The position numbers were made by a program, and so were the translations under genes. A stretch of 64,000 nt of DNA, taken from contig DASYBM010000002.1 in NCBI GenBank assembly GCA_036500765.1, positions 1-64,000 on the forward strand. Direction: 5' to 3'. Below, piece after piece: positions 1 through 64,000 of the stretch (position 1 is its first letter; each line of letters begins with the position of its first letter). Source of the stretch: Candidatus Sulfotelmatobacter sp. (GTDB lineage: Bacteria > Acidobacteriota > Terriglobia > Terriglobales > Acidobacteriaceae). Below the pieces are notes generated by a model, which had not been told where the DNA came from, did no database searches, and saw only the letters and a program-made list of their open reading frames with translations.

Positions 1-547
1 AGCTCGCGTTTGACCCTTGCTCGACCTGCTCTCGTTGCTCGCCCTTGCGGGGCGCAACGCGCGATCTTCGCTTGGGCTCCGGGCTCACCGCCAACCGGAT
101 AAACCTACCCTACGCCTCGGAACTCTATCTTGCCTTCAACATTTCTTCTCCGTTCTCCTCGACCAGCGCTTTGCTATAGACCCTTGCTCGCCCTCCTTCC
201 CAATCTTGCGATCGGAAAAGTGACTTCGCTCGAGCCCCGGACGCCGCGCCAACCGGAAAAACTTAAGAAGCTGTCAAAGAACAATTCCCTTGTACTCCTT
301 CTATATTTTCAGTCAACGAAAAATACGCGATTGTAAGTACATGCGTTTTCAATCGAGTGCAGCGCGTCCACAGGGGGATGACCGATTTTAGTGCAGGAGG
401 TTGGGCAATTTCGGCGGAAAGCCGCGCGGGACGAGAGTTTCCGCAGGATTTATTGATGGAAGTCGATGTTAAGGATCGAGGCACATTTTGTTGCGGGCTT
501 GTGAAAATCGCGCAGATGGCGCGTACTACAAGGGACTTTGATTCCGG
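1..547. other. No convincing gene; degenerate direct repeat
   Basis: The short reading frames here overlap one another, and none has a recognisable domain or ribosome binding site. Two stretches, about 12-105 and 178-262, look like diverged copies of one another. Both begin with GACCCTTGCTCG and end near CCAACCGGA followed by an A-run. The stretch after about 300 is less GC-rich than the rest. It may be a decayed intergenic repeat or the remnant of a gene lying left of the window. Nothing firmer can be said. Confidence 0.4.
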
Positions 548-979
548 TCAAGCGATCTCAATTGTTTCGTCAAGGAACCGCCTGCTTTCGTCAGAACTAT
601 CAAGTTCGAACGAATTAGTGAGAGCTGCCTTTCCTTTCTCCACGCTCGTAATGACATAGGAGAGTCCAGGCCAGTGCGCCTCTGCGAGATCGGTGATTGA
701 CCAGTGTGCTGGATGGTCAGGATGAGAGTGGTAGTAGCCGATAACATCCTCGCCGCGCTGTCTGGCTTCTCGTTGAATCCGAATCTGGTCACGCGGATCA
801 ATGTTGTAACGATTACGGGGAGAGTCCGTGCGGGTGTTATGGGCTCTTTCGATGGACGTGGTCACTCGTGTGCCTTCGTCATCAATGTGTCCCAAGAGAA
901 TTCCGCAGCATTCGTACGGGTAGGTTTCTTCGCCGTGCTTGCGAAGGGCGTCATAGTCTTTGCGGGAGAGTTTCAGCAT
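548..979 (-). CDS. JAMM/MPN+ metallopeptidase (Mec-like, M67 family)
   Basis: A 143-residue protein. The reading frame runs back to 1135, but the first 52 codons overlap the end of the cysteine synthase gene and look like noise. The ATG at 979 starts the conserved fold. The zinc motif is intact: HSHPDHPAHWSITD gives H-x-H-x(7)-S-x-x-D, and an upstream Glu sits in ECCGILLG. In the M67 family this is a zinc isopeptidase. The Mec type releases cysteine from the C-terminus of the sulfur carrier CysO. It starts 38 bases downstream of a CysM-like gene on the same strand, which is the classical Mec pairing, but no CysO/ThiS-like carrier gene is nearby. The family call is strong; the exact substrate is inferred. 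Confidence 0.85.
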   Translation of the reverse strand: MLKLSRKDYDALRKHGEETYPYECCGILLGHIDDEGTRVTTSIERAHNTRTDSPRNRYNIDPRDQIRIQREARQRGEDVIGYYHSHPDHPAHWSITDLAEAHWPGLSYVITSVEKGKAALTNSFELDSSDESRRFLDETIEIA

Positions 980-1017
980 GAAATTGTCGATCCGAATCGC
1001 CTGCTCGGGGCGCAAAC

Positions 1018-2025
1018 TTATCCTTCGGTCCAGAACCTCTCGCTGAGATATTTGTCGCCGGAGTCGCAGAGGATGGTGACGATCACGGCCTCTCGATCTT
1101 TTTTTAGCGGGAGGACGTGGGCAATTTTGAGGCATCCGACTACGGCGGCGGCGGCGGAGATTCCTACCAGCAGGCCGGCTTTGCGCGAAAGGTGGCGGGC
1201 CATGGCGTAGGCGTCTTCGGTGGAGATTTCAAGATTCTCATCGGCCAGCGTTGGGTCGTAGATTTTGGGCACGATGGCGGTGGACATGTGTTTAGCGCCT
1301 TCTATGCCGTGAAAGCTCGAGTCGGGCTGGAGCGAGATGCACTGCACGGCCGGGTTCAGTTCTTTGAGACGGCGCGTCGCGCCGACGAAAGTGCCGCTGG
1401 TGCCGAGCATGGAGACGAAGTGAGTGATGCGGCCCTGGGTCTGCTGCCAGATTTCGTTGGCGGTGCCGTGATAGTGGGCCTGCCAGTTGGCTTCGTTCGA
1501 GTATTGATCGGCGTAGAAATATTGGTCGGGGTGCAGGGCGGCGAGTTCGCGGGCTCTGCGGATGGCGCCGTCGGAGCCGTCGGCGGGATCGGTATAAAGA
1601 ATTTTGGCGCCATAGCCTTGCAGGATCTGCTTCCGTTCGCGGGAAACATTTTCGGGCATGCAGAGAGTGACGGGGAATCCTTCGGCGGCGCCGAGCATCG
1701 CATAAGCGATGCCGGTATTGCCGCTGGTGGCGTCGAGAAGAGTTTTTCCGGGACGAAGCTGGCCGCGGGCGCGCGCTTCGGCGACGATGTTGGCGGCAGC
1801 GCGATCTTTGACGGAACCGCCGGGGTTATACCATTCGGCCTTACCCAGAAGTGCTACGCCGGGTAGGTCGGCCGTGAGCGCGTCGAGACGCAGCAGAGGG
1901 GTGTTGCCGATGCGCTCGAGGAGAGTATGGCCGAGGGTTTCTCCCAGTCGGGACGCGGCTCCGCGAGTTTGGTTAGATTGTGCCGGAGTGTACATTGCCG
2001 CCGATCTTGCAGAACCGTGTGCCAT
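1018..2025 (-). CDS. cysM: Cysteine synthase (CysM/CysK family, PLP-dependent)
   Basis: About 335 residues, normal for the family. It makes cysteine from an activated serine (O-acetyl- or O-phosphoserine) and sulfide or a thiocarboxylated carrier. Visible signatures are the N-terminal IGNTPLLRL, the PLP lysine in NPGGSVKDR (near residue 72), the substrate loop ATSGNTG and the phosphate-binding glycines in MLGTSGTF. The first ten residues may not be translated, since a second ATG lies at 1995. The JAMM peptidase follows on the same strand, as in CysO-dependent cysteine pathways, so CysM is favoured over CysK. The sulfur donor cannot be told from sequence alone. Confidence 0.9.
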   Translation of the reverse strand: MAHGSARSAAMYTPAQSNQTRGAASRLGETLGHTLLERIGNTPLLRLDALTADLPGVALLGKAEWYNPGGSVKDRAAANIVAEARARGQLRPGKTLLDATSGNTGIAYAMLGAAEGFPVTLCMPENVSRERKQILQGYGAKILYTDPADGSDGAIRRARELAALHPDQYFYADQYSNEANWQAHYHGTANEIWQQTQGRITHFVSMLGTSGTFVGATRRLKELNPAVQCISLQPDSSFHGIEGAKHMSTAIVPKIYDPTLADENLEISTEDAYAMARHLSRKAGLLVGISAAAAVVGCLKIAHVLPLKKDREAVIVTILCDSGDKYLSERFWTEG

Positions 2026-2220
2026 GAATGAACCGAAAGGCCGTGACCAACGTAATGTGCTATATGGCCGGAAACGAGGTATGTAGTACCTTGTTTACAG
2101 TAATCAGATGAATAGTTTCGCCCGGCGATGCAGTCCGTGTAAAGTTACGGTCAGTTTTAACCAATGATGCATCCAATAGACGAGTTTGATGTGGGCAGGA
2201 AAGGTTGAACGTAAAAGCTA

Positions 2221-2700
2221 ATGTCGAAAACCATTGAAGCACGAACCTATGAAGAAGCGCTGGCCTGGCTACGCGATCACGGGTTCGACACGACGGACGC
2301 TCCGGGCACAACGGCTCGAGTGTTTCTGCGGAAATATAACGTGTCGGCGGCGATTCAGAAGACGCCGGAAGACGGGGTGAAAATTTTCGCGTATCCCGGG
2401 TATCTGATTGGCAGCGAGATATCGAAGTTAGTGAACCGCGGGTACCAGCAGTTTCTGAAAACTTCGAAGACCGAGGTTCCTGCTTCAGCCGAGCAATTGA
2501 AGGCGCTGCAATCTTTTTCGGAAGAGCTGAAAGTGGGACTCGGGCTGCCTAGCCTCTATAACGAGTCGCTGGGCACGGTGAGCGAGTCGTATCAGTATGA
2601 CCGCATTGAGGACCGCGACAAGCCGGCGGTGGATCGGCCGAAGCGTCCGTGGGAAGTGGCGGGAAAGGCCGCGGTGGCGGGGAAGAAGGGGCGGGCCTAG
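2221..2700 (+). CDS. Unknown conserved-looking protein, 159 residues
   Basis: I do not recognise this protein. It is soluble, with no signal peptide or membrane segment. A mixed alpha/beta N-terminal part contains RTYEEALAWLRDHGFD, followed by a region ending in a lysine- and arginine-rich tail (AGKKGRA). The codon use and GC content match the neighbours, and the frame is open throughout. It is transcribed divergently from the cysteine synthase, with 195 bases between them that presumably hold both promoters. A purine-rich GGAAAGG lies about 20 bases before the ATG, which is a little far for a ribosome site. The gene is probably real, but its function is open. Confidence 0.7.
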   Translation: MSKTIEARTYEEALAWLRDHGFDTTDAPGTTARVFLRKYNVSAAIQKTPEDGVKIFAYPGYLIGSEISKLVNRGYQQFLKTSKTEVPASAEQLKALQSFSEELKVGLGLPSLYNESLGTVSESYQYDRIEDRDKPAVDRPKRPWEVAGKAAVAGKKGRA

Positions 2701-2703
2701 GGG

Positions 2704-2760
2704 CGTTCGGTCTTCCGTCTTAAGTCTTCCGTATTCGGTCTTGGGTCTTCGGTCTTTGGC
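2704..2760. repeat. Short-word tandem repeat (GTCTTCCGTATT-like)
   Basis: The words GGTCTTCCGTCTT, AGTCTTCCGTATT, GGTCTTGGGTCTT and CGGTCTTTGG follow one another directly after the stop of the preceding gene. The same wording returns at 61155-61185, more than 58 kb away. This is an intergenic repeat of the low-complexity type found at several other junctions in this window. Confidence 0.6.
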
Positions 2761-2796
2761 AGGAGCGAACACCCAACATAGATTTTGCGGTCACAA

Positions 2797-3954
2797 TTAT
2801 TTGGCCTCCGATGGGTCGTATGCAGGAGGAGACGAATTGATCTTGCCGACCAGGCTGTCTTCAGCCTTCTTATGTAATTCCTGAACCCTGTGGAGTTCCT
2901 TCTCCGCGTCGGCGGTCTTGCCCAAAGCTTGATACAGACGTCCCAACTGGTAGTGCGCGTCGGGCAGATCCGGATCTAGAGATATAGCTTTCAGCAAAGC
3001 GCTTTGCGCATCCTTATATTTTTTCTGTTGGAGATCGATGGCTCCCAGGTCGACGTAGACGATGCGCAGATTTTTCTGGATGGTTAAAGAGCGCTGAAGG
3101 AAGGAAAGAGCTTCGTCGGGATGGTTGGCCTTCCATTCGATATCGCCGAGATAGGCCAGGGACTGCGCGTGGTTGGGGTCGAGAGTCAGTTCGCGCTGAA
3201 ACTCTTGCCGGGCCTGATCGTATTGTTGCGACTTCCAGTGCAGGTACCCGAGACCGAAGTGAACGTTCGGCTCACTTGGCGAGATTTTCGCGGCGGCCTC
3301 GAATTCGGCGATGGCGTCGGCGGTTTGGCTCTCGCCGTCCAAGGCTTCGCCGAGAAGGACGTGGGTGGCGGGGGAGTTGGGATTTTGCTGGAGCAGATGG
3401 CGAAATTCTTCGAGGGCGCAGGGATAGTTCTTCGCCCACAGGCAGCTTTGCGCCAGCACGGTATGGAGTTCCGTATTGCCGGGATCGGCCTTAGCGGCGG
3501 GCTCGAGATACTTTACGGCGTCGGCAAATTGTTGTGCGCCGTAGTTGCTGAGGCCTAAGAGCGTGCGCGCCTGAGAATTTGTCGAATCGGCGGCGAGGGC
3601 GCGGCGAAAGGCGGCAGCAGCGGGCTGGAAGCGGGACTGCTTGAACTCCGCGAGGCCAAGGTTGAGTTGCACGCCGGGGAGTTTGGGATTGAGCGCGAGC
3701 GCCTTACGATAAGCGGCGGCAGCTTCAGAATACTTCTGTTCCTTGGAGAGAACCACGCCCAGGCTGGCCAAGGCAGCGGCGTCGGTGGGATTGCGCTCAG
3801 TGACGGCTTTCCAGGCTTGGGCGGCTTCGGGAAATTTTCCCTGTTGTTCGAGGGAGATGGCATCGGCGGGAGTGGGCGATTGCGCGAAGGCTACGACTGC
3901 CGAGAGGAGAGTGAGGAGAACGACGAGAACGAGTTCGACCGCGCGGTTTGTCAT
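2797..3954 (-). CDS. Exported TPR-repeat protein
   Basis: A 385-residue protein with an N-terminal signal peptide: a hydrophobic run from residue 8, then an AFAQ-type cleavage site near residue 25. It is followed by roughly nine tetratricopeptide repeats. Typical TPR residues recur every 34 positions, for example AAALASLGVVLSKEQKYSEA and DAHYQLGRLYQALGKTADAE. TPR arrays are protein-protein interaction scaffolds, and the signal peptide places this one in the periplasm. It has no catalytic domain. It lies downstream of the TonB receptor on the same strand, but a strong hairpin at 4036-4061 separates them. Its partner is unknown. Confidence 0.85.
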   Translation of the reverse strand: MTNRAVELVLVVLLTLLSAVVAFAQSPTPADAISLEQQGKFPEAAQAWKAVTERNPTDAAALASLGVVLSKEQKYSEAAAAYRKALALNPKLPGVQLNLGLAEFKQSRFQPAAAAFRRALAADSTNSQARTLLGLSNYGAQQFADAVKYLEPAAKADPGNTELHTVLAQSCLWAKNYPCALEEFRHLLQQNPNSPATHVLLGEALDGESQTADAIAEFEAAAKISPSEPNVHFGLGYLHWKSQQYDQARQEFQRELTLDPNHAQSLAYLGDIEWKANHPDEALSFLQRSLTIQKNLRIVYVDLGAIDLQQKKYKDAQSALLKAISLDPDLPDAHYQLGRLYQALGKTADAEKELHRVQELHKKAEDSLVGKINSSPPAYDPSEAK

Positions 3955-4035
3955 CCGAATAGGATGCTAATTCAACACTGTGGAAGAAGATCGTGCATTT
4001 TGCGCAATGCGAGGCCGAGCCCCCGAGAAGCGTGC

Positions 4036-4061
4036 GCCCCGCTCGTGAGTGCGAGCGGGGC
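4036..4061 (-). terminator. Perfect 10-bp GC hairpin after the TonB receptor
   Basis: GCCCCGCTCG (4036-4045) pairs perfectly with CGAGCGGGGC (4052-4061) across a six-base loop. It starts 24 bases beyond the stop codon of the TonB receptor. No clear U-tract follows on the minus strand, so it may work as a 3' end protector or as part of a factor-dependent terminator. Confidence 0.5.
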
Positions 4062-4084
4062 GTGAGGTGGATACTTGAGGCAGA

Positions 4085-7000
4085 TTAGTAGATCAGCTTC
4101 AAGCCGAGTTGGAATTGCCGGCCGTCATAGGCCTGGGTAATCTGGCCGAAGTTGCCGGAATTGAAGTTGTTGCCGAGGCCGCCGGTGTCGGAATTGCCTT
4201 GAAATTGAGTGTGGTTGAAGGCGTTGAAGGCTTCGGCCCGGAACTCCAAGCGAAACCTTTCCGTGAAAGCAAAGTTCTTCAGGAGCGACAGGTCGAAATT
4301 GTTGTGGCCGGGACCGCGGATGAAATCAAACGGCGTATTGCCGTAACAATCCGCGCCCGAACCGCCTTGCGAGCAGGTTGGGAAGCTGAAGTTCGACGTG
4401 CTGAACCACTGGGCGGCCGTCTTGGGGTAGGAGACAGAGCCCGTTACGTTGGGCCGCACCCCTGTATTGCCAAGGACAGCAGCGGCGGTACTCTGGTTAA
4501 CGGGCACTCCCCCGATCAACACCGACTGCGTACCACTAACCCCAAGGTTGACTGGGGCACCGGTTTCTTCAGTGATGATTCCCGACAGTTCCCATCCGCC
4601 TAAGGCACCCTTCACCAAGCGGCTAGGGCTGTTCCGGAAAATCGGCAGTTCGTATACGAAGTTAGCGAAGAAAACATTTCTGCGATCGTACACGGATGGT
4701 CCCCAATCGGCCCGCCATCCTTGATAAGGATTGGTGGCATTCTCGAGATCGCCGCCGCTGCCGGAAGACGTGGTCGCATCCATCGCTTTCGCCAGAGTGT
4801 AGGAAACCTGCAACTGAAGGTCGCGATGGATTTTTCCGGTCAGCGTAGTCTGCAAGGAATTGTAGGTGGAGTTGGCGCCGTTGTATGCCAGTCGGATACC
4901 GCCGTAACCAGGATAGGTGAGCGTAGGATCAACGTTAGGGCTCGGTGCACCTGCCAGAGTAAGAGCCGGCAGATCGGCCTCCGCCGGAAGGTTGATCGCC
5001 TGATAGTAGTTCTCACGCCGTCCCTGGTCTCCGACATACGCGATGTTTAGCACTGCGTGGGCACCGATTGCCTGCTGGACGCCAATGCTGTACTGGAAGC
5101 TCATGGGAGTCGGGTAATGCACAGCGATGCCGGTTACCCCAAGTGGAAGGATGGGCAAGTTCGCAGCGGTGATCGGCGCGCCGCCAGCGAGGCTCTGCCC
5201 GGGATTTTGCAACGAAACACCGTTAAGCGTCGGATTCGGATCGCCCGGCGGGTTAACGGCACCGTTGTACATGTCATTGCCCTGAATGCGTTCGTAAGAG
5301 ATGCCGAAGCCACCACGAACTACAGTCTTGCCTTGACCAGTCAGATCATAAGCAAAGCCGAGACGTGGACCCCAATTGTTCCAGGAGTCGTTGACCAGAC
5401 CCTTGGGAATTCCATTCACGCCGCCAACGCCGATTCCGTTGGTGTAGAACTGAACTCCCCCAAGGATCGGATTGGTGCTGGTAACGATCCCGGGACTCGG
5501 CGCTGTGCATCCCGTTAACCCGGGATTGGCCGCATCGGGGGCACTGCAGACGTGTCCCGAGTTGTCAAAGGTGGCGCGATCGGCCTGGTTGTACATGCTG
5601 GGATAGAAATTTGACGAGAGATGGTTGGTCTCGTAAGTATGAGGAATGCCATCCCACCGCAACCCGAGATTCAGGGTCAACCGGCTGTTCACGCGCCAGT
5701 TGTCCTGCACATAGGCCGCGGGGGAGATGTTGTTCCAGTGGCCGCTGATTTTCACCCCGTCTTCAGAATATGCCTGGGCATCGCCGAGGAGGAAGTCGGC
5801 GTAATCGTAACCCGTGTAGGAACCGTTGAACGTAAAGTTGCCTTCAGTATTGGCGAAGGCGTCTTGCACTTTCTTATAAAGCGCCCAGCTGAAACCGAAC
5901 TTCAGCTGGTGCGCTCCCTTGGTCCAGGAGAGATCATCGCGAAACTGGTAATCGTCGGCCTTGTTATTCCATGGCGTCCAATTGGCGGTGTAATCGGAGG
6001 TGGTAACGCCGCTCAAATTGATCGAGGGGATGCGGTTGTCCTGGTTAGGCCCTTGAAATAGGCGGCCAAACATGAAGCTGCTCGGGGCCGAAACAAGGTT
6101 ATTGGGAATAATGTGAATGCGGTTGCCGTTGTAATTGAAGGCGATCTCGTTGAGCAGCGTCGGGCTGATCACGTGGGTAGCGTGAATCACGGCGCTGTAG
6201 GATGGGTTTCCGAAAACGTTCGCCACACTCGGAACGTTGTCGCCGCTCCACTGAGTAGTTCCGTAGGTTTGCGAAATCTGCTCGGAAATCCAGTGCCCGA
6301 AGATGGAGAACTTGCTGCTGAACTGATGATCGACGCGTGCAATCTGTTCCGTCAGAGTTGTGGGCGAATTGTTGCCGCCCTGGAAGAACGCGCCGTTGGG
6401 AGAACTCGGGTTCGGAGTCGGGAAGATCCCGCCGTACTTGCCACCGGCGGTCAGCAAAGCTGTCGCGTTGCTGGCGATCATGCAAGCTGGGATGGTGTTG
6501 TTGGGAAACGGCGAGCCAGCTACCACTCCCGCTGGGGCCAGACCGCCGGGACAGTTTGCGTACTGAATCGAAGCCGGAACGACCGACAGGGCCGGATCGG
6601 TGGCGATGCTTGGCTTACCATTAAATGTGGTCGGGAGCGTCGCGCCAGTGGCAGTGGGATACTCGCTGGCCAGGGGCACGAGCTGATTCAGCAGGCCGCC
6701 ATCGATTTCCTTGCGCCATTCCTGATTGTAAAAGAAGAAGGTGGGGTGAGCGTCGGCTCCGGGAACCTTCCCGCCCAAGTTGAAGCCGTAGATGTTATAG
6801 CGGAGTTCGGCGACCTTCTGAGGGGCGGGATTGAAGTAGTTGCGGGCGTCGAGGGCGTCGTTGCGGAACAACTCCCAGGCTTGAGCGTGAAACTGCTTGG
6901 TTCCGGATTTGATTACGGTGCTGATCTGGGCTGATGTAGCCAGGCCATACTCAGCGCTGTAATTCGAAGTGATATTGCGGAACTCGGCGATGGAGTCGAG

Positions 7001-7675
7001 GGAGGGAGCTACGCTGCCGCTGCTGCCGCCGCGGTCGAGGTTTTCGCCGCCGTCGATGAGTTGCAGGTTGTGGCCGGCGCGTTCGCCGTTGATGCTGATT
7101 GCGGCGTCGCTGCTCACAGGGGTGAAGCCTTCGCGGGAGTTGGTGAGGCTGGATGCGCCGGGGGCCAGAGCGAACAGCTCGTACAGACTGCGACCGTTGG
7201 TGGCCAGCTGGGTGACTTGCTGTCCGGTAATGACGTTGCTGACTTCGCCGGAGTCGGTTTGCACGGCGACGGCGTTGGCTTCGACGGTGACGGTCTCCTG
7301 GGCGCTGCCGACGGTGAGCTTGAAGTCGATACGGCTGCGGTCGCCTACGTCGAGGGTGATATTTTTCTGCTCGGCAGCCTTAAAGCCTGAGGCCGTGGCG
7401 CGCACGTTGTAGTGACCGATGTGGAGGTCGGGGGCGACATATTGGCCATCGCTATTGGTGGGCAGATCGCGCGTGACCCCAGTCTCCGTGTTGGTAATGG
7501 AAATGGTCGCGTTGGCAACCGTCGCACCAGACGGGTCAGTCACTGTACCGAGGATGGTGGCTTCCTGGGCGAACGCCTGTGATGCGAAGAGCATGAAGAC
7601 GGACGCGAGGAGAAAAGGACTGCGTCGCAGAGCGCGGCCGAAACTCCCGGCGAACAGGGATGAGAGGGATTTCAT
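4085..7675 (-). CDS. Oar-type TonB-dependent outer membrane receptor
   Basis: About 1196 residues. I place the start at 7675 rather than at the longest frame (7750), because a GGAGG ribosome site sits just before this ATG and a clean signal peptide (MKSLSSLF...SQAFAQ) begins there. The domains are a carboxypeptidase-regulatory-like beta domain (about residues 37-125, TILGTVTDPSGATVANA), a plug domain (about 135-260, containing the phrase SINGERAGHNLQLIDGG), then a long beta-barrel ending FQLGLKLIY with an aromatic terminus. Such receptors import large substrates, often oligosaccharides, using TonB energy. The LacI-type operator upstream and the xylan-degrading neighbours suggest a xylo-oligosaccharide ligand, which is inference. 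Confidence 0.9.
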   Translation of the reverse strand: MKSLSSLFAGSFGRALRRSPFLLASVFMLFASQAFAQEATILGTVTDPSGATVANATISITNTETGVTRDLPTNSDGQYVAPDLHIGHYNVRATASGFKAAEQKNITLDVGDRSRIDFKLTVGSAQETVTVEANAVAVQTDSGEVSNVITGQQVTQLATNGRSLYELFALAPGASSLTNSREGFTPVSSDAAISINGERAGHNLQLIDGGENLDRGGSSGSVAPSLDSIAEFRNITSNYSAEYGLATSAQISTVIKSGTKQFHAQAWELFRNDALDARNYFNPAPQKVAELRYNIYGFNLGGKVPGADAHPTFFFYNQEWRKEIDGGLLNQLVPLASEYPTATGATLPTTFNGKPSIATDPALSVVPASIQYANCPGGLAPAGVVAGSPFPNNTIPACMIASNATALLTAGGKYGGIFPTPNPSSPNGAFFQGGNNSPTTLTEQIARVDHQFSSKFSIFGHWISEQISQTYGTTQWSGDNVPSVANVFGNPSYSAVIHATHVISPTLLNEIAFNYNGNRIHIIPNNLVSAPSSFMFGRLFQGPNQDNRIPSINLSGVTTSDYTANWTPWNNKADDYQFRDDLSWTKGAHQLKFGFSWALYKKVQDAFANTEGNFTFNGSYTGYDYADFLLGDAQAYSEDGVKISGHWNNISPAAYVQDNWRVNSRLTLNLGLRWDGIPHTYETNHLSSNFYPSMYNQADRATFDNSGHVCSAPDAANPGLTGCTAPSPGIVTSTNPILGGVQFYTNGIGVGGVNGIPKGLVNDSWNNWGPRLGFAYDLTGQGKTVVRGGFGISYERIQGNDMYNGAVNPPGDPNPTLNGVSLQNPGQSLAGGAPITAANLPILPLGVTGIAVHYPTPMSFQYSIGVQQAIGAHAVLNIAYVGDQGRRENYYQAINLPAEADLPALTLAGAPSPNVDPTLTYPGYGGIRLAYNGANSTYNSLQTTLTGKIHRDLQLQVSYTLAKAMDATTSSGSGGDLENATNPYQGWRADWGPSVYDRRNVFFANFVYELPIFRNSPSRLVKGALGGWELSGIITEETGAPVNLGVSGTQSVLIGGVPVNQSTAAAVLGNTGVRPNVTGSVSYPKTAAQWFSTSNFSFPTCSQGGSGADCYGNTPFDFIRGPGHNNFDLSLLKNFAFTERFRLEFRAEAFNAFNHTQFQGNSDTGGLGNNFNSGNFGQITQAYDGRQFQLGLKLIY

Positions 7676-7738
7676 GTGGAGCCTCCGAGATTTGTAGGTC
7701 GCGATCAGTTGGCACGACCGGTTGGTAACGGATAACCG

Positions 7739-7766
7739 TTTGACAGACAATCTTTGACAGACAATC
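7739..7766 (-). repeat. Perfect 14-bp tandem duplication upstream of the receptor
   Basis: TTTGACAGACAATC occurs twice head to tail (7739-7752 and 7753-7766). It lies in the 5' leader or promoter region of the TonB receptor, between the start codon and the operator at 7790. It may be a recent slippage event altering spacing in the promoter. Confidence 0.8.
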
Positions 7767-7789
7767 AGGGTGAGCTAATTCCGGTAAAT

Positions 7790-7801
7790 GGAAACGTTTA
7801 C
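7790..7801 (-). promoter_or_regulatory. LacI-type operator upstream of the TonB receptor
   Basis: GGAAACGTTTAC has the symmetric AAACGTTT core with the central CG step typical of LacI/CcpA-family operators. It lies about 115 bases upstream of the receptor start, in the intergenic space shared with the divergent gene at 7995. Related sites occur at 8935, 17225 and 17380. Confidence 0.55.
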
Positions 7802-7994
7802 GTGATTACATCCGTTGCATGGTCGTTGTCAAGAAGAAAAACGATATAGTGGCCGCGTTTAGGGCGGTTTGGCGGGCTCGAAAAGGGCGCTTTTCACGCT
7901 AACAGGAATGGGTGTACTCTGGCGACATACAAACGGCCGCGTGCCGGGGCTGGCAAAAAGAGCCTTCCTGGAGCGGCGGCATGGGGGCGATGAA

Positions 7995-8708
7995 ATGCCG
8001 ACCCGAAGCTGGATTAGGAAGCTGGCGGTATCAAGCTTGATTCTCTTCGTTTGTTCGACCCACCTGGTTTGCCCGATTCGCTCATTCAGCCAGGAGAGGG
8101 CTGCGACGACCCCGGCCCCCTCTGCGGCCGTGGAGTTTCCAGTGATCATGCAGCAGAATGTGACGGCGGGCAAAACTCAGGCCGGAACCAAGGTCGAGGC
8201 GAAGTTGGAAGTCGCAACTATGGTGAATGGCGCGGTCATCCCGAGGAACGCGGTATTTTCCGGGGAGGTGATCGATTCAGTGGCGAAAACGAAGACAGAC
8301 CCGTCGCGCATTGCCATACGAATGGACTCGGCGCGGTGGAAGGACGGATCGGCTCAACTCAAAGTTTATCTCACCGCGTGGTATTACCCCACACAGGATG
8401 TGGGTGGCCAGGACTTGCAGTACGGACCGCAGCAATCCGCGAAAGCGACGTGGAACGGACAAGGGCAGTATCCGGATCCGAATTCGAAAAGTTATAAACC
8501 GTTTCCGGGGAGCGACTCGGGGAAGGAGTCGGGCGTTCCGGACACGCCGAATGCCAAGACTTCAAACCACCGTGTGCAGATGAAAGATGTAGAAAGTACG
8601 ACCGGCGCGGACGGGAGTATTGCGCTAGTTTCTAAACGGTCCAATCTCAAATTGGATAAGCTGACGGCGTATGTCTTCTCGAGCAGCGACTTGATGGCCC
8701 CGAAGTAG
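7995..8708 (+). CDS. Exported protein of unknown function
   Basis: About 237 residues from the ATG at 7995. The open frame begins at 7869, but those codons lack a signal peptide. From 7995 there is a basic start (PTRSWIRK), a hydrophobic core and a cleavage region near SFSQERA. The following segment (GTKVEAKLEVATMVNGAVIPRNAVFSGEV) resembles the beta-rich C-terminal fold of TrbI/VirB10-type proteins, which is only a weak impression. The C-terminal part is rich in Pro, Gly and Ser. No catalytic motif is seen. It lies between the divergent TonB receptor and the GH3 gene, with an operator at each side, so it may be expressed with the xylan genes. Confidence 0.7.
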   Translation: MPTRSWIRKLAVSSLILFVCSTHLVCPIRSFSQERAATTPAPSAAVEFPVIMQQNVTAGKTQAGTKVEAKLEVATMVNGAVIPRNAVFSGEVIDSVAKTKTDPSRIAIRMDSARWKDGSAQLKVYLTAWYYPTQDVGGQDLQYGPQQSAKATWNGQGQYPDPNSKSYKPFPGSDSGKESGVPDTPNAKTSNHRVQMKDVESTTGADGSIALVSKRSNLKLDKLTAYVFSSSDLMAPK

Positions 8709-8772
8709 GGTTGGGGCTTGCCCGTTCAAGGGCTCCGGTGGATTTTGGTCACGCGCGGGGCCGGTTGAGCAG

Positions 8773-8842
8773 GAGATCTCTTCGACTCCGTTCAGGGGCA
8801 GGCTCATCGCTTCGCCTGAAAACGGCTGCGCTCCAGGATGAC
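8773..8842 (+). repeat. Intergenic repeat R1, full copy A
   Basis: A 70-base element running from GAGATCTCTTCGACTCCG through GGCAGGCTC and CGCCTGAAAACGGCTGCGCT to GGATGAC. Its reverse complement matches 40441-40508 nearly base for base. A shortened version lies at 17311-17354. Confidence 0.75.
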
Positions 8843-8934
8843 AAACCAGTGGCTGATAAATCCTAGATGATCCAGGAGCCAGCGGGCGGCTTCTTGACCG
8901 CGCGATTCCACTGTGCTACAAGCGACGGTCAATC

Positions 8935-8946
8935 GTAATCGTTAAC
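8935..8946 (+). promoter_or_regulatory. LacI-type operator upstream of GH3
   Basis: GTAATCGTTAAC is a near-palindrome with a central CG. It lies 72 bases upstream of the GH3 start codon and continues as GCACTT. The site at 17380 reads GTAAGCGTTAGT then GCACTG, so the two agree over most of an 18-base window. This is evidence for a common regulator. Confidence 0.55.
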
Positions 8947-9017
8947 GCACTTACATCTAGCAGGTTTTTCGCGCCATCTGGCAACTGTTCGGCGTGCTTT
9001 GCGGGGGAGAATTGTCC

Positions 9018-11678
9018 ATGGGAACGCCCACTCGAAATATTCTGCACAGAGTTTTCTTTATTGTCGTCGTTCTCATTTCTGCGCTCGGTGCACCGCGTGC
9101 CGGGGCACAGACGGCGTCGAGCCCTATCTATCTGGATCCATCCCAGCCGATGGATGTGCGCGTTGACGATCTGATCAGGCGCATGACGCTGGAGCAGAAA
9201 GCTTCGCAGCTGGTGAACCAGGCGCGGGCGATTCCCGACTTGCAGGTGCCGAATTATGACTGGTGGAGTGAGGCGTTGCACGGCGTAGCTAACGCGGGGA
9301 CGGCGACAGTGTTTCCTGAGCCGATTGGACTGGCGGCCACGTTTGACGATCCGCTGATTCACGAGATGGCGATTGTGATTGGGACGGAGGCTCGCGCGAA
9401 ACATAATCAGGCGATCAAGGCGGGACGGCGCGACATTATGGAGGGTCTGGATTTCTGGTCGCCGAATATTAATATTTTTCGCGACCCGCGCTGGGGGCGC
9501 GGGCAGGAGACGTACGGGGAAGATCCATTTTTGACCGGGCGCATGGGCGTGGCGTTCGTGACCGGCTTGCAGGGGGATGATCCGAAGTATTTCCGGGTTA
9601 TTTCTACGCCGAAACATTTCGCGGTGCACAGCGGGCCGGAGCCGTCGCGGCACAGCATTGACGTTCAGGTTTCGAAGCACGATATGGAAGACACGTACTT
9701 GCCGGCGTTCCGCGCAGCGGTGACCGAGGGCAAAGCCGAGTCGGTGATGTGCGCCTATAACCGCGTGAATGGCGAACCGGCGTGCGCGAATACTTTTTTG
9801 CTCAAGGACACGTTGCGCGGGGCGTGGAAGTTCAACGGCTATGTGGTATCGGATTGCGACGCGATCGTCGATATTTTTCAGGGCCACCACTTCGTCAAGA
9901 GCCAGGCCGAGGCCGCGGCGGTTGCGATTAAGACTGGAATGGACAATGAGTGCGCCGACTTTTTCACCATCGCGAAGGACGATCACGACTACAAGCCGTT
10001 CATCGACGCCGTAAAGCAGGGACTGCTCACGGAGGCGGATTTGGACGTTTCGTTGCGGCGGCTGTTTACGGCGCGCATGCGATTGGGAATGTTCGATCCT
10101 CCGAGTATGGTTCCGTATGCGCAGACGCCGGAGTCGGAGATTGACAGCGCGGCGCATCGGCAACTGGCGCTGAAGACGGCGCGAGAATCGATGGTGCTGT
10201 TGAAGAATGACGGCGTGCTTCCGTTCGCGAGTGGCGTGAAGAAAATTCTCGTGGTCGGGCCCTTGGCGGAGTCGGTGCAGGTGCTGCACGGAAACTACAG
10301 TGGTACGGCGTCGTATGCGGTGACGGCGCTTGAGGGGATTCGGAAACAGTTTGCCGGGGCACAGGTTTCCTATGAGCCGGGGACGAATTTTCTGCGGGAG
10401 GCTCCGGTGATTCTGACCTCGGTGTTGTCGACCGAGGACGGCAAGCCTGGGCTGAGAGGGGAATATTTTTCGGGAGAATTGACGGGAACGCCGCAAGTCG
10501 TACGGGTCGATCCCTACGTCGATCTTCAGCTTTCGCATCCCGATGCGCATGCGCTGCCGGTGCCGGCCGGCATGAAGGATTTCTCAGTACGTTGGACCGG
10601 ATTTCTGACACCCTCGGAATCCCGTACTTATCAGATCGGTTTGATGGGGTCGATGCAGCGGCTGTGGCTGGACGGCAAATTAATTATCGATGACTTCGTG
10701 GGGCACGATCCCAATCCGCAGTTCGCGACGGTTACGCTCACCAAGGGACATAAATACGCGGTGAAAATCGAGTATCTGGCCGGCGGGCGGACGACGAAGC
10801 TGGTCTGGTTGCCGGTGAGCGGCGATCCGTTGGTGGAAGCGGTCTCGGCGGCACAGCAGGCTGATGCAGTGGTCGCGGTGGTGGGCATCACATCGAAGCT
10901 GGAGGGTGAGGAGATGCGGGTCGACCTGCCCGGATTCAAGGGCGGTGACCGCACGAATCTCAGTCTGCCGGCCGAAGAAGAAGCGCTGCTCGGAGCGCTG
11001 AAAGGTTCGGGCAAGCCGCTGGTGGTGGTGCTGATGAATGGCAGCGCGCTGGCCGTGAATTGGGCGAACGATCATGCCAATGCGATCCTGGAAGCTTGGT
11101 ACTCGGGAGAAGAAGGGGGAACGGCGATCGCGCAGACGCTGGCTGGCGTAAACAATCCGGCCGGACGGTTGCCGGTGACTTTTTATAAAGGAGTGGAGCA
11201 GTTGCCGGAGTTCGAAGATTATGCGATGAAGAACCGCACGTATCGGTATTTCACAGGGGAGCCGTTGTATCCGTTCGGATATGGGTTGAGCTATTCGAAG
11301 ATCGAATATAGCAATCTGAAATTGTCCAGCCCGGAACTGGACGCGGGTAATCCACTGTCGGTTGATGTGGACGTGAAGAACGCCAGCTCACAAGCGGGAG
11401 ATGAGGTGGTGGAACTTTACGTCACGTTCCCCAAGCTGGCAGGGACGCCCTTGCGGGCGCTGCGCGGGTTTACGCGGATTCATTTGGACGCCGGCGAAAT
11501 GCGGCATGTGAAGCTAGAGTTGCGGCCGCGCGACTTGAGCTATGTGAATGAAGCCGGGGATCGGATAGTCGCGGAGGGGGATTATGTGATCACTGCCGGC
11601 GGAGGACAGCCTGGAACTGGTGCGGCGCAGGCGGAGGCTCATCTCGCGATTCGCGGGGAACAAAAATTGCCGGAGTAA
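9018..11678 (+). CDS. GH3 beta-xylosidase/beta-glucosidase with PA14 domain
   Basis: About 886 residues. The ATG at 9018 is chosen because the signal peptide (NILHRVFFIVVVLISALGAP) follows it directly. The order is the GH3 N-terminal barrel (DDLIRRMTLEQKASQL, then YDWWSEALHGVAN, a phrase typical of the xylosidase branch), the catalytic aspartate in VVSDCDAI (near residue 279), the GH3 C-terminal alpha/beta domain, a PA14 insertion at about residues 475-610 (LRGEYFSGELTG, LWLDGKLIIDDF), and a fibronectin-III-like end. It should release terminal xylose or glucose from oligosaccharides in the periplasm. The GH67 gene, xylulokinase and the shared operator favour xylosidase. Confidence 0.9.
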   Translation: MGTPTRNILHRVFFIVVVLISALGAPRAGAQTASSPIYLDPSQPMDVRVDDLIRRMTLEQKASQLVNQARAIPDLQVPNYDWWSEALHGVANAGTATVFPEPIGLAATFDDPLIHEMAIVIGTEARAKHNQAIKAGRRDIMEGLDFWSPNINIFRDPRWGRGQETYGEDPFLTGRMGVAFVTGLQGDDPKYFRVISTPKHFAVHSGPEPSRHSIDVQVSKHDMEDTYLPAFRAAVTEGKAESVMCAYNRVNGEPACANTFLLKDTLRGAWKFNGYVVSDCDAIVDIFQGHHFVKSQAEAAAVAIKTGMDNECADFFTIAKDDHDYKPFIDAVKQGLLTEADLDVSLRRLFTARMRLGMFDPPSMVPYAQTPESEIDSAAHRQLALKTARESMVLLKNDGVLPFASGVKKILVVGPLAESVQVLHGNYSGTASYAVTALEGIRKQFAGAQVSYEPGTNFLREAPVILTSVLSTEDGKPGLRGEYFSGELTGTPQVVRVDPYVDLQLSHPDAHALPVPAGMKDFSVRWTGFLTPSESRTYQIGLMGSMQRLWLDGKLIIDDFVGHDPNPQFATVTLTKGHKYAVKIEYLAGGRTTKLVWLPVSGDPLVEAVSAAQQADAVVAVVGITSKLEGEEMRVDLPGFKGGDRTNLSLPAEEEALLGALKGSGKPLVVVLMNGSALAVNWANDHANAILEAWYSGEEGGTAIAQTLAGVNNPAGRLPVTFYKGVEQLPEFEDYAMKNRTYRYFTGEPLYPFGYGLSYSKIEYSNLKLSSPELDAGNPLSVDVDVKNASSQAGDEVVELYVTFPKLAGTPLRALRGFTRIHLDAGEMRHVKLELRPRDLSYVNEAGDRIVAEGDYVITAGGGQPGTGAAQAEAHLAIRGEQKLPE

Positions 11679-11710
11679 AATGAGCGGAGGCGCGGGGGCG
11701 CCCCTCCGGG

Positions 11711-13513
11711 ATGATACGTCGTAAATTTTTTTGCGTGGTGCTCGCGTTCTTGTCCCTGGGGTTCACGGGCGCGTCGTTGGTTGTACAAGCGCAGGGGCTA
11801 AAGCCCGAAGATGAAGTGACGCTTCACTCGGCCCCTTCGACAAGCTCAGGGCGGGCTCTAAAGGGCCGCTCTTCCACGTTACCAGCCGCTCCCGGTTCAC
11901 CCGTTTCGGGCTGGAACCCCGCGGCCGAAAGTCCGATCCGGTTTACCTTTCAACCCATCGATTTCAAGCTGGACAGTGATGAGACGCCGGAGCGGCATGC
12001 TCCCGAGACGATGGCGGGCGGCGTCGCTATTTTCGATTACAACAATGACGGGAAGGTCGATATTTTCTTCACCAACGGTGCGGATATCAAGACGCTCAAG
12101 AAGGATTCTCCGAAATATTCAGACCACCTTTTCGAGAACGACGGGCACGGGCACTTCACGGATGTGACCGAAAAGGCCGGGCTGGCGGGAACCGGCTACG
12201 ACATCGGCGTCGCGGTGGGCGATTACGACAACGATGGATACGAGGACATTTTTGTTACGGGCGTGTATCGCAACACGCTGTATCACAACAACGGCAACGG
12301 AACCTTCGCTGATGTAACCATGAAGGCCGGCTTGAACAAGCCGGACGCTGAGTATGGGCCGCTGTGGTCGGTGGCCGCGGCTTGGGTGGATGTGAACAAC
12401 GACGGGCTGCTCGATCTAGTGGTCATCAATTATTTGAAGTGGGATTTCAATCATGAGCCGCTGTGCGAGGCTTATGGGCATCGAGAATATTGCCATCCGA
12501 AGTTTTACAAGCCCACGCCGAACCAGTTGTTCCTGAACAATGGCGATGGCACGTTTCGCGATGCATCGGTCGAGGCGGGATTCCGCGCGCATCCGGGCAA
12601 AGGGATGGGAGTGGCGGCGGCGGATTCTACGCTCTCGGGCAAGATGGATCTGATGATTCCCAATGACAAGCTGATGAATTCGTTTTATCGAAACCTGGGA
12701 GGCGGGAAGTTTGAGGAGGCGGGGTTTGAGGAAAATGTGGCGCTGCGGGAAGACGGCGTTTTCATTTCCGGCATGGGCGTGGATTTTCGCGACCTGGATA
12801 ATGACGGGTATCCCGATATTTTTCTGGTGGCGCTGGATGGCGAAACTTTTCCGCTTTACCGGAACACCGGCAAGGGAAGCTTTGTGGAGGTGACGCGCGA
12901 GAGCAATATGACGAAGCTTTCGCTGCCGATGGCGGGGTATTCTCCGAACATTGCGGATTTTGACAATGATGGGTGGAAAGATATTTTTGTCTCGCGGGGA
13001 CATGTGCAGTCGCTGCTGGCTGCGCCGAATATTGTTGTCGAGCAGCCGAATTCTGTATTTCGCAATCTGGGGGGAATGAAGTTTTCTGCGTTGACGGCCG
13101 AGGCTGGATTTACGGCGCAACCGGCAGCGCGGCATCGGGGGTCGGCCGTGGGGGACTTGAATGGAGACGGGCGGCTCGACGTGGTGGTGTCTGCACTCAG
13201 CGCGCCGGCGGAGATTTGGATCAACCAGAGTCCAGGGAACAATCATTGGATTGAATTCAAGTTGCAGGGGACTAAGAGTAATCGCGACGGGATTGGGGCA
13301 CGGATCAAAGTCGTGACGAAGACGGGTGCGCAGTATAACCACATGACGACGAGCGCGGGGTATGCATCGTCGAGTGCAGGGCCGGTACATTTTGGGTTGG
13401 GGGCGAACGCGTCGGCGGATGTGGTGGAGATACGGTGGCCTTCGGGGATTGTGCAGACTTTGCGGGATGTCGCCGGGGATCGGGTGGTGGTGGTGAAGGA
13501 GGCTGGGCGATGA
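11711..13513 (+). CDS. FG-GAP repeat protein with C-terminal ASPIC/UnbV domain
   Basis: 600 residues with a signal peptide (KFFCVVLAFLSLGFTGASLVVQAQ). At least six FG-GAP/VCBS calcium loops follow, each of the form D-x-N-x-D-G-x-x-D, for example DYNNDGKVDIFF, DYDNDGYEDIFV, DLDNDGYPDIFL and DLNGDGRLDVVV. Together these form a seven-bladed-propeller type fold. The C-terminus carries the ASPIC/UnbV region (NNHWIEFKLQG...VEIRWPSG). This CRTAC1-like family is abundant in acidobacteria and planctomycetes, and its role is not settled; extracellular binding is likely. Residues about 41-60 (including STSSGRALKGRS) derive from an intergenic repeat read in frame. It follows GH3 by 32 bases and may share its transcript. 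Confidence 0.9.
   Translation: MIRRKFFCVVLAFLSLGFTGASLVVQAQGLKPEDEVTLHSAPSTSSGRALKGRSSTLPAAPGSPVSGWNPAAESPIRFTFQPIDFKLDSDETPERHAPETMAGGVAIFDYNNDGKVDIFFTNGADIKTLKKDSPKYSDHLFENDGHGHFTDVTEKAGLAGTGYDIGVAVGDYDNDGYEDIFVTGVYRNTLYHNNGNGTFADVTMKAGLNKPDAEYGPLWSVAAAWVDVNNDGLLDLVVINYLKWDFNHEPLCEAYGHREYCHPKFYKPTPNQLFLNNGDGTFRDASVEAGFRAHPGKGMGVAAADSTLSGKMDLMIPNDKLMNSFYRNLGGGKFEEAGFEENVALREDGVFISGMGVDFRDLDNDGYPDIFLVALDGETFPLYRNTGKGSFVEVTRESNMTKLSLPMAGYSPNIADFDNDGWKDIFVSRGHVQSLLAAPNIVVEQPNSVFRNLGGMKFSALTAEAGFTAQPAARHRGSAVGDLNGDGRLDVVVSALSAPAEIWINQSPGNNHWIEFKLQGTKSNRDGIGARIKVVTKTGAQYNHMTTSAGYASSSAGPVHFGLGANASADVVEIRWPSGIVQTLRDVAGDRVVVVKEAGR
11831..11859 (+). repeat. Repeat fragment inside a coding region
   Basis: CCCCTTCGACAAGCTCAGGG followed by CGGGCTCT lies in frame within the signal-peptide-proximal linker of the ASPIC protein. 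The wording resembles the left half of repeat R1 (TTCGACTCCG..CAGGGCAGGCTC) and the piece at 33014-33040. Confidence 0.6.
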
Positions 13514-13556
13514 TCCCGCTTCAGGGCTAATATCTTCAGCTTCCACGGCTTCAATA

Positions 13557-14333
13557 TTATCTTTTGCCAATTGGAATGCGCATAGCCTTCGGAACCATGT
13601 TTTCAAGCGTTCTGAAATACAGTCCCAGCGAACTCGGTGTTACCTTGACGGGCACCATGACCTTCCCTGCGCCTGCGTTGTACTCAGAGAACCATCCGCC
13701 TTCACCCCAAACGATATACAGAACGTAGGTTCGGCCTTGTTTGCACTCTGGGCAATCTACGACAGCAGTTCCAAACAGCCTGTCGCCCCGTCTAAGTGAG
13801 GCGGCGATCGCCGGGGTAAAAATCTCCTCAAACCCACTTTCATCGCGAGCTTTGATGAAATCGAAAGTTTGTGTTGGTATCTGAAGCGGGTTGAGGTCAT
13901 TCCGACCCTGGCTGTCCATGTCCCACAGAACCACTTCCCATTTCACATTTCTTGCAACCGCGCCTGAGATGTTATCTATTGCCAAGACTGGATATCTGGG
14001 ATCGGTGAACCGTAAAGTTACGCTTGGCTGCTCCGGTTGAGGCTCCGCCCGCGGTGAATGTTCGGCGGAATATCGTCTGGCAACGGGACTCCATAACACG
14101 ACGACGGCAAAAAATGTAGCCGATGCCCAGAGGATCACTTTAACGTCAATCGGACAGGAGGCTGTACCGTCATAAACAAAAAACAGATGTGTTACAAACA
14201 GCCAGGCTATCCCCCAGATGACACACGCAACTATCACGCTAGCGGGGAATCCACTCACGGAGTACCCGAGCCCGGCAAAAAAAAGAACGAACGCAAACAA
14301 AATGTCGAGATGTGTCGCGCCAAATTTCGCCAT
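13557..14333 (-). CDS. Unknown membrane protein
   Basis: About 258 residues from the ATG at 14333; longer starts at 14387 and 14426 are possible. Three hydrophobic segments are visible (ILFAFVLFFAGLGYSV, VIVACVIWGIAWLFVTHLFF and VILWASATFFAVVVLW). They are followed by a soluble domain of about 160 residues with a beta-rich look and a CPEC pair. I recognise no family. The DNA is visibly less GC-rich than the flanking genes and the codon use is more relaxed, which could mean acquisition from elsewhere. It is convergent with the ASPIC gene and ends a minus-strand run that begins with the GH67 gene. Confidence 0.65.
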   Translation of the reverse strand: MAKFGATHLDILFAFVLFFAGLGYSVSGFPASVIVACVIWGIAWLFVTHLFFVYDGTASCPIDVKVILWASATFFAVVVLWSPVARRYSAEHSPRAEPQPEQPSVTLRFTDPRYPVLAIDNISGAVARNVKWEVVLWDMDSQGRNDLNPLQIPTQTFDFIKARDESGFEEIFTPAIAASLRRGDRLFGTAVVDCPECKQGRTYVLYIVWGEGGWFSEYNAGAGKVMVPVKVTPSSLGLYFRTLENMVPKAMRIPIGKR

Positions 14334-14443
14334 TCTCTGCCTGCCGCCGCGCTTGGAGCTTACTCCGCAGTTCGCACAATCCAGCATGCAGTTTTCGAGT
14401 GCATGAGGCAAGTACATAATTGCCACCCCGAAGCGCGCCCTAT

Positions 14444-15991
14444 CTAGCTGAATATGTGGTGCAGGGCGGGGTAGATTTTTTGGTAGGTGCGGTAGGAATG
14501 CTGCATCGTGGTGGAATCTTTTTTGTTCGCGGGAATGCGGAGGGCTACGCGGACGATTTTGTCGCAGGCTTCATCCACCGTGGTCCAGGCGCCGGCTCCG
14601 GTGCCGGCTAGGATTGCTGCGCCGTAGGCTGCGCCTTCTTCCGCGGCGACGATTTCTACTTCGTGGGCGTACACGTCGGCTTGGATTTGGCGCCACAGCG
14701 GGGAGCGCGCACCTCCGCCGCCGAGGCGAATGCTCGTCACGGGAATTTGCATTTCGTCGAAGATGGTGAAGGTATCTTTCAGGCTGAAGGCTACGCCTTC
14801 CATGACGGCGCGAATGATGTGCGCACGCTGGTGCGAGGCGGTCAGGCCGATGAGAGCGGCGCGGGCGTTGGGGTCGAGATGCGGCGTGCGCTCGCCCATC
14901 AGATACGGAACCCAGAATGCTCCTTCGGAGCCGGCGGGGGCGCGGCTGGCTTCTTCGGCGAGAATTTCGTACGGGTCTTTATTTGACACCCCAACTGCAT
15001 GTGCCTCTCGAACCGCGACGCCGATGCGATCGCGCAACCAGCGCAGAGATAACCCCGCAGCCTGGGTCACGCCCATCACGTGCCAGCGGCCGGGGATGGC
15101 GTGGCAGAAAGTGTGCAGGCGCCCCTGGGGATCGAGCGCGGGACGATCGGTGGCAGCGAAGACTACGCCGGAGGTTCCGATGGTGGCGCTGACAGCGCCG
15201 GCGCGGGCGATGCCCATGCCGACGGCTCCGGCGGCCTGGTCTCCAGCGCCGGCGACAACCGGAGTTCCAATTTTCAGACCCGTGGCTTCGGCGCCTGGCG
15301 CGGAAATTGTTCCGCAGATGTGCGGCGATTCGAAAAGAGCCGGCAGCAACCCGAGGTCGATGCCCGACTTGTTGAGAACCTCGGTCGACCAGCGGCGGTT
15401 GGCGACGTCGAGCAGAAGAGTGCCGGAGGCGTCGGCCATATCGATGGCGCGTTCTCCGGTGAGGCGGAAGCGCACGTAATCTTTAGGCAGCATCACGTGC
15501 GCGACGCGGGTCCAATGTTGCGGCTCGTTCTCGCGCACCCAGAGCAGTTTAGTGAGCGTGAAGTTGGTGAGAGGAGGATTACAGGTCAGATGGATTAGGG
15601 CATTGCGGCCGAATAATTTTTCGAGTTCGTGAGTCTGGGCTTCACTGCGCTGATCGCACCAGATTAGCGCGGGGCGAATGACTTCATCGGCGGAGTCGAG
15701 CAGGACTGCGCCGTGCATTTGGCCGGAGAAGCCGACGCAGGCGATCTCGTCGGCGCGCAGGTTTGAGGAGTTGAGGGCTTTGCGGACCGCTAATCCGCAG
15801 GCGCGCCACCAGTCGCGGGGATCCTGCTCGGCCCAGCCCGGACGCGGGCTGGCGAACGGCTCGTGTTCTTCCGATCCGGAGGCAATGATCTTTCCGGTCG
15901 CGTCAATGACAAGAGCGCGCGTGCCGCCGGTGCCTACGTCGATTCCAAGATATGCGATGTTGCCTCCTCGAGACGCAAGTTCATCACGCAA
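14444..15991 (-). CDS. xylB: Xylulokinase (FGGY sugar kinase)
   Basis: 515 residues, the usual length. It phosphorylates D-xylulose to xylulose 5-phosphate with ATP, feeding the pentose phosphate pathway. Signatures are the first ATPase phosphate loop LGIDVGTGGTRALVID, the substrate-site phrases GFSGQMHG and LIWCDQR, the second phosphate loop IGTSGVVFA and the C-terminal FGGY signature region LGGGARSPLWRQIQADV. The gene starts 33 bases after the LacI-type regulator on the same strand, so the two are probably one transcript. An rpe gene, acting on the next pentose step, lies at 62798 in the same window but far away. Xylulokinase is the best fit among FGGY kinases. Confidence 0.92.
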   Translation of the reverse strand: MRDELASRGGNIAYLGIDVGTGGTRALVIDATGKIIASGSEEHEPFASPRPGWAEQDPRDWWRACGLAVRKALNSSNLRADEIACVGFSGQMHGAVLLDSADEVIRPALIWCDQRSEAQTHELEKLFGRNALIHLTCNPPLTNFTLTKLLWVRENEPQHWTRVAHVMLPKDYVRFRLTGERAIDMADASGTLLLDVANRRWSTEVLNKSGIDLGLLPALFESPHICGTISAPGAEATGLKIGTPVVAGAGDQAAGAVGMGIARAGAVSATIGTSGVVFAATDRPALDPQGRLHTFCHAIPGRWHVMGVTQAAGLSLRWLRDRIGVAVREAHAVGVSNKDPYEILAEEASRAPAGSEGAFWVPYLMGERTPHLDPNARAALIGLTASHQRAHIIRAVMEGVAFSLKDTFTIFDEMQIPVTSIRLGGGGARSPLWRQIQADVYAHEVEIVAAEEGAAYGAAILAGTGAGAWTTVDEACDKIVRVALRIPANKKDSTTMQHSYRTYQKIYPALHHIFS

Positions 15992-16024
15992 CCTGGAGTG
16001 CGCGGATGCTAAGCAAAATCTTCT

Positions 16025-17146
16025 TTAAGCAAAATCCTGGGCCAGGTCAGGCGTTGTTTCCTGAGCTTCTTCTTTGATTTTTTCTTTGGCCGATTCTTTT
16101 TGCAGAAAGAAATCCAGATTGCCGCGCATTAGCAGATGCGGCGCCAGTGCAACCTGGTGCGAACGGCTCGCGCCTGCTCCTTCGAGCAGAAATTCGTGCA
16201 GCATGCGAAATGCGATCTGGCCTTGCGCGCGCGGTCGCTGATAGATCGTCGCCGCGACCGCGCCGGAACGAATGTAGGGAACCAGGCCGGGAAAGACATC
16301 GGTCGTGATGATGGTCAGGCGCTCGAGCAGATTGGCATCGCGCGCCGCGTTCAGTACGGGGATGGAGACTTCCGTCGTAACGTAGATTCCAGAGATATCG
16401 GGATGTTGTTCAAACAACTGGCGGCATTTGTCGTAGGACTCGGCTTCGAGATCGTGATCCTCGATGGGCTTCAACAGGCGCAAATCGGGATAGAAGTTGC
16501 GGAGGGTACTTTCAAAAGCGCCACATTTCTCGGCATGCTCGGTGATGCCCATATCAAAAACGGTGATGGCGATCGATCCCTGGCGCGCGCCAAGAAATCT
16601 TCCCATGAGATCGGCGGCGATCGATCCGCTGGCGAGAGTGTCGATGGCGACGATGCCCAAACGTCCACTGCCGGGGGCATCGGTCGCGACACAAACTACG
16701 GGAATCTCGGCTCGTGACGCGCGGCGGATCCAGGGGCGCAGGACTTGCGGACGACTGGGGAAGGTGATGATGCCATCTACCTTGTCGGCGATGGCTGCTT
16801 CAAAGGCTTCTTCGTCGCCTTCGCCGAGGCGGGGATGAGTGCGAAATTCGAGTTCGACATTTTCGAGTGTGATCGACGCGGCGGCTTCACGAATGCCGGT
16901 GCGGACTTCGTCCCAGAATGAAGTGGTTCCCTGGAGAGTGTTGACCGAGATGCGCAGATTTTTTCTGGAAGACAAATATCGTGCGGCGATATTTGGCCGG
17001 TAACCCAGCGTTCTCGCCATCTGCAAGACTTTGTCTTTGGTGGCGGGGCTAACCCCAGGATGGTCATGCAGAGCACGATGCACCGAGCCAATTGAGGTAC
17101 CCAGTGCCTTGGCGATGTCGCGAAGAGTGGTGGGAGACTTTCCCAT
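16025..17146 (-). CDS. LacI-family transcriptional regulator of the xylan locus
   Basis: About 373 residues, starting at the ATG at 17146, where the helix-turn-helix begins immediately (TLRDIAKALGTSIGSVHRAL, hinge RPNIAARYLSS). The frame is open to 17257, but that part overlaps an operator-like palindrome (17225-17236), which argues against translation. The C-terminal portion is a periplasmic-binding-protein-like sugar sensor of full length, followed by a charged Lys/Glu tail. It sits between the GH67 and xylulokinase genes on the same strand. The palindrome 80 bases upstream suggests autoregulation, and matching sites before the TonB receptor and GH3 suggest it controls the whole locus. The inducer is likely xylose or an oligosaccharide (inference). 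Confidence 0.9.
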   Translation of the reverse strand: MGKSPTTLRDIAKALGTSIGSVHRALHDHPGVSPATKDKVLQMARTLGYRPNIAARYLSSRKNLRISVNTLQGTTSFWDEVRTGIREAAASITLENVELEFRTHPRLGEGDEEAFEAAIADKVDGIITFPSRPQVLRPWIRRASRAEIPVVCVATDAPGSGRLGIVAIDTLASGSIAADLMGRFLGARQGSIAITVFDMGITEHAEKCGAFESTLRNFYPDLRLLKPIEDHDLEAESYDKCRQLFEQHPDISGIYVTTEVSIPVLNAARDANLLERLTIITTDVFPGLVPYIRSGAVAATIYQRPRAQGQIAFRMLHEFLLEGAGASRSHQVALAPHLLMRGNLDFFLQKESAKEKIKEEAQETTPDLAQDFA

Positions 17147-17224
17147 GATTCTGGGTCCGAGTGCGAGAACAGCACCGGCGGCCAATTCAAAATATCTGGG
17201 GAGGGCGTTCTGGCCGCCGGCGAC

Positions 17225-17236
17225 GTAAACGTTAAC
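17225..17236 (-). promoter_or_regulatory. LacI-type operator upstream of its regulator
   Basis: GTAAACGTTAAC is the most symmetric of the four operator-like sites: each half is GTxAAC around a central CG. It lies 79 bases upstream of the chosen LacI start and would allow autorepression. Confidence 0.6.
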
Positions 17237-17310
17237 GGAAGTTGGGGAAATGCGCAAGACTGATATGGGGGGTGGGCAAATTTGGCTTTCCGGACGCGCC
17301 GGTTGCGTCC

Positions 17311-17354
17311 GAGATCCTTCACTCCGCCTGAAGAACGGCTCCGTTCATGATGAC
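17311..17354 (+). repeat. Intergenic repeat R1, internally deleted copy
   Basis: GAGATCCTTCACTCCGCCTG then AAGAACGGCTCCGTTCATGATGAC keeps both ends of the R1 element at 8773-8842 but lacks its middle. It lies between the GH67 stop and the LacI gene. Confidence 0.6.
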
Positions 17355-17379
17355 AATGCAATTTCCGGTGACCGGAACC

Positions 17380-17391
17380 GTAAGCGTTAGT
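17380..17391 (-). promoter_or_regulatory. Fourth LacI-type operator-like site
   Basis: GTAAGCGTTAGT followed by GCACTG overlaps the GH67 stop codon and resembles the GH3 site at 8935 including its flank. It is less symmetric than the others. With the site at 17225 it could form a looped operator pair. Confidence 0.4.
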
Positions 17392-19546
17392 GCACTGAGG
17401 CTTGGCTGCCAACGCGGCCTTTGTCGTCTGCGATGCCGGAGAGTTGGTAGATCCAGGTGCAGATGGTGTCGCGCCAGACGATGGCTTCGGTGGCCTGGTA
17501 TTGCAGGCGAGCCAGGATGTCGCGATAACGCTCTTCGTCGATGTGGCCGCGGAGCGTCTGCCATTGCGTGATTTGATCGTGAGCTTGCGCTGCGCCGTCG
17601 TAGTGGGAATCGTAAATGTGCTGGATGACTGTCTTGCCTGAATGCAGCACGTGGGTGTAGGGCACGTGGTGGAAAAATAAAAGCAGATTGTCGGGGCAGT
17701 TCGCCAAAGATTCGTAGAGCGTTTGCACCTCGGGAGGATATTGGCCGATAAATCCGGTGCCGGTCGCGATGGTGCGATCCATGCCAATGCCCAGGTGGTC
17801 GGCGCGATGCCATTGTCCCCAGCCGTTTTGCTCGGACGATTCGGGGCCGGGATCGTAATGATTGCCGGTGATGTTGGTGAGCGTGCCTGCGCCCAGCGGG
17901 CCGGTATAACTCTCGTAAATGTGCCAGGAGTTGAGTTGCAGGGCGGTGATGGTTTTGAGAACGAGTGGGTCATCGCCGAAGGTGAGGCGGGTCCATTCGT
18001 CGACAATTTTTTCTGAGGTGAGGTTGGGATTCCAAGCGAGGCGGGCGAAGCCGTAGAGATTGGCCAGGGCCAGCGGACTGCCCAGCCAGTTGTCGTCCAT
18101 GCCGACATTGGCCACGCCGACGAAACCGCCAATAGGGCGGTGGAAGACGCGGCCTGCGACTAGATCTTTCACGGGCGACGGCGCGTTGTCTTGCTTTTCA
18201 CCCACGCGCATGTCGAAGTCAAGGACTTCTTTCCACATGGGAACGAGGAAGCAGAGGTGCCGCTGCTGGCCGGTGTATTCCTGCGTGATCTGCAACTCGA
18301 TGGCTTCGTTGTTGCGGTGCAGGCCGGCGAACAGCGGAGAAGCGGGTTCGCGTACCTGGAAGTCGATGGGGCCATTTTTGATTTGAATGATGACGTTGTC
18401 GTCGAACGCGCCGTCGAGCGGATGGAAATTATCGTAGGCAGCTTTGGCGCGATCGTTTTTCAGATCATGCCAGTCGAGGTGGTGGTTATAAACGAAGGCG
18501 CGATAAAAGACGATGCCGCCATGTGGCTTGAGGGCGCGGGCGATTACGTTGGCGGCATCGGCGGGAGTGCGGCTGTAGGTGGAGGGGCCGAGGCGGCCTT
18601 CGGAGTCGGCTTTGACTACGAAGCCGCCGAAGTCGGGAATGCGGCGGTAAATCTCATCCACTTTTTTGCGCCACCAGTCGGCGACGCGCGGATCGAGAGG
18701 ATCGAAGGTATCCAGACCGCCGATGACTTTGGGACTGCTGAGATCGACCGAGAGCGAAAGCTGAACGCCCCAGGGGCGGAAGACGTCGGCGATGCGGCTG
18801 ACTTGCGCGATGAAACTATCTTCGAGAATGCCGGGGGCGGCATTGACGTTATTGATGGTGCATCCGTTGATGCCGACGGAGGCGAGCAGGCGGGCGTATT
18901 GGCCGGCTCGGGTCAGATCGCTGCGAATATTTCCGTCGGCGAAGAAGATGGACGGACCGCCGTAGCCGCGTTCAATTCGGCCGTCTAAGTTGTCCCATTG
19001 GTTGACCCAGCGGATGGGGGCGTGGGGCTGCTGGACTTCGTCGAGGTGGGCGAGATTTTCGTCGCGGACTTGCTTACTCAACGCAATCTTGCTTAATAGT
19101 GCGAACACGCCGTAGAGGACGCCTCGGTCGTTCACGGCGGCGACGATCAGACACTCGCGCCCGTGAATCTTGGCGCGCTTCAGCCAGTAGCCGTCGGCTT
19201 GCAGGTCTGAAGGCGGGGACAGATTTGGGGCAAGCCTGGGCAGGTCTTTCAGCCTTGCCAGAACGATGACGTTCCCGGGAGACGAGCTGATGCGGGCTGG
19301 CTTGCCCAGCATTTGTGCAAGGCCTTGGATTAATTCCTGCTGCGCGTTCTTAAGCACGATGGAATCGCTTTGCACAAAAACGTTGGCGGGCAAGCTCTGG
19401 TAGGCCTGGGCGGCTTGTGGGGTCAACGGGGAGTAGCGCAGCCAGGCGTCGGTGTCGGTGGCCCATGTCGCAGGGACTAACGAACAGAGAAATCCTGTGA
19501 AGACGGCTAACCGCAGCGCGACCGCAATGGGCCGGAGTTTCGGCAT
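17387..19546 (-). CDS. GH67 alpha-glucuronidase
   Basis: About 719 residues from the ATG at 19546. The frame extends to 19957, but the extra 137 codons overlap the divergent gene and lack sense. A signal peptide follows the start (AVFTGFLCSLVPATWAT). GH67 enzymes remove 4-O-methylglucuronic acid from the non-reducing end of xylo-oligosaccharides. The expected catalytic residues are present: the acid in VVKADSEGRLG (near 312) and the Asp/Glu pair in KNGPIDFQVREP (near 394). The conserved phrases RWVNQWDNLDG, HHVPYTHVLHSGKTVIQ and WHRADHLGIGMDRT fit the family. It heads the minus-strand run GH67, LacI, xylulokinase. The call is secure. Confidence 0.93.
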   Translation of the reverse strand: MPKLRPIAVALRLAVFTGFLCSLVPATWATDTDAWLRYSPLTPQAAQAYQSLPANVFVQSDSIVLKNAQQELIQGLAQMLGKPARISSSPGNVIVLARLKDLPRLAPNLSPPSDLQADGYWLKRAKIHGRECLIVAAVNDRGVLYGVFALLSKIALSKQVRDENLAHLDEVQQPHAPIRWVNQWDNLDGRIERGYGGPSIFFADGNIRSDLTRAGQYARLLASVGINGCTINNVNAAPGILEDSFIAQVSRIADVFRPWGVQLSLSVDLSSPKVIGGLDTFDPLDPRVADWWRKKVDEIYRRIPDFGGFVVKADSEGRLGPSTYSRTPADAANVIARALKPHGGIVFYRAFVYNHHLDWHDLKNDRAKAAYDNFHPLDGAFDDNVIIQIKNGPIDFQVREPASPLFAGLHRNNEAIELQITQEYTGQQRHLCFLVPMWKEVLDFDMRVGEKQDNAPSPVKDLVAGRVFHRPIGGFVGVANVGMDDNWLGSPLALANLYGFARLAWNPNLTSEKIVDEWTRLTFGDDPLVLKTITALQLNSWHIYESYTGPLGAGTLTNITGNHYDPGPESSEQNGWGQWHRADHLGIGMDRTIATGTGFIGQYPPEVQTLYESLANCPDNLLLFFHHVPYTHVLHSGKTVIQHIYDSHYDGAAQAHDQITQWQTLRGHIDEERYRDILARLQYQATEAIVWRDTICTWIYQLSGIADDKGRVGSQASVH

Positions 19547-19648
19547 GGCACGGGAAGATTTGTTGAGTATAAGAGATAGACACTGAGCAGGTCGTAAAAC
19601 GAGTTGATTTTTGGGCGCAGGAGGCCTAACATTCGCGGCGGAGGGCCC

Positions 19649-20047
19649 ATGATGGCTGCTTCCAATCCTACCCGTACTTGTCTCCTTAAAATTGCTGCGG
19701 TAGCGTTTCTGGCCATGAGCGCTTTTGCTCAGGCGCCGCCTAAATATGATCCCGCCACGGAAACCACGGTAAAGGGCGCGGTCGAACAATTGAAACTGGT
19801 GCCGCCTTCGGGCCCGAAACCTATTGCTTATGTGGTGCTGAAGAGCGGCGCGGATTCGCTCGACGTATTTCTTTGCCCGAAGAAATTTCTCGACGACATG
19901 GGAATCGCCTTCAAAGATGGCGAGGAGATCGAGGTGACGGGATCCAAAGTTAAGCAACTAGGAGCCGATCTTATCCTGACGCGCGAGTTGCAAAAAGGGG
20001 GCGAGACGCTGACATTTCGCTTCAAGGACGGCAAGCCGGCCTGGTAA
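19649..20047 (+). CDS. Small exported OB-fold-like protein
   Basis: About 132 residues. The paired ATGATG at 19649 follows a CGGAGG ribosome site, and a signal peptide starts there (KIAAVAFLAMSAFAQ). The mature part (TTVKGAVEQLKLVPP, YVVLKSGADSLDVFL, GEEIEVTGSKVKQLGADLIL) has the strand pattern of small periplasmic OB-fold proteins. In these a VKG-type first strand and an EVTGS strand recur. No enzyme motif is seen. It is divergent from GH67 and precedes the ABC-F gene. Function unknown; ligand or metal binding is a guess. Confidence 0.8.
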   Translation: MMAASNPTRTCLLKIAAVAFLAMSAFAQAPPKYDPATETTVKGAVEQLKLVPPSGPKPIAYVVLKSGADSLDVFLCPKKFLDDMGIAFKDGEEIEVTGSKVKQLGADLILTRELQKGGETLTFRFKDGKPAW

Positions 20048-20184
20048 CGCGCGTTTTTTTGTTTGCTGGCGTAGATCCCACCAATTCCGATCATCCATTC
20101 TTTGTGTTCTCCGTGCTGCGTGCATCGCGGCCCGGTTCCGCTTCCTGATAATCTCAAGATAGATTTCAGGAGACCGCACACTCA

Positions 20185-22005
20185 TTGCCGCCGCTGATTA
20201 ATGTTCGCAGTATTTCGAAGGCTTTTGGAGCCGACCCACTCTTTCAGAACGTCTCGTTCACGGTTTCCGAGGGAGACCGGATCGGGCTGATCGGGCCGAA
20301 CGGGTCGGGCAAATCTACGCTGCTGCGCATTCTCGCGGGCACCGAAGAGACGGATGATGGGGAGATCGCCGTCCGCAAACGCATTCGGATGAGTTATGTG
20401 GAGCAAGAGTCGGAGTTCCGGCCTGGCGAGACGGTACGCGCGGGGGTCGACGCTGCGTTGAAAAATTCCGCGGTGCCGGAGTCGGAGCGGGGCACGCGTT
20501 TTGCCGAGACGCTGGGACGCGCGGGCTTTGCGGACCTGGACGCCGAGGCATCCGAACTTTCAGGGGGCTGGCAGAAGCGGCTGGCGATTGTGCAAGCGCT
20601 GGTGCAGGGGCCCGATATTCTACTTCTGGATGAACCCACGAATCATCTCGACCTGGCGGGAATCGAGTGGCTCGAGGAAGTGCTGGAGCAGGCAGGGTTC
20701 GCCTGTGTGGTGATCAGTCACGACCGGTATTTTCTGGAAAACGTGGCGACCGAGATGGCGGAGCTGAGCCGGATTTATCCGGACGGGCTCCTGCGGGTGA
20801 AGGGACGCTACAGCGTATTTCTGGAAAAGAAAGAAGAATTCCTGCACGCGCAGTCGAAGCGGCAGGAAGCGCTGGAAAATTTGGTTCATTCAGAGATCGA
20901 ATGGCTGCGGCGCGGGGCGAAGGCGCGCACCAGAAAATCGAAGGCGCGTATCGACAAGGCGGGCGAGTTGATGGAAGAACTCGCGAACCTGAACACGCGC
21001 AGCCGCAGCGGCACGGCGCAGATCGATTTTTCGGCGACCGATCGCAAGACGAAGCGGCTGATCGAGTTGCAAGATGTCGCGTACGAAATTGGCGGGCGGC
21101 GGCTGTTTCAGGGATTGAACTTTATCATTTCGGCTGGGCTGCGGGTTGGGCTGGTCGGGCCGAATGGCAGTGGGAAGACGACTTTACTTCGCTTGTTGCG
21201 CGGAGAGGTGGCGGCGACCGTTGGTGAGATTCGGCGCGCGGAGAAATTGCGCATCGTTTATTTCGATCAGCGGCGGGAGCTTGATCCCAATGTTACTCTG
21301 CGGCGGGCGCTGGCGCCGGAGGGCGATTCGGTGATTTATCAGGATCGCGTTACGCACGTCGCTTCGTGGGCGGCCAAATTTTTATTCAAGAGCGAGCAGT
21401 TGAATCAGCCCGTGGAGCGGCTATCGGGAGGGGAGCGGGCGCGGGTGCTGATCGCGCAGTTGATGCTGCAACCTGCCGACGTCTTGCTGCTGGATGAGCC
21501 GACGAACGATCTCGACATTCCGACGCTGGAAATTCTGGAGGAGAGCTTACTCGAGTTTCGCGGGTCGCTGGTGCTGGTGACGCACGATCGCTACATGCTC
21601 GATCGCGTGTCGACGATCGTGCTTGGACTGGATGGCCAAGGCGGCGCCGAGCGCTTTGCCGACTATTCGCAGTGGGAGACGTGGCAGGCGCAGCGCATGC
21701 AGGCTGCGCAGGCTGGCGATCGGACAACGGCGCGCGCGGCGACTGCGGGAATCACTTCATCGCAAACTGCGACAACATCGGCGAAAAAGAAACTTTCCTA
21801 TTTGGAGGCGCGGGAATACACCACAATCGAGCAGCGCGTTGCCGACGCGGAATTGGTGTTGGAATCCAAGCGCGCGGCCGCCGAGGATCCGGCGATTGCC
21901 AGCGATGCGGAGCGGTTGATGAGCGCTCACAAGGAACTCGAAGAAGCGCAGTCGGAAGTGGATGGGCTTTACGCGCGCTGGGCGGAATTGGAGAAGAAGC
22001 AGTAG
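20185..22005 (+). CDS. ABC-F family ATPase (Uup-like)
   Basis: 606 residues with two ABC ATPase domains and no membrane segments, so it is an ABC-F ribosome-associated factor rather than a transporter. Both Walker A motifs (GPNGSGKST and GPNGSGKTT), both signature motifs (LSGGWQKR and LSGGERAR) and both Walker B motifs (LLLDEPTNHLD and LLLDEPTNDLD) are intact. The arginine-rich linker between the domains (LRRGAKARTRKSKARIDKA) and the C-terminal coiled coil (about residues 545-606) match Uup. The start is the TTG at 20185, supported by AGGAGA eleven bases upstream. It likely acts in translation or replication-associated quality control. Confidence 0.9.
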   Translation: MPPLINVRSISKAFGADPLFQNVSFTVSEGDRIGLIGPNGSGKSTLLRILAGTEETDDGEIAVRKRIRMSYVEQESEFRPGETVRAGVDAALKNSAVPESERGTRFAETLGRAGFADLDAEASELSGGWQKRLAIVQALVQGPDILLLDEPTNHLDLAGIEWLEEVLEQAGFACVVISHDRYFLENVATEMAELSRIYPDGLLRVKGRYSVFLEKKEEFLHAQSKRQEALENLVHSEIEWLRRGAKARTRKSKARIDKAGELMEELANLNTRSRSGTAQIDFSATDRKTKRLIELQDVAYEIGGRRLFQGLNFIISAGLRVGLVGPNGSGKTTLLRLLRGEVAATVGEIRRAEKLRIVYFDQRRELDPNVTLRRALAPEGDSVIYQDRVTHVASWAAKFLFKSEQLNQPVERLSGGERARVLIAQLMLQPADVLLLDEPTNDLDIPTLEILEESLLEFRGSLVLVTHDRYMLDRVSTIVLGLDGQGGAERFADYSQWETWQAQRMQAAQAGDRTTARAATAGITSSQTATTSAKKKLSYLEAREYTTIEQRVADAELVLESKRAAAEDPAIASDAERLMSAHKELEEAQSEVDGLYARWAELEKKQ

Positions 22006-22049
22006 ACGACGATCATCCGAAGCCCTTCCAGGATGCCGCCGATGCTACC

Positions 22050-22076
22050 GAGATCCCTCACTACGCCTGATGAGAC
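22050..22076 (+). repeat. Intergenic repeat R1, short remnant
   Basis: GAGATCCCTCACTACGCCTG followed by ATGAGAC resembles the start of the shortened R1 copy at 17311. It sits between the convergent ABC-F and YkgJ-like genes. Confidence 0.4.
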
Positions 22077-22116
22077 ATCGTGTCGCGGTTATGCGCTTCT
22101 CGTTCCGTGATCGATG

Positions 22117-22767
22117 TCAATGCGCCAGGCAGAAAGCGATGATCGTATTGCCGCGAGCGCCTGTGCTTTTTCCCAGTTCGGAGAGCAGGCGCGATTCCAG
22201 GTCATCGGGATCGGGCTTCATTTCGCAGGCGGCGATTTCTTCGGGAGACGCGCCTTGAAAGCAGAGTTCGCAGACACCGAGACCACTTTCGCCTTGAGCG
22301 TCTTCGCCAGGAGCTTCTGAGCGCACAGGCGGCCCGAAGACACGGCAAGTCATCGGCCGCGATTCGTAGAGTTCACAATATCCCGTCTGGGGATCGAGCG
22401 CCGGGCAAGGCTCGTCGTTGGCGAAGTCGGCGAACTGTTCCTCGGCCTCTTCGCCTTCGCATAACGTGCCGCTGACGGAATCGCCGGGAAACTCGGGCGA
22501 CAGCCGGGCTACCGATTCGCGAGCACGCTGGCGCACTTGCGCTGCGCGCTCGGGCGCGCGCGCTTCAAGATCGGCGAGGCCTTGCCGCAGACGGAGCGCA
22601 TCGAGCTGATTGATGGGAAACGCTCCGATGCAGCATTGCGTGCATCCGGGGCGGCAGACGAGCCAGTGGCCGCTTTTCCGGGTGACGTCGACTAAGGCAG
22701 AGTCCACGATCTGAATCAGCCTCTGATCTCTTTTTCGAACTCCGCGGGATGGATAACGGCTCTGCAT
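22117..22767 (-). CDS. YkgJ-family cysteine-cluster protein
   Basis: About 216 residues from the ATG at 22767. The longer frame (22941) overlaps the FdhE coding end and is not used. The Cys cluster CRPGCTQCC near residue 40, a second group CPALDPQTGYCELYESRPMTCR and a later CELCF pattern fit the zinc/iron-cluster family (YkgJ, UPF0153). The biochemical role of this family is poorly known. It starts 17 bases after FdhE and is almost certainly co-transcribed with it. A formate dehydrogenase-related maturation role is therefore possible but not shown. Confidence 0.85.
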   Translation of the reverse strand: MQSRYPSRGVRKRDQRLIQIVDSALVDVTRKSGHWLVCRPGCTQCCIGAFPINQLDALRLRQGLADLEARAPERAAQVRQRARESVARLSPEFPGDSVSGTLCEGEEAEEQFADFANDEPCPALDPQTGYCELYESRPMTCRVFGPPVRSEAPGEDAQGESGLGVCELCFQGASPEEIAACEMKPDPDDLESRLLSELGKSTGARGNTIIAFCLAH

Positions 22768-22784
22768 ATCCGAGGATAGCGCAT

Positions 22785-23579
22785 TTAGAGCCCGAGCAAA
22801 TTGACTCTCAGCTTGGCATAGCCGCGTTCGCGAGCCCATAGGTCGAGGGGAGCGGAGGCGAGTTCGTCGACCACCGGTTCGGCGCGTCCGTTTTTCGTCA
22901 GGTCGATGCTCTTGGTGTAGGTTTTGCAGGAGTCGCAGCATTCGACGCGAATGTAGTCGAAATCGTCGGCGGTGAAGACCGCAAGCTTTTTGTCATTTTC
23001 TTCGCCGCAACCTGGGCAGACAATGCGGCGGAATTCCCATTCGGCGAGGCAGAAGGTACAGACCATCGATCGCGCGCCGCCGTCGCCCATCTGGCGCAAT
23101 ACGCCGAAGCCGGGCTTGCGATTGCAGAACGGGCAGAGAGCGTACGAGGTCGAACGCGGGCGCAGAGCAGCGTGGGAGCGGAGCAACTCGGCGTAGGGCT
23201 GGAGAAAAGCCTGGGCCAGTAAATCCTGAGCGTCGGCCGGAGCGTAGGCTGCCCATACTGATTGTAATAATTCCGCGCAGAACTGTGGGCCACGGCTGCG
23301 CAGTTCGCGACTCACCTCGGCCAACAGCTTCGGTCCGTACGCTTCCGCCATGAACACGAACGAATCGAACCGGGAGCTGAGTTCGAAGAGCTCCGCTGGC
23401 GTGAGGTCGCGGTCTATCGAAGAGATCGGCGGCTGAAGCACGACGCGGAGTTCGCGATTGAGTTCCTCCTGGAAACGTGCGATGCGGATGTAAAATCCGA
23501 GAATTTCTGCCGCGAAGGCGTGCGGGCTGGCAAGTTCCTGCGCGCGCTGGATGCGCCGCTGCCAGGGGGATTTCGTCAT
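22785..23579 (-). CDS. fdhE: Formate dehydrogenase accessory protein FdhE
   Basis: 264 residues. The C-terminal half carries the rubredoxin-like CxxC pairs of FdhE: CPFCNRKPGFG, CTFCLAEWEF, CPGCGEEN and CCDSCKTYTKSID. The N-terminal half is helical. FdhE binds iron and assists assembly of respiratory formate dehydrogenase in the cytoplasm. The formate dehydrogenase-N operon begins 3.5 kb away at 27049 on the other strand, which supports the assignment. The YkgJ-like gene follows directly. Confidence 0.9.
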   Translation of the reverse strand: MTKSPWQRRIQRAQELASPHAFAAEILGFYIRIARFQEELNRELRVVLQPPISSIDRDLTPAELFELSSRFDSFVFMAEAYGPKLLAEVSRELRSRGPQFCAELLQSVWAAYAPADAQDLLAQAFLQPYAELLRSHAALRPRSTSYALCPFCNRKPGFGVLRQMGDGGARSMVCTFCLAEWEFRRIVCPGCGEENDKKLAVFTADDFDYIRVECCDSCKTYTKSIDLTKNGRAEPVVDELASAPLDLWARERGYAKLRVNLLGL

Positions 23580-23692
23580 CTAGCAATTATCGGCGGCGAT
23601 CCTACGATCGGCAAGCTTGCATGCTTCTCGATCGACGATTACAGTAGCTTTGCTTCATTCCCATTTCTCGACTCCCGGGAAGCAGGTGGCGC

Positions 23693-25531
23693 ATGTCCGG
23701 AACTGCAGGCGCATCCACTTCGCATGAGAAATTAGCCTCGTCACCGCCGCCAAGCGGCGGAAGTCTTCCCCCTATTCTGATGTTCCTGGTTACGGCGGCC
23801 GTCGTGATCATGGCCTGGAGGGGCGCTACACCCGCCACGCCGTGGGCGCAGGGTTACGATCCCTTCGGGCGCTGGTGGCTGTCGGCGATTTGCGCAGCAC
23901 TGCCCGTGGTGGTACTGCTCACGACTCTGGCGATTTTTCGTGTGAAGGCGCATTATGCCGCTTTTCTTGGACTCGTGACCGCCCTCGTAGTTGCCGCTGG
24001 GCTGTTCCACATGCCGATCAAAGTGGCGAGCATCACCGCCATCTACGGAGCGCTGTACGGATTGTTCCCCATCGGCTGGATCATTCTCAATGTCATTTTC
24101 CTGTACCGCATGACGCTGGCGACCGGGCGATTCAAAGTCTTGCAGCAGAGCATGACCGGCATCACGCAGGACACGCGGCTGCAACTGCTGCTGATCGCAT
24201 TTTCGTTTGGCGCGTTTTTTGAAGGCGCTTCGGGATTCGGAACGCCGGTAGCCGTGACAGCTGCGCTTCTGATCGGCCTCGGCTTCAGACCGTTGCAGGC
24301 TTCCGGGTTGTCGCTGATCGCCAATACCGCCCCGGTGGCGTACGGCGCGCTGGCCACTCCGATTGTGGCTTTGGCCGCAGTCACCGGGTACAGCGAGTTT
24401 GCGCTGGGAGCACAAGTTGGCCGCATTCTTCCATTTTTCTCGATGCTGGTGCCGTTCTGGTTGATATGGGCATACGCGGGTTTTAAGGGGATGAAAGAGA
24501 TCTGGCCGGCCATTGCGGTTGCGGGCGCGGCCTTCGCCCTTCCGCAGTACCTGGTCTCGAACTATCACGGGCCATGGCTGACCGACATTATTGCAGCGAT
24601 GTGTTCGATGCTGTGCTTGATTCTGTTTCTAAAAATCTGGCAGCCTGCGCGGATCTGGGGACATGAGGGCCACCAAGGGGAACAGCGTGCTGCGCGCGGT
24701 GCGCACGGGTATAGCCGCAGTGAGGTGGTGCGCGCGTGGCTGCCATGGCTGGTTCTGAGCATTACGGTTTTCTGTTGGGGAACATACACCGGCAAGAAAA
24801 TTATGAACACGCCGGAGAAAGTATTTCCTTTCATGAGCGGGTGGTCGACGCCACCGAGTAAGATGACCAACCCTCAGATTCCTGTGACCGGGCTCAACAA
24901 GATGGTGCAGCGGGTGCCTCCGGTCGTGGCCAAGCCTACGGCCGAGGCGGCGATATTCGGCCTGAACTGGTTGTCGGCGACGGGCTCGGGAATTCTGATT
25001 GCCGCGATAATTTCCGGCTTCATTATGGGATTGTCGCTTCCGCGGATGGTCGCGATGTGGTGCCAAACGGTGTGGCACGTGCGCTTCTCGATGATCACCA
25101 TCGCGGTGATGATGTCGCTCGGCATTATCACGCGGTACTCGGGCGTGGACGCCACGATGGGCCTGGCCTTCGCGCGGACGGGGCATCTTTATCCGTTCTT
25201 CGGAACCTTGCTGGGATGGTTGGGCGTGGCGCTGACCGGCTCCGACACTGCGTCGAACGTGCTGTTTGGCAGCTTACAGAAAATATCGGCACAGCAGATC
25301 GGCATTTCGCCCGTGCTGATGGCGTCGGCGAACAGCGCGGGCGGCGTGATGGGGAAGATGATTGACGCCCAGAGCATTGTCGTCGCCAGCACTGCGACCG
25401 AATGGTATGGGCACGAGGGCGACATACTGCGCTACGTGTTCTGGCATAGCATTGCGCTGGCTTGCCTGGTGGGCGTGCTTGTATTTCTCGAGGCGTACGT
25501 GGCGCCGTTTACGCGGCTGGTAGTGCAGTGA
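23693..25531 (+). CDS. lldP: L-lactate permease (LctP/LldP family)
   Basis: 612 residues with about a dozen hydrophobic segments spread over the whole protein. Family phrases are visible: FGAFFEGASGFGTPVAVTAA near residue 165, NTAPVAYGALATPI, GVALTGSDTASNVLFGSLQ and ANSAGGVMGKMIDAQSIVVA. It is an inner membrane symporter for lactate (or glycolate) with protons. The insert at about 325-345 (WGHEGHQGEQRAARGAHGYS) looks like low-complexity cytoplasmic loop. It is followed by a hairpin (25537-25566) and then a convergent gene. Nearby formate dehydrogenase suggests use of fermentation products as electron donors. Confidence 0.92.
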   Translation: MSGTAGASTSHEKLASSPPPSGGSLPPILMFLVTAAVVIMAWRGATPATPWAQGYDPFGRWWLSAICAALPVVVLLTTLAIFRVKAHYAAFLGLVTALVVAAGLFHMPIKVASITAIYGALYGLFPIGWIILNVIFLYRMTLATGRFKVLQQSMTGITQDTRLQLLLIAFSFGAFFEGASGFGTPVAVTAALLIGLGFRPLQASGLSLIANTAPVAYGALATPIVALAAVTGYSEFALGAQVGRILPFFSMLVPFWLIWAYAGFKGMKEIWPAIAVAGAAFALPQYLVSNYHGPWLTDIIAAMCSMLCLILFLKIWQPARIWGHEGHQGEQRAARGAHGYSRSEVVRAWLPWLVLSITVFCWGTYTGKKIMNTPEKVFPFMSGWSTPPSKMTNPQIPVTGLNKMVQRVPPVVAKPTAEAAIFGLNWLSATGSGILIAAIISGFIMGLSLPRMVAMWCQTVWHVRFSMITIAVMMSLGIITRYSGVDATMGLAFARTGHLYPFFGTLLGWLGVALTGSDTASNVLFGSLQKISAQQIGISPVLMASANSAGGVMGKMIDAQSIVVASTATEWYGHEGDILRYVFWHSIALACLVGVLVFLEAYVAPFTRLVVQ

Positions 25532-25536
25532 GTTAC

Positions 25537-25566
25537 GCGGGAGTCGCAGTTGCGCACAACTCCCGC
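25537..25566 (+). terminator. Hairpin terminator after lactate permease
   Basis: GCGGGAGT (25537-25544) pairs perfectly with ACTCCCGC (25559-25566), followed by TTTCC. It lies six bases past the permease stop and between convergent genes. Confidence 0.6.
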
Positions 25567-25588
25567 TTTCCTTACGGGAACTAGATTG

Positions 25589-26709
25589 TCAGATTGCTGC
25601 TATGCCGTTGAGCGCCGCATCCGCGGAAAGCCCACCGGCATTGCCAAGATTGGTGAGGCTGCCATCGGAATTGATGCCGAAGGTGTCGATCGTGCCGGTT
25701 CCGGCGTCGAGAGTGTAGAGATATTTGCCGTCGGCGGTGATGGCAATGTCAAGGTTAGTGCTGCCAGAGGGCAGCGTGCCCACAACCGTCCCGGGCAGCG
25801 CAGTTAAGGAGCCACTAGCGCCGATGGAGAATCCGGAGATGGTCGAGGTGCCTGAGTTCGAGGTATAGACGAAATGACCGTCAGGAGTAACTACGTTCCA
25901 GCACGTGGCAGCACCGAGCGTAGGCACGCTCGCGCTGATGGCGGAGAGAGTTCCGCTGGGCGCGAGCGCGTAGGACGAAATGGCCGACGCATTCGTGGCA
26001 CCAGCGGGGCCAGTTTCAGCAGCCAGTACCGCTCCATTGGGAGCGAAGACGACCGAGAACACTCCAGGGCCGGCGCTTGGGTTCACAACGATGGAAGCGA
26101 GCCTGCCGTCGGTCTGCACATGGAAGGCATCGATTACATTCGTGACTTTTTCCGTCACCAGCAAGGATTCGCCATCCGGGCTGAACGCCAACGAAGACGC
26201 TCCGGAACTGGCAGTGGACAAATAAGCGATGGAGTCTGGTATCTGCGTGAGACCATTCGCATCCAAGCGGAAACCAACGACATTGCTGGTACCTCCGGCG
26301 TTTACCACGTAGACCAGCTTTCCGTGTTGCGCGACCGCAACCGGCTCGCTGCCGCCCGAAGGAGTCTTTCCAACCAGAGAGAGGGTTGGTCCAACTACGC
26401 GAAAAACCGAAATGTCCCCGCTGCCGGCGTTGACGGCCAATAAGTGAAAGCGATCCTGGGTGAGAGTGAGCGAACCCTGGGATGCCAACGGATCGGTCAG
26501 GCCTCCGCTGCCACGGCCGCCGGTGGAGAAGCTGTGACGTCCGTGCAATGAGCCGTCGGCAGCGCGTTTGTAAGCGATTACTTCATTATTGTCAGCGGAG
26601 TTCGTCATCGCGAAGCGCCGCTGCTGCCAGTTTGAGCGTTGCTGCGTGCCGGCAATCCTACGGCGATTGCCAGCATCATGAGGAATAGGGTGCGAGTTGT
26701 CGTGGTCAT
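25589..26709 (-). pseudogene. Lactonase-type beta-propeller gene, split by a frameshift
   Basis: The start at 26709 has an excellent AGGAGAG site and encodes a clean signal peptide (TTTTRTLFLMMLAIAVGLPARSNAQ). That frame stops near 26605. The mature protein continues in another frame from about 26617, first readable as RFAMTNSADNNEVIAYKR, and runs to 25589. Adding one base in GGCGCTTCGCG would join them as GA-FAMTNSADNNEV. The body contains repeated propeller blades (SLTLTQDRFHLLAVNAGSGDISVFR, FSPDGESLLVTE, VTPDGHFVYTSN) as in YVTN/6-phosphogluconolactonase-like proteins. It may be a true mutation or a sequence error. If it is real, only an unexported fragment from the internal ATG at 26608 could be made. 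Confidence 0.75.
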
Positions 26710-27048
26710 TTCTCTCTCCTGGTCGATGGATGACGCAGAAATACCAAGGGGACGGCCACGGCGGACGGGGTTCGCCCCAGGGTGCATTGCGCACAGCATG
26801 GGAGGTGCGAGCGGCGGGAAAGTTTCAGGTTTCGGGAAAAAATCGAATCCGATTCGGAAGCTCCGGCTTCTTCCGGATTGACTACCCCCGCGGCGCAGGA
26901 ATATAGTCTCCGGCATCGGGCGGATACAGACCCTGGCCGTCGGGCGTAGAAAGCACAACGGTCGCAACCTTCAACCTTTGTTCTACATCTTAGAGTTTCT
27001 CCGGGTCCGCGTGGCTCGATTCGCAGGCGGCAGATTCGCTGGAGGCTT
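26710..27048. other. Intergenic region with a long hairpin
   Basis: This space holds divergent control signals for the propeller gene and the formate dehydrogenase operon. AATCCG (26846-26851) and CGGATT (26874-26879) bracket an inner stem GAAGC/GCTTC (26857-26861 and 26866-26870). Just before it lies CGAATC-C-GATTCG (26844-26856). Either could be a regulator site. A GGAGG ribosome site precedes the formate dehydrogenase start. Confidence 0.4.
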
Positions 27049-30000
27049 TTGATGGAACTCTCCCGCAGGACTTTTCTCAAGGGCGCCGTTCTTGGCGGAG
27101 CCGGTTTCTCCGCACTTGGATTCGACCTTACCCCGGTCTACGCCCAAACTGCCAACCTGAAAATTTCGCGAGCCAGTGAGACGCGCAGCACTTGTCCTTA
27201 TTGTTCGGTGAGTTGCGGCGTGATTATTTACACGCTGGGCGACAAGGCGAAGAATGCGATCCCACAGGTGGTGCACGTCGAGGGCGATCCCGACCATCCT
27301 ATCAATCGCGGAACGCTGTGCCCAAAAGGGTCGTCGCTCGAGCAGGACATTATGAATGACAGGCGGCTGCTCAAGCCGCAGGTGCGGCGGCCGGGCGCGA
27401 CCGACTGGGAAGATATTTCGTGGGACCAGGCTTACGCGGAGATTGCTCAAAAAGTAAAGAAGACGCGCGACGACACTTTCACCGAGAAAGATCCTTCCGG
27501 CAAAACCGTGAATCGCTGCGAGGGCATTGCCTTCACCGGCGGCTGCACCGATACCAACGAATTTAATTATCTCGTGGTCAAGAGCATGCGCAGCCTGGGG
27601 GTCTGCTACCTGGAAAACCAGGCTCGGGTTTGACACGGCCCTACGGTCTCCAGTTTGGGGCCAACATTCGGACGCGGGGCGATGACCAATGGTTGGATCG
27701 ACATCAAGAACACCGACATGATGTTGATCATGGGCGGCAATCCCGCCGAGAACCATCCGTGCGGCTTCAAGTGGGCGATTGAAGCCAAGATTCACCGCAA
27801 TGCAAAAACGATCGTCGTCGACCCCCGGCTCACGCGGACTGCCGCGACGGCGGATATGTACGTACAGATTCGTGCGGGCGCGGATATTGCATTCCTCGGC
27901 GGCGTGATTAACTACGCCATTCAGAACGGCCGCATCGCCCACGACTATCTGGTCAACTACACCAACGCGGCGTTCATTATTAAAGACGGTTTCAAACTGC
28001 CGGAGGACGGCTTGTATTCCGGCTTCGACGCCGAGAAAAAAACATACGACAAGGCGACGTGGAATTACGAAGAAGGCGGAGACCTGACGGGCAAACCGGT
28101 CATGCCCACTCCCGCGGGGCAACAACCACCGGCCCCGCACGCTAACGCCGGCGGCGGCGAGGGCGCGGTCAAACAAGAAGGACAGGGCTATCAAGGCGCG
28201 AGTCCGGCAGGAGCGAAGGGCGGAACCGCTCCTGCTCCCACTTTGCCGCCGAAAACTGCGTTCGATCTTTCGTTGCAGCACCCGCGCTGCGTTTTTCAAT
28301 TATTGAAAAAGCAGTACGAGCGGTACACCCCGGAAATGGTGGAGCGCATTACGGGGATTCCAAAAGACGAGTTTCTCAAGGCAGCCGACCTTTACACTTC
28401 TGTGCGCAAAGACGGCGACATGAACAAAGTTTCGACCATCATTTATGCGGTGGGCTGGACGCAGCATAGTTTCGGCACGCAGATCATTCGCACCGCCGCC
28501 ATGCTGCAATTGCTGATGGGAAACGTGGGACGTGCGGGCGGCGGGGTGAATGCATTGCGCGGGCATTCCAACATTCAGGGCGCCACCGATATGGCCGGCA
28601 TCTTCGACAATCTGCCCGGCTATTTGAAGATGCCCAATCCCGCCGATGTGGATCTTGCGACGTATGTAAAGCGGATCACACCGACGGCCTCGAAGCCCGA
28701 TCCCTGGGATTCGTTCAACTACTGGTCGAACACGTCGAAGTTTACCGTGTCGTTCCTCAAAGCGATGTACGGGACGGCGGCGACCAAGGAGAACGATTTC
28801 GCGTTCAACTATTTGCCGAAGATCGATCGCAACTATTCCTGGGTCAACATCTGGAACGACATGTATGAAGGCAAAGTGAAAGGCCTGTTTGCCTTTGGCA
28901 TGAACGGCGTCATGATTGGCCCAGATTCGGAAAAGAATATTAACGCGTTGAAGAAGGCGGACTGGCTGGTGGTTTGCGAAATCTATCCCGACGAGACCAG
29001 CGAATTCTGGCGCGCTCCGGGCATTTCGACCGAGGATATGAAGCAGATCAACACCACCGTGTATCGGCTTCCGGGCGCGGGTTTCGCGGAGAAGGACGGG
29101 ACGTTCGTCAATTCGGCGCGCTGGTTGCAGTGGAAGAATGTTGCGCTGCCGCCGCCCGGACAGGCGCGACTTGACCAGGAAATTCTGGCGACGATCTTTT
29201 TGAAGACTCGCGAGCTGTATAAGAAAGACGGCGGAAAATTCCCAGACCCGGTTCTGAATGCATCGTTTGCCTACACAGATCCTTACAATCCGTCGCTCTC
29301 GGAGGTCGCGAAAGAACTCAACGGGAAGGCGATCGGCGACATCACTGACCCCAAGACGAATCAAACCATCAAAGCCGGACAGCAACTTCCCGGCTTTGCG
29401 TGGCTCAAAGACGACGGCACGACGCTCTCGGGCAACTGGCTGTATTGCGGATCGTGGACTGAGGCGGGCGCGCTGACGCAGCGTCGCGGCACTGAAGATC
29501 CATCGGGACTCGGCGTGTATCCAAACTGGGCGTGGTCGTGGCCCATGAATCGGCGTGTGCTTTACAACCGCGCGTCGTGCGATACCGAAGGCAAGCCCTG
29601 GGACCCGTCGCGACGCCAGGTTTGGTGGGATGAGAATAAGAAAACGTGGGCCGGAGTCGACGTGCCCGACTTTAAACCCGATTCTGCGCCCAAGGATCAC
29701 ATGGGTCCGTTCATCATGAATCCCGAAGGCGTGGGCCGGCTGTTCGTGCCGCTGAGCGCAATGGCGGACGGACCGTTCCCCGAATTTTATGAGCCGATCG
29801 AGAGCCCGATCGCAAATCCGCTGCATCCGAACCAGTCCACGAATCCCGTAGTGAAGAAGTACAAGACCGACATGGACAAGTACGGCACGGTGGAGCAGGG
29901 CTACAACGTGATCTGCACCACTTACCGGTTAACCGAGCATTACCACTACTGGACCAAGAATAATCCGATGAACGTGCAACTGGTGCCGGAACCGTTTGTG

Positions 30001-30303
30001 GAGGTGCCGGCGGAGTTGGCTGACAAGATGGGCATCACCGGAGGGGAGCGCGTAAAAGTGACGAGCGCGCGCAGCCACTACATTGCGAAAGCGATGGTCA
30101 CGCGACGCATTCGTCCGATGAAGATCGATGGCAAAGATATGTTTCAGATCGGCATTCCGATTCATTGGGGATTCCGCGGCATTGCCGAGGATGAAGGCAA
30201 GACGGCGAAAACGCTGGCGAATCAGTTGACGCCGACGGTGATCGATCCGAATGCGTTCACGCCGGAGTTTAAGGGATTTTTGGTGAAGATTGAGAAAGCG
30301 TAG
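27049..30303 (+). CDS. fdnG: Formate dehydrogenase-N catalytic subunit, selenoprotein
   Basis: About 1084 residues when the in-frame TGA at 27631-27633 is read as selenocysteine (residue 195). Without readthrough it would appear as two genes (27049-27633 and 27655-30303). The context ENQARV-Sec-HGPTVSSLGPTFGRG is exactly that of FdnG/FdoG, where Sec binds molybdenum (or tungsten). A twin-arginine signal (SRRTFLKG) starts the protein, and a 4Fe-4S motif follows (CPYCSVSCGV, then a later Cys in LCPKG). The bis-MGD domains follow. It oxidises formate in the periplasm. A Gly/Pro/Ala-rich insert at about residues 355-400, absent from E. coli FdnG as I recall it, precedes LQHPRCVF. Confidence 0.95.
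27631..27662 (+). promoter_or_regulatory. Selenocysteine UGA and bacterial SECIS hairpin
   Basis: TGA (27631-27633) is followed after 11 bases by a stem GGTCTC (27645-27650) / GGGGCC (27657-27662) with the six-base loop CAGTTT containing the GU expected of bacterial SECIS loops. The bases after TGA (CACGGCCC) match the E. coli formate dehydrogenase context. SelB binding here would direct Sec insertion; selA, selB, selC and selD must lie outside this window. Confidence 0.85.
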
Positions 30304-30304
30304 G

Positions 30305-30380
30305 AAGCTATCAGCTATCAGCTCTCAGCAAAATGCTGGAGAGTGATGGCTGACCGCTGATAGCTGAAAGCTGACAGCTA
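30305..30380 (+). repeat. Hairpin-forming repeat between fdnG and fdnH
   Basis: AGCTATCAGC occurs twice (30306-30315 and 30313-30322), and its perfect complement GCTGATAGCT lies at 30356-30365, followed by related AGCTGACAGC. The element fills nearly the whole gap between the two genes, right up to the fdnH start. Confidence 0.75.
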
Positions 30381-30382
30381 GA

Positions 30383-31306
30383 ATGAGCGATCGCAAGACA
30401 CTTCAGGTCCGGCAGATCTCGGGGCACTCCGGGACTCCGCCCGGCTTCGACACGCAGCGCGATGCGGAAGTGTGCAAGCTGATCGATACCACGATCTGCA
30501 TCGGCTGCAAGGCTTGCGAGGTCGCTTGCGTCGAGTGGAACGACATGCCGTTCAGTCCGACCACGTTCGACAATACCTATCAGACGATGCCGGCGACGCG
30601 CTGGAATTTCTGGAATCTGATCAAGTTCAACGAGCACCAGCGTGAGGACGGGACCATTCAGTGGCTCATGCGCAAGGACCAGTGCATGCACTGCGCCGAC
30701 CCGGGCTGCCTGCGCGCCTGTCCGGCGGACGGCGCCATTGTGCAATATACCAACGGCATTGTCGACTTCCAGCAGGAGAACTGCATCGGGTGCGAGTTCT
30801 GCGTTTCGGGATGTCCGTACGACATTCCCAAATTCAATCCCGCGACGAAAAAAGTTTACAAGTGCACGCTGTGCTCCGACCGCGTCGGCGCCAGCCTGGA
30901 GCCGGCCTGCATCAAGGCTTGCCCGACGGGATGCCTGAAGTTTGGCACCAAGGACGACATGAAGTTCATCGCGGAGGAGCGATCCAAGCAACTGCGCGAC
31001 AATTTCGGATTCAAAGATGCGGGCGTGTATGATCCGCAGTCGATCGGCGGCACCCATGTTATTTACGTGCTGCATGACGCGGAGAATCCCGAGCGTTACG
31101 GCGGACTGACAAAGAATCCGGTGATCCCGTGGAGCTATACGGTTTGGAAATGGCTATTCAAGCCTGTGCTGGGCGCGTTTGCCATGTTTGGCCTGCTAGG
31201 AGTTCTGCTGCACTACATCACCGTGGGTCCGCGCGTGCCGCAACCTGAGCCGCCGCTGAAGCCCCAGCCGCCGAAGAAGGAGGGCTCCGATGTCCAGCGT
31301 AGTTGA
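30383..31306 (+). CDS. fdnH: Formate dehydrogenase-N iron-sulfur subunit
   Basis: 307 residues. Four ferredoxin-like clusters can be read: CIGCKACEVAC, CMHCADPGCLRACP, CIGCEFCVSGCP and CTLCSDRVGASLEPACIKACP. A single C-terminal membrane helix (about residues 262-282, LGAFAMFGLLGVLLHYI) anchors it. A proline-rich tail follows. It passes electrons from the catalytic subunit to the cytochrome b subunit. It lies 79 bases after fdnG, with a hairpin repeat between them and no obvious ribosome site. It overlaps the next gene by 17 bases. Confidence 0.95.
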   Translation: MSDRKTLQVRQISGHSGTPPGFDTQRDAEVCKLIDTTICIGCKACEVACVEWNDMPFSPTTFDNTYQTMPATRWNFWNLIKFNEHQREDGTIQWLMRKDQCMHCADPGCLRACPADGAIVQYTNGIVDFQQENCIGCEFCVSGCPYDIPKFNPATKKVYKCTLCSDRVGASLEPACIKACPTGCLKFGTKDDMKFIAEERSKQLRDNFGFKDAGVYDPQSIGGTHVIYVLHDAENPERYGGLTKNPVIPWSYTVWKWLFKPVLGAFAMFGLLGVLLHYITVGPRVPQPEPPLKPQPPKKEGSDVQRS

Positions 31307-32036
31307 ACGCTTTGACGACAAGGCGCGCGATGCCTTCGACCGCATCGGGCAGAATGAGATCCATGTCGGCGAGTTGCAACGCCATCGCGTCTATACGCGC
31401 TTTCTGCACTGGATGGTTGCTCTATTCTTTTTTCTGGCATTGTTCTCTGGCTTCGGCATTTATCTTCCGTGGCTCTTCCGCTGGTTCACGCCGATCTTCG
31501 GTGGCGGGCCGATGGCTCGCGCTCTGCATCCCTGGTTCGGATTGGGATTCGTGACTTTCTTTGGACTGCAAACACTGAACTGGATCGCGCCGATGAAGTG
31601 GACTCCTGCGGACACGCGCTGGATGCGTAACCTGAAAAACACGGTCGGCGGCAACGAAAAAATGGAACCGCCCGACACGGGCTTCTTCAACGGCGGCCAA
31701 AAGGCGCAATTCTGGGAGATCGTCGCGGGCTCTGTGATTTATCTGATAACGGGAATTATTCTTTGGGCCGGGGCGCGCACGTTCGGGCGCTGGGCCGTTG
31801 CCGTCAGCTACGTTCTTCACGATATCTCCGCGATCGTGATGCTGGGCGGAATCTTTATTCATATTTATCTCAGCACCATCGGCGAGCCCGGAACTTTTCA
31901 GGCGATGATTCGCGGCGCGGTCAGCGAGGCCTGGGCGTGGACGTTCCATCCGGCTTGGTACAAAGAGGTGACGGGGCGCGATCCTGCGCAGGCCTGTGAG
32001 GAGGCGCGACAGCATGGGCGGTTCGAGGGCAGGTAG
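31290..32036 (+). CDS. fdnI: Formate dehydrogenase-N cytochrome b556 subunit
   Basis: 248 residues with four transmembrane helices, beginning ALFFFLALFSGFGIYLPWLF, FGLGFVTFFGLQTLNW, IVAGSVIYLITGIILWAG and HDISAIVMLGGIFIHIY. Candidate haem ligands are the histidines in RFLHWMV, ALHPWFG, YVLHDIS and FIHIYLST. It delivers electrons from formate to the quinone pool across the inner membrane. The start overlaps fdnH, typical of translational coupling in this operon. It is the last gene of the operon, ending with the conserved HPAWYKE phrase. Confidence 0.94.
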   Translation: MSSVVERFDDKARDAFDRIGQNEIHVGELQRHRVYTRFLHWMVALFFFLALFSGFGIYLPWLFRWFTPIFGGGPMARALHPWFGLGFVTFFGLQTLNWIAPMKWTPADTRWMRNLKNTVGGNEKMEPPDTGFFNGGQKAQFWEIVAGSVIYLITGIILWAGARTFGRWAVAVSYVLHDISAIVMLGGIFIHIYLSTIGEPGTFQAMIRGAVSEAWAWTFHPAWYKEVTGRDPAQACEEARQHGRFEGR

Positions 32037-32304
32037 TTGACGAGGATCTCTTCCTTTCTCCGATCTTTACAATGGATTTTTTGCATTGGACTATCTTGCG
32101 GGTCTGCGCCAAAGTAATTCTGCATCTCCTGCAATGTCGCAGGAGATCGGCCACCATTTCAGTTGGCTTTCTCCCCGCGAATGGGTTTTTCCAGTTGCTG
32201 ACCACGCTGTCTGCATGTGGGCCTTGAAAATGAGGTCTGCATTCGTAATCGAACAAGATCGGCTCGTTTCAGAATCCTGCCCTGTCAGAATTAAGGGGGA
32301 CATT

Positions 32305-32946
32305 TTGTCCGACAAAAAAGCTGTGAGCCTGCGAGATGTCGCCGAACGAGTTGGGCTTGCTCCGTGTTCCGTATCGGCCGTGCTGAACAACACGCCTGCG
32401 TCGTGGGCGATTCCGCAGCGCACGAAGGAGCGAGTCTTCCGCGCTGCCGGCGAGTTGAACTATCGCCCGAACCTGTGGGCGCGATCGCTGCGCACCCGGC
32501 GCACCCGACTGGTGGCCGCCATCACCGCGGATATTGGGCGGCCGTCGGTGGCGCGTGTCGTGGCGGGAGTACAGAAACAGTTGCATCGGCGCGGCTATCT
32601 GCTGGCCCTGGAATCGTTCGACTGCGCTTCCGAGTGGAATACGATTCCAGCTCAGCTCCACCAGCGCGGGATCGAAGGAGTCATCGCCATCGACTCGATT
32701 CTGCCGCAGGAAATGGAATTACCCGTCGCTTCGGTTGAAGTGGAATATATGGCGCTTCCGCAACCGTTAGACGATGAGATGCAGGCGTGGCTTTCGGAAT
32801 TGGGCGAGTCCGCGGCCGATACCGTTATGCGTCAGATTGAAAAGGACAATGCTCCGCGCCGGATGAAGGTGCTTCCGAAGCTTCCCAGTTCGTCCTTCGA
32901 GTTGCCAGGTGGGAGGCTGAATATGGATGTTCCGGAGCGGGCCTGA
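32305..32946 (+). CDS. LacI-like regulator lacking most of its sensor domain
   Basis: About 213 residues from a TTG at 32305, which has AAGGGGG just upstream. The ATG-initiated frame (32086) adds 73 residues with no family character. The DNA-binding part is complete (VSLRDVAERVGLAPCSVSAVLNN and the hinge RPNLWARSLRT). The sensor domain begins normally (TRLVAAITADIGRPSVARVVAGVQ). After about 65 residues it jumps to what looks like a C-terminal LacI segment (QAWLSELGESAADTVMRQIEK). A LacI protein is normally about 340 residues, so roughly 120-130 are missing. Either it is a degenerate gene, or a short repressor that cannot sense a sugar. It precedes the trehalose cluster on the other strand. 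Confidence 0.7.
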   Translation: MSDKKAVSLRDVAERVGLAPCSVSAVLNNTPASWAIPQRTKERVFRAAGELNYRPNLWARSLRTRRTRLVAAITADIGRPSVARVVAGVQKQLHRRGYLLALESFDCASEWNTIPAQLHQRGIEGVIAIDSILPQEMELPVASVEVEYMALPQPLDDEMQAWLSELGESAADTVMRQIEKDNAPRRMKVLPKLPSSSFELPGGRLNMDVPERA

Positions 32947-33013
32947 GCGCAGCGGCCAAGTCGCTGGCGAAACCGGTGAGAAAGCTTTCGCCGCCGACTG
33001 CGAGGAGAAGTTC

Positions 33014-33040
33014 CCCTTCGACGAGTTCAGGGGCGGCTCG
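33014..33040 (+). repeat. Repeat fragment (CCCTTCGAC type)
   Basis: CCCTTCGACGAGTTCAGGGG then CGGCTCG resembles the fragment inside the ASPIC gene (11831-11859) and the first half of R1. It lies in the 138-base gap after the LacI-like gene. Confidence 0.5.
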
Positions 33041-33084
33041 CGCGATATTCGGCGGGGACGCCAGCGCTACTCGAGAATATGCCG

Positions 33085-34599
33085 CTACGGGCGCCGTGCT
33101 CCGCGGCGCGACTTGGCACGCTCTAATATTCGAAAGAGCAGCAGCCAGCGCTTTACGTTGGTGGTCATCAGGAAATTCTCCTTGACGTGCTCCCTCCCCG
33201 CGGTGCCAATGCGTTTGGCGAAATCCGGGTGCGTCAGCAGATAGCGAATCTGAAACGCGCAGCCCTCCACCGAGTGCACCAGAACCCCAGTCAGTTTGTG
33301 AATGACCTGGTTCGGAATGCCGCCTACGGCGCCCGCGATTGTCGGCTTTCCTTTCCACAATGCTTCGGTGACGGTGAGGCCAAAGCCTTCTTTAAGTGAC
33401 TTCTGCACCACGATGGTAGAGGCGCGCTGAATGGCATTGATTTCGAGCGCGCACCAAGGCGGAAGGTCGAGAATGATAATGTCGGGGTCGTTCCCGGCGA
33501 CGTCTTTTACTTCCTGCAAAACGGCCGCGCCTTCGGGATCGTCGGATGCGCCGCCGCCAGCCAGAACCAACTGGCAGTCCACGTACTTCTTGGCAAGTTT
33601 ATAAGCCTGTACGACGCCGACGGGATCTTTCAATCGGTCGAATCGCGATACCTGAGTCACGATGGGACGGGAGCGGTCAATGCCAAAATCGTCGCATATT
33701 CTCTGGACCACGGCGTCGGGCAGGTCTTTGTTTTTTTCCGACAGCGGATCGATGCAGGGATAAAACAGATATTGCGGAATCGGCAGTTGGCGCGCGAACG
33801 ACTGCGAAGAAAAAATCGCGGCGTCGAATTGCTCCACAAACGGCCGCAGAAATTCCCACACCTGCTCATCGGGATTCGACAAGTCAATGTGACAACGCCA
33901 CACCCAGTTGGCTGGAGTCCTGTCGTGGGAGCGGATCAGGCCGACGGGCTGGGGATCGTGAATCACGATCAAATCTTCGGCGAACTGGAGGCGTTCGCGA
34001 TTCTGCTCGTTGTACATCAGAAATATTTCCTGCGCAGCCTTGGTCAGCTCGTAGCGGGTGCCATGCAGAGCGTTGTGAAAGGCTTTGGTGACCTCGAAGA
34101 AATCGTTGCCGCCGGTAATCACGTCCCAGTGCGTGGGGACTTCCAACTCGGAGAGCAAGGGAACCAGGCGATTCAGCATCTCGGCCACGCCTCCTCCCAC
34201 CGCGGTGGAGTTGACCATCTTGATCGACTTGCCTTTCAGATCGCGGGCGAGAAAACGCAAATCGTCTAACTGAGCCTGACCAATGATTTTCTCGTAGTCG
34301 TCCAAATGCGGCGAGGGCGCCGGGGGCGGCGGGGTGAGCACGCTGGCGGGCAGGCGACGGCTCTGTCCGCCGCTCGTGTCGCTTCCCGATCCCGTCGGGG
34401 GCGCAGGGCGAGCGGCGCCTTCCGAAACCTCGGCGTCGCGAACTTCCCTTTCTGCCGTTTCTGCGGCAGCGGTTTCTGGGCCGGCGGACACGCGAGCATC
34501 GATTTCAGACTGTGAGCCAGCGGTTTGCGGGGAAGCGCTGGAGCGCTGTTCTTCACTTGAATACTTCTCGGTCGTAGACTTCTCGGTCGTAAACTTCAT
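33085..34599 (-). CDS. treT: Trehalose synthase-type glycosyltransferase (TreT-like, GT4)
   Basis: 504 residues. The first 95 or so are a Ser/Thr/Glu/Pro-rich disordered extension not normal for the family. The rest is a GT4 fold: SIKMVNSTAVGGGVAEMLNRLVP at the acceptor side, the HDPQPVGLI phrase, VTQVSRFDRLKDPVGVV starting the second Rossmann domain, and the E-x7-E type motif KEGFGLTVTEA. TreT joins NDP-glucose and glucose to trehalose. It ends a three-gene minus-strand cluster: OtsA-like, a small protein, then this gene 12 bases later. The neighbours make a trehalose role likely; donor and direction are inferred. Confidence 0.88.
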   Translation of the reverse strand: MKFTTEKSTTEKYSSEEQRSSASPQTAGSQSEIDARVSAGPETAAAETAEREVRDAEVSEGAARPAPPTGSGSDTSGGQSRRLPASVLTPPPPAPSPHLDDYEKIIGQAQLDDLRFLARDLKGKSIKMVNSTAVGGGVAEMLNRLVPLLSELEVPTHWDVITGGNDFFEVTKAFHNALHGTRYELTKAAQEIFLMYNEQNRERLQFAEDLIVIHDPQPVGLIRSHDRTPANWVWRCHIDLSNPDEQVWEFLRPFVEQFDAAIFSSQSFARQLPIPQYLFYPCIDPLSEKNKDLPDAVVQRICDDFGIDRSRPIVTQVSRFDRLKDPVGVVQAYKLAKKYVDCQLVLAGGGASDDPEGAAVLQEVKDVAGNDPDIIILDLPPWCALEINAIQRASTIVVQKSLKEGFGLTVTEALWKGKPTIAGAVGGIPNQVIHKLTGVLVHSVEGCAFQIRYLLTHPDFAKRIGTAGREHVKENFLMTTNVKRWLLLFRILERAKSRRGARRP

Positions 34600-34611
34600 G
34601 TTTTTCCGGTC

Positions 34612-35265
34612 CTAGTTCAGATTCTGTTCGACGATGTTGGCAATCTGCTGGCGCACGCCTTCCATCGTATTGGTGTAAATATCGATGCGCTCAATCGATT
34701 GTGCGGGCCGCTCCAAACCAACTTCCTCTTCAAGCCATTGGGAGAAATCGTTGGTCATGGAATGCAGGCGCAGGCGAGCTTCAATGAAATGGTGATGAAT
34801 CGAATGCACGCTGACTTTCCGAAGGCCCTCGAGGAATCCGGAAACCGTGTCGGGTGCAAAGGGCGTGGGCAGCACGACCAGGTCAGAGGCGCAGAAAAAG
34901 AACGGCTCGTGCGCCGTCTTATCGCCCGACCGCGGATGCTGCTGCAAGAATTCATCCACGATGCCGACCATACGTCGGCGCAAACCCTCGATGTCGGTAT
35001 ATTCGCGCACATCCACGCTGGCCAGTTGTTCCGCCAGCACGGGCTCGTTGCAGGCCGAAATCGCCCAGTGCGCGAAGTCGTTGGAGAATCCCTGCCGGAT
35101 GAAATGATGTTCCTGGAGGGTGCGAAAAGTGTGCTGGAAGATCGAATCATCGGGGCAGGTTTGCAGCGCCTGCCACAACTCGGCCAGGTTGGTTGCCTTC
35201 TGCCGCCCAATTCGCAGCAGGTGCTCCGAGGTATTGAAATAAAAGGGCTTGTTCGGTTTGCGCAT
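34612..35265 (-). CDS. Trehalose-cluster protein of unknown function (DUF5752-like)
   Basis: About 217 residues from the ATG at 35265, which has AGGAAC before it. The frame continues to 35388 but then overlaps the OtsA end. The protein is soluble and helical. It starts KPFYFNTSEHLLRIGRQKATNLAELWQAL and has histidine-rich phrases (HTFRTLQEHHFIRQGFSNDFAHW and HSIHHHFIEARLRL). I believe this resembles a family often found beside trehalose synthases (DUF5752), from memory rather than a search. It lies between and tightly spaced with the OtsA-like and TreT-like genes, so a regulatory or structural role in trehalose synthesis is plausible. Confidence 0.75.
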   Translation of the reverse strand: MRKPNKPFYFNTSEHLLRIGRQKATNLAELWQALQTCPDDSIFQHTFRTLQEHHFIRQGFSNDFAHWAISACNEPVLAEQLASVDVREYTDIEGLRRRMVGIVDEFLQQHPRSGDKTAHEPFFFCASDLVVLPTPFAPDTVSGFLEGLRKVSVHSIHHHFIEARLRLHSMTNDFSQWLEEEVGLERPAQSIERIDIYTNTMEGVRQQIANIVEQNLN

Positions 35266-35308
35266 ATTGTTCCTGTTTATTAGTTGCTTTTTTATCGGGT
35301 TAGGCTGT

Positions 35309-37594
35309 TTAGCCCACGGAGGCGCTCGCCCGCGATTGGTTGTTCCCTCCTTCGGGCACATCCAGGCGCACGTCACAAAGATCGCCAATCAGGCTGCCGG
35401 CCCAGCGAAACACGTTGTTCTCGCGCACCTGCCTGCGCATGCGCTGCATGCGCATCTGCTTTTCTTCGGCTGGCATTTCGAGGGCCGCGCGAATCGCCTC
35501 CGCAGTCTGATCGATATCGTAGGGATTCACTTGCAGCGCGTCGCGCAACTCTCGGGCAGCGCCGGTGAAGCAACTGAGAATCAGGACGCCGCGCTCATCC
35601 TGTCGCGTCGCAACAAATTCCTTGGCCACCAGGTTCATGCCATCGTGCAGCGAAGTGACCAGACACAAGTCGGCGGCGCGATAATACGGTGCGATCTCAC
35701 CGTGACTGTGCTGCCGGTTCAGCAGGACGATGGGCTTCCACTGATCGGCCTGGAATCGCCAGTTAATGCGGTCGGCCTCGGCCTCCACTTCGGCCTGAAG
35801 GTCGTGATAGCGCTTGATGTGCGTGCGCGTGGGCGCGCCAATCTGCACGAAGGTAAACACGCCCTGGTAGCGCGGATACTTTTCAAGTAACCGTTCCACA
35901 GCCAGAAATCGCTCGAGAATTCCCTTGGTATAGTCCATGCGGTCTACGCCAATACCCATGAGCGCGGCCTCGACCCCGAGACTCTTCAGCAGCGCCGCGC
36001 GCTCCTCATAAGCCGACTCCTGGCCCGGAGAATCCGCCGCTTCCGCCGCTTCCACGCTGATTGGATAAGGACGCACGGTGGTTTGATGGTCGAGACGCTG
36101 CACCGAGAAGTGCTCCCAGTCGATGCGCGATTCGACGATGCGGTCGACCGTCTGGAGAAAATTGGTGCAGTGCGCCTGAATATGAAAGCCGATCAGGTCC
36201 GCCCCCAGCAATCCGTCGATCAGTTCCCGCTGCCAGGGACAGATCGCGAAGGCCTCAGGATTCGGCCACGGGATGTGCCAGAAGATGGCAACCCGCGCGT
36301 CGGGCCGACTTTGCTTGATCATGCGCGGCAGCAGCGCAAAGTGATAATCCTGCACCAGCACCACCGGCCGGCTGACGTTCTCCATCTCCTCCAGCAATGC
36401 GTCGGCGAATTTCCGGTTCACTTGCTCGTAATACTTCCAGTCGCTGGCCCGGAAGAGTGGGCGAGCGTGCGCGATATGGCACAACGGCCACAACCCTTCA
36501 TTCGCAAAGCCGTAGTAATATCCTTCTTCTTCGTCTTTGTTCAGCCAGACGCGGCGCAGGATATAGCGCGGATCGTCCGGGGGGACCAGCAGGCGGTCCT
36601 GCGCATCCACCGTTTCAAGATCGGCGTCGCCCGATCCGTGCGCGATCCAGGTTCCATCGCAGGCGCGCAGGACGGGCTCGATGGCGGTGACCACGCCGCT
36701 TGCCGGTTGGCTGACCGCGATCTGTTTCCCGCGCCGTATGTGCATATAAGGTTCGCGGTTCGAGACCACGAACAGCCGGCTATCTTCCAGGCGAGAACTC
36801 AAGTGCACCGCCAGACGGTCCGCCGTCCACATGGATTGGCTCGTCTCTCGCAGGCGGGCTTCCAGTTCGGCGGCGGAGCGGGCAGTGTTCAGGCTCTCGG
36901 CAAAGGTCGCCACCTCCCGCGCCAGGGGACGAAATAATTCAAGATCGGGCACCTTGATTCGCACCGCGCCCCGTCCCGTACGCAAAGCCTTCATCCAGTG
37001 AGCCGTTCGCGCAATCGGTCCGGCGATGCTCCAGCGCACAATCAGCAAGGTAATCAGAACAATAAGAACGACGTGCGCCAGCGCGCTCAGGAACGTTTCC
37101 CGCCAAATGGTGAGGCTCTGCTGCCGGATGTAGCCGGAATCGTGAACAATCGCCAGGCTGCCGATGAGGTCATCGCCGCGATGCAGGGGCATGGCGTAGA
37201 TGTGAATAGAGGCGGTTCCCATCCGCAGAAATTCGCTCTCATCGTGGTCGTCCTTGAGCGATTGCTGCACGACCGCCGGGGCGCTGGCCATTAGCGGCTC
37301 AAGGGTGGTAGTGACAGCAATGGGGTGGCCGTGCGGATCGTATACGGCGAGCCCGGCCAGATGTTCGCGGTTGGCGAACTGCTGCACCGTTTTTTGCAGC
37401 GTGTGGGGGGCGTCGCGCTCCAGATCGCGTTCCACATTTCGTGCCAGGCTGTCTCCCAGGACTTCGGCCCGGCGTTGCAGGTCTTTTTTTAATCCGCGGT
37501 TCAATCCCAGAACTTGGTAATAGGACGTGCAGAGCGATACCAGCGTGACGCCGACGATGAGAGAGACGATGAGTCGCGCGCTTAGCAATCGCAT
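35309..37594 (-). CDS. otsA: Membrane sensor-HAMP fused to trehalose-6-phosphate synthase (GT20)
   Basis: 761 residues, compared with about 470 for ordinary OtsA. The N-terminus is built like a sensor kinase: TM1 (residues 5-28), an extracytoplasmic domain of about 135 residues ([21 protein letters not shown]), TM2 (about 168-190) and a HAMP-like linker ([20 protein letters not shown]). From about 275 comes the GT20 enzyme: [60 protein letters not shown] and [15 protein letters not shown]. It makes trehalose 6-phosphate from UDP-glucose and glucose 6-phosphate on the cytoplasmic face. No OtsB phosphatase is encoded nearby. Confidence 0.92.
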
Positions 37595-38018
37595 TTACAC
37601 GTCCTCCACAGCCCGCAACACCGGACCTGCCCTGCCCAGGGAAAACCACAGGGACAATAGTGCTCAGCGATTCCGACTACTGACCGGGACCAACGCCTGC
37701 AACGGTCCGCAACGCGGTCGACGCGACCGCGACATGAGACGGGGCGCACAAGACGAGGGCATTCCCGCAGCCGTCACTCGAAGCGACGCAAACCTCTGCC
37801 TCGTCGCTTTAACAGCTAAGCAACAAGCCTCTATCTGAGGACAGGAACGAAAAAAAGGTTGCACTGCGGGGGCCAAAAGCTAAAAGGTTGTTTTTCAGCG
37901 CCTTAAGTTGCTCGCGAAGGTGTGCGATATGTAATTCTTTCTTACATCGGTGGTTGTGAGTATAGTGCGTAAAAGGATTTAAAGAACCCTCGCTTAGGAA
38001 ATGGTGAGAGGAGTATCG
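37595..38018. other. Divergent intergenic region
   Basis: No gene is supported here. TGTAA (37930-37934) and TTACA (37942-37946) form a spaced palindrome that may be a regulator site. A TATAGT lies shortly after it and could be the -10 of the GH16 promoter, though I see no good -35. The start of the OtsA-like gene lies at the left end. Confidence 0.4.
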
Positions 38019-38984
38019 ATGGAATCCCAGGGCGACCAACGCCACCGCCAGCGCCGAACACTATTCGTAATCATTTTCGTTGCCGTCGCTCTCGCCGTCG
38101 GTGCGGGTGCGAGCAGCTTAGCCGGACAGGCGGCCGCTCCGCCAACTGCCAGCCCGCAGATTGCCGCGCCGACAAATGTTCCGGCATGGAAACTGATTTG
38201 GAGCGATGAGTTCAACGGCGCCAACGGCTCCGCAGTCGATGCCTCCAAATGGACCGCAGAAAGCGGCGGCGGAGGCTGGGGCAACAATGAACTCGAATAC
38301 TATACCGATCGCTTAGAGAACGCTTCGCAGGTCGACGGAAATCTCGTCATCACAGTTCGCCAGGAAAAAGTCCGCGAGGAGAAATCCGCCGGCGCCGATG
38401 GCGTGACCAGAAATTACACTTCGGCGCGCCTGAAAACCTTGGGCAAGTTTTCGCGAGCCTATGGCCGCTTCGAAGCGCGCATCAAGATTCCCTTCGGACA
38501 AGGAATCTGGCCCGCCTTCTGGATGCTGGGCGATGACATCGAGAAGCCCGGCTGGCCGGATTGCGGCGAGATCGACATTATGGAAAACATTGGTAAAGAG
38601 CCGGCACTGGTTCACGGCACGATTCATGGGCCGGGATATTCTGGGGAACACGGCATCGGTTCGCCCTATGCGCTACCGAGCGGCCGGCGATTCGCCGACG
38701 ACTTCCATGTCTATGCGGTAGAGTGGGAGCCGAACACGATCCGCTTCTATGTGGATGACGATCTCTATGCGACGCGCACTCCCGCTAACCTGCCCAAAGG
38801 AGCGAAATGGGTTTACGACCATCCGTTCTTTCTGCTGCTGAACGTCGCCGTGGGTGGCTACTGGCCTGGAAGTCCGGACGCGACCACTGTATTCCCGCAA
38901 ACCATGCTGGTGGACTATGTGCGAGTGTACGAGCGTGCTGCGCCGCCTAGCCGTCCGGCGCAACCCAGCCTGCCTCAACCCTGA
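38019..38984 (+). CDS. GH16 endo-beta-1,3-glucanase-like enzyme
   Basis: About 321 residues from the ATG at 38019, which is preceded by GAGAGGAG; the upstream ATG (38001) has no such site. A signal anchor or peptide follows (TLFVIIFVAVALAVGAGASSL). The GH16 jelly-roll is complete: WSDEFNGANGSAVDASKW, GWGNNELEYYT, the catalytic motif GEIDIMENIG with the nucleophile and acid glutamates, and WPGSPDATTVFPQTMLVDYVRVY at the end. It cleaves beta-1,3- or mixed-linkage glucans such as laminarin. A short proline-rich tail follows. It is likely exported; it has no neighbour in the same pathway. Confidence 0.92.
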   Translation: MESQGDQRHRQRRTLFVIIFVAVALAVGAGASSLAGQAAAPPTASPQIAAPTNVPAWKLIWSDEFNGANGSAVDASKWTAESGGGGWGNNELEYYTDRLENASQVDGNLVITVRQEKVREEKSAGADGVTRNYTSARLKTLGKFSRAYGRFEARIKIPFGQGIWPAFWMLGDDIEKPGWPDCGEIDIMENIGKEPALVHGTIHGPGYSGEHGIGSPYALPSGRRFADDFHVYAVEWEPNTIRFYVDDDLYATRTPANLPKGAKWVYDHPFFLLLNVAVGGYWPGSPDATTVFPQTMLVDYVRVYERAAPPSRPAQPSLPQP

Positions 38985-39134
38985 AATCGTGTTGCCTATC
39001 CATATTATTAGTGCCTTTCGATACCAGCTGAAACGGATTGACTCCCGCATCCTCGGGTCGGATAAAATCGCCGCGAGAGACCCTCTGGAACGTCTGCGAT
39101 GGTTACCGGACGCCATACTTTAAGGAGTTCCTAC

Positions 39135-40319
39135 ATGAGTAAGGTAAGAGTCCTGGCGGGCACCCGCAAAGGCGCATTCATTCTTACGGCGGACGGCAAA
39201 CGCCAGAACTGGGAGGTCAGCGGTCCGCACTTTGCGGGCTGGGAGATTTATCACCTCAAAGGCTCGCCAGTCGATCCCAATCGAATTTATGCTTCGCAGA
39301 CGAGCGGCTGGTTTGGCCAGATCATGCAGCGCTCCGACGATGGCGGAAAAACCTGGCATCAGCCGGGAACGCCTCCCGGACAAGCTGCCGCACCGGGCGC
39401 TCCACCGAAAACCGACAGCAACAAATTTGCTTACGACACATCGTCCGAGACCGGCGCGCCGCTGACCACACACCAATTTTATGACGGCACGCAGCATCCT
39501 TGGGAGTTCAAGCGGGTCTGGCATCTCGAGCCGTCGCTCACTGATGCCAACACGGTTTACGCCGGAATCGAGGACGCGGCTCTATTCCGCTCGACCGATG
39601 GCGGCGAAAATTGGAAAGAACTCTCCGGCCTGCGCGGTCACGGCACTGGCCCCATGTGGCAGCCCGGCGCGGGAGGCATGTGCCTGCATACCATCATTCT
39701 CGATCCCAGTAATCCGCAGCGCATTTATATTGCGATCTCGGCGGCTGGAGCGTTTCGCACCGACGATGGCGGCAAGAATTGGAAGCCCATTAATCAGGGA
39801 CTCCATTCCAAATACATTCCCAACCCGACGGCCGAGGTGGGACATTGCGTGCACCACGTCGCGATGAACCCGAAGCGCCCGGGAGTGCTGTTCATGCAGA
39901 AACATTGGGACGTGATGCGCTCCGATAACGCCGGCGACCAGTGGACAAAAATCAGCGGCAACCTGCCGACGGATTTCGGTTTTGTCATCGACATTCACGC
40001 CCATGAGCCGGAAACGGTTTACGTTGTTCCGATCAAGAGCGATTCCGAACATTACGTTCACGAAGGTAAGCTACGCGTGTTCCGCAGCCGCTCGGGCGGC
40101 AACGAGTGGGAGCCGCTTACCAAGGGTCTGCCGCAAAAAGATTGCTATGTCAACGTACTGCGCGACGCGATGGCCGTCGACACGCTGGATGAATGCGGAA
40201 TTTATTTCGGCACGACGGGCGGCCAGATTTATGCCTCGGCAGACGCCGGAGATAGCTGGAATCCGATCGTGCGGGATTTGCCGGCCGTGCTCTCGGTGGA
40301 AGTGCAAACACTGCCGTGA
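39135..40319 (+). CDS. BNR/sortilin-type beta-propeller protein
   Basis: About 394 residues from the ATG at 39135, which has AAGGAGTTCCTAC before it. Repeated sialidase-type Asp boxes are present: [36 protein letters not shown] and SADAGDSWN. These mark propeller blades as in BNR and VPS10/sortilin-like proteins. No signal peptide is visible, so it may be cytoplasmic. The catalytic arginine triad of true sialidases cannot be recognised. Such proteins occur widely in acidobacteria without a known role. A ligand-binding function is a reasonable guess. Confidence 0.85.
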
Positions 40320-40440
40320 TGCGCGTCGAGAAGAACCACAAGGACCGGGAGAAGCGAGAAGAATCCGGGTGCCCCATTTCTCGCGCGTTCTGTGCGCGAG
40401 AAGTGGTAGCGGGTCAGTTTTGGCTTTCTAGATCGCGGTT

Positions 40441-40508
40441 GTAATCCTGAGCGCAGCCGTTTTTCAGGCGGAGCGAAGAGCCTGCCCTGAGCGGAGTCGA
40501 AGAATCTC
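40441..40508 (-). repeat. Intergenic repeat R1, full copy B
   Basis: Read on the minus strand it gives TTCTTCGACTCCGCTCAGGG then CAGGCTCTTCGCTCCGCCTG, AAAAACGGCTGCGCTCAGGA. It matches copy A at 8773-8842 nearly throughout. It lies between the propeller and acetyltransferase genes. Confidence 0.75.
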
Positions 40509-40530
40509 ACAGTCTGAAGCCCGCGGGCGA

Positions 40531-41091
40531 TTACAAGAGTAGTTCCATGTAGAGCGCGCCTGCGATCGGATTGGCGCAATAGGGAGCGATTTCGACGAAG
40601 CCGAGTTGGCGGTACATCGCGACGGCGTCTTTCATGACGGGTTCGACTGTATCAAGACGCATGCGTTTGTAGCCGATCTGGCGAGCCTCGGCGATGATGC
40701 GATCGGCGAGTGCGCGACCTAATCCTTTGCTGCGGAATTGCGGGCGCAGGTAGAGGCGCTTCATCTCGCAGATGTTGTCGGTCGTTAGTCGATGGTCGTT
40801 TGTCGTTGCCCTGATTAGGTTGTGAAAAGCGACGCAGCCGGCGAGTTGGCCTTCGTATTCTGCCAGCAGCAGGCTGCCCGCTGGTGGCGCGTAGTCGCCG
40901 GGAAGTTCCGCCAGTTCTTTGTCGAAATTCTGGAAGCAGAGACTGAAGCCTAGCGACTCCGCGTATTCGAGGAAGAGTTCGCGGGCTTGCGCGATTTGCG
41001 CTGGGGATTCGGCTTGCGCGAAGTCAAACGCTTTAACCACAGAGGGCACTGAGGACACAGAGGAAGAACATTGGGGCGTTTCGTCGCTCAT
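40531..41091 (-). CDS. GNAT-family N-acetyltransferase carrying two repeat insertions
   Basis: 186 residues. The acetyl-CoA loop is RPQFRSKGLGRALADRII, and MRLDTVEPVMKDAVAMYRQLGFVE follows, both normal for small-molecule GNAT enzymes. Two stretches do not belong to the fold. SSSVSSVPSVVKAFD near the start is the translated hairpin repeat 41037-41122, and TTNDHRLTTDN in the middle is a translated short-word repeat (40771-40809). The true start may therefore be internal. FabG lies 47 bases upstream on the same strand. The substrate is unknown. Confidence 0.85.
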   Translation of the reverse strand: MSDETPQCSSSVSSVPSVVKAFDFAQAESPAQIAQARELFLEYAESLGFSLCFQNFDKELAELPGDYAPPAGSLLLAEYEGQLAGCVAFHNLIRATTNDHRLTTDNICEMKRLYLRPQFRSKGLGRALADRIIAEARQIGYKRMRLDTVEPVMKDAVAMYRQLGFVEIAPYCANPIAGALYMELLL

Positions 41092-41122
41092 GGTTCCTCT
41101 GTGATCTCAGTGTCGTCTGTGG
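41037..41122. repeat. Long inverted repeat across the acetyltransferase start (R2)
   Basis: The 28-base arm 41037-41064 (CCACAGAGGGCACTGAGGAC and on) is complementary at about 24 positions to 41095-41122. The loop holds the start codon of the acetyltransferase gene. A single arm of similar wording lies at 48250-48281. Confidence 0.75.
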
Positions 41123-41138
41123 TGAAGGCTTTGGGAAA

Positions 41139-41888
41139 TTATCCCATCAGCAAGCCGCCGTTTACGCTTAGCACGTGGCCGGTGATGTACGAGGCTTCGT
41201 CGGAAGCGAGGAAGGTAACGGCGCTGGCGACGTCGTCGGGCGTTCCCACGCGGCCGAGCGGAATCTGTTTGACGGCGGTCTGTTTGAATTCGTCGCTCAG
41301 GACGGCGGTCATGGCGGTTTCGATGAAGCCGGGGGCGACGGCGTTGCAGGTGATGTTGCGCGAGCCGACTTCGCGGGCGATGGCCATGGTCAGGCCGATG
41401 AGCCCGGCTTTGGAGGCGGCGTAGTTGGCCTGCCCGGCCTGGCCCATCTGGCCGAAAACGCTGGTGATGTTGACGATGCGTCCCCAGCGCTGCTTGAGCA
41501 TGGCGGGGATGACCGCCTGGATGCAGAGATAGGCGGAGGTGAGGTTGGTTTGCAGGACTGCGTCCCAGTCAGCGCGCTTCATGCGCATGACAAGCTGGTC
41601 GCGGGTGATGCCGGCGTTGTTGACGAGGATGTCGATTTTGCCGAACTGCGGATTGGCGATGATGGCTTTGACGGTCGCCTTGACCTGATCTTCGTCCGTA
41701 ACGTCGAGGGCGAAGGCGGCGGCCTGGCCTCCGGCGGCGGTGATTTCGGCGACCAGTTCGTTCAGCTTTTCCTGATTGCGAGCGGCAACGGCGACGGTCG
41801 CTCCAGCTTTCGCGAGTCGGAGGGCGCAGGTGCGTCCGATGCCTTGCGAGGCGCCAGTGACCAGCGCGATGCGTCCTGTGAGGGACAT
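41139..41888 (-). CDS. fabG: 3-oxoacyl-ACP reductase FabG (SDR family)
   Basis: 249 residues, the standard length. It reduces beta-ketoacyl-ACP with NADPH in fatty acid elongation. The motifs are TGASQGIGRTCA (cofactor loop), the NNAG motif in LVNNAGITRDQLVMRM, the active serine in VNITSVFGQMG, the Y-x3-K pair in NYAASKAGLIGLT, and the end SYITGHVLSVNGGLLMG. The FabG-specific phrase GITRDQLVMRMK supports this subfamily over other SDRs. The acetyltransferase gene follows after a repeat. No other fab genes are close. Confidence 0.93.
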   Translation of the reverse strand: MSLTGRIALVTGASQGIGRTCALRLAKAGATVAVAARNQEKLNELVAEITAAGGQAAAFALDVTDEDQVKATVKAIIANPQFGKIDILVNNAGITRDQLVMRMKRADWDAVLQTNLTSAYLCIQAVIPAMLKQRWGRIVNITSVFGQMGQAGQANYAASKAGLIGLTMAIAREVGSRNITCNAVAPGFIETAMTAVLSDEFKQTAVKQIPLGRVGTPDDVASAVTFLASDEASYITGHVLSVNGGLLMG

Positions 41889-42139
41889 TTCTTTCTCTCC
41901 CGGTTGCGTTGATGAATGCGGTGGAAGGGGAATTATACGCGGCGGGGGGGGCGGTAGAGTGGTGTCGCGCTTGGCTAAAAGAAACTGCGAGCCGTCAGTC
42001 CGAATTGCTATATCACGTGGTGGACGGCCGGAGAGAGTTATCGTTCTGACTGGTGGTCAAGAGCATGCGATTCAATTAGTTACGAATGTGTGAGTTGCCT
42101 TTATTTACTTGACAGATCGCAGCGTGTTGGGAGAAGCTA

Positions 42140-42355
42140 GTGCAGAGCAAGAATCAGCAGCCAGTGCGAAGTTACTGCTTTCTGCCGGCATCCTGGAAAA
42201 TGAGCGACCATCAGATTAGAGCGATGATTGAGAAGGAAGCGCGGGCTCTCGGCCTGACCTTCGATGACGCGGTTTCTCGCGTTCAAAAAGGCCAAATAGG
42301 CGAGAACTACCTGTGGCAAGACCTTGCATCGCTGGTATATCTGCTTCATGAGTAA
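42140..42355 (+). CDS. Small unknown protein, possible first gene of a pair
   Basis: 71 residues, starting at a GTG (42140) with GGGAGAA just before it. The part from residue 21 (MSDHQIRAMIEKEARALGLTFDDAVSRVQKG) reads like a short helical protein of antitoxin or regulator size. No family is recognised. The base composition is less GC-rich than that of the surrounding housekeeping genes. The next frame starts about 65 bases later on the same strand. A toxin-antitoxin-like arrangement is conceivable, but there is no sequence proof. Confidence 0.5.
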   Translation: MQSKNQQPVRSYCFLPASWKMSDHQIRAMIEKEARALGLTFDDAVSRVQKGQIGENYLWQDLASLVYLLHE

Positions 42356-42419
42356 GCCTTAATTAACCGGAGATAGACCCGCCGAAGTCTTCCGCAAGTT
42401 TCGCGACCACATCAGTGCT

Positions 42420-42929
42420 TTGCTGAATCAAACAATTACTGATGCGCCTCTGAGTTTGACACATCGCAAGGATAGACCTTTCGCTCAGTTTGCTTTTCGA
42501 GACGAGGCCGATTTCCCTATGGCCGCGCCTTTGTTTTCGGGAGGACTCTTTTTGGCGGTGTCTCAGCAACTCCAGGTTGAGCAGCTTCCTGACAAGACTT
42601 GGAAGTTGCGAACTTTGGCGTACAGTTACCATCTTCTCGAAGATTCCAATCCCGACAGCAGATGGATTATCAGGTGGGAATATGTTTCCCACATTCAAAG
42701 ACGCAATGAGCACCCGCGTCATCATGTTCACATCGCAACCTTGGTGGATACTCCAGCCGGGGAAATGGACTTGGATAAACTTCACCTTTCGACCGGATGG
42801 GTAACAATCGAGGAAGTAATTCGATTCTTGATTGCAGAGATGGGAGTAAAGGCGAAGATTGCCGACTGGGACGACCAGCTGTTAAAAAGTGAAGATCTCT
42901 TCAAGAAATGGACAGGGCGGGAAATTTAA
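42420..42929 (+). CDS. Unknown protein, second gene of the small pair
   Basis: About 169 residues if begun at the TTG at 42420. The frame stays open back to 42363 with sensible residues (AEVFRKFRDHISALLNQ) but has no better start, so the N-terminus is uncertain. The protein has a compact alpha/beta look with a histidine-rich centre (RRNEHPRHHVHIATLVDTP) and a C-terminal helical part (EEVIRFLIAEMGVKAKIADW). It somewhat recalls the DUF6516 toxin-like families, which is a weak impression. It is transcribed with the preceding small gene and precedes the ThyX gene. Confidence 0.6.
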   Translation: MLNQTITDAPLSLTHRKDRPFAQFAFRDEADFPMAAPLFSGGLFLAVSQQLQVEQLPDKTWKLRTLAYSYHLLEDSNPDSRWIIRWEYVSHIQRRNEHPRHHVHIATLVDTPAGEMDLDKLHLSTGWVTIEEVIRFLIAEMGVKAKIADWDDQLLKSEDLFKKWTGREI

Positions 42930-42996
42930 TTGCAGCTCACTGACCCCTGATTCGCGTTGCTAATCCACAACTCCGACGCGTAACATTCCTGCACTC

Positions 42997-44679
42997 ATGC
43001 CTCAGACTGCTACCAACGTGATTGTCATGCCCGAACCTTCCAACAAGAATTCATCGCCCGCCCCGACATTGGAGAAGCTGCCGGCAGAGGCGGACAAGAG
43101 TGTCCGCTCCACACAGGCAGAAGCCGCGCAAGCTGAGCCTTCCACGGAAGTCTTTGCCGTGTTTGGCGTGGAGCCGGAGATTCAGGCTTATGCGATGGCG
43201 AAGTATTCGCGGTCGTCTCTGTCGATGAAGGACGCGCTGCGGGAGATTTCGACGCAGAAGGCGGAGAAGTTTCTTAACACTTTTTATTTTCAGTATGGGC
43301 ACCGGTCGATTGCCGACCTGGCGCACATTGCGCTGGCGGTCGAGCGGCTGTCGATTCTGGCGGCGATTGAGTTGGCCGACGAGCAGCGCTGGGACGGGCA
43401 GGAGCGCTCGACGCGCTATCAGGATTTCAAGAAGAGCGGATATTACGTTCCCGATTTTGGTGCGGATGACGAAGCGCGCAAACTTTATCGCGAGACGCTG
43501 GACTTCTTATTTTCCGAGTATGAAGCGCTGTCGGCGCACATGACCGGGTACCTGATCAGCATCACGCCCAAGCCCGCCGACATGAAGCAGGATGCGTATG
43601 AGCGCACGTTGAAAGCGCGCGCGTTCGATATTACGCGGTATCTTTTGCCCTTAGCCACCAACACCTCTTTGGGCGAGATCGTGAATGCGCGGACGTTGGA
43701 GACCCAAGTTGCGCATTTGCTCAGTCATACACACAAAGAAGTACGCGTGCTGGGCGAGTCGCTGAAGAAGGCGGCGACTGGGGCGGCTTACAACGTGAAT
43801 GCCGAGTCGCTGAAGGATTTGGTGGCGCAGATTTGTGCGGTGAGTCAGGAGTTGGGCGCGCGGGCTGAGGCGGAGTTGCTGCGCGAAGTGCGGGTGGCTC
43901 CGACGCTGGTGAAGTACGCCGATCCGAATGAGTATGAGATGGCGACGCGGCGCGAGTTGCGGCAGGCGGCGCGCGAATTGATGGCCGACGAGCCGCTGGC
44001 GCCGTCGAAGGCGATTGTCGATCTGCTCGATGAAGAACCGCTGGAGGTGGAGATTGCGACGACGTTGCTCTACGAGCATTCGCATCATTCTTACCGGCAG
44101 ATTCGGCAGGCCGTGCAGGTGGCGGGCGAGCGGCGGCGGCGGGAAATTATCGACCTGGGAATGCGGCATCGCGGCAAGCATGACGAGATGCTGCGCGGAT
44201 TCCGCGCGGGGCAGCAGTTTCGCTTCGACATTCTCATGGATACGGGCGGCTTCCGCGATATGCATCGGCACCGGCGCTGCATCCAGGTGATGCAAGGATT
44301 TACAACGCAACACGGCTACGAGATGCTGCTCGACATGGAAGATGCCGGCGTGCGCGGTCGCTTCGAGGCGGCGATGCGGCGAGTGCAGGCGGCGGTAGAG
44401 AATCTGGCGGGGCGTAAGACTCCCGAGGCGCCCGCTCTCGAAGCGGAAGAGAATTCGCAGTACGCGATTCCGCTCGCGTTTAGAAAACGCGCGCTCTTCA
44501 AAATGGATTTCGCCGAGGCAGTTTATATTTCCGAGCTGCGGACGACGCCGGCGGGGCATGTGTCGTATCGCAACGTCGCCTATGCGATGTATGAAGCCGT
44601 GGCGCGGAAGTATCCGGCGCTGGCTAAGTATTTCCGAGTGCATGACGTGACGGCGCCGGTGGATCTGCTGCAGCGGTAA
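42997..44679 (+). CDS. thyX: Tandem-domain FAD-dependent thymidylate synthase-like protein
   Basis: 560 residues, about twice a normal ThyX, with a 45-residue disordered start. Two ThyX-like halves are seen. The first has FQYGHRSIADLAHIALAVER and the region ADEQRWDGQERSTRYQDF, which keeps ERSTRY but not the RHR of the ThyX motif RHRx7S. The second has YEHSHHSYRQIRQAVQ and FRDMHRHRRCIQVMQGFTTQ, which keeps RHR but not the serine. ThyX methylates dUMP using methylene-tetrahydrofolate and FAD. Whether one composite site is active is open. No thyA is visible in this window. Confidence 0.85.
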   Translation: MPQTATNVIVMPEPSNKNSSPAPTLEKLPAEADKSVRSTQAEAAQAEPSTEVFAVFGVEPEIQAYAMAKYSRSSLSMKDALREISTQKAEKFLNTFYFQYGHRSIADLAHIALAVERLSILAAIELADEQRWDGQERSTRYQDFKKSGYYVPDFGADDEARKLYRETLDFLFSEYEALSAHMTGYLISITPKPADMKQDAYERTLKARAFDITRYLLPLATNTSLGEIVNARTLETQVAHLLSHTHKEVRVLGESLKKAATGAAYNVNAESLKDLVAQICAVSQELGARAEAELLREVRVAPTLVKYADPNEYEMATRRELRQAARELMADEPLAPSKAIVDLLDEEPLEVEIATTLLYEHSHHSYRQIRQAVQVAGERRRREIIDLGMRHRGKHDEMLRGFRAGQQFRFDILMDTGGFRDMHRHRRCIQVMQGFTTQHGYEMLLDMEDAGVRGRFEAAMRRVQAAVENLAGRKTPEAPALEAEENSQYAIPLAFRKRALFKMDFAEAVYISELRTTPAGHVSYRNVAYAMYEAVARKYPALAKYFRVHDVTAPVDLLQR

Positions 44680-44683
44680 TGGG

Positions 44684-44937
44684 ATGACTTCGGGAAAAAC
44701 GACCACGGTTTATGTGCGTCTGATGGAGGAGGGAACAGACGTTTCGCGTCCAGCGCAAGGAATTGCCGTGGGCGACGGTTTGACAGGCTCGTCGCGATTC
44801 AGAATTACGATCCCCAAGACGAACATTGGGAATTTCCGCCGGGATCGGTCGTTCGCTCCGAGTCAAGAGGTCGCGACGGCGAGCAATATTTGTTGGCAGT
44901 CAGCCAGAGTCCCGCTTTGGGACCTTTCCACGAATAA
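44684..44937 (+). pseudogene. Small conserved gene broken by a one-base frameshift
   Basis: The frame from the ATG at 44684 begins TTTVYVRLMEEGTDVSRPAQ and IAVGDGL, then loses sense at about 44781. A second frame carries on as RLVAIQNYDPQDEHWEFPPG and SVVRSESRGRDGEQYLLAVS, ending at the TAA at 44935-44937. Adding one base in GGTTTGACAGG gives GDGLYRLVAIQ, a continuous protein of about 84 residues. I recall similar small hypothetical proteins (VYVRLLDEGTDVWRP, WEFPPGSVV), function unknown. It lies four bases after ThyX. The shift may be a sequencing error. Confidence 0.7.
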
Positions 44938-44975
44938 TTCCTTAGATTCGCCTTTCTTTCGCTTCGATCTGTATG

Positions 44976-44981
44976 TATAAT
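44976..44981 (+). promoter_or_regulatory. Probable recA -10 box
   Basis: TATAAT matches the -10 consensus perfectly and lies 52 bases before the recA start, in an AT-rich gap. No convincing -35 or LexA box is seen. AAAAGGAG before the ATG is a strong ribosome site. Confidence 0.55.
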
Positions 44982-45032
44982 CCGGCCAGATTAGATTTCA
45001 TTTAGTCTGCACTCATAAAAGGAGCCTCTCCC

Positions 45033-46145
45033 ATGGCGGATGAACGCGTAAAAGCGATTGATCTCGCGGTATCACAGATCGAAAAACAATTCGGCAAAGG
45101 CTCGATCATGCGGCTGGGATCGAAGGAAGCGATCGTGCCCATTTCCGTGATTTCGACCGGGTCGATCTCGGTGGATGCGGCGCTGGGGGTGGGTGGGTTT
45201 CCGCGGGGGCGCGTGATTGAAGTCTTCGGGCCGGAATCTTCCGGCAAGACCACGCTGACTTTGCAGGTGATTGCCGAGGCGCAGAAGGCCGGAGGCATGG
45301 CTGCTTTTGTCGATGCCGAACACGCGCTCGATCCGGCATACGCGAAGAAGCTTGGGGTGGATGTCGACAACCTGCTGGTCTCGCAGCCCGACTATGGCGA
45401 GCAGGCGCTGGAGATTACCGAGGCGCTGGTGCGGTCGAATGCCATCGACGTGCTGGTGGTGGATTCGGTGGCGGCGCTGGTCCCCAAGGCCGAACTGGAC
45501 GGCGAAATGGGCGACAGCCACATGGGCTTGCAGGCGCGGCTGATGTCGCAGGCGCTGAGGAAGCTGACCGGGACGGTCTCCAAGTCGCACACTTGCCTGA
45601 TTTTCATCAACCAGATCCGGGAAAAGATCGGCGTAATGTTTGGCAATCCTGAAACCACGACCGGCGGAAAAGCGCTGAAGTTTTATTCTTCGGTGCGTAT
45701 CGATATTCGCCGTATCTCCGCCATCAAAGATGGCGACCTGGTAATTGGCTCGCGCACCAAGGTGAAAATCGTGAAGAACAAGGTGGCCGCGCCTTTTCGC
45801 GATGCCGAATTCGACATCCTCTACGGCGAGGGCATTTCGCGCGAGGGCGACCTCCTGGATCTGGCAGCCAACAGCAACATCGTGGAGAAATCCGGCTCAT
45901 GGTACAGCTACAAGGGCGAGCGCATCGGCCAGGGCCGCGAGAATGCGCGCCAATTCCTGAAAGACAACAAAGACGTCATGCTTAAGATTGACGCCGAGGT
46001 GCGTAAATCGCTGGGCTTGACGGGAGCGTCCGCTGCTCCCGCGGCTGTCCCGGCTGTGCCCACGAATGGGGCGGCGGGTCGCGTGACGGCCATGCCGGCC
46101 GCGCCGGAGCCGGTGAAAGCCCCGATTGTAGCGGCACGGCGCTAA
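45033..46145 (+). CDS. recA: Recombinase RecA
   Basis: 370 residues. RecA forms filaments on single-stranded DNA, pairs homologous DNA and triggers SOS cleavage. Visible features are [14 protein letters not shown] at the start, the Walker A motif GPESSGKTT, the Walker B region [21 protein letters not shown], loop L2 around [22 protein letters not shown], and [12 protein letters not shown]. The usual acidic C-terminus is replaced by an Ala/Pro/Val-rich tail of about 40 residues ([16 protein letters not shown]). A strong ribosome site and -10 box precede it. Confidence 0.97.
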
Positions 46146-46158
46146 ACTTTCGTTGCCT

Positions 46159-46193
46159 CCCGGGCGCAGGCGGTGCTTCGATCCGCGCCCGGG
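46159..46193 (+). terminator. Hairpin downstream of recA
   Basis: CCCGGGCGC (46159-46167) pairs perfectly with GCGCCCGGG (46185-46193), 14 bases past the recA stop. The first short T-run follows only some ten bases later, so it is a weak intrinsic terminator at best. Confidence 0.5.
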
Positions 46194-46443
46194 CCTCCCA
46201 GATTGTTTCTTCAGGTCTGACTCTCTGGCGTTCAACCTTGGCTTCGCAGCCCTCGGACTTTGACCACTGGCGGTCGAGCTCATTCGATCGACAGCCGAGG
46301 GCGGCTGTCGCCACATTTATCTTTCGGGAATCTGCATCCGCTTCACTCCCCGATTGCCATTGTTGCTCCTGCCCGCATAAAATCTCCTATTGCTCTACTT
46401 CCTTCAACAGCGGTCTACATGCTGACACAATCTGTGAGGGCGA

Positions 46444-46989
46444 TTGAATAAGGGCACGGCGGTTTATCCCGGGTCGTTTGATCCGCCCACTAATGGGCAC
46501 CTCGATCTGATTGAGCGGGGCAGCAAGATTTTTGAAGAGCTGGTCGTGGCGATTCTCCGCAACTCGGAGAAGACGCCGATGTTTAGCGTGGCGGAGCGAT
46601 TGGAGATGCTGCGCGAACTGACGGCCGATCTCAAGAACGTTCGACTGGATACGTTCGACGGGCTGATGGTGGAGTTCGCCAAATCGATCGACGCGAAGTG
46701 CGTGCTGCGGGGCATCCGGGCGATCAGCGACTACGAGTATGAGTTGCAGATGGCTCTGATGAATCGCAAACTTGAACCGACGCTGGAAACGGTGTTCATG
46801 ATGCCGGCCGACAAATATTCGTATGTGAGTTCGCGGCTGGTGCGGGAAGTGGCGCAGGCGGGCGGTCCGGTCAAGGGGCTGGTGCCGGAAGTAGTGGAGC
46901 AAAAACTGCGGGAAAAACTCGATCCCGCATACAAACTTCGGGACGCGGAATTGGTGGAACTCCCGAGGAAAAGGAAAAAGAAGGCATGA
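46444..46989 (+). CDS. coaD: Phosphopantetheine adenylyltransferase
   Basis: About 181 residues, with a TTG start at 46444 (GAGGG just upstream). It transfers AMP to 4'-phosphopantetheine, the fourth step of coenzyme A synthesis. The nucleotidyltransferase motif PGSFDPPTNGHLDLIERG, the substrate phrase LRGIRAISDYEYELQMALMN and the C-terminal YSYVSSRLVREVA (the ISSTxVR-type motif) are complete. A lysine-rich tail (RKRKKKA) follows. It overlaps the aminotransferase start by four bases (ATGA), so the two are translationally coupled. Confidence 0.95.
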   Translation: MNKGTAVYPGSFDPPTNGHLDLIERGSKIFEELVVAILRNSEKTPMFSVAERLEMLRELTADLKNVRLDTFDGLMVEFAKSIDAKCVLRGIRAISDYEYELQMALMNRKLEPTLETVFMMPADKYSYVSSRLVREVAQAGGPVKGLVPEVVEQKLREKLDPAYKLRDAELVELPRKRKKKA

Positions 46990-48200
46990 CCACCGCGAGC
47001 TTAACCACGGAAACGACGGGAGCGCTTTTGAAATTGACGGAAAGAATCAACCGCATTGAACCCTCGGCCACCATGGCTGTTGTGGCGGAGGCCGACAAGC
47101 TGCGTTCGCAGGGAATCGATGTGGTCGATTTTGGCGCGGGTGAGCCCCACTTCGCCACGCCGCAACACATCAAAGACGCTGCCATTGCCGCCATCCAGGG
47201 GAATTTTACGAAGTACACGGCTGTGCCCGGAACCGCCGAGTTGCGCGATGCCATTGTGCACCGGCACGCGGTAGATTTCGATTCCGATTATCGGCGGGAG
47301 GAGGCAATCGCCTCAACCGGGGGCAAACATGCCTTGTTCAATGCGATTCAAGTTCTGGTGGATCATGGCGACGAGGTGATTCTGCCGGTGCCGTACTGGG
47401 TGTCGTTCAAAGACATCGTGCGCTATGCGGGCGGGAATTGCGTACTGCTGGAATCGGACGAGGCGCAGGGATTTCGCGTGACGGCGGAGATGGTCGCGAG
47501 ACTGATCACACCGCGGACGAAAGCGATCATCCTCAATTCGCCGTCGAATCCTTCGGGCGCCGTGATGAGCCCAGAAGACATGAAGGAAGTGGTTCGCCTG
47601 GCGCATCAACGCGGGATTTGGGTTCTGTCGGACGAATGCTACGTGTATCTGAACTACACGGGAAAGAATTTTTCCGTGGGATCGCTGCGCGAATATAAAG
47701 AGCGCATGGTGGTGCTGGGATCGCTGTCGAAAACTTATGCGATGACCGGCTGGCGACTGGGATATGCCCTGGCTCCAGTCGCAGTCGTGAGCGCGATGGC
47801 AAAGCTGCAAAGCCAGTCGACGTCGAATCCTACATCGATTGTGCAGAAGGCGGCGGTGGCCGCGCTGAAGGGGCCGCAGGAGTCCGTCGAGCAGATGCGG
47901 GCGGAGTACATTGAGCTGCGCGACTATGTCGTCGCCGGGCTGCGATCGATCCCGGGGGTGGCGTGCACGCTGCCGGAGGGCGCGTTCTACGCCTATCCAA
48001 ATATTTCATCTTTCCTGGGAACGGGCGGCCTGAAATCGGCATCAGATGTGGCCGGACGTTTGTTGCGGGAAGCTCACGTAGCGACCGTGCCCGGAGAGGG
48101 GTTTGGCACCGGCGCACATATTCGGGTGTCGTATGCAACGTCGAAGGCTGAGTTGGATCGCGGGTTGGAGCGCATGCGGAAGTTTTTCGCGGCTCTGTAG
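46986..48200 (+). CDS. PLP-dependent aspartate aminotransferase (class I)
   Basis: 404 residues. The fold type I aminotransferase marks are clear: GAGEPHFATPQHIKDAA, the pyridoxal-binding lysine in GSLSKTYAMTGWRLGY, NSPSNPSGAVMS, and the C-terminal substrate arginine in HIRVSYATSKAELD. The subgroup with KTYAMTGWR is the Thermus/Bacillus-type aspartate aminotransferase, which can also act on prephenate or other amino acids in some bacteria. It is coupled to coaD by a four-base overlap. The exact substrate is not decided by sequence. Confidence 0.92.
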   Translation: MTTASLTTETTGALLKLTERINRIEPSATMAVVAEADKLRSQGIDVVDFGAGEPHFATPQHIKDAAIAAIQGNFTKYTAVPGTAELRDAIVHRHAVDFDSDYRREEAIASTGGKHALFNAIQVLVDHGDEVILPVPYWVSFKDIVRYAGGNCVLLESDEAQGFRVTAEMVARLITPRTKAIILNSPSNPSGAVMSPEDMKEVVRLAHQRGIWVLSDECYVYLNYTGKNFSVGSLREYKERMVVLGSLSKTYAMTGWRLGYALAPVAVVSAMAKLQSQSTSNPTSIVQKAAVAALKGPQESVEQMRAEYIELRDYVVAGLRSIPGVACTLPEGAFYAYPNISSFLGTGGLKSASDVAGRLLREAHVATVPGEGFGTGAHIRVSYATSKAELDRGLERMRKFFAAL

Positions 48201-48249
48201 TATGTCTCCCGCGGTTTTTTTTGTTTTATAGTTTGGCATTTTGAAATCC

Positions 48250-48281
48250 CTAACCACAGAGGGCGCAGAGGGCACACAGGA
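48250..48281 (+). repeat. Repeat R2, single arm
   Basis: CTAACCACAGAGGGCGCAGA followed by GGGCACACAGG shares its wording with the inverted repeat at 41037-41122. It lies in the gap between the aminotransferase and manA. Confidence 0.6.
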
Positions 48282-48359
48282 AATCGGGTCAGGAATAACT
48301 GGATTAAGCAGAGGGGCCGTTCCGTTGGCGCGAGCGGTCTTTTTTGTGGACATAGCTTC

Positions 48360-49361
48360 ATGGACAATCTTTATCCATTGTTGATGCTGCCGGGGTTTGA
48401 CCCGCGACCGTGGGGCACGCAGGATTTGTCTCCCATTTATCCCAATCACAGGTTCGAGGAAAAAATCGGCGAGGCCTGGTTGAGCGGGGACGATTGCAAA
48501 GTGGCGAACGGACCGCTCAAGGGGACGACGCTCGCAAGGCTGAGCGAGGAATATCGGCGCGAACTGGTGGGTGATGCAGCGCGGGACGCGAAGCGGTTTC
48601 CGTTGCTGCTGAAATTTCTTTTTCCGCACGAGAAACTTTCGGTGCAGGTTCATCCCGACGATGCACAGGCCCTGCGCGTAGGGCAGCCGTGGGGCAAGAC
48701 GGAATGCTGGTATATCGCTCACGCAAAACCTGGCGCGCAGATTGCGCTGGGACTCAAGCCGGGGGTTACGGCGCAGGCGCTGGAAGAGGCGATTCACCAG
48801 AAGCGCGCGGAAGAAGTGCTGAATTGGATCAATGTTTATGCGGGTGACATGATCTATGTGGCCGGGGGCACGGTGCACACGCTGGGGCCGGGTTCGGTCG
48901 TAGTCGAGACGCAGCAGCAGTCGGACACAACTTATCGCCTGTATGATTACGGGCGGCCACGCGAGCTGCATCTAAAAGACGGCATGGCGGCGGTGAAGGA
49001 AGAAGTTCGTTCGGGAAAAGTTGTGAGGCCGGCGCCGGCGCAGATCAACGGCGGCAAGAACCGGCACGCGCCTTTGGTGGGCGCCCCCTATTTTGTGGTC
49101 GATATGTTTGAGGCGAAAGATGCACTTGAGCTGGAGACTCGCGACGATTCCGGGCGAAGCTCGGTGCAAATTCTGGTTGCGGTGGAAGGCTGCGGAGTTA
49201 TCGAAGCGGCTGGTATGGAATCGGTGACGTTGGCGAAGGGCGATGCGGTAGTGGTTCCCGCAAACATCGGCCGGTTCGGCGTGCGTCCGCAGTGGGCGCT
49301 GGAATTTCTCAGGGCGTATGTGCCCGGAAAGCCGCTGCCTGAGCCGGAGACGAGACTGTAG
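48360..49361 (+). CDS. manA: Mannose-6-phosphate isomerase (class I)
   Basis: 333 residues. It interconverts fructose 6-phosphate and mannose 6-phosphate and needs zinc. The metal-binding phrases are LSVQVHPDDAQA and KTECWYI, with the later VAGGTVHTLGPGSVVVETQQ, and the catalytic arginine lies in YRLYDYGRPRELH. The length fits the compact bacterial class I enzymes. It begins a plus-strand run with manC and a phosphohexomutase, which together supply GDP-mannose for glycans or exopolysaccharide. Confidence 0.94.
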   Translation: MDNLYPLLMLPGFDPRPWGTQDLSPIYPNHRFEEKIGEAWLSGDDCKVANGPLKGTTLARLSEEYRRELVGDAARDAKRFPLLLKFLFPHEKLSVQVHPDDAQALRVGQPWGKTECWYIAHAKPGAQIALGLKPGVTAQALEEAIHQKRAEEVLNWINVYAGDMIYVAGGTVHTLGPGSVVVETQQQSDTTYRLYDYGRPRELHLKDGMAAVKEEVRSGKVVRPAPAQINGGKNRHAPLVGAPYFVVDMFEAKDALELETRDDSGRSSVQILVAVEGCGVIEAAGMESVTLAKGDAVVVPANIGRFGVRPQWALEFLRAYVPGKPLPEPETRL

Positions 49362-49391
49362 ATCCTGATCCGTGGAGATCCGTGAGAATCC

Positions 49392-50501
49392 GTGGCTAAC
49401 AACTCTAATTTCTATCCTGTGATTCTAGCTGGAGGGCGCGGCACCCGCTTCTGGCCGCTGAGCCGCAAGAAGCGCGCCAAGCAGTTGCTGGCGCTCGACG
49501 GCAAGCAGACCATGATTCAGCAGACCGTCGCTCGCCTGTTGCCGATAGCGGCGGCGAAAAAGTTCTGGGTCATTACCAACGAGGATCTGCGGCCGGCGAT
49601 TGTGAAGCAACTTCCGAAATTGCAGAAGGCGCAAGTGTTGCCGGAACCAGTGGGAAGGAACACGGCTCCGGCCATCGGGCTGGCGGCGTTTCTGCTGTTG
49701 CGGGAAAATCCCGAGGCGGTGATTGGCATGTTTCCTTCCGATCACGTCATTGCGGATGAGGGGCGGTATCGCGAGACGCTGGAGCGCGGAATTGAAATCG
49801 CAGCCGCTGGGCCGAACATCGTCGTGCTCGGCATCCGCCCGAATCGTGCGGAGACCGGATACGGGTACATCGAGGCGGGAGCGCTATTTCAGGGCGATGC
49901 GCTGCACGTGCGCCGCTTTACCGAAAAGCCGAATGCAGAAACGGCTGCGGAGTTTCTTGCGGCGGGGAATTATTTCTGGAACAGCGGCATGTTTTTGTGG
50001 AGCGCGCTTACGCTGGCCGACGCGCTGCGAGAACATTTGCCGAAGACTGCGCCGCTGCTGGAAGAAATTGCCGCTGCGTTTGGGACTAGCAAGTTTGGCG
50101 CAACGTTCAAAAGGCTATATCCGCGCTGCGAGAACATCAGCGTGGATTATGCTGTGCTCGAGCCACGGTCGGCCAAAGGGGAAGGAAGTGGCAACATTTT
50201 CTGCCTGCCCGCCGACTTTGGATGGAACGATCTGGGCTCCTGGACGGCGCTGCACGAACACCACAACGCCAAGAGCATTCCGCCCGAAGGCAATCTGGTG
50301 GAGGGTTCGGGCGTGTTTCTGCTGAATGCGCGGAGCAACTATATCCATGCTCCAGGAAAGTTCGTGGCGGCTGTGGGCGTGAGCGATCTGGTAGTGGTTG
50401 AGACTGCCGACGCCTTGCTGATCACCACGCGGCAGCATGCGCAGGATGTGGGCAAAGTTGTGAAGTATCTGGACGATAAGAAGATGCATACACTGGTGTA
50501 G
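49392..50501 (+). CDS. manC: Mannose-1-phosphate guanylyltransferase
   Basis: 369 residues, without the isomerase domain seen in longer ManC proteins. It forms GDP-mannose from GTP and mannose 1-phosphate. The nucleotide-binding start PVILAGGRGTRFWPLSRKKR is followed by GRNTAPAIGLAA, MFPSDHVIADE, the FTEKPN phrase and NSGMFLWSA. The GTG at 49392 is used because the family motif lies only eight residues inside. This GTG is part of a short-word repeat (CCGTGGAGATCCGTGAGAAT) and no ribosome site is clear. The phosphohexomutase follows. Confidence 0.93.
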   Translation: MANNSNFYPVILAGGRGTRFWPLSRKKRAKQLLALDGKQTMIQQTVARLLPIAAAKKFWVITNEDLRPAIVKQLPKLQKAQVLPEPVGRNTAPAIGLAAFLLLRENPEAVIGMFPSDHVIADEGRYRETLERGIEIAAAGPNIVVLGIRPNRAETGYGYIEAGALFQGDALHVRRFTEKPNAETAAEFLAAGNYFWNSGMFLWSALTLADALREHLPKTAPLLEEIAAAFGTSKFGATFKRLYPRCENISVDYAVLEPRSAKGEGSGNIFCLPADFGWNDLGSWTALHEHHNAKSIPPEGNLVEGSGVFLLNARSNYIHAPGKFVAAVGVSDLVVVETADALLITTRQHAQDVGKVVKYLDDKKMHTLV

Positions 50502-50509
50502 AAGAGAGT

Positions 50510-50575
50510 GATCAGTGGTCAGTAAAGCCGGATCCAATTTTTTGACCACTAGCCACCGACCACTAGCCATTAAGC
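50510..50575 (+). repeat. Short-word hairpin repeat before the phosphohexomutase
   Basis: AGTGGTCA (50514-50521) pairs perfectly with TGACCACT (50543-50550), and the phrase GACCACTAGCCACC is then repeated as GACCACTAGCCATT. It fills the gap between manC and the next gene, right up to its start. Confidence 0.65.
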
Positions 50576-50577
50576 AC

Positions 50578-51999
50578 ATGCCCATGCAAGAGATTAAATT
50601 CGGAACCGATGGTTGGCGCGGAATCATCGCCGATGATTTCACGTTCGAAAATGTGCGCCGGGTTGCGGGGGCGATTGCTTCCTACGTATTGAAGTACGAG
50701 GAGCCACAGCGAGGAGTCGTGGTGGGATATGACGCGCGTTTCGCCTCCCCGCGCGCGGCGCAAATTGTGTCGGAGGTGATTGCCGCGGCAGGAATTCCGG
50801 TGAAGCTGGCCAACGATTACACGCCCACGCCGGCCGTGTCTTATGCGGTGAAGCAGCAGGGCGCGGCGGGCGGAGTTATGGTCACGTCGAGCCACAATCC
50901 CTGGAACTGGAACGGGGTGAAATTCAAGGCGAAGTTTGGCGGGTCGGCGACGCCGACGATCATGAAGAAAATTGAGGAAGAAATGGCGGCCGAAGCGGCG
51001 CCGAAAGGCGTCAAGGCCGCGGTGGAGGAAGTCGATCTCAAGAAAGATTACGTCGCGGCGGTATGCAAGTTCGCCGACATGGACCTGATTGCGAAAACAA
51101 AATTCAAGTTTGCCGTGGATGCGATGTATGGGTCGGGGCGCGGCGTGTTGAGCGGAATTTTTGCGGAGCGCGGAGTGCAGTATGTCGCGATTCGTGAGGA
51201 ATTGAATCCGCTGTTTCCGGGGATCAATCCGGAACCGATCGAGCCGCACACCAAGATGCTGCAAGAGACGGTGGTTCGGGAAAAATGCGACGCCGGGCTC
51301 GCCACCGATGGAGACGCCGACCGCATTGGCGCGGTGGCTGAGGACGGCAGCTTTGTGGACTCGCACAAAATTTTCTGCGTGTTGCTGCGCTGGCTTTTGG
51401 AGCGCAAAAAGTGGCCCGGGGACGTGGTGCGAGCGTTTAATACGACACGCATGCTCGACCGCATCGCAGCGAAATATGGGCGCAAGCTGCATGAGACTTC
51501 TATCGGATTCAAGTACGTTGCCGATCTCATGATGGAGCGCGATATCCTGATGGGCGGGGAAGAGTCGGGCGGAATCGGTTACTCGCGGTTTCTGCCGGAG
51601 CGCGATGGCGTGCTGAACTGCCTGCTCCTGGCCAATGTGATGGCGGAGGAAGGCAAGCCGCTGGGGCAGTTAGTGGCCGACGTGCAGCGTGAGTTCGGGC
51701 CGCACTATTACGGACGCCGCGATCTGCACATTCCGGAAGATATGAAGCAGAATGCGATTCAGCGGGCTCGCGCGGAGAGTACGCAAAGCCTGGGCCGCTA
51801 CCGTGTGCTCAAGAAAGAGCATATGGATGGAGTGAAGTTCTTTCTTGATGCGCCTAGGAGCGGGAATGGAGCGGAGGCGTGGGTGTTGTTCCGCGCCTCG
51901 GGAACTGAGCCGCTGTTGCGGCTTTACACGGAGGCATCTTCGTCGGAGTTGGTGCGCGAGTTGCTGACGACAGGCGAGAGCTTCGTGCGCAACGGCTAA
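50578..51999 (+). CDS. Phosphoglucomutase/phosphomannomutase
   Basis: About 473 residues from the ATG at 50578 (a second ATG lies at 50584). The frame continues to 50515, but those residues are a translated repeat. It belongs to the alpha-D-phosphohexomutase family: EIKFGTDGWRGIIADDF at the start, the phosphoserine loop VTSSHNPWNWNG, the magnesium loop ATDGDADRIGAV, the sugar-binding GEESGGIGY and the phosphate loop FRASGTEPLLRLYTE. Placed after manA and manC it probably makes mannose 1-phosphate, completing the GDP-mannose route, though glucose 1-phosphate is equally possible from sequence. Confidence 0.93.
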   Translation: MPMQEIKFGTDGWRGIIADDFTFENVRRVAGAIASYVLKYEEPQRGVVVGYDARFASPRAAQIVSEVIAAAGIPVKLANDYTPTPAVSYAVKQQGAAGGVMVTSSHNPWNWNGVKFKAKFGGSATPTIMKKIEEEMAAEAAPKGVKAAVEEVDLKKDYVAAVCKFADMDLIAKTKFKFAVDAMYGSGRGVLSGIFAERGVQYVAIREELNPLFPGINPEPIEPHTKMLQETVVREKCDAGLATDGDADRIGAVAEDGSFVDSHKIFCVLLRWLLERKKWPGDVVRAFNTTRMLDRIAAKYGRKLHETSIGFKYVADLMMERDILMGGEESGGIGYSRFLPERDGVLNCLLLANVMAEEGKPLGQLVADVQREFGPHYYGRRDLHIPEDMKQNAIQRARAESTQSLGRYRVLKKEHMDGVKFFLDAPRSGNGAEAWVLFRASGTEPLLRLYTEASSSELVRELLTTGESFVRNG

Positions 52000-52081
52000 C
52001 GTTTCTGCTGGCCACTCATCGAATATATCCATATCATCGAATCAGCGATCACCCATCAGCGATCGCCGAATCATTCCGAGA

Positions 52082-53239
52082 ATGCCAGACGATTCAAATC
52101 CGGTGCAGACCGATTCGCCTGAAGCTCGTGGCTATAACCGCATTCGGCGGTGGCTGGGCATTGCGGATTTCGTGGTTGGTTTTGCGTTCCTGGTTCTTCT
52201 TCTAGTTACAGGATGGTCCGGCTGGCTGCGGGATCGGGCGTTCCGCCTGGGATTTCAAAATTATTCCCTGTCGCTTTTCATGTATCTGGTGTTGCTGCTG
52301 GCGATCGGCAAGGCGTTGGGGATTGGGCTCGACTATTACGGGTTTTCGCTGGAACGCAGGTTCAAGCTGTCGACGCAGAAGTTTCGCGCGTGGCTTTGGG
52401 ATGAGGGGAAAGGTTTTCTGGTGGGATTAGTTTTGGGCGCCATCGTGGTCGAAATCTTGTATTTTACGATCCGGCAGTGGCCGCAGCATTGGTGGGTGCT
52501 GGCCTGGGCGCTTTTCATGGGCCTGTTTATTGTTATGGCGCAACTGGCGCCGGTGGTGCTGTTTCCGATTTTTTATAAGTTCGAGCCGCTCGACGACGAG
52601 GATCTGCGGCGGCGCTTGGTCGTGCTCAGCGAGCGCGCGGGCACGCGGGTGCGCGGCGTGTATCGCTGGAAGCTATCGGAAAAGAGCAAGAAGGCAAATG
52701 CGGCGCTTACGGGATTGGGTGCCACCCGGCGCATCATTCTGGCCGATACTCTGCTCGACAACTATTCTCCCGAAGAAATTGAAGCCGTGCTGGCGCACGA
52801 GCTGGGGCACCATGTGCATCGCCACATTTTGAAGAGTATGTTCGTGCAGGCGGCGATCACTCTCTTCGGCTTCTGGGCGGCGAACTGGGTGCTGCACTAT
52901 GCGGTCGACCACCACGTGTTCCAGCTCGACGAGATGTCGGATTTCGCCAACTTGCCGCTGCTGGCGCTGGTTTCGGTGGTGCTGTCTTTTGTGTTGATGC
53001 CCGCGCTGAACGCGTATTCTCGTTTTAACGAGCGACAGGCGGACCGGTACGCGTTCGAGTCCATCGCCAGCGTGGCGCCTTTTATTTCTTCCATGAACAA
53101 ACTGGCGGAACAGAATCTGGCGGAGCGGACCCCTTCGAGGTTTGTGGAGTGGTTCTTCCATTCGCATCCCGCAATCTCAAGGCGGCTCGCGGCGGCCCAG
53201 GCGTGGGGCCGGAAACAGGCGCTGAATACACCAGTCTGA
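52082..53239 (+). CDS. M48 family membrane metalloprotease (Ste24-like)
   Basis: 385 residues. Several membrane segments (FVVGFAFLVLLLVTGW, LFMYLVLLLAIGKALGIG, VGLVLGAIVVEILYFTI and WVLAWALFMGLFIVMAQLAPVVLF) precede the zinc site VLAHELGHHVHRHI, and a further metal ligand lies in the ERQADRYAFE phrase. The topology and the long N-terminal peptidase_M48_N region match CAAX prenyl protease Ste24. In bacteria these enzymes act on membrane proteins, often in quality control. It is downstream of the phosphohexomutase after an 82-base gap holding a repeat. Its substrate is unknown. Confidence 0.93.
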   Translation: MPDDSNPVQTDSPEARGYNRIRRWLGIADFVVGFAFLVLLLVTGWSGWLRDRAFRLGFQNYSLSLFMYLVLLLAIGKALGIGLDYYGFSLERRFKLSTQKFRAWLWDEGKGFLVGLVLGAIVVEILYFTIRQWPQHWWVLAWALFMGLFIVMAQLAPVVLFPIFYKFEPLDDEDLRRRLVVLSERAGTRVRGVYRWKLSEKSKKANAALTGLGATRRIILADTLLDNYSPEEIEAVLAHELGHHVHRHILKSMFVQAAITLFGFWAANWVLHYAVDHHVFQLDEMSDFANLPLLALVSVVLSFVLMPALNAYSRFNERQADRYAFESIASVAPFISSMNKLAEQNLAERTPSRFVEWFFHSHPAISRRLAAAQAWGRKQALNTPV

Positions 53240-53263
53240 GGCTTCCTGGCTGGAACTCTAAGG

Positions 53264-53983
53264 CTAGCTTTTCCTCAGGAGTTCAGTCACGCGCTGAAGG
53301 TCTTCTTCCGTATCCACTCCGACGCTGTCATGCGGAGTCTCGCCGACATAAATGGAGATGCCGTTTTCAAGAAAGCGCAACTGCTCCAGGCGTTCACTTT
53401 TTTCAAGCGACGATTCCGGCAGGGTAACGAAGCGGTCGAGCGCGGGCTTGCGATACGCGTAGAGGCCCAGGTGCTTGAAATATGCCGGTCGCGCGCCATC
53501 GCGATCGAATGGGATGGTGGCGCGGGAGAAATAGAGCGCGCGGCCGGTGATATCGGCGATGACTTTTACGGCATTTGGGTTAGCGATATCGATCGCGGCG
53601 GCGAGAGTCATCAGCGTGCCGACCTGGGCGGCGGGATTCTTCATGACTTCCACCAAAGTTGCGATGTGCTCGGAGCGCACGAGAGGCTCGTCGCCTTGCA
53701 CGTTGATATAAACATCGGCGGCCTCGCGAGCGGAGACTTCGTGCACGCGCTCGGTGCCGCTGCGGTGTGCAGCGGAAGTCATCTTCACTTTCCAATTGTG
53801 CTGGCGGCAAGCGGCCATGATCTCTTCGGAGTCGGTAGCGATTAGGACGTCGTCCAGCAATGGAGAGGAGCAGACAGCTTCGTACACGAAGCCGATGAGA
53901 GGCTTGCCGGCGATTTCGCGCAGCATTTTGCGCGGCAGTCGCGTCGAGGCCAGGCGGGCTGGGATGATGGCGATTGCTTTCAT
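53264..53983 (-). CDS. kdsB: CMP-KDO synthetase
   Basis: 239 residues. It activates 3-deoxy-manno-octulosonate with CTP for lipopolysaccharide core synthesis in the cytoplasm. The CTP loop IIPARLASTRLPRKML, the DDVLIATDSEEI phrase, the RSGTERVHE motif and NVQGDEPLVR are all complete, and YKxx-like YFKHLGLYAYRKPAL follows. It supports a Gram-negative type cell envelope, in line with the TonB receptor and the BamD-like lipoprotein. It is convergent with the M48 protease gene. Confidence 0.95.
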   Translation of the reverse strand: MKAIAIIPARLASTRLPRKMLREIAGKPLIGFVYEAVCSSPLLDDVLIATDSEEIMAACRQHNWKVKMTSAAHRSGTERVHEVSAREAADVYINVQGDEPLVRSEHIATLVEVMKNPAAQVGTLMTLAAAIDIANPNAVKVIADITGRALYFSRATIPFDRDGARPAYFKHLGLYAYRKPALDRFVTLPESSLEKSERLEQLRFLENGISIYVGETPHDSVGVDTEEDLQRVTELLRKS

Positions 53984-54117
53984 TGATTCTGCTGCTTATT
54001 GTAAGCGGAAGGTCGGAGTGTACGAGTCTGGCGCCGGGTAGTGTCTCAGTTTGGATTGCGCTCAACATCCAAAGTGGAGCTGAGGCGTCGGCGCAGTCCG
54101 TCGGGCAAGTCCCGCGA

Positions 54118-54651
54118 TTAAGCGGGAACGTACGTCAACCGAATCAGGTCCTCGGCGATTAGGCCGCTGGCCACCAGGTGGAGCGGCGGCCGGGGCCCGG
54201 CGAAGAATGGCATGCCGCTCCCAAGCACTACAGGGCGGAGGTAGAGTTGATACTCATCGATAAGACCGGCTTCGGTCAGACTCTGCGCCAGGACGGGTCC
54301 GCCAACGTCAAACTCGCCATCTAGCTCAGCCTTCAGCCTACGTATCGCCCCCTCGAAGTCCTCCGCGATAAGCGTGGCGTTGGGGCCAACTGTCTTGAGC
54401 GAACGCGACACCACCCACTTCGGTTTGCTCCGCCACGCCACCGCGAAGTCGCGATCCTCCGCGTCCCAGTCAGGAAGGTCTTCGTCCCAATAACGCATGA
54501 TCTCGTACAGGCCGCGACCATATATGCAGCCCGTCAGGCCACGCGTATGCTCGATGAAGTGACGAAAGGCCGAGGGCACAGGCGGCCCCAACTTCATGTG
54601 GTCGACGTAGCCATCCAGGGATTGGCTCATTCCAAAGACAAGTTTCGCCAT
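54118..54651 (-). CDS. RibD C-terminal/dihydrofolate reductase-like protein
   Basis: About 177 residues from the ATG at 54651; the longer frame to 54768 is not supported. It starts KLVFGMSQSLDGYVDHMKLG, the usual opening of the RibD-C/DHFR-like family, and ends with the phrases LDGEFDVGGPVLAQSLTEAG and EYQLYLRPVVLGSGMPFF. This is a reductase fold binding NADPH. The family includes many uncharacterised reductases besides true DHFR and RibD, so no substrate can be named. It stands alone between kdsB and the tRNA gene. Confidence 0.88.
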   Translation of the reverse strand: MAKLVFGMSQSLDGYVDHMKLGPPVPSAFRHFIEHTRGLTGCIYGRGLYEIMRYWDEDLPDWDAEDRDFAVAWRSKPKWVVSRSLKTVGPNATLIAEDFEGAIRRLKAELDGEFDVGGPVLAQSLTEAGLIDEYQLYLRPVVLGSGMPFFAGPRPPLHLVASGLIAEDLIRLTYVPA

Positions 54652-54787
54652 CCTGCAAATCTCCCTCCCAGGTTCTTCAGAATAGCTTAATCCGACGTCG
54701 CGTGTGGAGGTAAGGTCGAACACTATCTGCGCGCCAGCTTCCCTATCCCCAGATTCAAACTGGTCCACTACCTGGCGCTGAGACCGT

Positions 54788-54816
54788 TTGACCTAATGCG
54801 CAAGCGCTTTTAAAAT
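54788..54816 (+). promoter_or_regulatory. Sigma70-type promoter for the tRNA gene
   Basis: TTGACC (54788-54793), 17-base spacer, TAAAAT (54811-54816). This is the best housekeeping promoter in the window. It lies about 80 bases before the tRNA and points at it. Confidence 0.65.
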
Positions 54817-54895
54817 TGGGGGTTAGACTGCGAGTGCCGGAGGCCATACCGGCGGCAAGGTTCCTTTCGCGCATCCTTCCCGATTGCAGGCAAGT

Positions 54896-54972
54896 GGCGG
54901 CGTAGCTCAGGTGGTTAGAGCGACGGTCTCATAATCCGTAGGTCGTAGGTTCGAGTCCTACCGCCGCCACCA
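54896..54972 (+). tRNA. tRNA with CAU anticodon (Met, or Ile2)
   Basis: A 77-base tRNA with encoded CCA. The acceptor GGCGGCG (54896-54902) pairs with CGCCGCC (54962-54968). The D arm is GCTC/GAGC, the anticodon loop CTCATAA has CAT at 54930-54932, and the T arm is GTAGG/CCTAC with TTCGAGT. The anticodon stem has one T-T mismatch next to the loop. The initiator features (three G-C pairs in the anticodon stem, mismatched first pair) are absent, so it is either elongator Met or the lysidine-modified Ile2 isoacceptor. I cannot separate these by eye. Confidence 0.92.
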
Positions 54973-55032
54973 AATTAACCGATCCTGCGTCTTCAGCAAG
55001 AAGTCGAAATAAGAAAGGGTTCCAGTAAGAAA

Positions 55033-55053
55033 AGGGCGGGATCTCCCCGCCCT
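55033..55053 (-). terminator. Intrinsic terminator of the kinase/twin-protein unit
   Basis: On the minus strand AGGGCGGG, a five-base loop, and CCCGCCCT are followed by TTTTCTT. It lies 25 bases past the stop of the gene at 55078 and ends that transcription unit before it meets the tRNA. Confidence 0.75.
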
Positions 55054-55077
55054 GATGCATTTCCCGACTCTTAAGCC

Positions 55078-55380
55078 CTAAGCGACTTCTCGATCTACCG
55101 CATCTACCGCCATCGAAGGGGTCTGGATATGCGGGTTCGAAGGGGCGTTCCAAACATTCGGACTCAAAGTGAAATTGTAAGGTGGGGCGGGCAGCGGATT
55201 TGCAGCCACAGCAGGCTTGACCTGGCCGGCGCCAATGTCATACGAGCTGCCCGTGCAGTAGTTGCTGGAGGGCGTCAAAGCTACGTTCTGGGTGGACGAA
55301 TTCTTCCATCCAAAATCGCAACCCGAAGAAAGCGAGCCGCCCGTAACCTGTCCAGTTCTAATGTCAACTTCGATCGGCAT
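55078..55380 (-). CDS. Small protein, twin B of an unassigned paralogous pair
   Basis: 100 residues with a strong AAGGAG ribosome site. I do not recognise the family. It is closely related to its upstream neighbour (55467): both keep VDI-x-TG, a GC-x-F-x-W-N block, SSNYCT followed by YDIGAG, AANPLPA, a VW residue pair and the phrase PSNPHIQTPSM near the end, finishing EVA. Two cysteines (about 21 and 42) are conserved. No signal peptide, membrane helix or catalytic motif is seen. The residue pattern suggests beta structure. It is the last gene before the terminator, after the kinase and twin A. Confidence 0.8.
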   Translation of the reverse strand: MPIEVDIRTGQVTGGSLSSGCDFGWKNSSTQNVALTPSSNYCTGSSYDIGAGQVKPAVAANPLPAPPYNFTLSPNVWNAPSNPHIQTPSMAVDAVDREVA

Positions 55381-55466
55381 AGTTTTTTTCTCCTTGGTGT
55401 TCTTGTTTAAGCAACTTCGCTATCGGTTAGGCGCGCGCAATCCCGCCCATTATTCCCGCGCAAGCC

Positions 55467-55769
55467 TTACGCGACTTCTTTTCGCTCGATGTGCATCGAC
55501 GGCGTCTGAATGTGAGGATTCGAAGGACCACCGACCCAGACGTCGGGTTTGAGCGTGTAGTTGAAAGGTTCAGCGGGCAATGGATTTGCTGCCTGGGCGG
55601 CTTTCGTGAGGCCTGCACCGATGTCATAAGTGGTCGCGGTGCAGTAGTTGCTCGAGGTGGTCAGCTGAACATTCTGGCCCGTGGTGTTGTTCCACTCGAA
55701 AGGACACCCTGCGGTGAAGGAACCAGGACCACCGTAGATTTCTCCGGTCGTAATATCGACTATCAACAT
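55467..55769 (-). CDS. Small protein, twin A of an unassigned paralogous pair
   Basis: 100 residues, the same length as twin B, with a near-perfect AAGGAGA ribosome site six bases before the ATG. It starts LIVDITTGEIYGG and has GCPFEWNN, SSNYCTATTYDIGAG, AANPLPAEPFNYTL and PSNPHIQTPSM. About half of its residues are identical to twin B by eye. It starts 27 bases after the stop of the Ser/Thr kinase gene, so the three form one unit. Both proteins are rich in Ser, Thr and Asn and could be kinase substrates, which is pure inference. Confidence 0.8.
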   Translation of the reverse strand: MLIVDITTGEIYGGPGSFTAGCPFEWNNTTGQNVQLTTSSNYCTATTYDIGAGLTKAAQAANPLPAEPFNYTLKPDVWVGGPSNPHIQTPSMHIERKEVA

Positions 55770-55796
55770 GGTTGTCTCCTTCTCTATAATTGGGGT

Positions 55797-58427
55797 TTAT
55801 TTTTCCTGCATCAGGGCCCGGTATTGCGGATTGTCGTGCAAATTGTCGAATACTGGAGCTGTCGCCACGACGGAGCGGGAATACCCGGCGGCCAGCGCTT
55901 TCCCCAGCCACTCCAGCGCAGGGCCATTTTCGTGCAATTGGTTGTACACCTGAGCCGCATTGAAAAGCAACTCTTTATCCCCGTGGCCTAGTTGAAGCGA
56001 CTTGTCGAGATAGCTCAGAGCCTGCTTCCGATCGCCCAGCACCGCGTAATAATTGGCTAAGTCACCGAGTATTCCGGCGTCGCGGGAATTGACCTTCAGT
56101 TGTTGATTGGCCAAGCCGATGGCCTTGCGGTAAGTGTCCAGCGCTGGAGTAGTATCGCCGCCAAAATAGAGGGCATCAGCCAGGCCGCTCCAGACCTGAT
56201 AGTTGCTGTCATCCAGTTTTAGGGCTTCTTTGAAGTTGGCTGCTGAATCTTTGTAATGGCGCAAGCGGAATTGAGCCACGGCGATGTTGCTGTGAGCGGC
56301 ATACGAAGGCCGGATGACAATCGACTTCTCGAATGCCGTTACCGCATCGCTGTCCTTCCCCTGATAGAGTAGAGCCGCACCCAGAGCGTTGAACGCCAGG
56401 TAACTGTCGGGATCGAGTTCCGTGGCTTTGCGACACATCTCCGCGGCCTTCTCGTAGTCAGCCTGCGACATGTAGAAAATGCCGAGCAGGTTATACGCTC
56501 GCCAGTACTGGGGCCGCGCGCTGATCGCCCGTTTGTACGTTTCCTCGGCTTTATCGGCCTGGTTGAGATGCTGATAGGTTCCGGCTAAGCTGATGTAAGC
56601 CCGGTCATTGGTCGGATCTAACTGCACCGCTTGCTGAAACTGCTCGGCTGCCTTCTCATACTGGCCGGTGCCGTCTTCGAGCAACCCGAGGCACATGTGG
56701 CCTTCGGCACCGGCATTGCCAAGTTCGATGGCTTTGCTGCACGCATCCTGTGCCGGGGCGATCCATTGTTTCTGCTTTCCCTGTAACTGGTATCTCAACC
56801 AATACGTCTGACCCAATGCTGCCTCGGTTTGGCCGTAGGTCGGATCGATCTTCAGAGCTTGCTTGAAAACAATCTCCGCGCTGGTCAAATTTTCCGGCCG
56901 GCGCGGATCCTGGAGATAGCCGCGCCCCTGCGCGTAGTATTCATAAGCTTCCGGGAACGCCGTCGAGTGGGCGCCGAGGGCCTGCTTCTCGTCGTTGCGG
57001 AGCGATAGCCGGAGCGCAGAGGCCACGCCGTTCGCAATCTGATCTTCAATGGTGAACAGATCCGAGACCGGGGCCGTGATTTGCGCTCCCGCCAGATTCT
57101 TGCCGCTTTTGGCGTCGGTCAAGTTATAGGCGGCGCGAAATAGATCGTTGGCCTGCTCCAGCGACACGGTGAGTCCGAGAGTCACACTGAGTTCCTTGCT
57201 GGCGTCGGCGAGCGTCGTAACTTTCTTGTCTTCGAGCGTTCTCGCCGGAACAACTTCGAGATCGCGATTGGCGCTCAACTGCGAAAGCTTGGCGGCGACG
57301 TTCTCCAGCATGCCTTTGGCGAAGGCGGTCAGCTTGGGATCGCCTGCGACGGCGGCAAACGGGAGTATGGCGATGCTCTTGCGCTGCGGTACGAGAGTTG
57401 CTGGCTGCACCGGGCTTTCAGCCGCGGAGGTCGCGAGGCGGCGGAGAAGTCGAGGGCCCCATACCCCTGCGGCCGCCAGCAGGAGCACCGCCACCGCAGC
57501 CAGAGTCAGGCGCAACTTTCTTTGCGGAGACCAGGTCGTCGCGACCCGCACCGACTTCAGCGACTTCCCCGAGTCGAAGTCTTTTTTCAGCTTCAGCAGA
57601 TCGCGATGGATCTCCGCCGCGGTCTGGTAGCGGAGGTCGCGGTTCTTGATGAGGCACTTATCGATGATTTCCTGAAGTCGCTGCGGCAGTCCGGGGACCG
57701 ACTCGTTGAGCGAGACCGGAGCCTGGCCAAGAATGGCATGAACTGTCACCGCCCATGTCGGCCCTGAAAAAGCCTGCCTGCCGGTAGCCATTTCGTAGAG
57801 CAACACGCCAAAAGAAAATAGATCGGTGCGGGCGTCGAGCTGTTCTCCGCGGGCCTGCTCAGGCGACATGTAGGCGACTGTGCCGATTGCGGCGCCGGTG
57901 TGGGTGAGCGGTCCGGTCGCCGACAGAGTGGCGTCGCTCGAACTCATCAGGTCGGGCGCCGTTAGCTTGGCCAGGCCGAAGTCGAGAATCTTGGCCTGTC
58001 CGCGTTCCGTGATGAAAATGTTGGCCGGCTTGATGTCGCGATGCATGATGCCCTTGGCATGGGCGGCGTGCAAGGCATCGCTGATCTGCAAGGCCCAATC
58101 CAGCAGCGTTCCCAGGGGAACGGGTTGATCGCCGATGCGATCGCGCAGCGTGTGCCCCTCCAGCAACTGCATGGCGATGAAAGGGCGGCCCTGGTCGTCG
58201 TCGATCTCGTAAATCGTGCAGATGTTAGGGTGGTCGAGCGCCGAAGCGGTTCGGGCTTCACGCTTGAAGCGATCGAGGGCCCGTGGGTCGCGTACGGAAT
58301 TATCGGGAAGAAATTTCAGGGCGACCATGCGGCCCAGGCGGATGTCTTCGGCTTTGTAGACCACGCCCATGCCGCCCGCACCAAGCTTCTCCTGGATGCG
58401 ATAGTGGGAGACGATCTGGTCGTTCAT
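55797..58427 (-). CDS. Ser/Thr protein kinase with TPR sensor domain
   Basis: About 876 residues from the ATG at 58427; the longer frame to 58613 lacks family character. The kinase part (residues 1-280) is complete: LGAGGMGVVYKAED, the lysine in MVALKFLP, HRDIKPANIF, DFGLAK and GTVAYMSPEQARGE. A single membrane helix follows (about 315-335, LTLAAVAVLLLAAAGVW), then a TolB/FlgO-like domain (KSIAILPFAAVAGDPKL), then at least eight TPRs to the end. The kinase is cytoplasmic and the TPR part probably periplasmic. It leads the unit with the two 100-residue twins. A 13-base duplication that copies its GGAG ribosome site lies just before the start. Confidence 0.92.
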   Translation of the reverse strand: MNDQIVSHYRIQEKLGAGGMGVVYKAEDIRLGRMVALKFLPDNSVRDPRALDRFKREARTASALDHPNICTIYEIDDDQGRPFIAMQLLEGHTLRDRIGDQPVPLGTLLDWALQISDALHAAHAKGIMHRDIKPANIFITERGQAKILDFGLAKLTAPDLMSSSDATLSATGPLTHTGAAIGTVAYMSPEQARGEQLDARTDLFSFGVLLYEMATGRQAFSGPTWAVTVHAILGQAPVSLNESVPGLPQRLQEIIDKCLIKNRDLRYQTAAEIHRDLLKLKKDFDSGKSLKSVRVATTWSPQRKLRLTLAAVAVLLLAAAGVWGPRLLRRLATSAAESPVQPATLVPQRKSIAILPFAAVAGDPKLTAFAKGMLENVAAKLSQLSANRDLEVVPARTLEDKKVTTLADASKELSVTLGLTVSLEQANDLFRAAYNLTDAKSGKNLAGAQITAPVSDLFTIEDQIANGVASALRLSLRNDEKQALGAHSTAFPEAYEYYAQGRGYLQDPRRPENLTSAEIVFKQALKIDPTYGQTEAALGQTYWLRYQLQGKQKQWIAPAQDACSKAIELGNAGAEGHMCLGLLEDGTGQYEKAAEQFQQAVQLDPTNDRAYISLAGTYQHLNQADKAEETYKRAISARPQYWRAYNLLGIFYMSQADYEKAAEMCRKATELDPDSYLAFNALGAALLYQGKDSDAVTAFEKSIVIRPSYAAHSNIAVAQFRLRHYKDSAANFKEALKLDDSNYQVWSGLADALYFGGDTTPALDTYRKAIGLANQQLKVNSRDAGILGDLANYYAVLGDRKQALSYLDKSLQLGHGDKELLFNAAQVYNQLHENGPALEWLGKALAAGYSRSVVATAPVFDNLHDNPQYRALMQEK

Positions 58428-58429
58428 TG

Positions 58430-58455
58430 TACTGCAACTCCGTACTGCAACTCCG
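58430..58455 (-). repeat. 13-bp tandem duplication at the kinase ribosome site
   Basis: TACTGCAACTCCG occurs twice head to tail (58430-58442 and 58443-58455). On the coding strand this places two copies of CGGAGTTGCAGTA directly upstream of the start, so the GGAG element is doubled. Confidence 0.8.
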
Positions 58456-58588
58456 CGGCGCGCGACTCTGGCCAGGGCCCCGATAGCTGGCATGGTACTC
58501 AAGTTAGACGGAACGGTGCAATAGCACTTAGGGTTTATGCGGAGGACGATTCCTGTTTTAGCCCGGTGACGGCGTAAGCGATGCGCAA

Positions 58589-58626
58589 CAATGATCGATG
58601 ATTCAGCGATCATTGATCATTGATCG
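58589..58626. repeat. Short-word hairpin repeat (GATCATTG)
   Basis: CAATGATC (58589-58596) pairs perfectly with GATCATTG (58608-58615), and ATTGATC is repeated once more after it. It lies between the response regulator and kinase genes. Confidence 0.6.
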
Positions 58627-58670
58627 TAGGCGGTGGGGCGCAGGATGAGACTTGGCTGAACCAGGGCCGG

Positions 58671-61031
58671 CTATTTCTTCTTGCCCATTTTGCGAGAAAT
58701 TTCTTCGAAGATCTTGGGGCGCAGGTCGGCGAGGACGCTGTCGACAATGTTGGCGATGCCTTCGGAATCGGGCTCGCTCGCAGATTCGGCGCGATGATTT
58801 TCAGCGCCGGCAGCGACGGCCATGGCAGCGGTGTCCTGTGTATGCAGCGTTTCTTCTGCGGCCTTGGGCGACGATTCGAACGATGCGCTCTGAGATGCTG
58901 CGGGTGTAGAGGATCCAGATTCGATGATCCCTGAGTCGGGCGCTCCAGATTCGGATGTCCCAGATTCGGATGCCCCAGACTCGCGAATCTGACGCCAACT
59001 GGCCCATGCCGCAGCGGTGGTTGCCACTATATCGGAATCTTTTGTGAGATCGGACGCGGCGGGTGCAGGGGCGCTGGTCGCCGGGTTTTCCCAAGCTCGG
59101 GTCGCGGGCGCCTCGTGGGCAGAAGTCAATTCCTTAGAATCCGGTTCTGCCGGAACGTTAGTGTCGAGAGTTGGCGCTGCCATCTCCGCGGTCCCGGCCA
59201 TTGACGGGTCTGGCGGCGCGGGGGCATCGATTTTCGCTTCTGACGTAATGTCTGGCGCCCCCGAAGGTGCTTCCGACGGGGAAATTAACGCCGTCAGTTG
59301 TTCGGTTGAGGCGGCTGGAATCTCTTCGAGCTTGGCTTCCGGTTGCGGCAATGCCGACGCGACCTCAGGCTGCGCCGCGATCGCCACTTTACTCGCCGCT
59401 GGGGCTGCAACTTCGGCGTTTTCAAGCGGAACAGACTCGGGCTCAGCCGGGGCAGGAGTTTTCGGCGCGAGATAGGATTCGGCGACCGCTTCTAATTCTT
59501 TCACGGCAGCGCCGATGGCGGCGGTGGCAGCGCTGGCCATCGCACTCAGCGTGTGCGCCGCTTCAGGCGCGGGCGTCGCGGGAACCGTGAGCGCCGGTGT
59601 CGGCGTGGCTGCGGCTGTTGGTTCGGACACCGGCGGCTGGGTTTCCGCGAGCGCCTTGGCCGATCCCCCATGAGCGGTTTCTGCCGCGGCAAAGGCGGCG
59701 TAGGCCTTCTGCATTTCGAGCTCGAGAGAAAGCGCAGCTTCTTCGGGGGCAACCGCTACGGAAACAGCCGTCCAGCGCGATGCGAAGGCGGCCGACTCGG
59801 CTCCGGCCGCTGCGGCCATGGTTACCGGCTCGTCAGCTACCGGCTCATCGTTTACCGGTACATCCTGAGCACGGCGATCCGCAATGCGGCGGTCTGCCCC
59901 GTTTGTCCGTGAACCATTGGCGGAATTCGGGCTGTCCGACGAAACAGAATCGACTTCCAGGCCAGCGATGGCGGCCATTACATCGGCACGACTGGGGGCG
60001 ATGGCCTCGGCCGTTTGATTTTGCGTTGCAGGCGAGCTCTGGGCCCACTCTTCGATCTTTTTTTCCAGCTTCTCCTCATCCAGCCCTGGCCTGGCATCGA
60101 TCTCTATATTCTGCCGGGATTCCGGCTCTGTCGGGGACGCTGCCGCGACTACCTGCGCCGGCGCCGCTGGCGAAGTCTCTCTCGTCTCTGGCTTCGGTTC
60201 GAGGTTCGGTTCGACGTTCGGTTCGGTCTTGCCGTCGGCTTTGACTTCGGCGCGAGCCCGCTCGGAGGGCTGATTCTCGACCGCCTTGCTTTCCTCGATC
60301 TTGCCCTTCACCTGCGCCGCAGCTGCCGCTAATGCGGCGATCTCTTCCGCGGTCACATCCTTGGGCAAGCCCTCCGGGGCCAGCGCACTCACGTCGACTC
60401 GGGTTGCTTCTGCCTTGGCCGCGCGCAGCTCGGTAGTGCTTTTGCGCTCGACCACGGTGCGCAAATCCTTATTCATGGCGTTATAAATGTCAGCATCATC
60501 GCCATCGTTTTGCGCGGAGTTTTCTTTCTTCTTCGGAAATTGGATGCGGTTCTTCCAGCCTGAATCTTCGTCGATAGCTACGGTCTTGTCATAGCGGCCT
60601 TCGTCGAGCGCGGCGGTTACGCGGGCGAAGCGTCCTGGCTTCGCAGTCTCTGCGCGGGGCACAATCTTGTCTTCCAGTTTGCTCAGAGCGCTGAGTAATT
60701 CGCTGGCTTCGAAGGGTTTTACGATGAAGGCGTCGGCCCGCACCCGCTTGGCTTCTTCGGGCTTGAAGGGCTCGAGTTTCCCTACTGTAAGCAGAACGGG
60801 AACGCGCGAAGTCTCGTTCGCCTCTTTCAGCCGCTGGCAAACTTCGAGTCCGCTGTAGCCGGGCATGTAGACGTCGAGCACGATGAGGTCGGGCTTCTGC
60901 TCGGCGATCTTTTTCAGCGCGGCGGAGCCGTTGTTGACCGTAACGACTTCATATCCCGCATCCGCGAGGATCTTCCGCCCCATATTTTGAGCGGTCACAC
61001 TGTCATCCGCGAGCAATATCTTCCTGGCCAA
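58671..61031 (-). CDS. Response regulator with very long disordered tail
   Basis: 786 residues. The first 120 form a receiver domain: KILLADDSVTAQNMGRKIL, the phosphorylated aspartate in LIVLDVYMPGYSG, the threonine in VLLTVGKLEPF and the lysine in AFIVKPFEASEL. From about 180 to 755 the chain is rich in Ala, Pro, Glu and Ser and probably disordered, with local repeats such as ESGTSESGAPDSG. The final 28 residues (GIANIVDSVLADLRPKIFEEI) look helical and are probably a docking segment. There is no DNA-binding domain. It precedes the Ser/Thr kinase unit on the same strand. Confidence 0.9.
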   Translation of the reverse strand: MARKILLADDSVTAQNMGRKILADAGYEVVTVNNGSAALKKIAEQKPDLIVLDVYMPGYSGLEVCQRLKEANETSRVPVLLTVGKLEPFKPEEAKRVRADAFIVKPFEASELLSALSKLEDKIVPRAETAKPGRFARVTAALDEGRYDKTVAIDEDSGWKNRIQFPKKKENSAQNDGDDADIYNAMNKDLRTVVERKSTTELRAAKAEATRVDVSALAPEGLPKDVTAEEIAALAAAAAQVKGKIEESKAVENQPSERARAEVKADGKTEPNVEPNLEPKPETRETSPAAPAQVVAAASPTEPESRQNIEIDARPGLDEEKLEKKIEEWAQSSPATQNQTAEAIAPSRADVMAAIAGLEVDSVSSDSPNSANGSRTNGADRRIADRRAQDVPVNDEPVADEPVTMAAAAGAESAAFASRWTAVSVAVAPEEAALSLELEMQKAYAAFAAAETAHGGSAKALAETQPPVSEPTAAATPTPALTVPATPAPEAAHTLSAMASAATAAIGAAVKELEAVAESYLAPKTPAPAEPESVPLENAEVAAPAASKVAIAAQPEVASALPQPEAKLEEIPAASTEQLTALISPSEAPSGAPDITSEAKIDAPAPPDPSMAGTAEMAAPTLDTNVPAEPDSKELTSAHEAPATRAWENPATSAPAPAASDLTKDSDIVATTAAAWASWRQIRESGASESGTSESGAPDSGIIESGSSTPAASQSASFESSPKAAEETLHTQDTAAMAVAAGAENHRAESASEPDSEGIANIVDSVLADLRPKIFEEISRKMGKKK

Positions 61032-61154
61032 GGGTTTCCTCTAGTGCGGGGAGATAACGCGAAGGTAACCCGAGCCACACCCTAAGTCAATGATCCAGAA
61101 GGGAAGTAACCGGTTACCAGTGGCCAACACCTAGTAGAGCCGTCAGGCGGCAGG

Positions 61155-61190
61155 CCTGGTCTTCGAGTCTTCGGTCTGGGTTTCTGCCTG
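61155..61190. repeat. Short-word repeat (GTCTTCGAGTCTTCGGTCT)
   Basis: GGTCTTCGAGTCTTCGGTCT is the same wording as at 2704-2760. It is flanked by GTCAGGC (just before) and GCCTGAC (just after), which could pair. It lies between the lipoprotein and response regulator genes. Confidence 0.5.
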
Positions 61191-61207
61191 ACGCCTAGCG
61201 CCCGCTT

Positions 61208-62674
61208 TTAGAATGGAACCAGCTTTTTCAACCCTTTCTTCTTCTTTTTCTTGCTGGTGGAGAGATCTTCGTCGCTGGCCGGAGCCGAGTTGTCGGCGCT
61301 GGCCGTGGCCGTGGAGGATGATGACGCTTGGCCTTGTTGAATTTCGTTGACCTGCGGTGGCGGGGGGAGCGCCTGGTCGCTGGCGCTGTCGGTCGGTTTC
61401 AGTTCGTTGGGATCGGCAGGGACATTTGGCTTCAGTTCGTTGGGATCAGGAGTTGCCGGAGGAGCGGTTGTGCCTGCCGTTCCAAAGGGCGTTGTATTCG
61501 GAGCAGCCGTGTCCGATGGGGGCGCGGTTGCACCACCGTTGGGATTGATGATGTCCACTCCCACGCTTCCCTTTTCCGGCATGCCCATCAGATGTGCCGC
61601 TCCCTGGGTCTCATCCTTGATAAGGGTATTTGCAGCCACAGGTTCGGGATCGGCCAACGAGGGTTCGCCCGTCTTGGAGGCCGCAGAAACGTCTGGCCCT
61701 TTCTTGACGAGTCCCATTAACATCTGAATTTTGGTGGACTCACTGCGACTCTCGATTTCCTTCCGGTTCTGCGCGACCGCCGCTTTCGTTGGCCGGGGAA
61801 TCGGCTGGTGCAGCGCGGCGAGACGTTTCCTGGCGTCGTCGGAGCGATCCATTAGCGGATAACGGGTCAGGATGGTCTTGTAATTGGTGGCGGCTTTCTC
61901 GGTAAACTCCTGGATGTAGGCGCCCTTTACCTTTTCCCCAGCGCAACCGCGCGGCAGGCCGTGAGCGTCACAAGCGGGAGCATTTCGCAAGCGCGTGATC
62001 TGCCCCTCGTAGTCCTGTCCCAGGAGGAACAGCGCCTCATCGGCGCGGCTGTAGAGCGGATACTTTTCCACCAGCGATTGCAGGCGTGCGATCGACGCCG
62101 GATAGGACTCGCGGAGATTGTAAAAGCGTCCGATTTCAAATTCGCGTTCGGCCAGCACTTCCTGCACTTCCAGCAGGCGCTGCTTGGCCTCGGGTACGAG
62201 TTTGTTGTCGGGATATTGCAGAATCAGCTTACGATATTCATCCTCGGCGCGCTTGGCGTTGGTGTAGTCGCGATCTGCCTTCTCCATCTGCTGGTAATGG
62301 ATGTTGGCGATTTTGAGCTGCGCTTCGGCCGCTTCCGGCATGTTGGGGAAGAAGATCTGAAAATCGTTGTACTCCTGTTCGGCCTGGGCGAGTGCCGCTG
62401 CGCCGCCCTCGGCATACCAGGAGTCGCCGACCGCCAGTTTGGCTCGGGCAATGAATTCGGAATCGGGATAAGTATTGATCAAGGTCTGCAACGTCAGCCG
62501 GGCCACATCGAAGCGGTTGTGCCGCATGGCCTCCATGGCTTTGTCGAACAGGACTTTATCGGGCTGCTTGGAGCCCACATTAGCCAGGGGGTTCACGGAC
62601 TTCTTGTTGGTACAGGCTACGGTGAGCACGAGCAGCATGCTCAGGAACGCGATCGACGGGTTTCTACGTGACAT
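61208..62674 (-). CDS. BamD-like lipoprotein with long disordered C-terminus
   Basis: 488 residues. A lipoprotein signal with the lipobox LTVAC (Cys at 21) is followed by TPR-like helical repeats to about residue 290 (DKAMEAMRHNRFDVARLTLQ, LINTYPDSEFIARAKLAVGD, EDEYRKLILQYPDNKLVPEA). BamD is the essential lipoprotein partner of BamA in outer membrane protein insertion, and this spacing of YPDS motifs is typical. The last 190 residues are Pro/Ala/Ser-rich, contain a repeated DPNELKP unit, and end in a lysine run (KKKKKKGLKKLVPF), much longer than ordinary BamD. It lies between rpe and the response regulator. Confidence 0.85.
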   Translation of the reverse strand: MSRRNPSIAFLSMLLVLTVACTNKKSVNPLANVGSKQPDKVLFDKAMEAMRHNRFDVARLTLQTLINTYPDSEFIARAKLAVGDSWYAEGGAAALAQAEQEYNDFQIFFPNMPEAAEAQLKIANIHYQQMEKADRDYTNAKRAEDEYRKLILQYPDNKLVPEAKQRLLEVQEVLAEREFEIGRFYNLRESYPASIARLQSLVEKYPLYSRADEALFLLGQDYEGQITRLRNAPACDAHGLPRGCAGEKVKGAYIQEFTEKAATNYKTILTRYPLMDRSDDARKRLAALHQPIPRPTKAAVAQNRKEIESRSESTKIQMLMGLVKKGPDVSAASKTGEPSLADPEPVAANTLIKDETQGAAHLMGMPEKGSVGVDIINPNGGATAPPSDTAAPNTTPFGTAGTTAPPATPDPNELKPNVPADPNELKPTDSASDQALPPPPQVNEIQQGQASSSSTATASADNSAPASDEDLSTSKKKKKKGLKKLVPF

Positions 62675-62691
62675 TGGGAGAATCCTAGGGT

Positions 62692-62792
62692 CTTAAGGTT
62701 TCTAAGGTTTCAAGGTTCCACGAATCTCGTAATCCGAACGGTTCAAGGGTTAAACATCGAAACCTTTCAACCTTGAAACGTTGAAACCTTGC
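62692..62792. repeat. Imperfect inverted repeat (AAGGTTTCAAGG)
   Basis: AAGGTTTCAAGGTT (62704-62717) pairs with AACCTTGAAACGTT (62769-62782) at 13 of 14 positions, and TTGAAACCTT follows. It fills the gap between rpe and the lipoprotein gene. Confidence 0.65.
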
Positions 62793-62797
62793 CGTTA

Positions 62798-63472
62798 CTA
62801 CACTTTCTGCATGGCCGCCTCGGTGGCGGCTTTCAAGAGTTGCTGCGCATTCTTGCTTGGATCGCCATTCCCGAACACCGCGTTGCCCGCGACCAGAATT
62901 TCTGCACCGGCGCGAACCACGTCGGCGACGGTGTCGAGTGAAACTCCGCCATCGACTTCAATGCGATAGTGGCAACCGCGCTCGCCGCGAATCTCCGCTA
63001 ACCGCCGCATTTTGTGCAGCGTGGACGGAATGAACTTCTGCGCCCCGAAGCCCGGATTCACTGACATGACAAGCACATAGTCAACAATGTCGAGCACCTC
63101 CGACAGCATTTCAACCGGAGTCGCGGGATTAATCACGACGCCGGCCATGCAGTCGTGGCTCTTAATCAGGTGCAGCGTGCGGTTGAGATGGCGGCACGCT
63201 TCCTGATGTACTGAGATCCAGTCGGCGCCGGCCTCGGCGAATGCAGGGATGAACTCATCCGGGTTCTCGATCATGAGGTGGCAATCGAGAGGGAGCTTCG
63301 TAGCCTTGCGCAGCGACTTCACGACCGGAGGCCCCAGCGTAAGATTGGGGACGAAATGTCCATCCATGATATCGACGTGGATGACAGTTGCGCCACCCTC
63401 GCCGGCAGCGCGCACCTGCTCGCCCAGCCGGGCAAAATCAGCCGAAAGAATTGACGGTGCAAGGTCGATCAA
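62798..63472 (-). CDS. rpe: Ribulose-phosphate 3-epimerase
   Basis: 224 residues, the standard length. It interconverts ribulose 5-phosphate and xylulose 5-phosphate in the pentose phosphate pathway, downstream of xylulokinase. The TIM-barrel motifs are complete: [37 protein letters not shown] (metal ligands), [28 protein letters not shown] and the phosphate loop [11 protein letters not shown] with [12 protein letters not shown]. It precedes the lipoprotein gene on the same strand after a repeat. Confidence 0.96.
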
Positions 63473-63630
63473 CCGAAGGCCTCAGAACCTGATTCTCAGA
63501 AGCGGGAGCGCGCGCTTGCAAGGATATCGCTGGTCCAAATTCTAACACGCGGAATGCTGTACTAGCTGTCGAATCGCGGGCGATGTAAGTGCTCCAGCCC
63601 GCGACACTGGCGAAGGCATTAGGGCTGGGT

Positions 63631-64000
63631 TCAGTTTTGCGGCGCTGGAGTGTCTGGAGCTTTAGTGGAAGATCCCTTTCGCATTTGAGCGACTTCCTGC
63701 TGCGCGCGCGCGTTCATCTTCTCAACACTTCTCTGCATGATCGGCATCATAGACTCCATAGCTTCTCCCATAATTGCCGGCATTTCCTGCAATACTTTTT
63801 GTCCGGTAGGCGCGGAATAGAAGGTGATGAGCGCGTCCATGTCGCCCTTAGTGAAGTGCTTTTGGTATGCGGGTACCATCGCCTGCATCATTTCATCGAT
63901 GGGCAGCGCTTTGAACGTGTCGTCCATCGACTTGTTGATCCGTGCTTCGCAATCCGCAGGAAGCTTCTCTTTATCCTTGGCACACTGGTCGTGCGCCATC
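63631..64000 (-). CDS. DUF2059-like protein, 5' end outside window
   Basis: At least 122 residues, open to the window edge, so the real start with its probable signal peptide lies beyond 64000. The core DALITFYSAPTGQKVLQEMPA and the preceding MVPAYQKHFTKGD are typical of DUF2059, a small periplasmic family of unknown role. The end is Lys/Ser/Pro-rich (STKAPDTPAPQN). It is upstream of rpe on the same strand, separated by 158 bases in which I see no clear signal. Confidence 0.8.
   Translation of the reverse strand, partial: MAHDQCAKDKEKLPADCEARINKSMDDTFKALPIDEMMQAMVPAYQKHFTKGDMDALITFYSAPTGQKVLQEMPAIMGEAMESMMPIMQRSVEKMNARAQQEVAQMRKGSSTKAPDTPAPQN

Follow-up and report, generated by a model that had tools for sequence, protein, structure and literature searches.

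The DNA analyzed here, called the window throughout, is a 64,000-nucleotide stretch of the forward strand of contig DASYBM010000002.1 from Candidatus Sulfotelmatobacter sp., and the locus under study within it comprises fdnG, fdnH, and fdnI, which code for the alpha, beta, and gamma subunits of a formate dehydrogenase-N (FDH-N) type enzyme. As summarized in Table 1, fdnG carries an in-frame UGA that is followed by a bacterial SECIS, and two synonymous bases inside the apical hairpin of this element proved to be coupled among related genes.

Table 1. Features of the fdnGHI locus (window positions)
Feature	Position	Strand	Basis or remark
fdnG, alpha subunit, FDH-N type, one selenoprotein gene via UGA	27052..30303	+	TIGR01553, PDB 1kqf_A
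Probable twin-arginine export signal, SRRTFLK	27052..27147	+	sequence
Bacterial SECIS, Rfam SECIS_3 (RF01989)	27628..27686	+	70.4 bits, model 1-59 of 59
In-frame UGA, selenocysteine codon 195 (ARV-U-HGPTV)	27631..27633	+	alignment to 1kqf_A, TGA in relatives
Apical SECIS hairpin, bases 15-32 in UGA numbering	27645..27662	+	U17 = 27647, loop G23-U24 = 27653-27654
Base 21 of the coupled pair, synonymous third position of the Ser201 codon	27651	+	C in the window, A in the alternative haplotype
Base 30 of the coupled pair, synonymous third position of the Gly204 codon	27660	+	G in the window, A in the alternative haplotype
Pro/Gly-rich variable insert in FdnG, 70 residues after WNY	28069..28278	+	length comparison
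fdnH, iron-sulfur beta subunit with membrane anchor	30383..31306	+	TIGR01582, PF13247, PF09163
fdnI, cytochrome b gamma subunit	31290..32036	+	TIGR01583, PF01292

Translation of the frame from 27049 to 30303 yielded 1,084 residues with U at position 195, the TGA being the sole stop before the terminal one; a mechanical list of open reading frames (ORFs) cuts the gene into two pieces in the same frame (27049-27633 and 27655-30303). The ATG at 27052, directly after a TTG at 27049, is the likelier start codon. The protein matched TIGR01553 with 1331.6 bits (curated cutoff, 814.2) and contained PF04879, PF00384, and PF01568, covering the N-terminal 4Fe-4S domain and the molybdopterin dinucleotide domain. 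Its best relative of solved structure was PDB 1kqf_A, the E. coli FDH-N (1094.3 bits), and in the alignment the UGA stood opposite the X of ARVXHGPTV, which is selenocysteine (Sec). The initial annotation had placed this TGA at the Sec position of FdnG with the frame continuing on both sides, and the alignment and the translation bore out both statements. Near the N terminus, SRRTFLK presumably fits the twin-arginine (Tat) consensus.

The neighboring genes were assigned in the same way, with FdnH scoring 342.4 bits against TIGR01582 (cutoff, 334.7) and FdnI scoring 158 bits against TIGR01583 (cutoff, 115.85). The locus thus resembles E. coli FdnGHI (1kqf) in the Sec position of the alpha subunit, in two long aligned stretches, and in having the beta and gamma genes next to it. 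It differs by the Pro/Gly-rich insert after residue 340, and the alignment with 1kqf_A was interrupted at query residues 341 to 406. The insert spanned 16 to 124 residues in the 75 of 84 close homologue rows in which it was measurable and 15 residues in the 9 measurable rows among 26 others. Between fdnG and fdnH (30306-30379) lies an imperfect 24-nt inverted repeat (88%) with 7-base units AGCTNTC; a probe for this repeat, allowing at most 2 mismatches, found 138 places in the genome versus 25 for the reversed control, which places it in a dispersed short repeat family.

A further difference from the E. coli system concerns FdhD, which E. coli requires for active formate dehydrogenase. No match to FdhD (PF02634) was found in the parent genome (5.04 Mb in 17 contigs, 99.3% complete), while 8 of 14 control genomes did match; fdhD has either been lost in this genome or is hidden in an assembly gap. 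Among related loci, fdhD is located directly behind fdnGHI in L060 (11110-11976; 235.9 bits with Pfam) and about 1.7 kb behind fdnG in L069, and L086 and L021 also hold the gene. At the corresponding place in the window (32037-33000) there is a short LacI-type gene instead. The idea that this LacI-type ORF (32086-32946) had been frameshifted into the following ORF (32927-33244) was dropped after a tblastn comparison with 80 named loci, in which the former matched L050 only, up to residue 281 of 286, and the latter matched none.

The parent genome was searched for the Sec machinery. The models for the tRNA, selB, and selD also matched weakly in all 14 control genomes, and only matches above the cutoffs were therefore counted. 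By this standard, the genome contains a tRNA-Sec gene (selC; 64.8 bits versus a gathering score of 47) with the anticodon tca, i.e., UCA, according to ARAGORN, as well as selA (531.1 bits; cutoff, 267.9), selB (348 bits with neighbors; cutoff, 242.25), and selD (366.1 bits; cutoff, 125); a second tRNA-Sec match above gathering (47.1 bits) was called tRNA-Ser by ARAGORN. The selD gene (L014; G000:C11:42967-43893) has an in-frame TGA of its own in the motif AAGUASK, and its product is probably itself a selenoprotein. A hairpin was predicted after that TGA (-14.5 kcal/mol over 40 nt, a value taken without a shuffle control), and no Rfam SECIS match was found there. The genome also encodes a second UGA-containing formate dehydrogenase (L162; G000:C4:79394-82330), which scored above the NF041513 cutoff and showed a weak SECIS_3 match (27.4 bits) and a predicted hairpin with a 7-bp flush stem and the loop GGUCU.

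The SECIS of fdnG, directly 3' of the UGA, matched SECIS_3 over its full length and above the gathering score of 63 (E = 1.7e-15). It was the best of three matches at an E of ≤10 in the genome, the others scoring 27.4 and 19.9 bits, in a scan that scored 150 of 2,024 first-look candidates. RF00031 was also tried; it is the wrong SECIS family for bacteria and matched nothing even in the controls, hence it was uninformative. As the initial annotation had described, a 6-bp stem with a GU-containing loop begins after 11 intervening bases (27634-27644); in this flush form, 27645-27650 pairs with 27657-27662 (GGUCUC/GGGGCC) through two G-U pairs, leaving the loop CAGUUU. The family model has G-C at its own pairs 21-33 and 22-32, where the window carries C-G and U-G, respectively. 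We counted bases from the UGA and assigned the roles of U17, G23, and U24 as for the E. coli element in PMC8659212, and the likeness to that element extends to the spacing of these three bases, with U17 and the loop GU present in all 110 rows, the window included. U17 and G23 are also constrained by the protein, as they are second bases of a Val and a Ser codon. Among third-codon bases, those at 15, 18, 24, and 27 were invariant in all 84 close homologues, while those at 9, 12, 33, 36, and 39 varied, of which 9, 12, 33, and 36 lie outside the apical helix.

Folding energy was less telling. The 50 nt from the UGA folded alone gave a z of +0.85, with 161 of 200 shuffles at least as stable, and the case for the element therefore rests on its match to the family model and on comparison among relatives rather than on how stably it folds. 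The bacterial SECIS model in PMC13188914 asks for a G among the two leading loop bases, 16 to 37 nt from the UGA to the loop, and a minimum free energy (MFE) of at most -7.5 kcal/mol. A register with U17 bulged agrees with the G and spacing rules (loop AGUUU, 18 nt), and the flush 6-bp register departs from the G rule. The MFE was -6.3 kcal/mol for the 18-nt hairpin and -12.1 kcal/mol for 44 nt, the latter with a different pairing. A bulged U in the upper stem of bacterial SECIS is also described in PMC8704476.

To place the UGA in a wider context, relatives of fdnG were collected. An FdnG homologue at an E of ≤1e-50 is present in 39 of 297 genomes from the phylum, and each of these 39 has a row that spans residue 195 and contains one TGA. 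Co-occurrence with selB was non-discriminating, since 269 of the 297 genomes passed at an E of ≤1e-30, and selA was therefore used: it was present in 38 of the 39 homologue-bearing genomes versus 192 of 297 overall (list read by eye), the one homologue-bearing genome with no selA at an E of ≤1e-40 being G261 (94% complete). The Sec codon was TGA in all 109 readable loci, which comprised 80 named relatives (the best 80 of 139), 28 other loci, and the second enzyme of the same genome (L048); 2 of 111 loci were unreadable (L037 and L049), and the two entries for the window itself, L017 and L047, had been excluded beforehand. The named relatives are Acidobacteria(ota) or subgroups thereof, including some Candidatus Sulfotelmatobacter and many assemblies from bog or palsa. 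No Cys form at the Sec codon was found within these homologue searches (genomes at an E of ≤1e-50 and the best 80 of 139 relatives).

Two other accounts of the UGA were weighed. Were it a genuine stop or an error in sequencing, in a pseudogene or between two genes, the split made by ORF callers and the unexceptional raw fold of the 50 nt would be understandable; against this stand the TGA shared by every readable relative, a SECIS_3 score above gathering together with a complete Sec machinery, and a homologous frame that stays open for 882 codons after the TGA, and we consider this account extremely improbable. Equally far-fetched is readthrough of another kind, by near-cognate suppression or with UGA read as Trp: nothing in its favor was found, the genome has a tRNA-Sec with a UCA anticodon along with selA, selB, and selD, the UGA aligns with the X of 1kqf_A, and fdnG has no other in-frame TGA. 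Frame, homology, SECIS, and Sec machinery, including all four sel genes that it had suggested looking for, instead support the proposal of the initial annotation that the two predicted genes are one selenoprotein gene in an organism with a Sec pathway; the counterevidence it had named, an absence of selB and tRNA-Sec or a TGC or TGT at this codon, was not encountered, both genes scoring above their cutoffs and the codon being TGA in each of the 109 readable loci. Thus, with a probability of about 0.97, the region encodes a single FdnG, the Sec-containing catalytic subunit of an FDH-N-type enzyme (FdnGHI) that is bound to the membrane and faces outward. By analogy with the family, SelB carrying Sec-tRNA-Sec would bind the hairpin just 3' of the UGA, the ribosome would place Sec at residue 195 rather than terminate, and Sec195 would work at the Mo/W active site of the exported enzyme, with electrons passing via FdnH and FdnI to quinone. 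The selenoprotein gene itself is a well-known arrangement and in this sense ordinary.

The two coupled bases may be less so. In the 84 close homologues, bases 21 and 30 were C/G in 34 and A/A in 50, and no mixed form occurred. Their normalized mutual information was 1.0, compared with 0.24 for the next pair and 0.18 at the 99.9th percentile of 3,321 pairs (from 82 fourfold sites that have a base in every one of the 84 rows and show a second base in 15 or more of them). A quick gene tree (LG+G4, SH-aLRT only) was built from the proteins and is therefore blind to both synonymous bases; on it, 8 haplotype changes were needed, 7 of them forced by well-supported branches, and in independent pairs both bases had changed in the same direction in 7 of 7 (p = 0.0156). 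A search with a pattern left free at both bases returned 68 places, spread over 67 of the 399 genomes searched from the class, with 57 A/A, 11 C/G, and again no mixed form; these were tallied by hand, and a script recount of 30 gave 29 A/A and 1 C/G. No fewer than 4 of these places (in G000, G084, G257, and G265) had already been counted among the 84 rows, and further pattern genomes may share species with the named relatives, so that the pattern count is not an entirely independent replicate. Four of the 30 recounted loci had short frames, all of which reach the downstream end of their sequence, and one of them, L157, meets a stop 40 codons upstream as well. Both haplotypes occur together in one genome, G630, each in a gene of its own; the two genes share 81% identity over 228 comparable residues, and the C/G copy reaches the contig end. 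If G630 has one SelB, that SelB would encounter both haplotypes. These data demonstrated that, in this group of FdnG genes, the apical hairpin of the SECIS exists in two synonymous haplotypes, which have interconverted repeatedly and always at both bases. A targeted open-access literature search (titles and the starts of abstracts) found no coupled synonymous changes in bacterial SECIS, and the haplotypes may be a variant of this element not described before.

Direct pairing between base 21 and base 30 occurs in none of the helices examined. We compared the 16 synonymous combinations in two helix registers. With C/G, the pairs C21-G27 and G30-C18 would form with U17 bulged and the loop AGUUU, similar to the E. 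coli element, whereas A/A would allow A30-U17 and A21-U26 to pair, giving a flush 7-bp stem with the loop AGUU. Full pairing in the bulged register was available to just two combinations, C/G being the better (-6.0 versus -3.7 kcal/mol), and A/A gave the most stable flush stem of all 16 (-8.5 kcal/mol). In terms of calculated energies, the two haplotypes are thus the best choices for each of the two registers, and a recurrent switch between a bulged-U17 and a flush register could explain the coupling. We propose this two-state SECIS, with a one-base apical slip between C21/G30 bulged and A21/A30 flush, at least 7 flips, and selection against mixed forms, only tentatively and at slightly less than even odds. 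The flush stem of A/G (-7.9 kcal/mol) is nearly as good as that of A/A, yet A/G was never seen, so energy alone cannot explain its exclusion. Also against the register model, the C/G hairpin of the window is slightly better flush (-6.3 kcal/mol) than bulged (-6.0 kcal/mol). Relative to the E. coli-type element, as presented in PMC8659212, the bulged register is here only near-isoenergetic with the flush one, and in the A/A haplotype it is not fully pairable; relative to SECIS_3, two of six apical pairs that were examined are missing from the A/A sister genes. A third arrangement is open to 23 of the 26 rows that do not belong to the close group, namely, a flush 7-bp stem whose pairs run from 15-33 to 21-27 and include U17.

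Other origins of the coupling have to be set against this switch. Recombination or gene conversion could have moved the bases together as one short block, or codon bias or base composition could link them, in either case in the absence of selection on RNA pairing; the existence of just two haplotypes would suit such an origin, G630 would be a potential donor, and a tract of 10 to 20 nt would still be compatible with the data. However, the varying third bases at 9, 12, 33, 36, and 39 are neighbors of the coupled ones, no other of the 3,321 site pairs comes close, and the G+C contents of the loci overlap (0.538-0.673 for C/G and 0.546-0.621 for A/A); we consider such an origin unlikely. The bases could also be tied together by contact with SelB or by a competing pairing with the upstream GGCCC (27637-27641). 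The RNAfold optimum of the 50-nt stretch indeed pairs GGCCCU with GGGGCC, an arrangement that A30 would disturb, and the missing mixed forms would be energetically acceptable in the flush register; base 21, however, is unpaired in that fold, which leaves its change together with base 30 unaccounted for, and we regard this explanation as rather unlikely.

The selenoprotein corrects the annotation split of fdnG and suggests that Acidobacteriota oxidize formate in a Sec-dependent manner. The same kind of enzyme from the same phylum is reported in PMC6018796, whose main text contains no words beginning with "selen." Beyond this gene, the coupled switch amounts to a natural mutagenesis experiment on the bacterial SECIS, and it says which bases act together. 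If the two-state SECIS holds true, the bulged U17 that is regarded as essential in E. coli would be dispensable for a natural SelB, and four short RNAs, two natural and two never seen here, offer a test of SelB's need for a bulged U.
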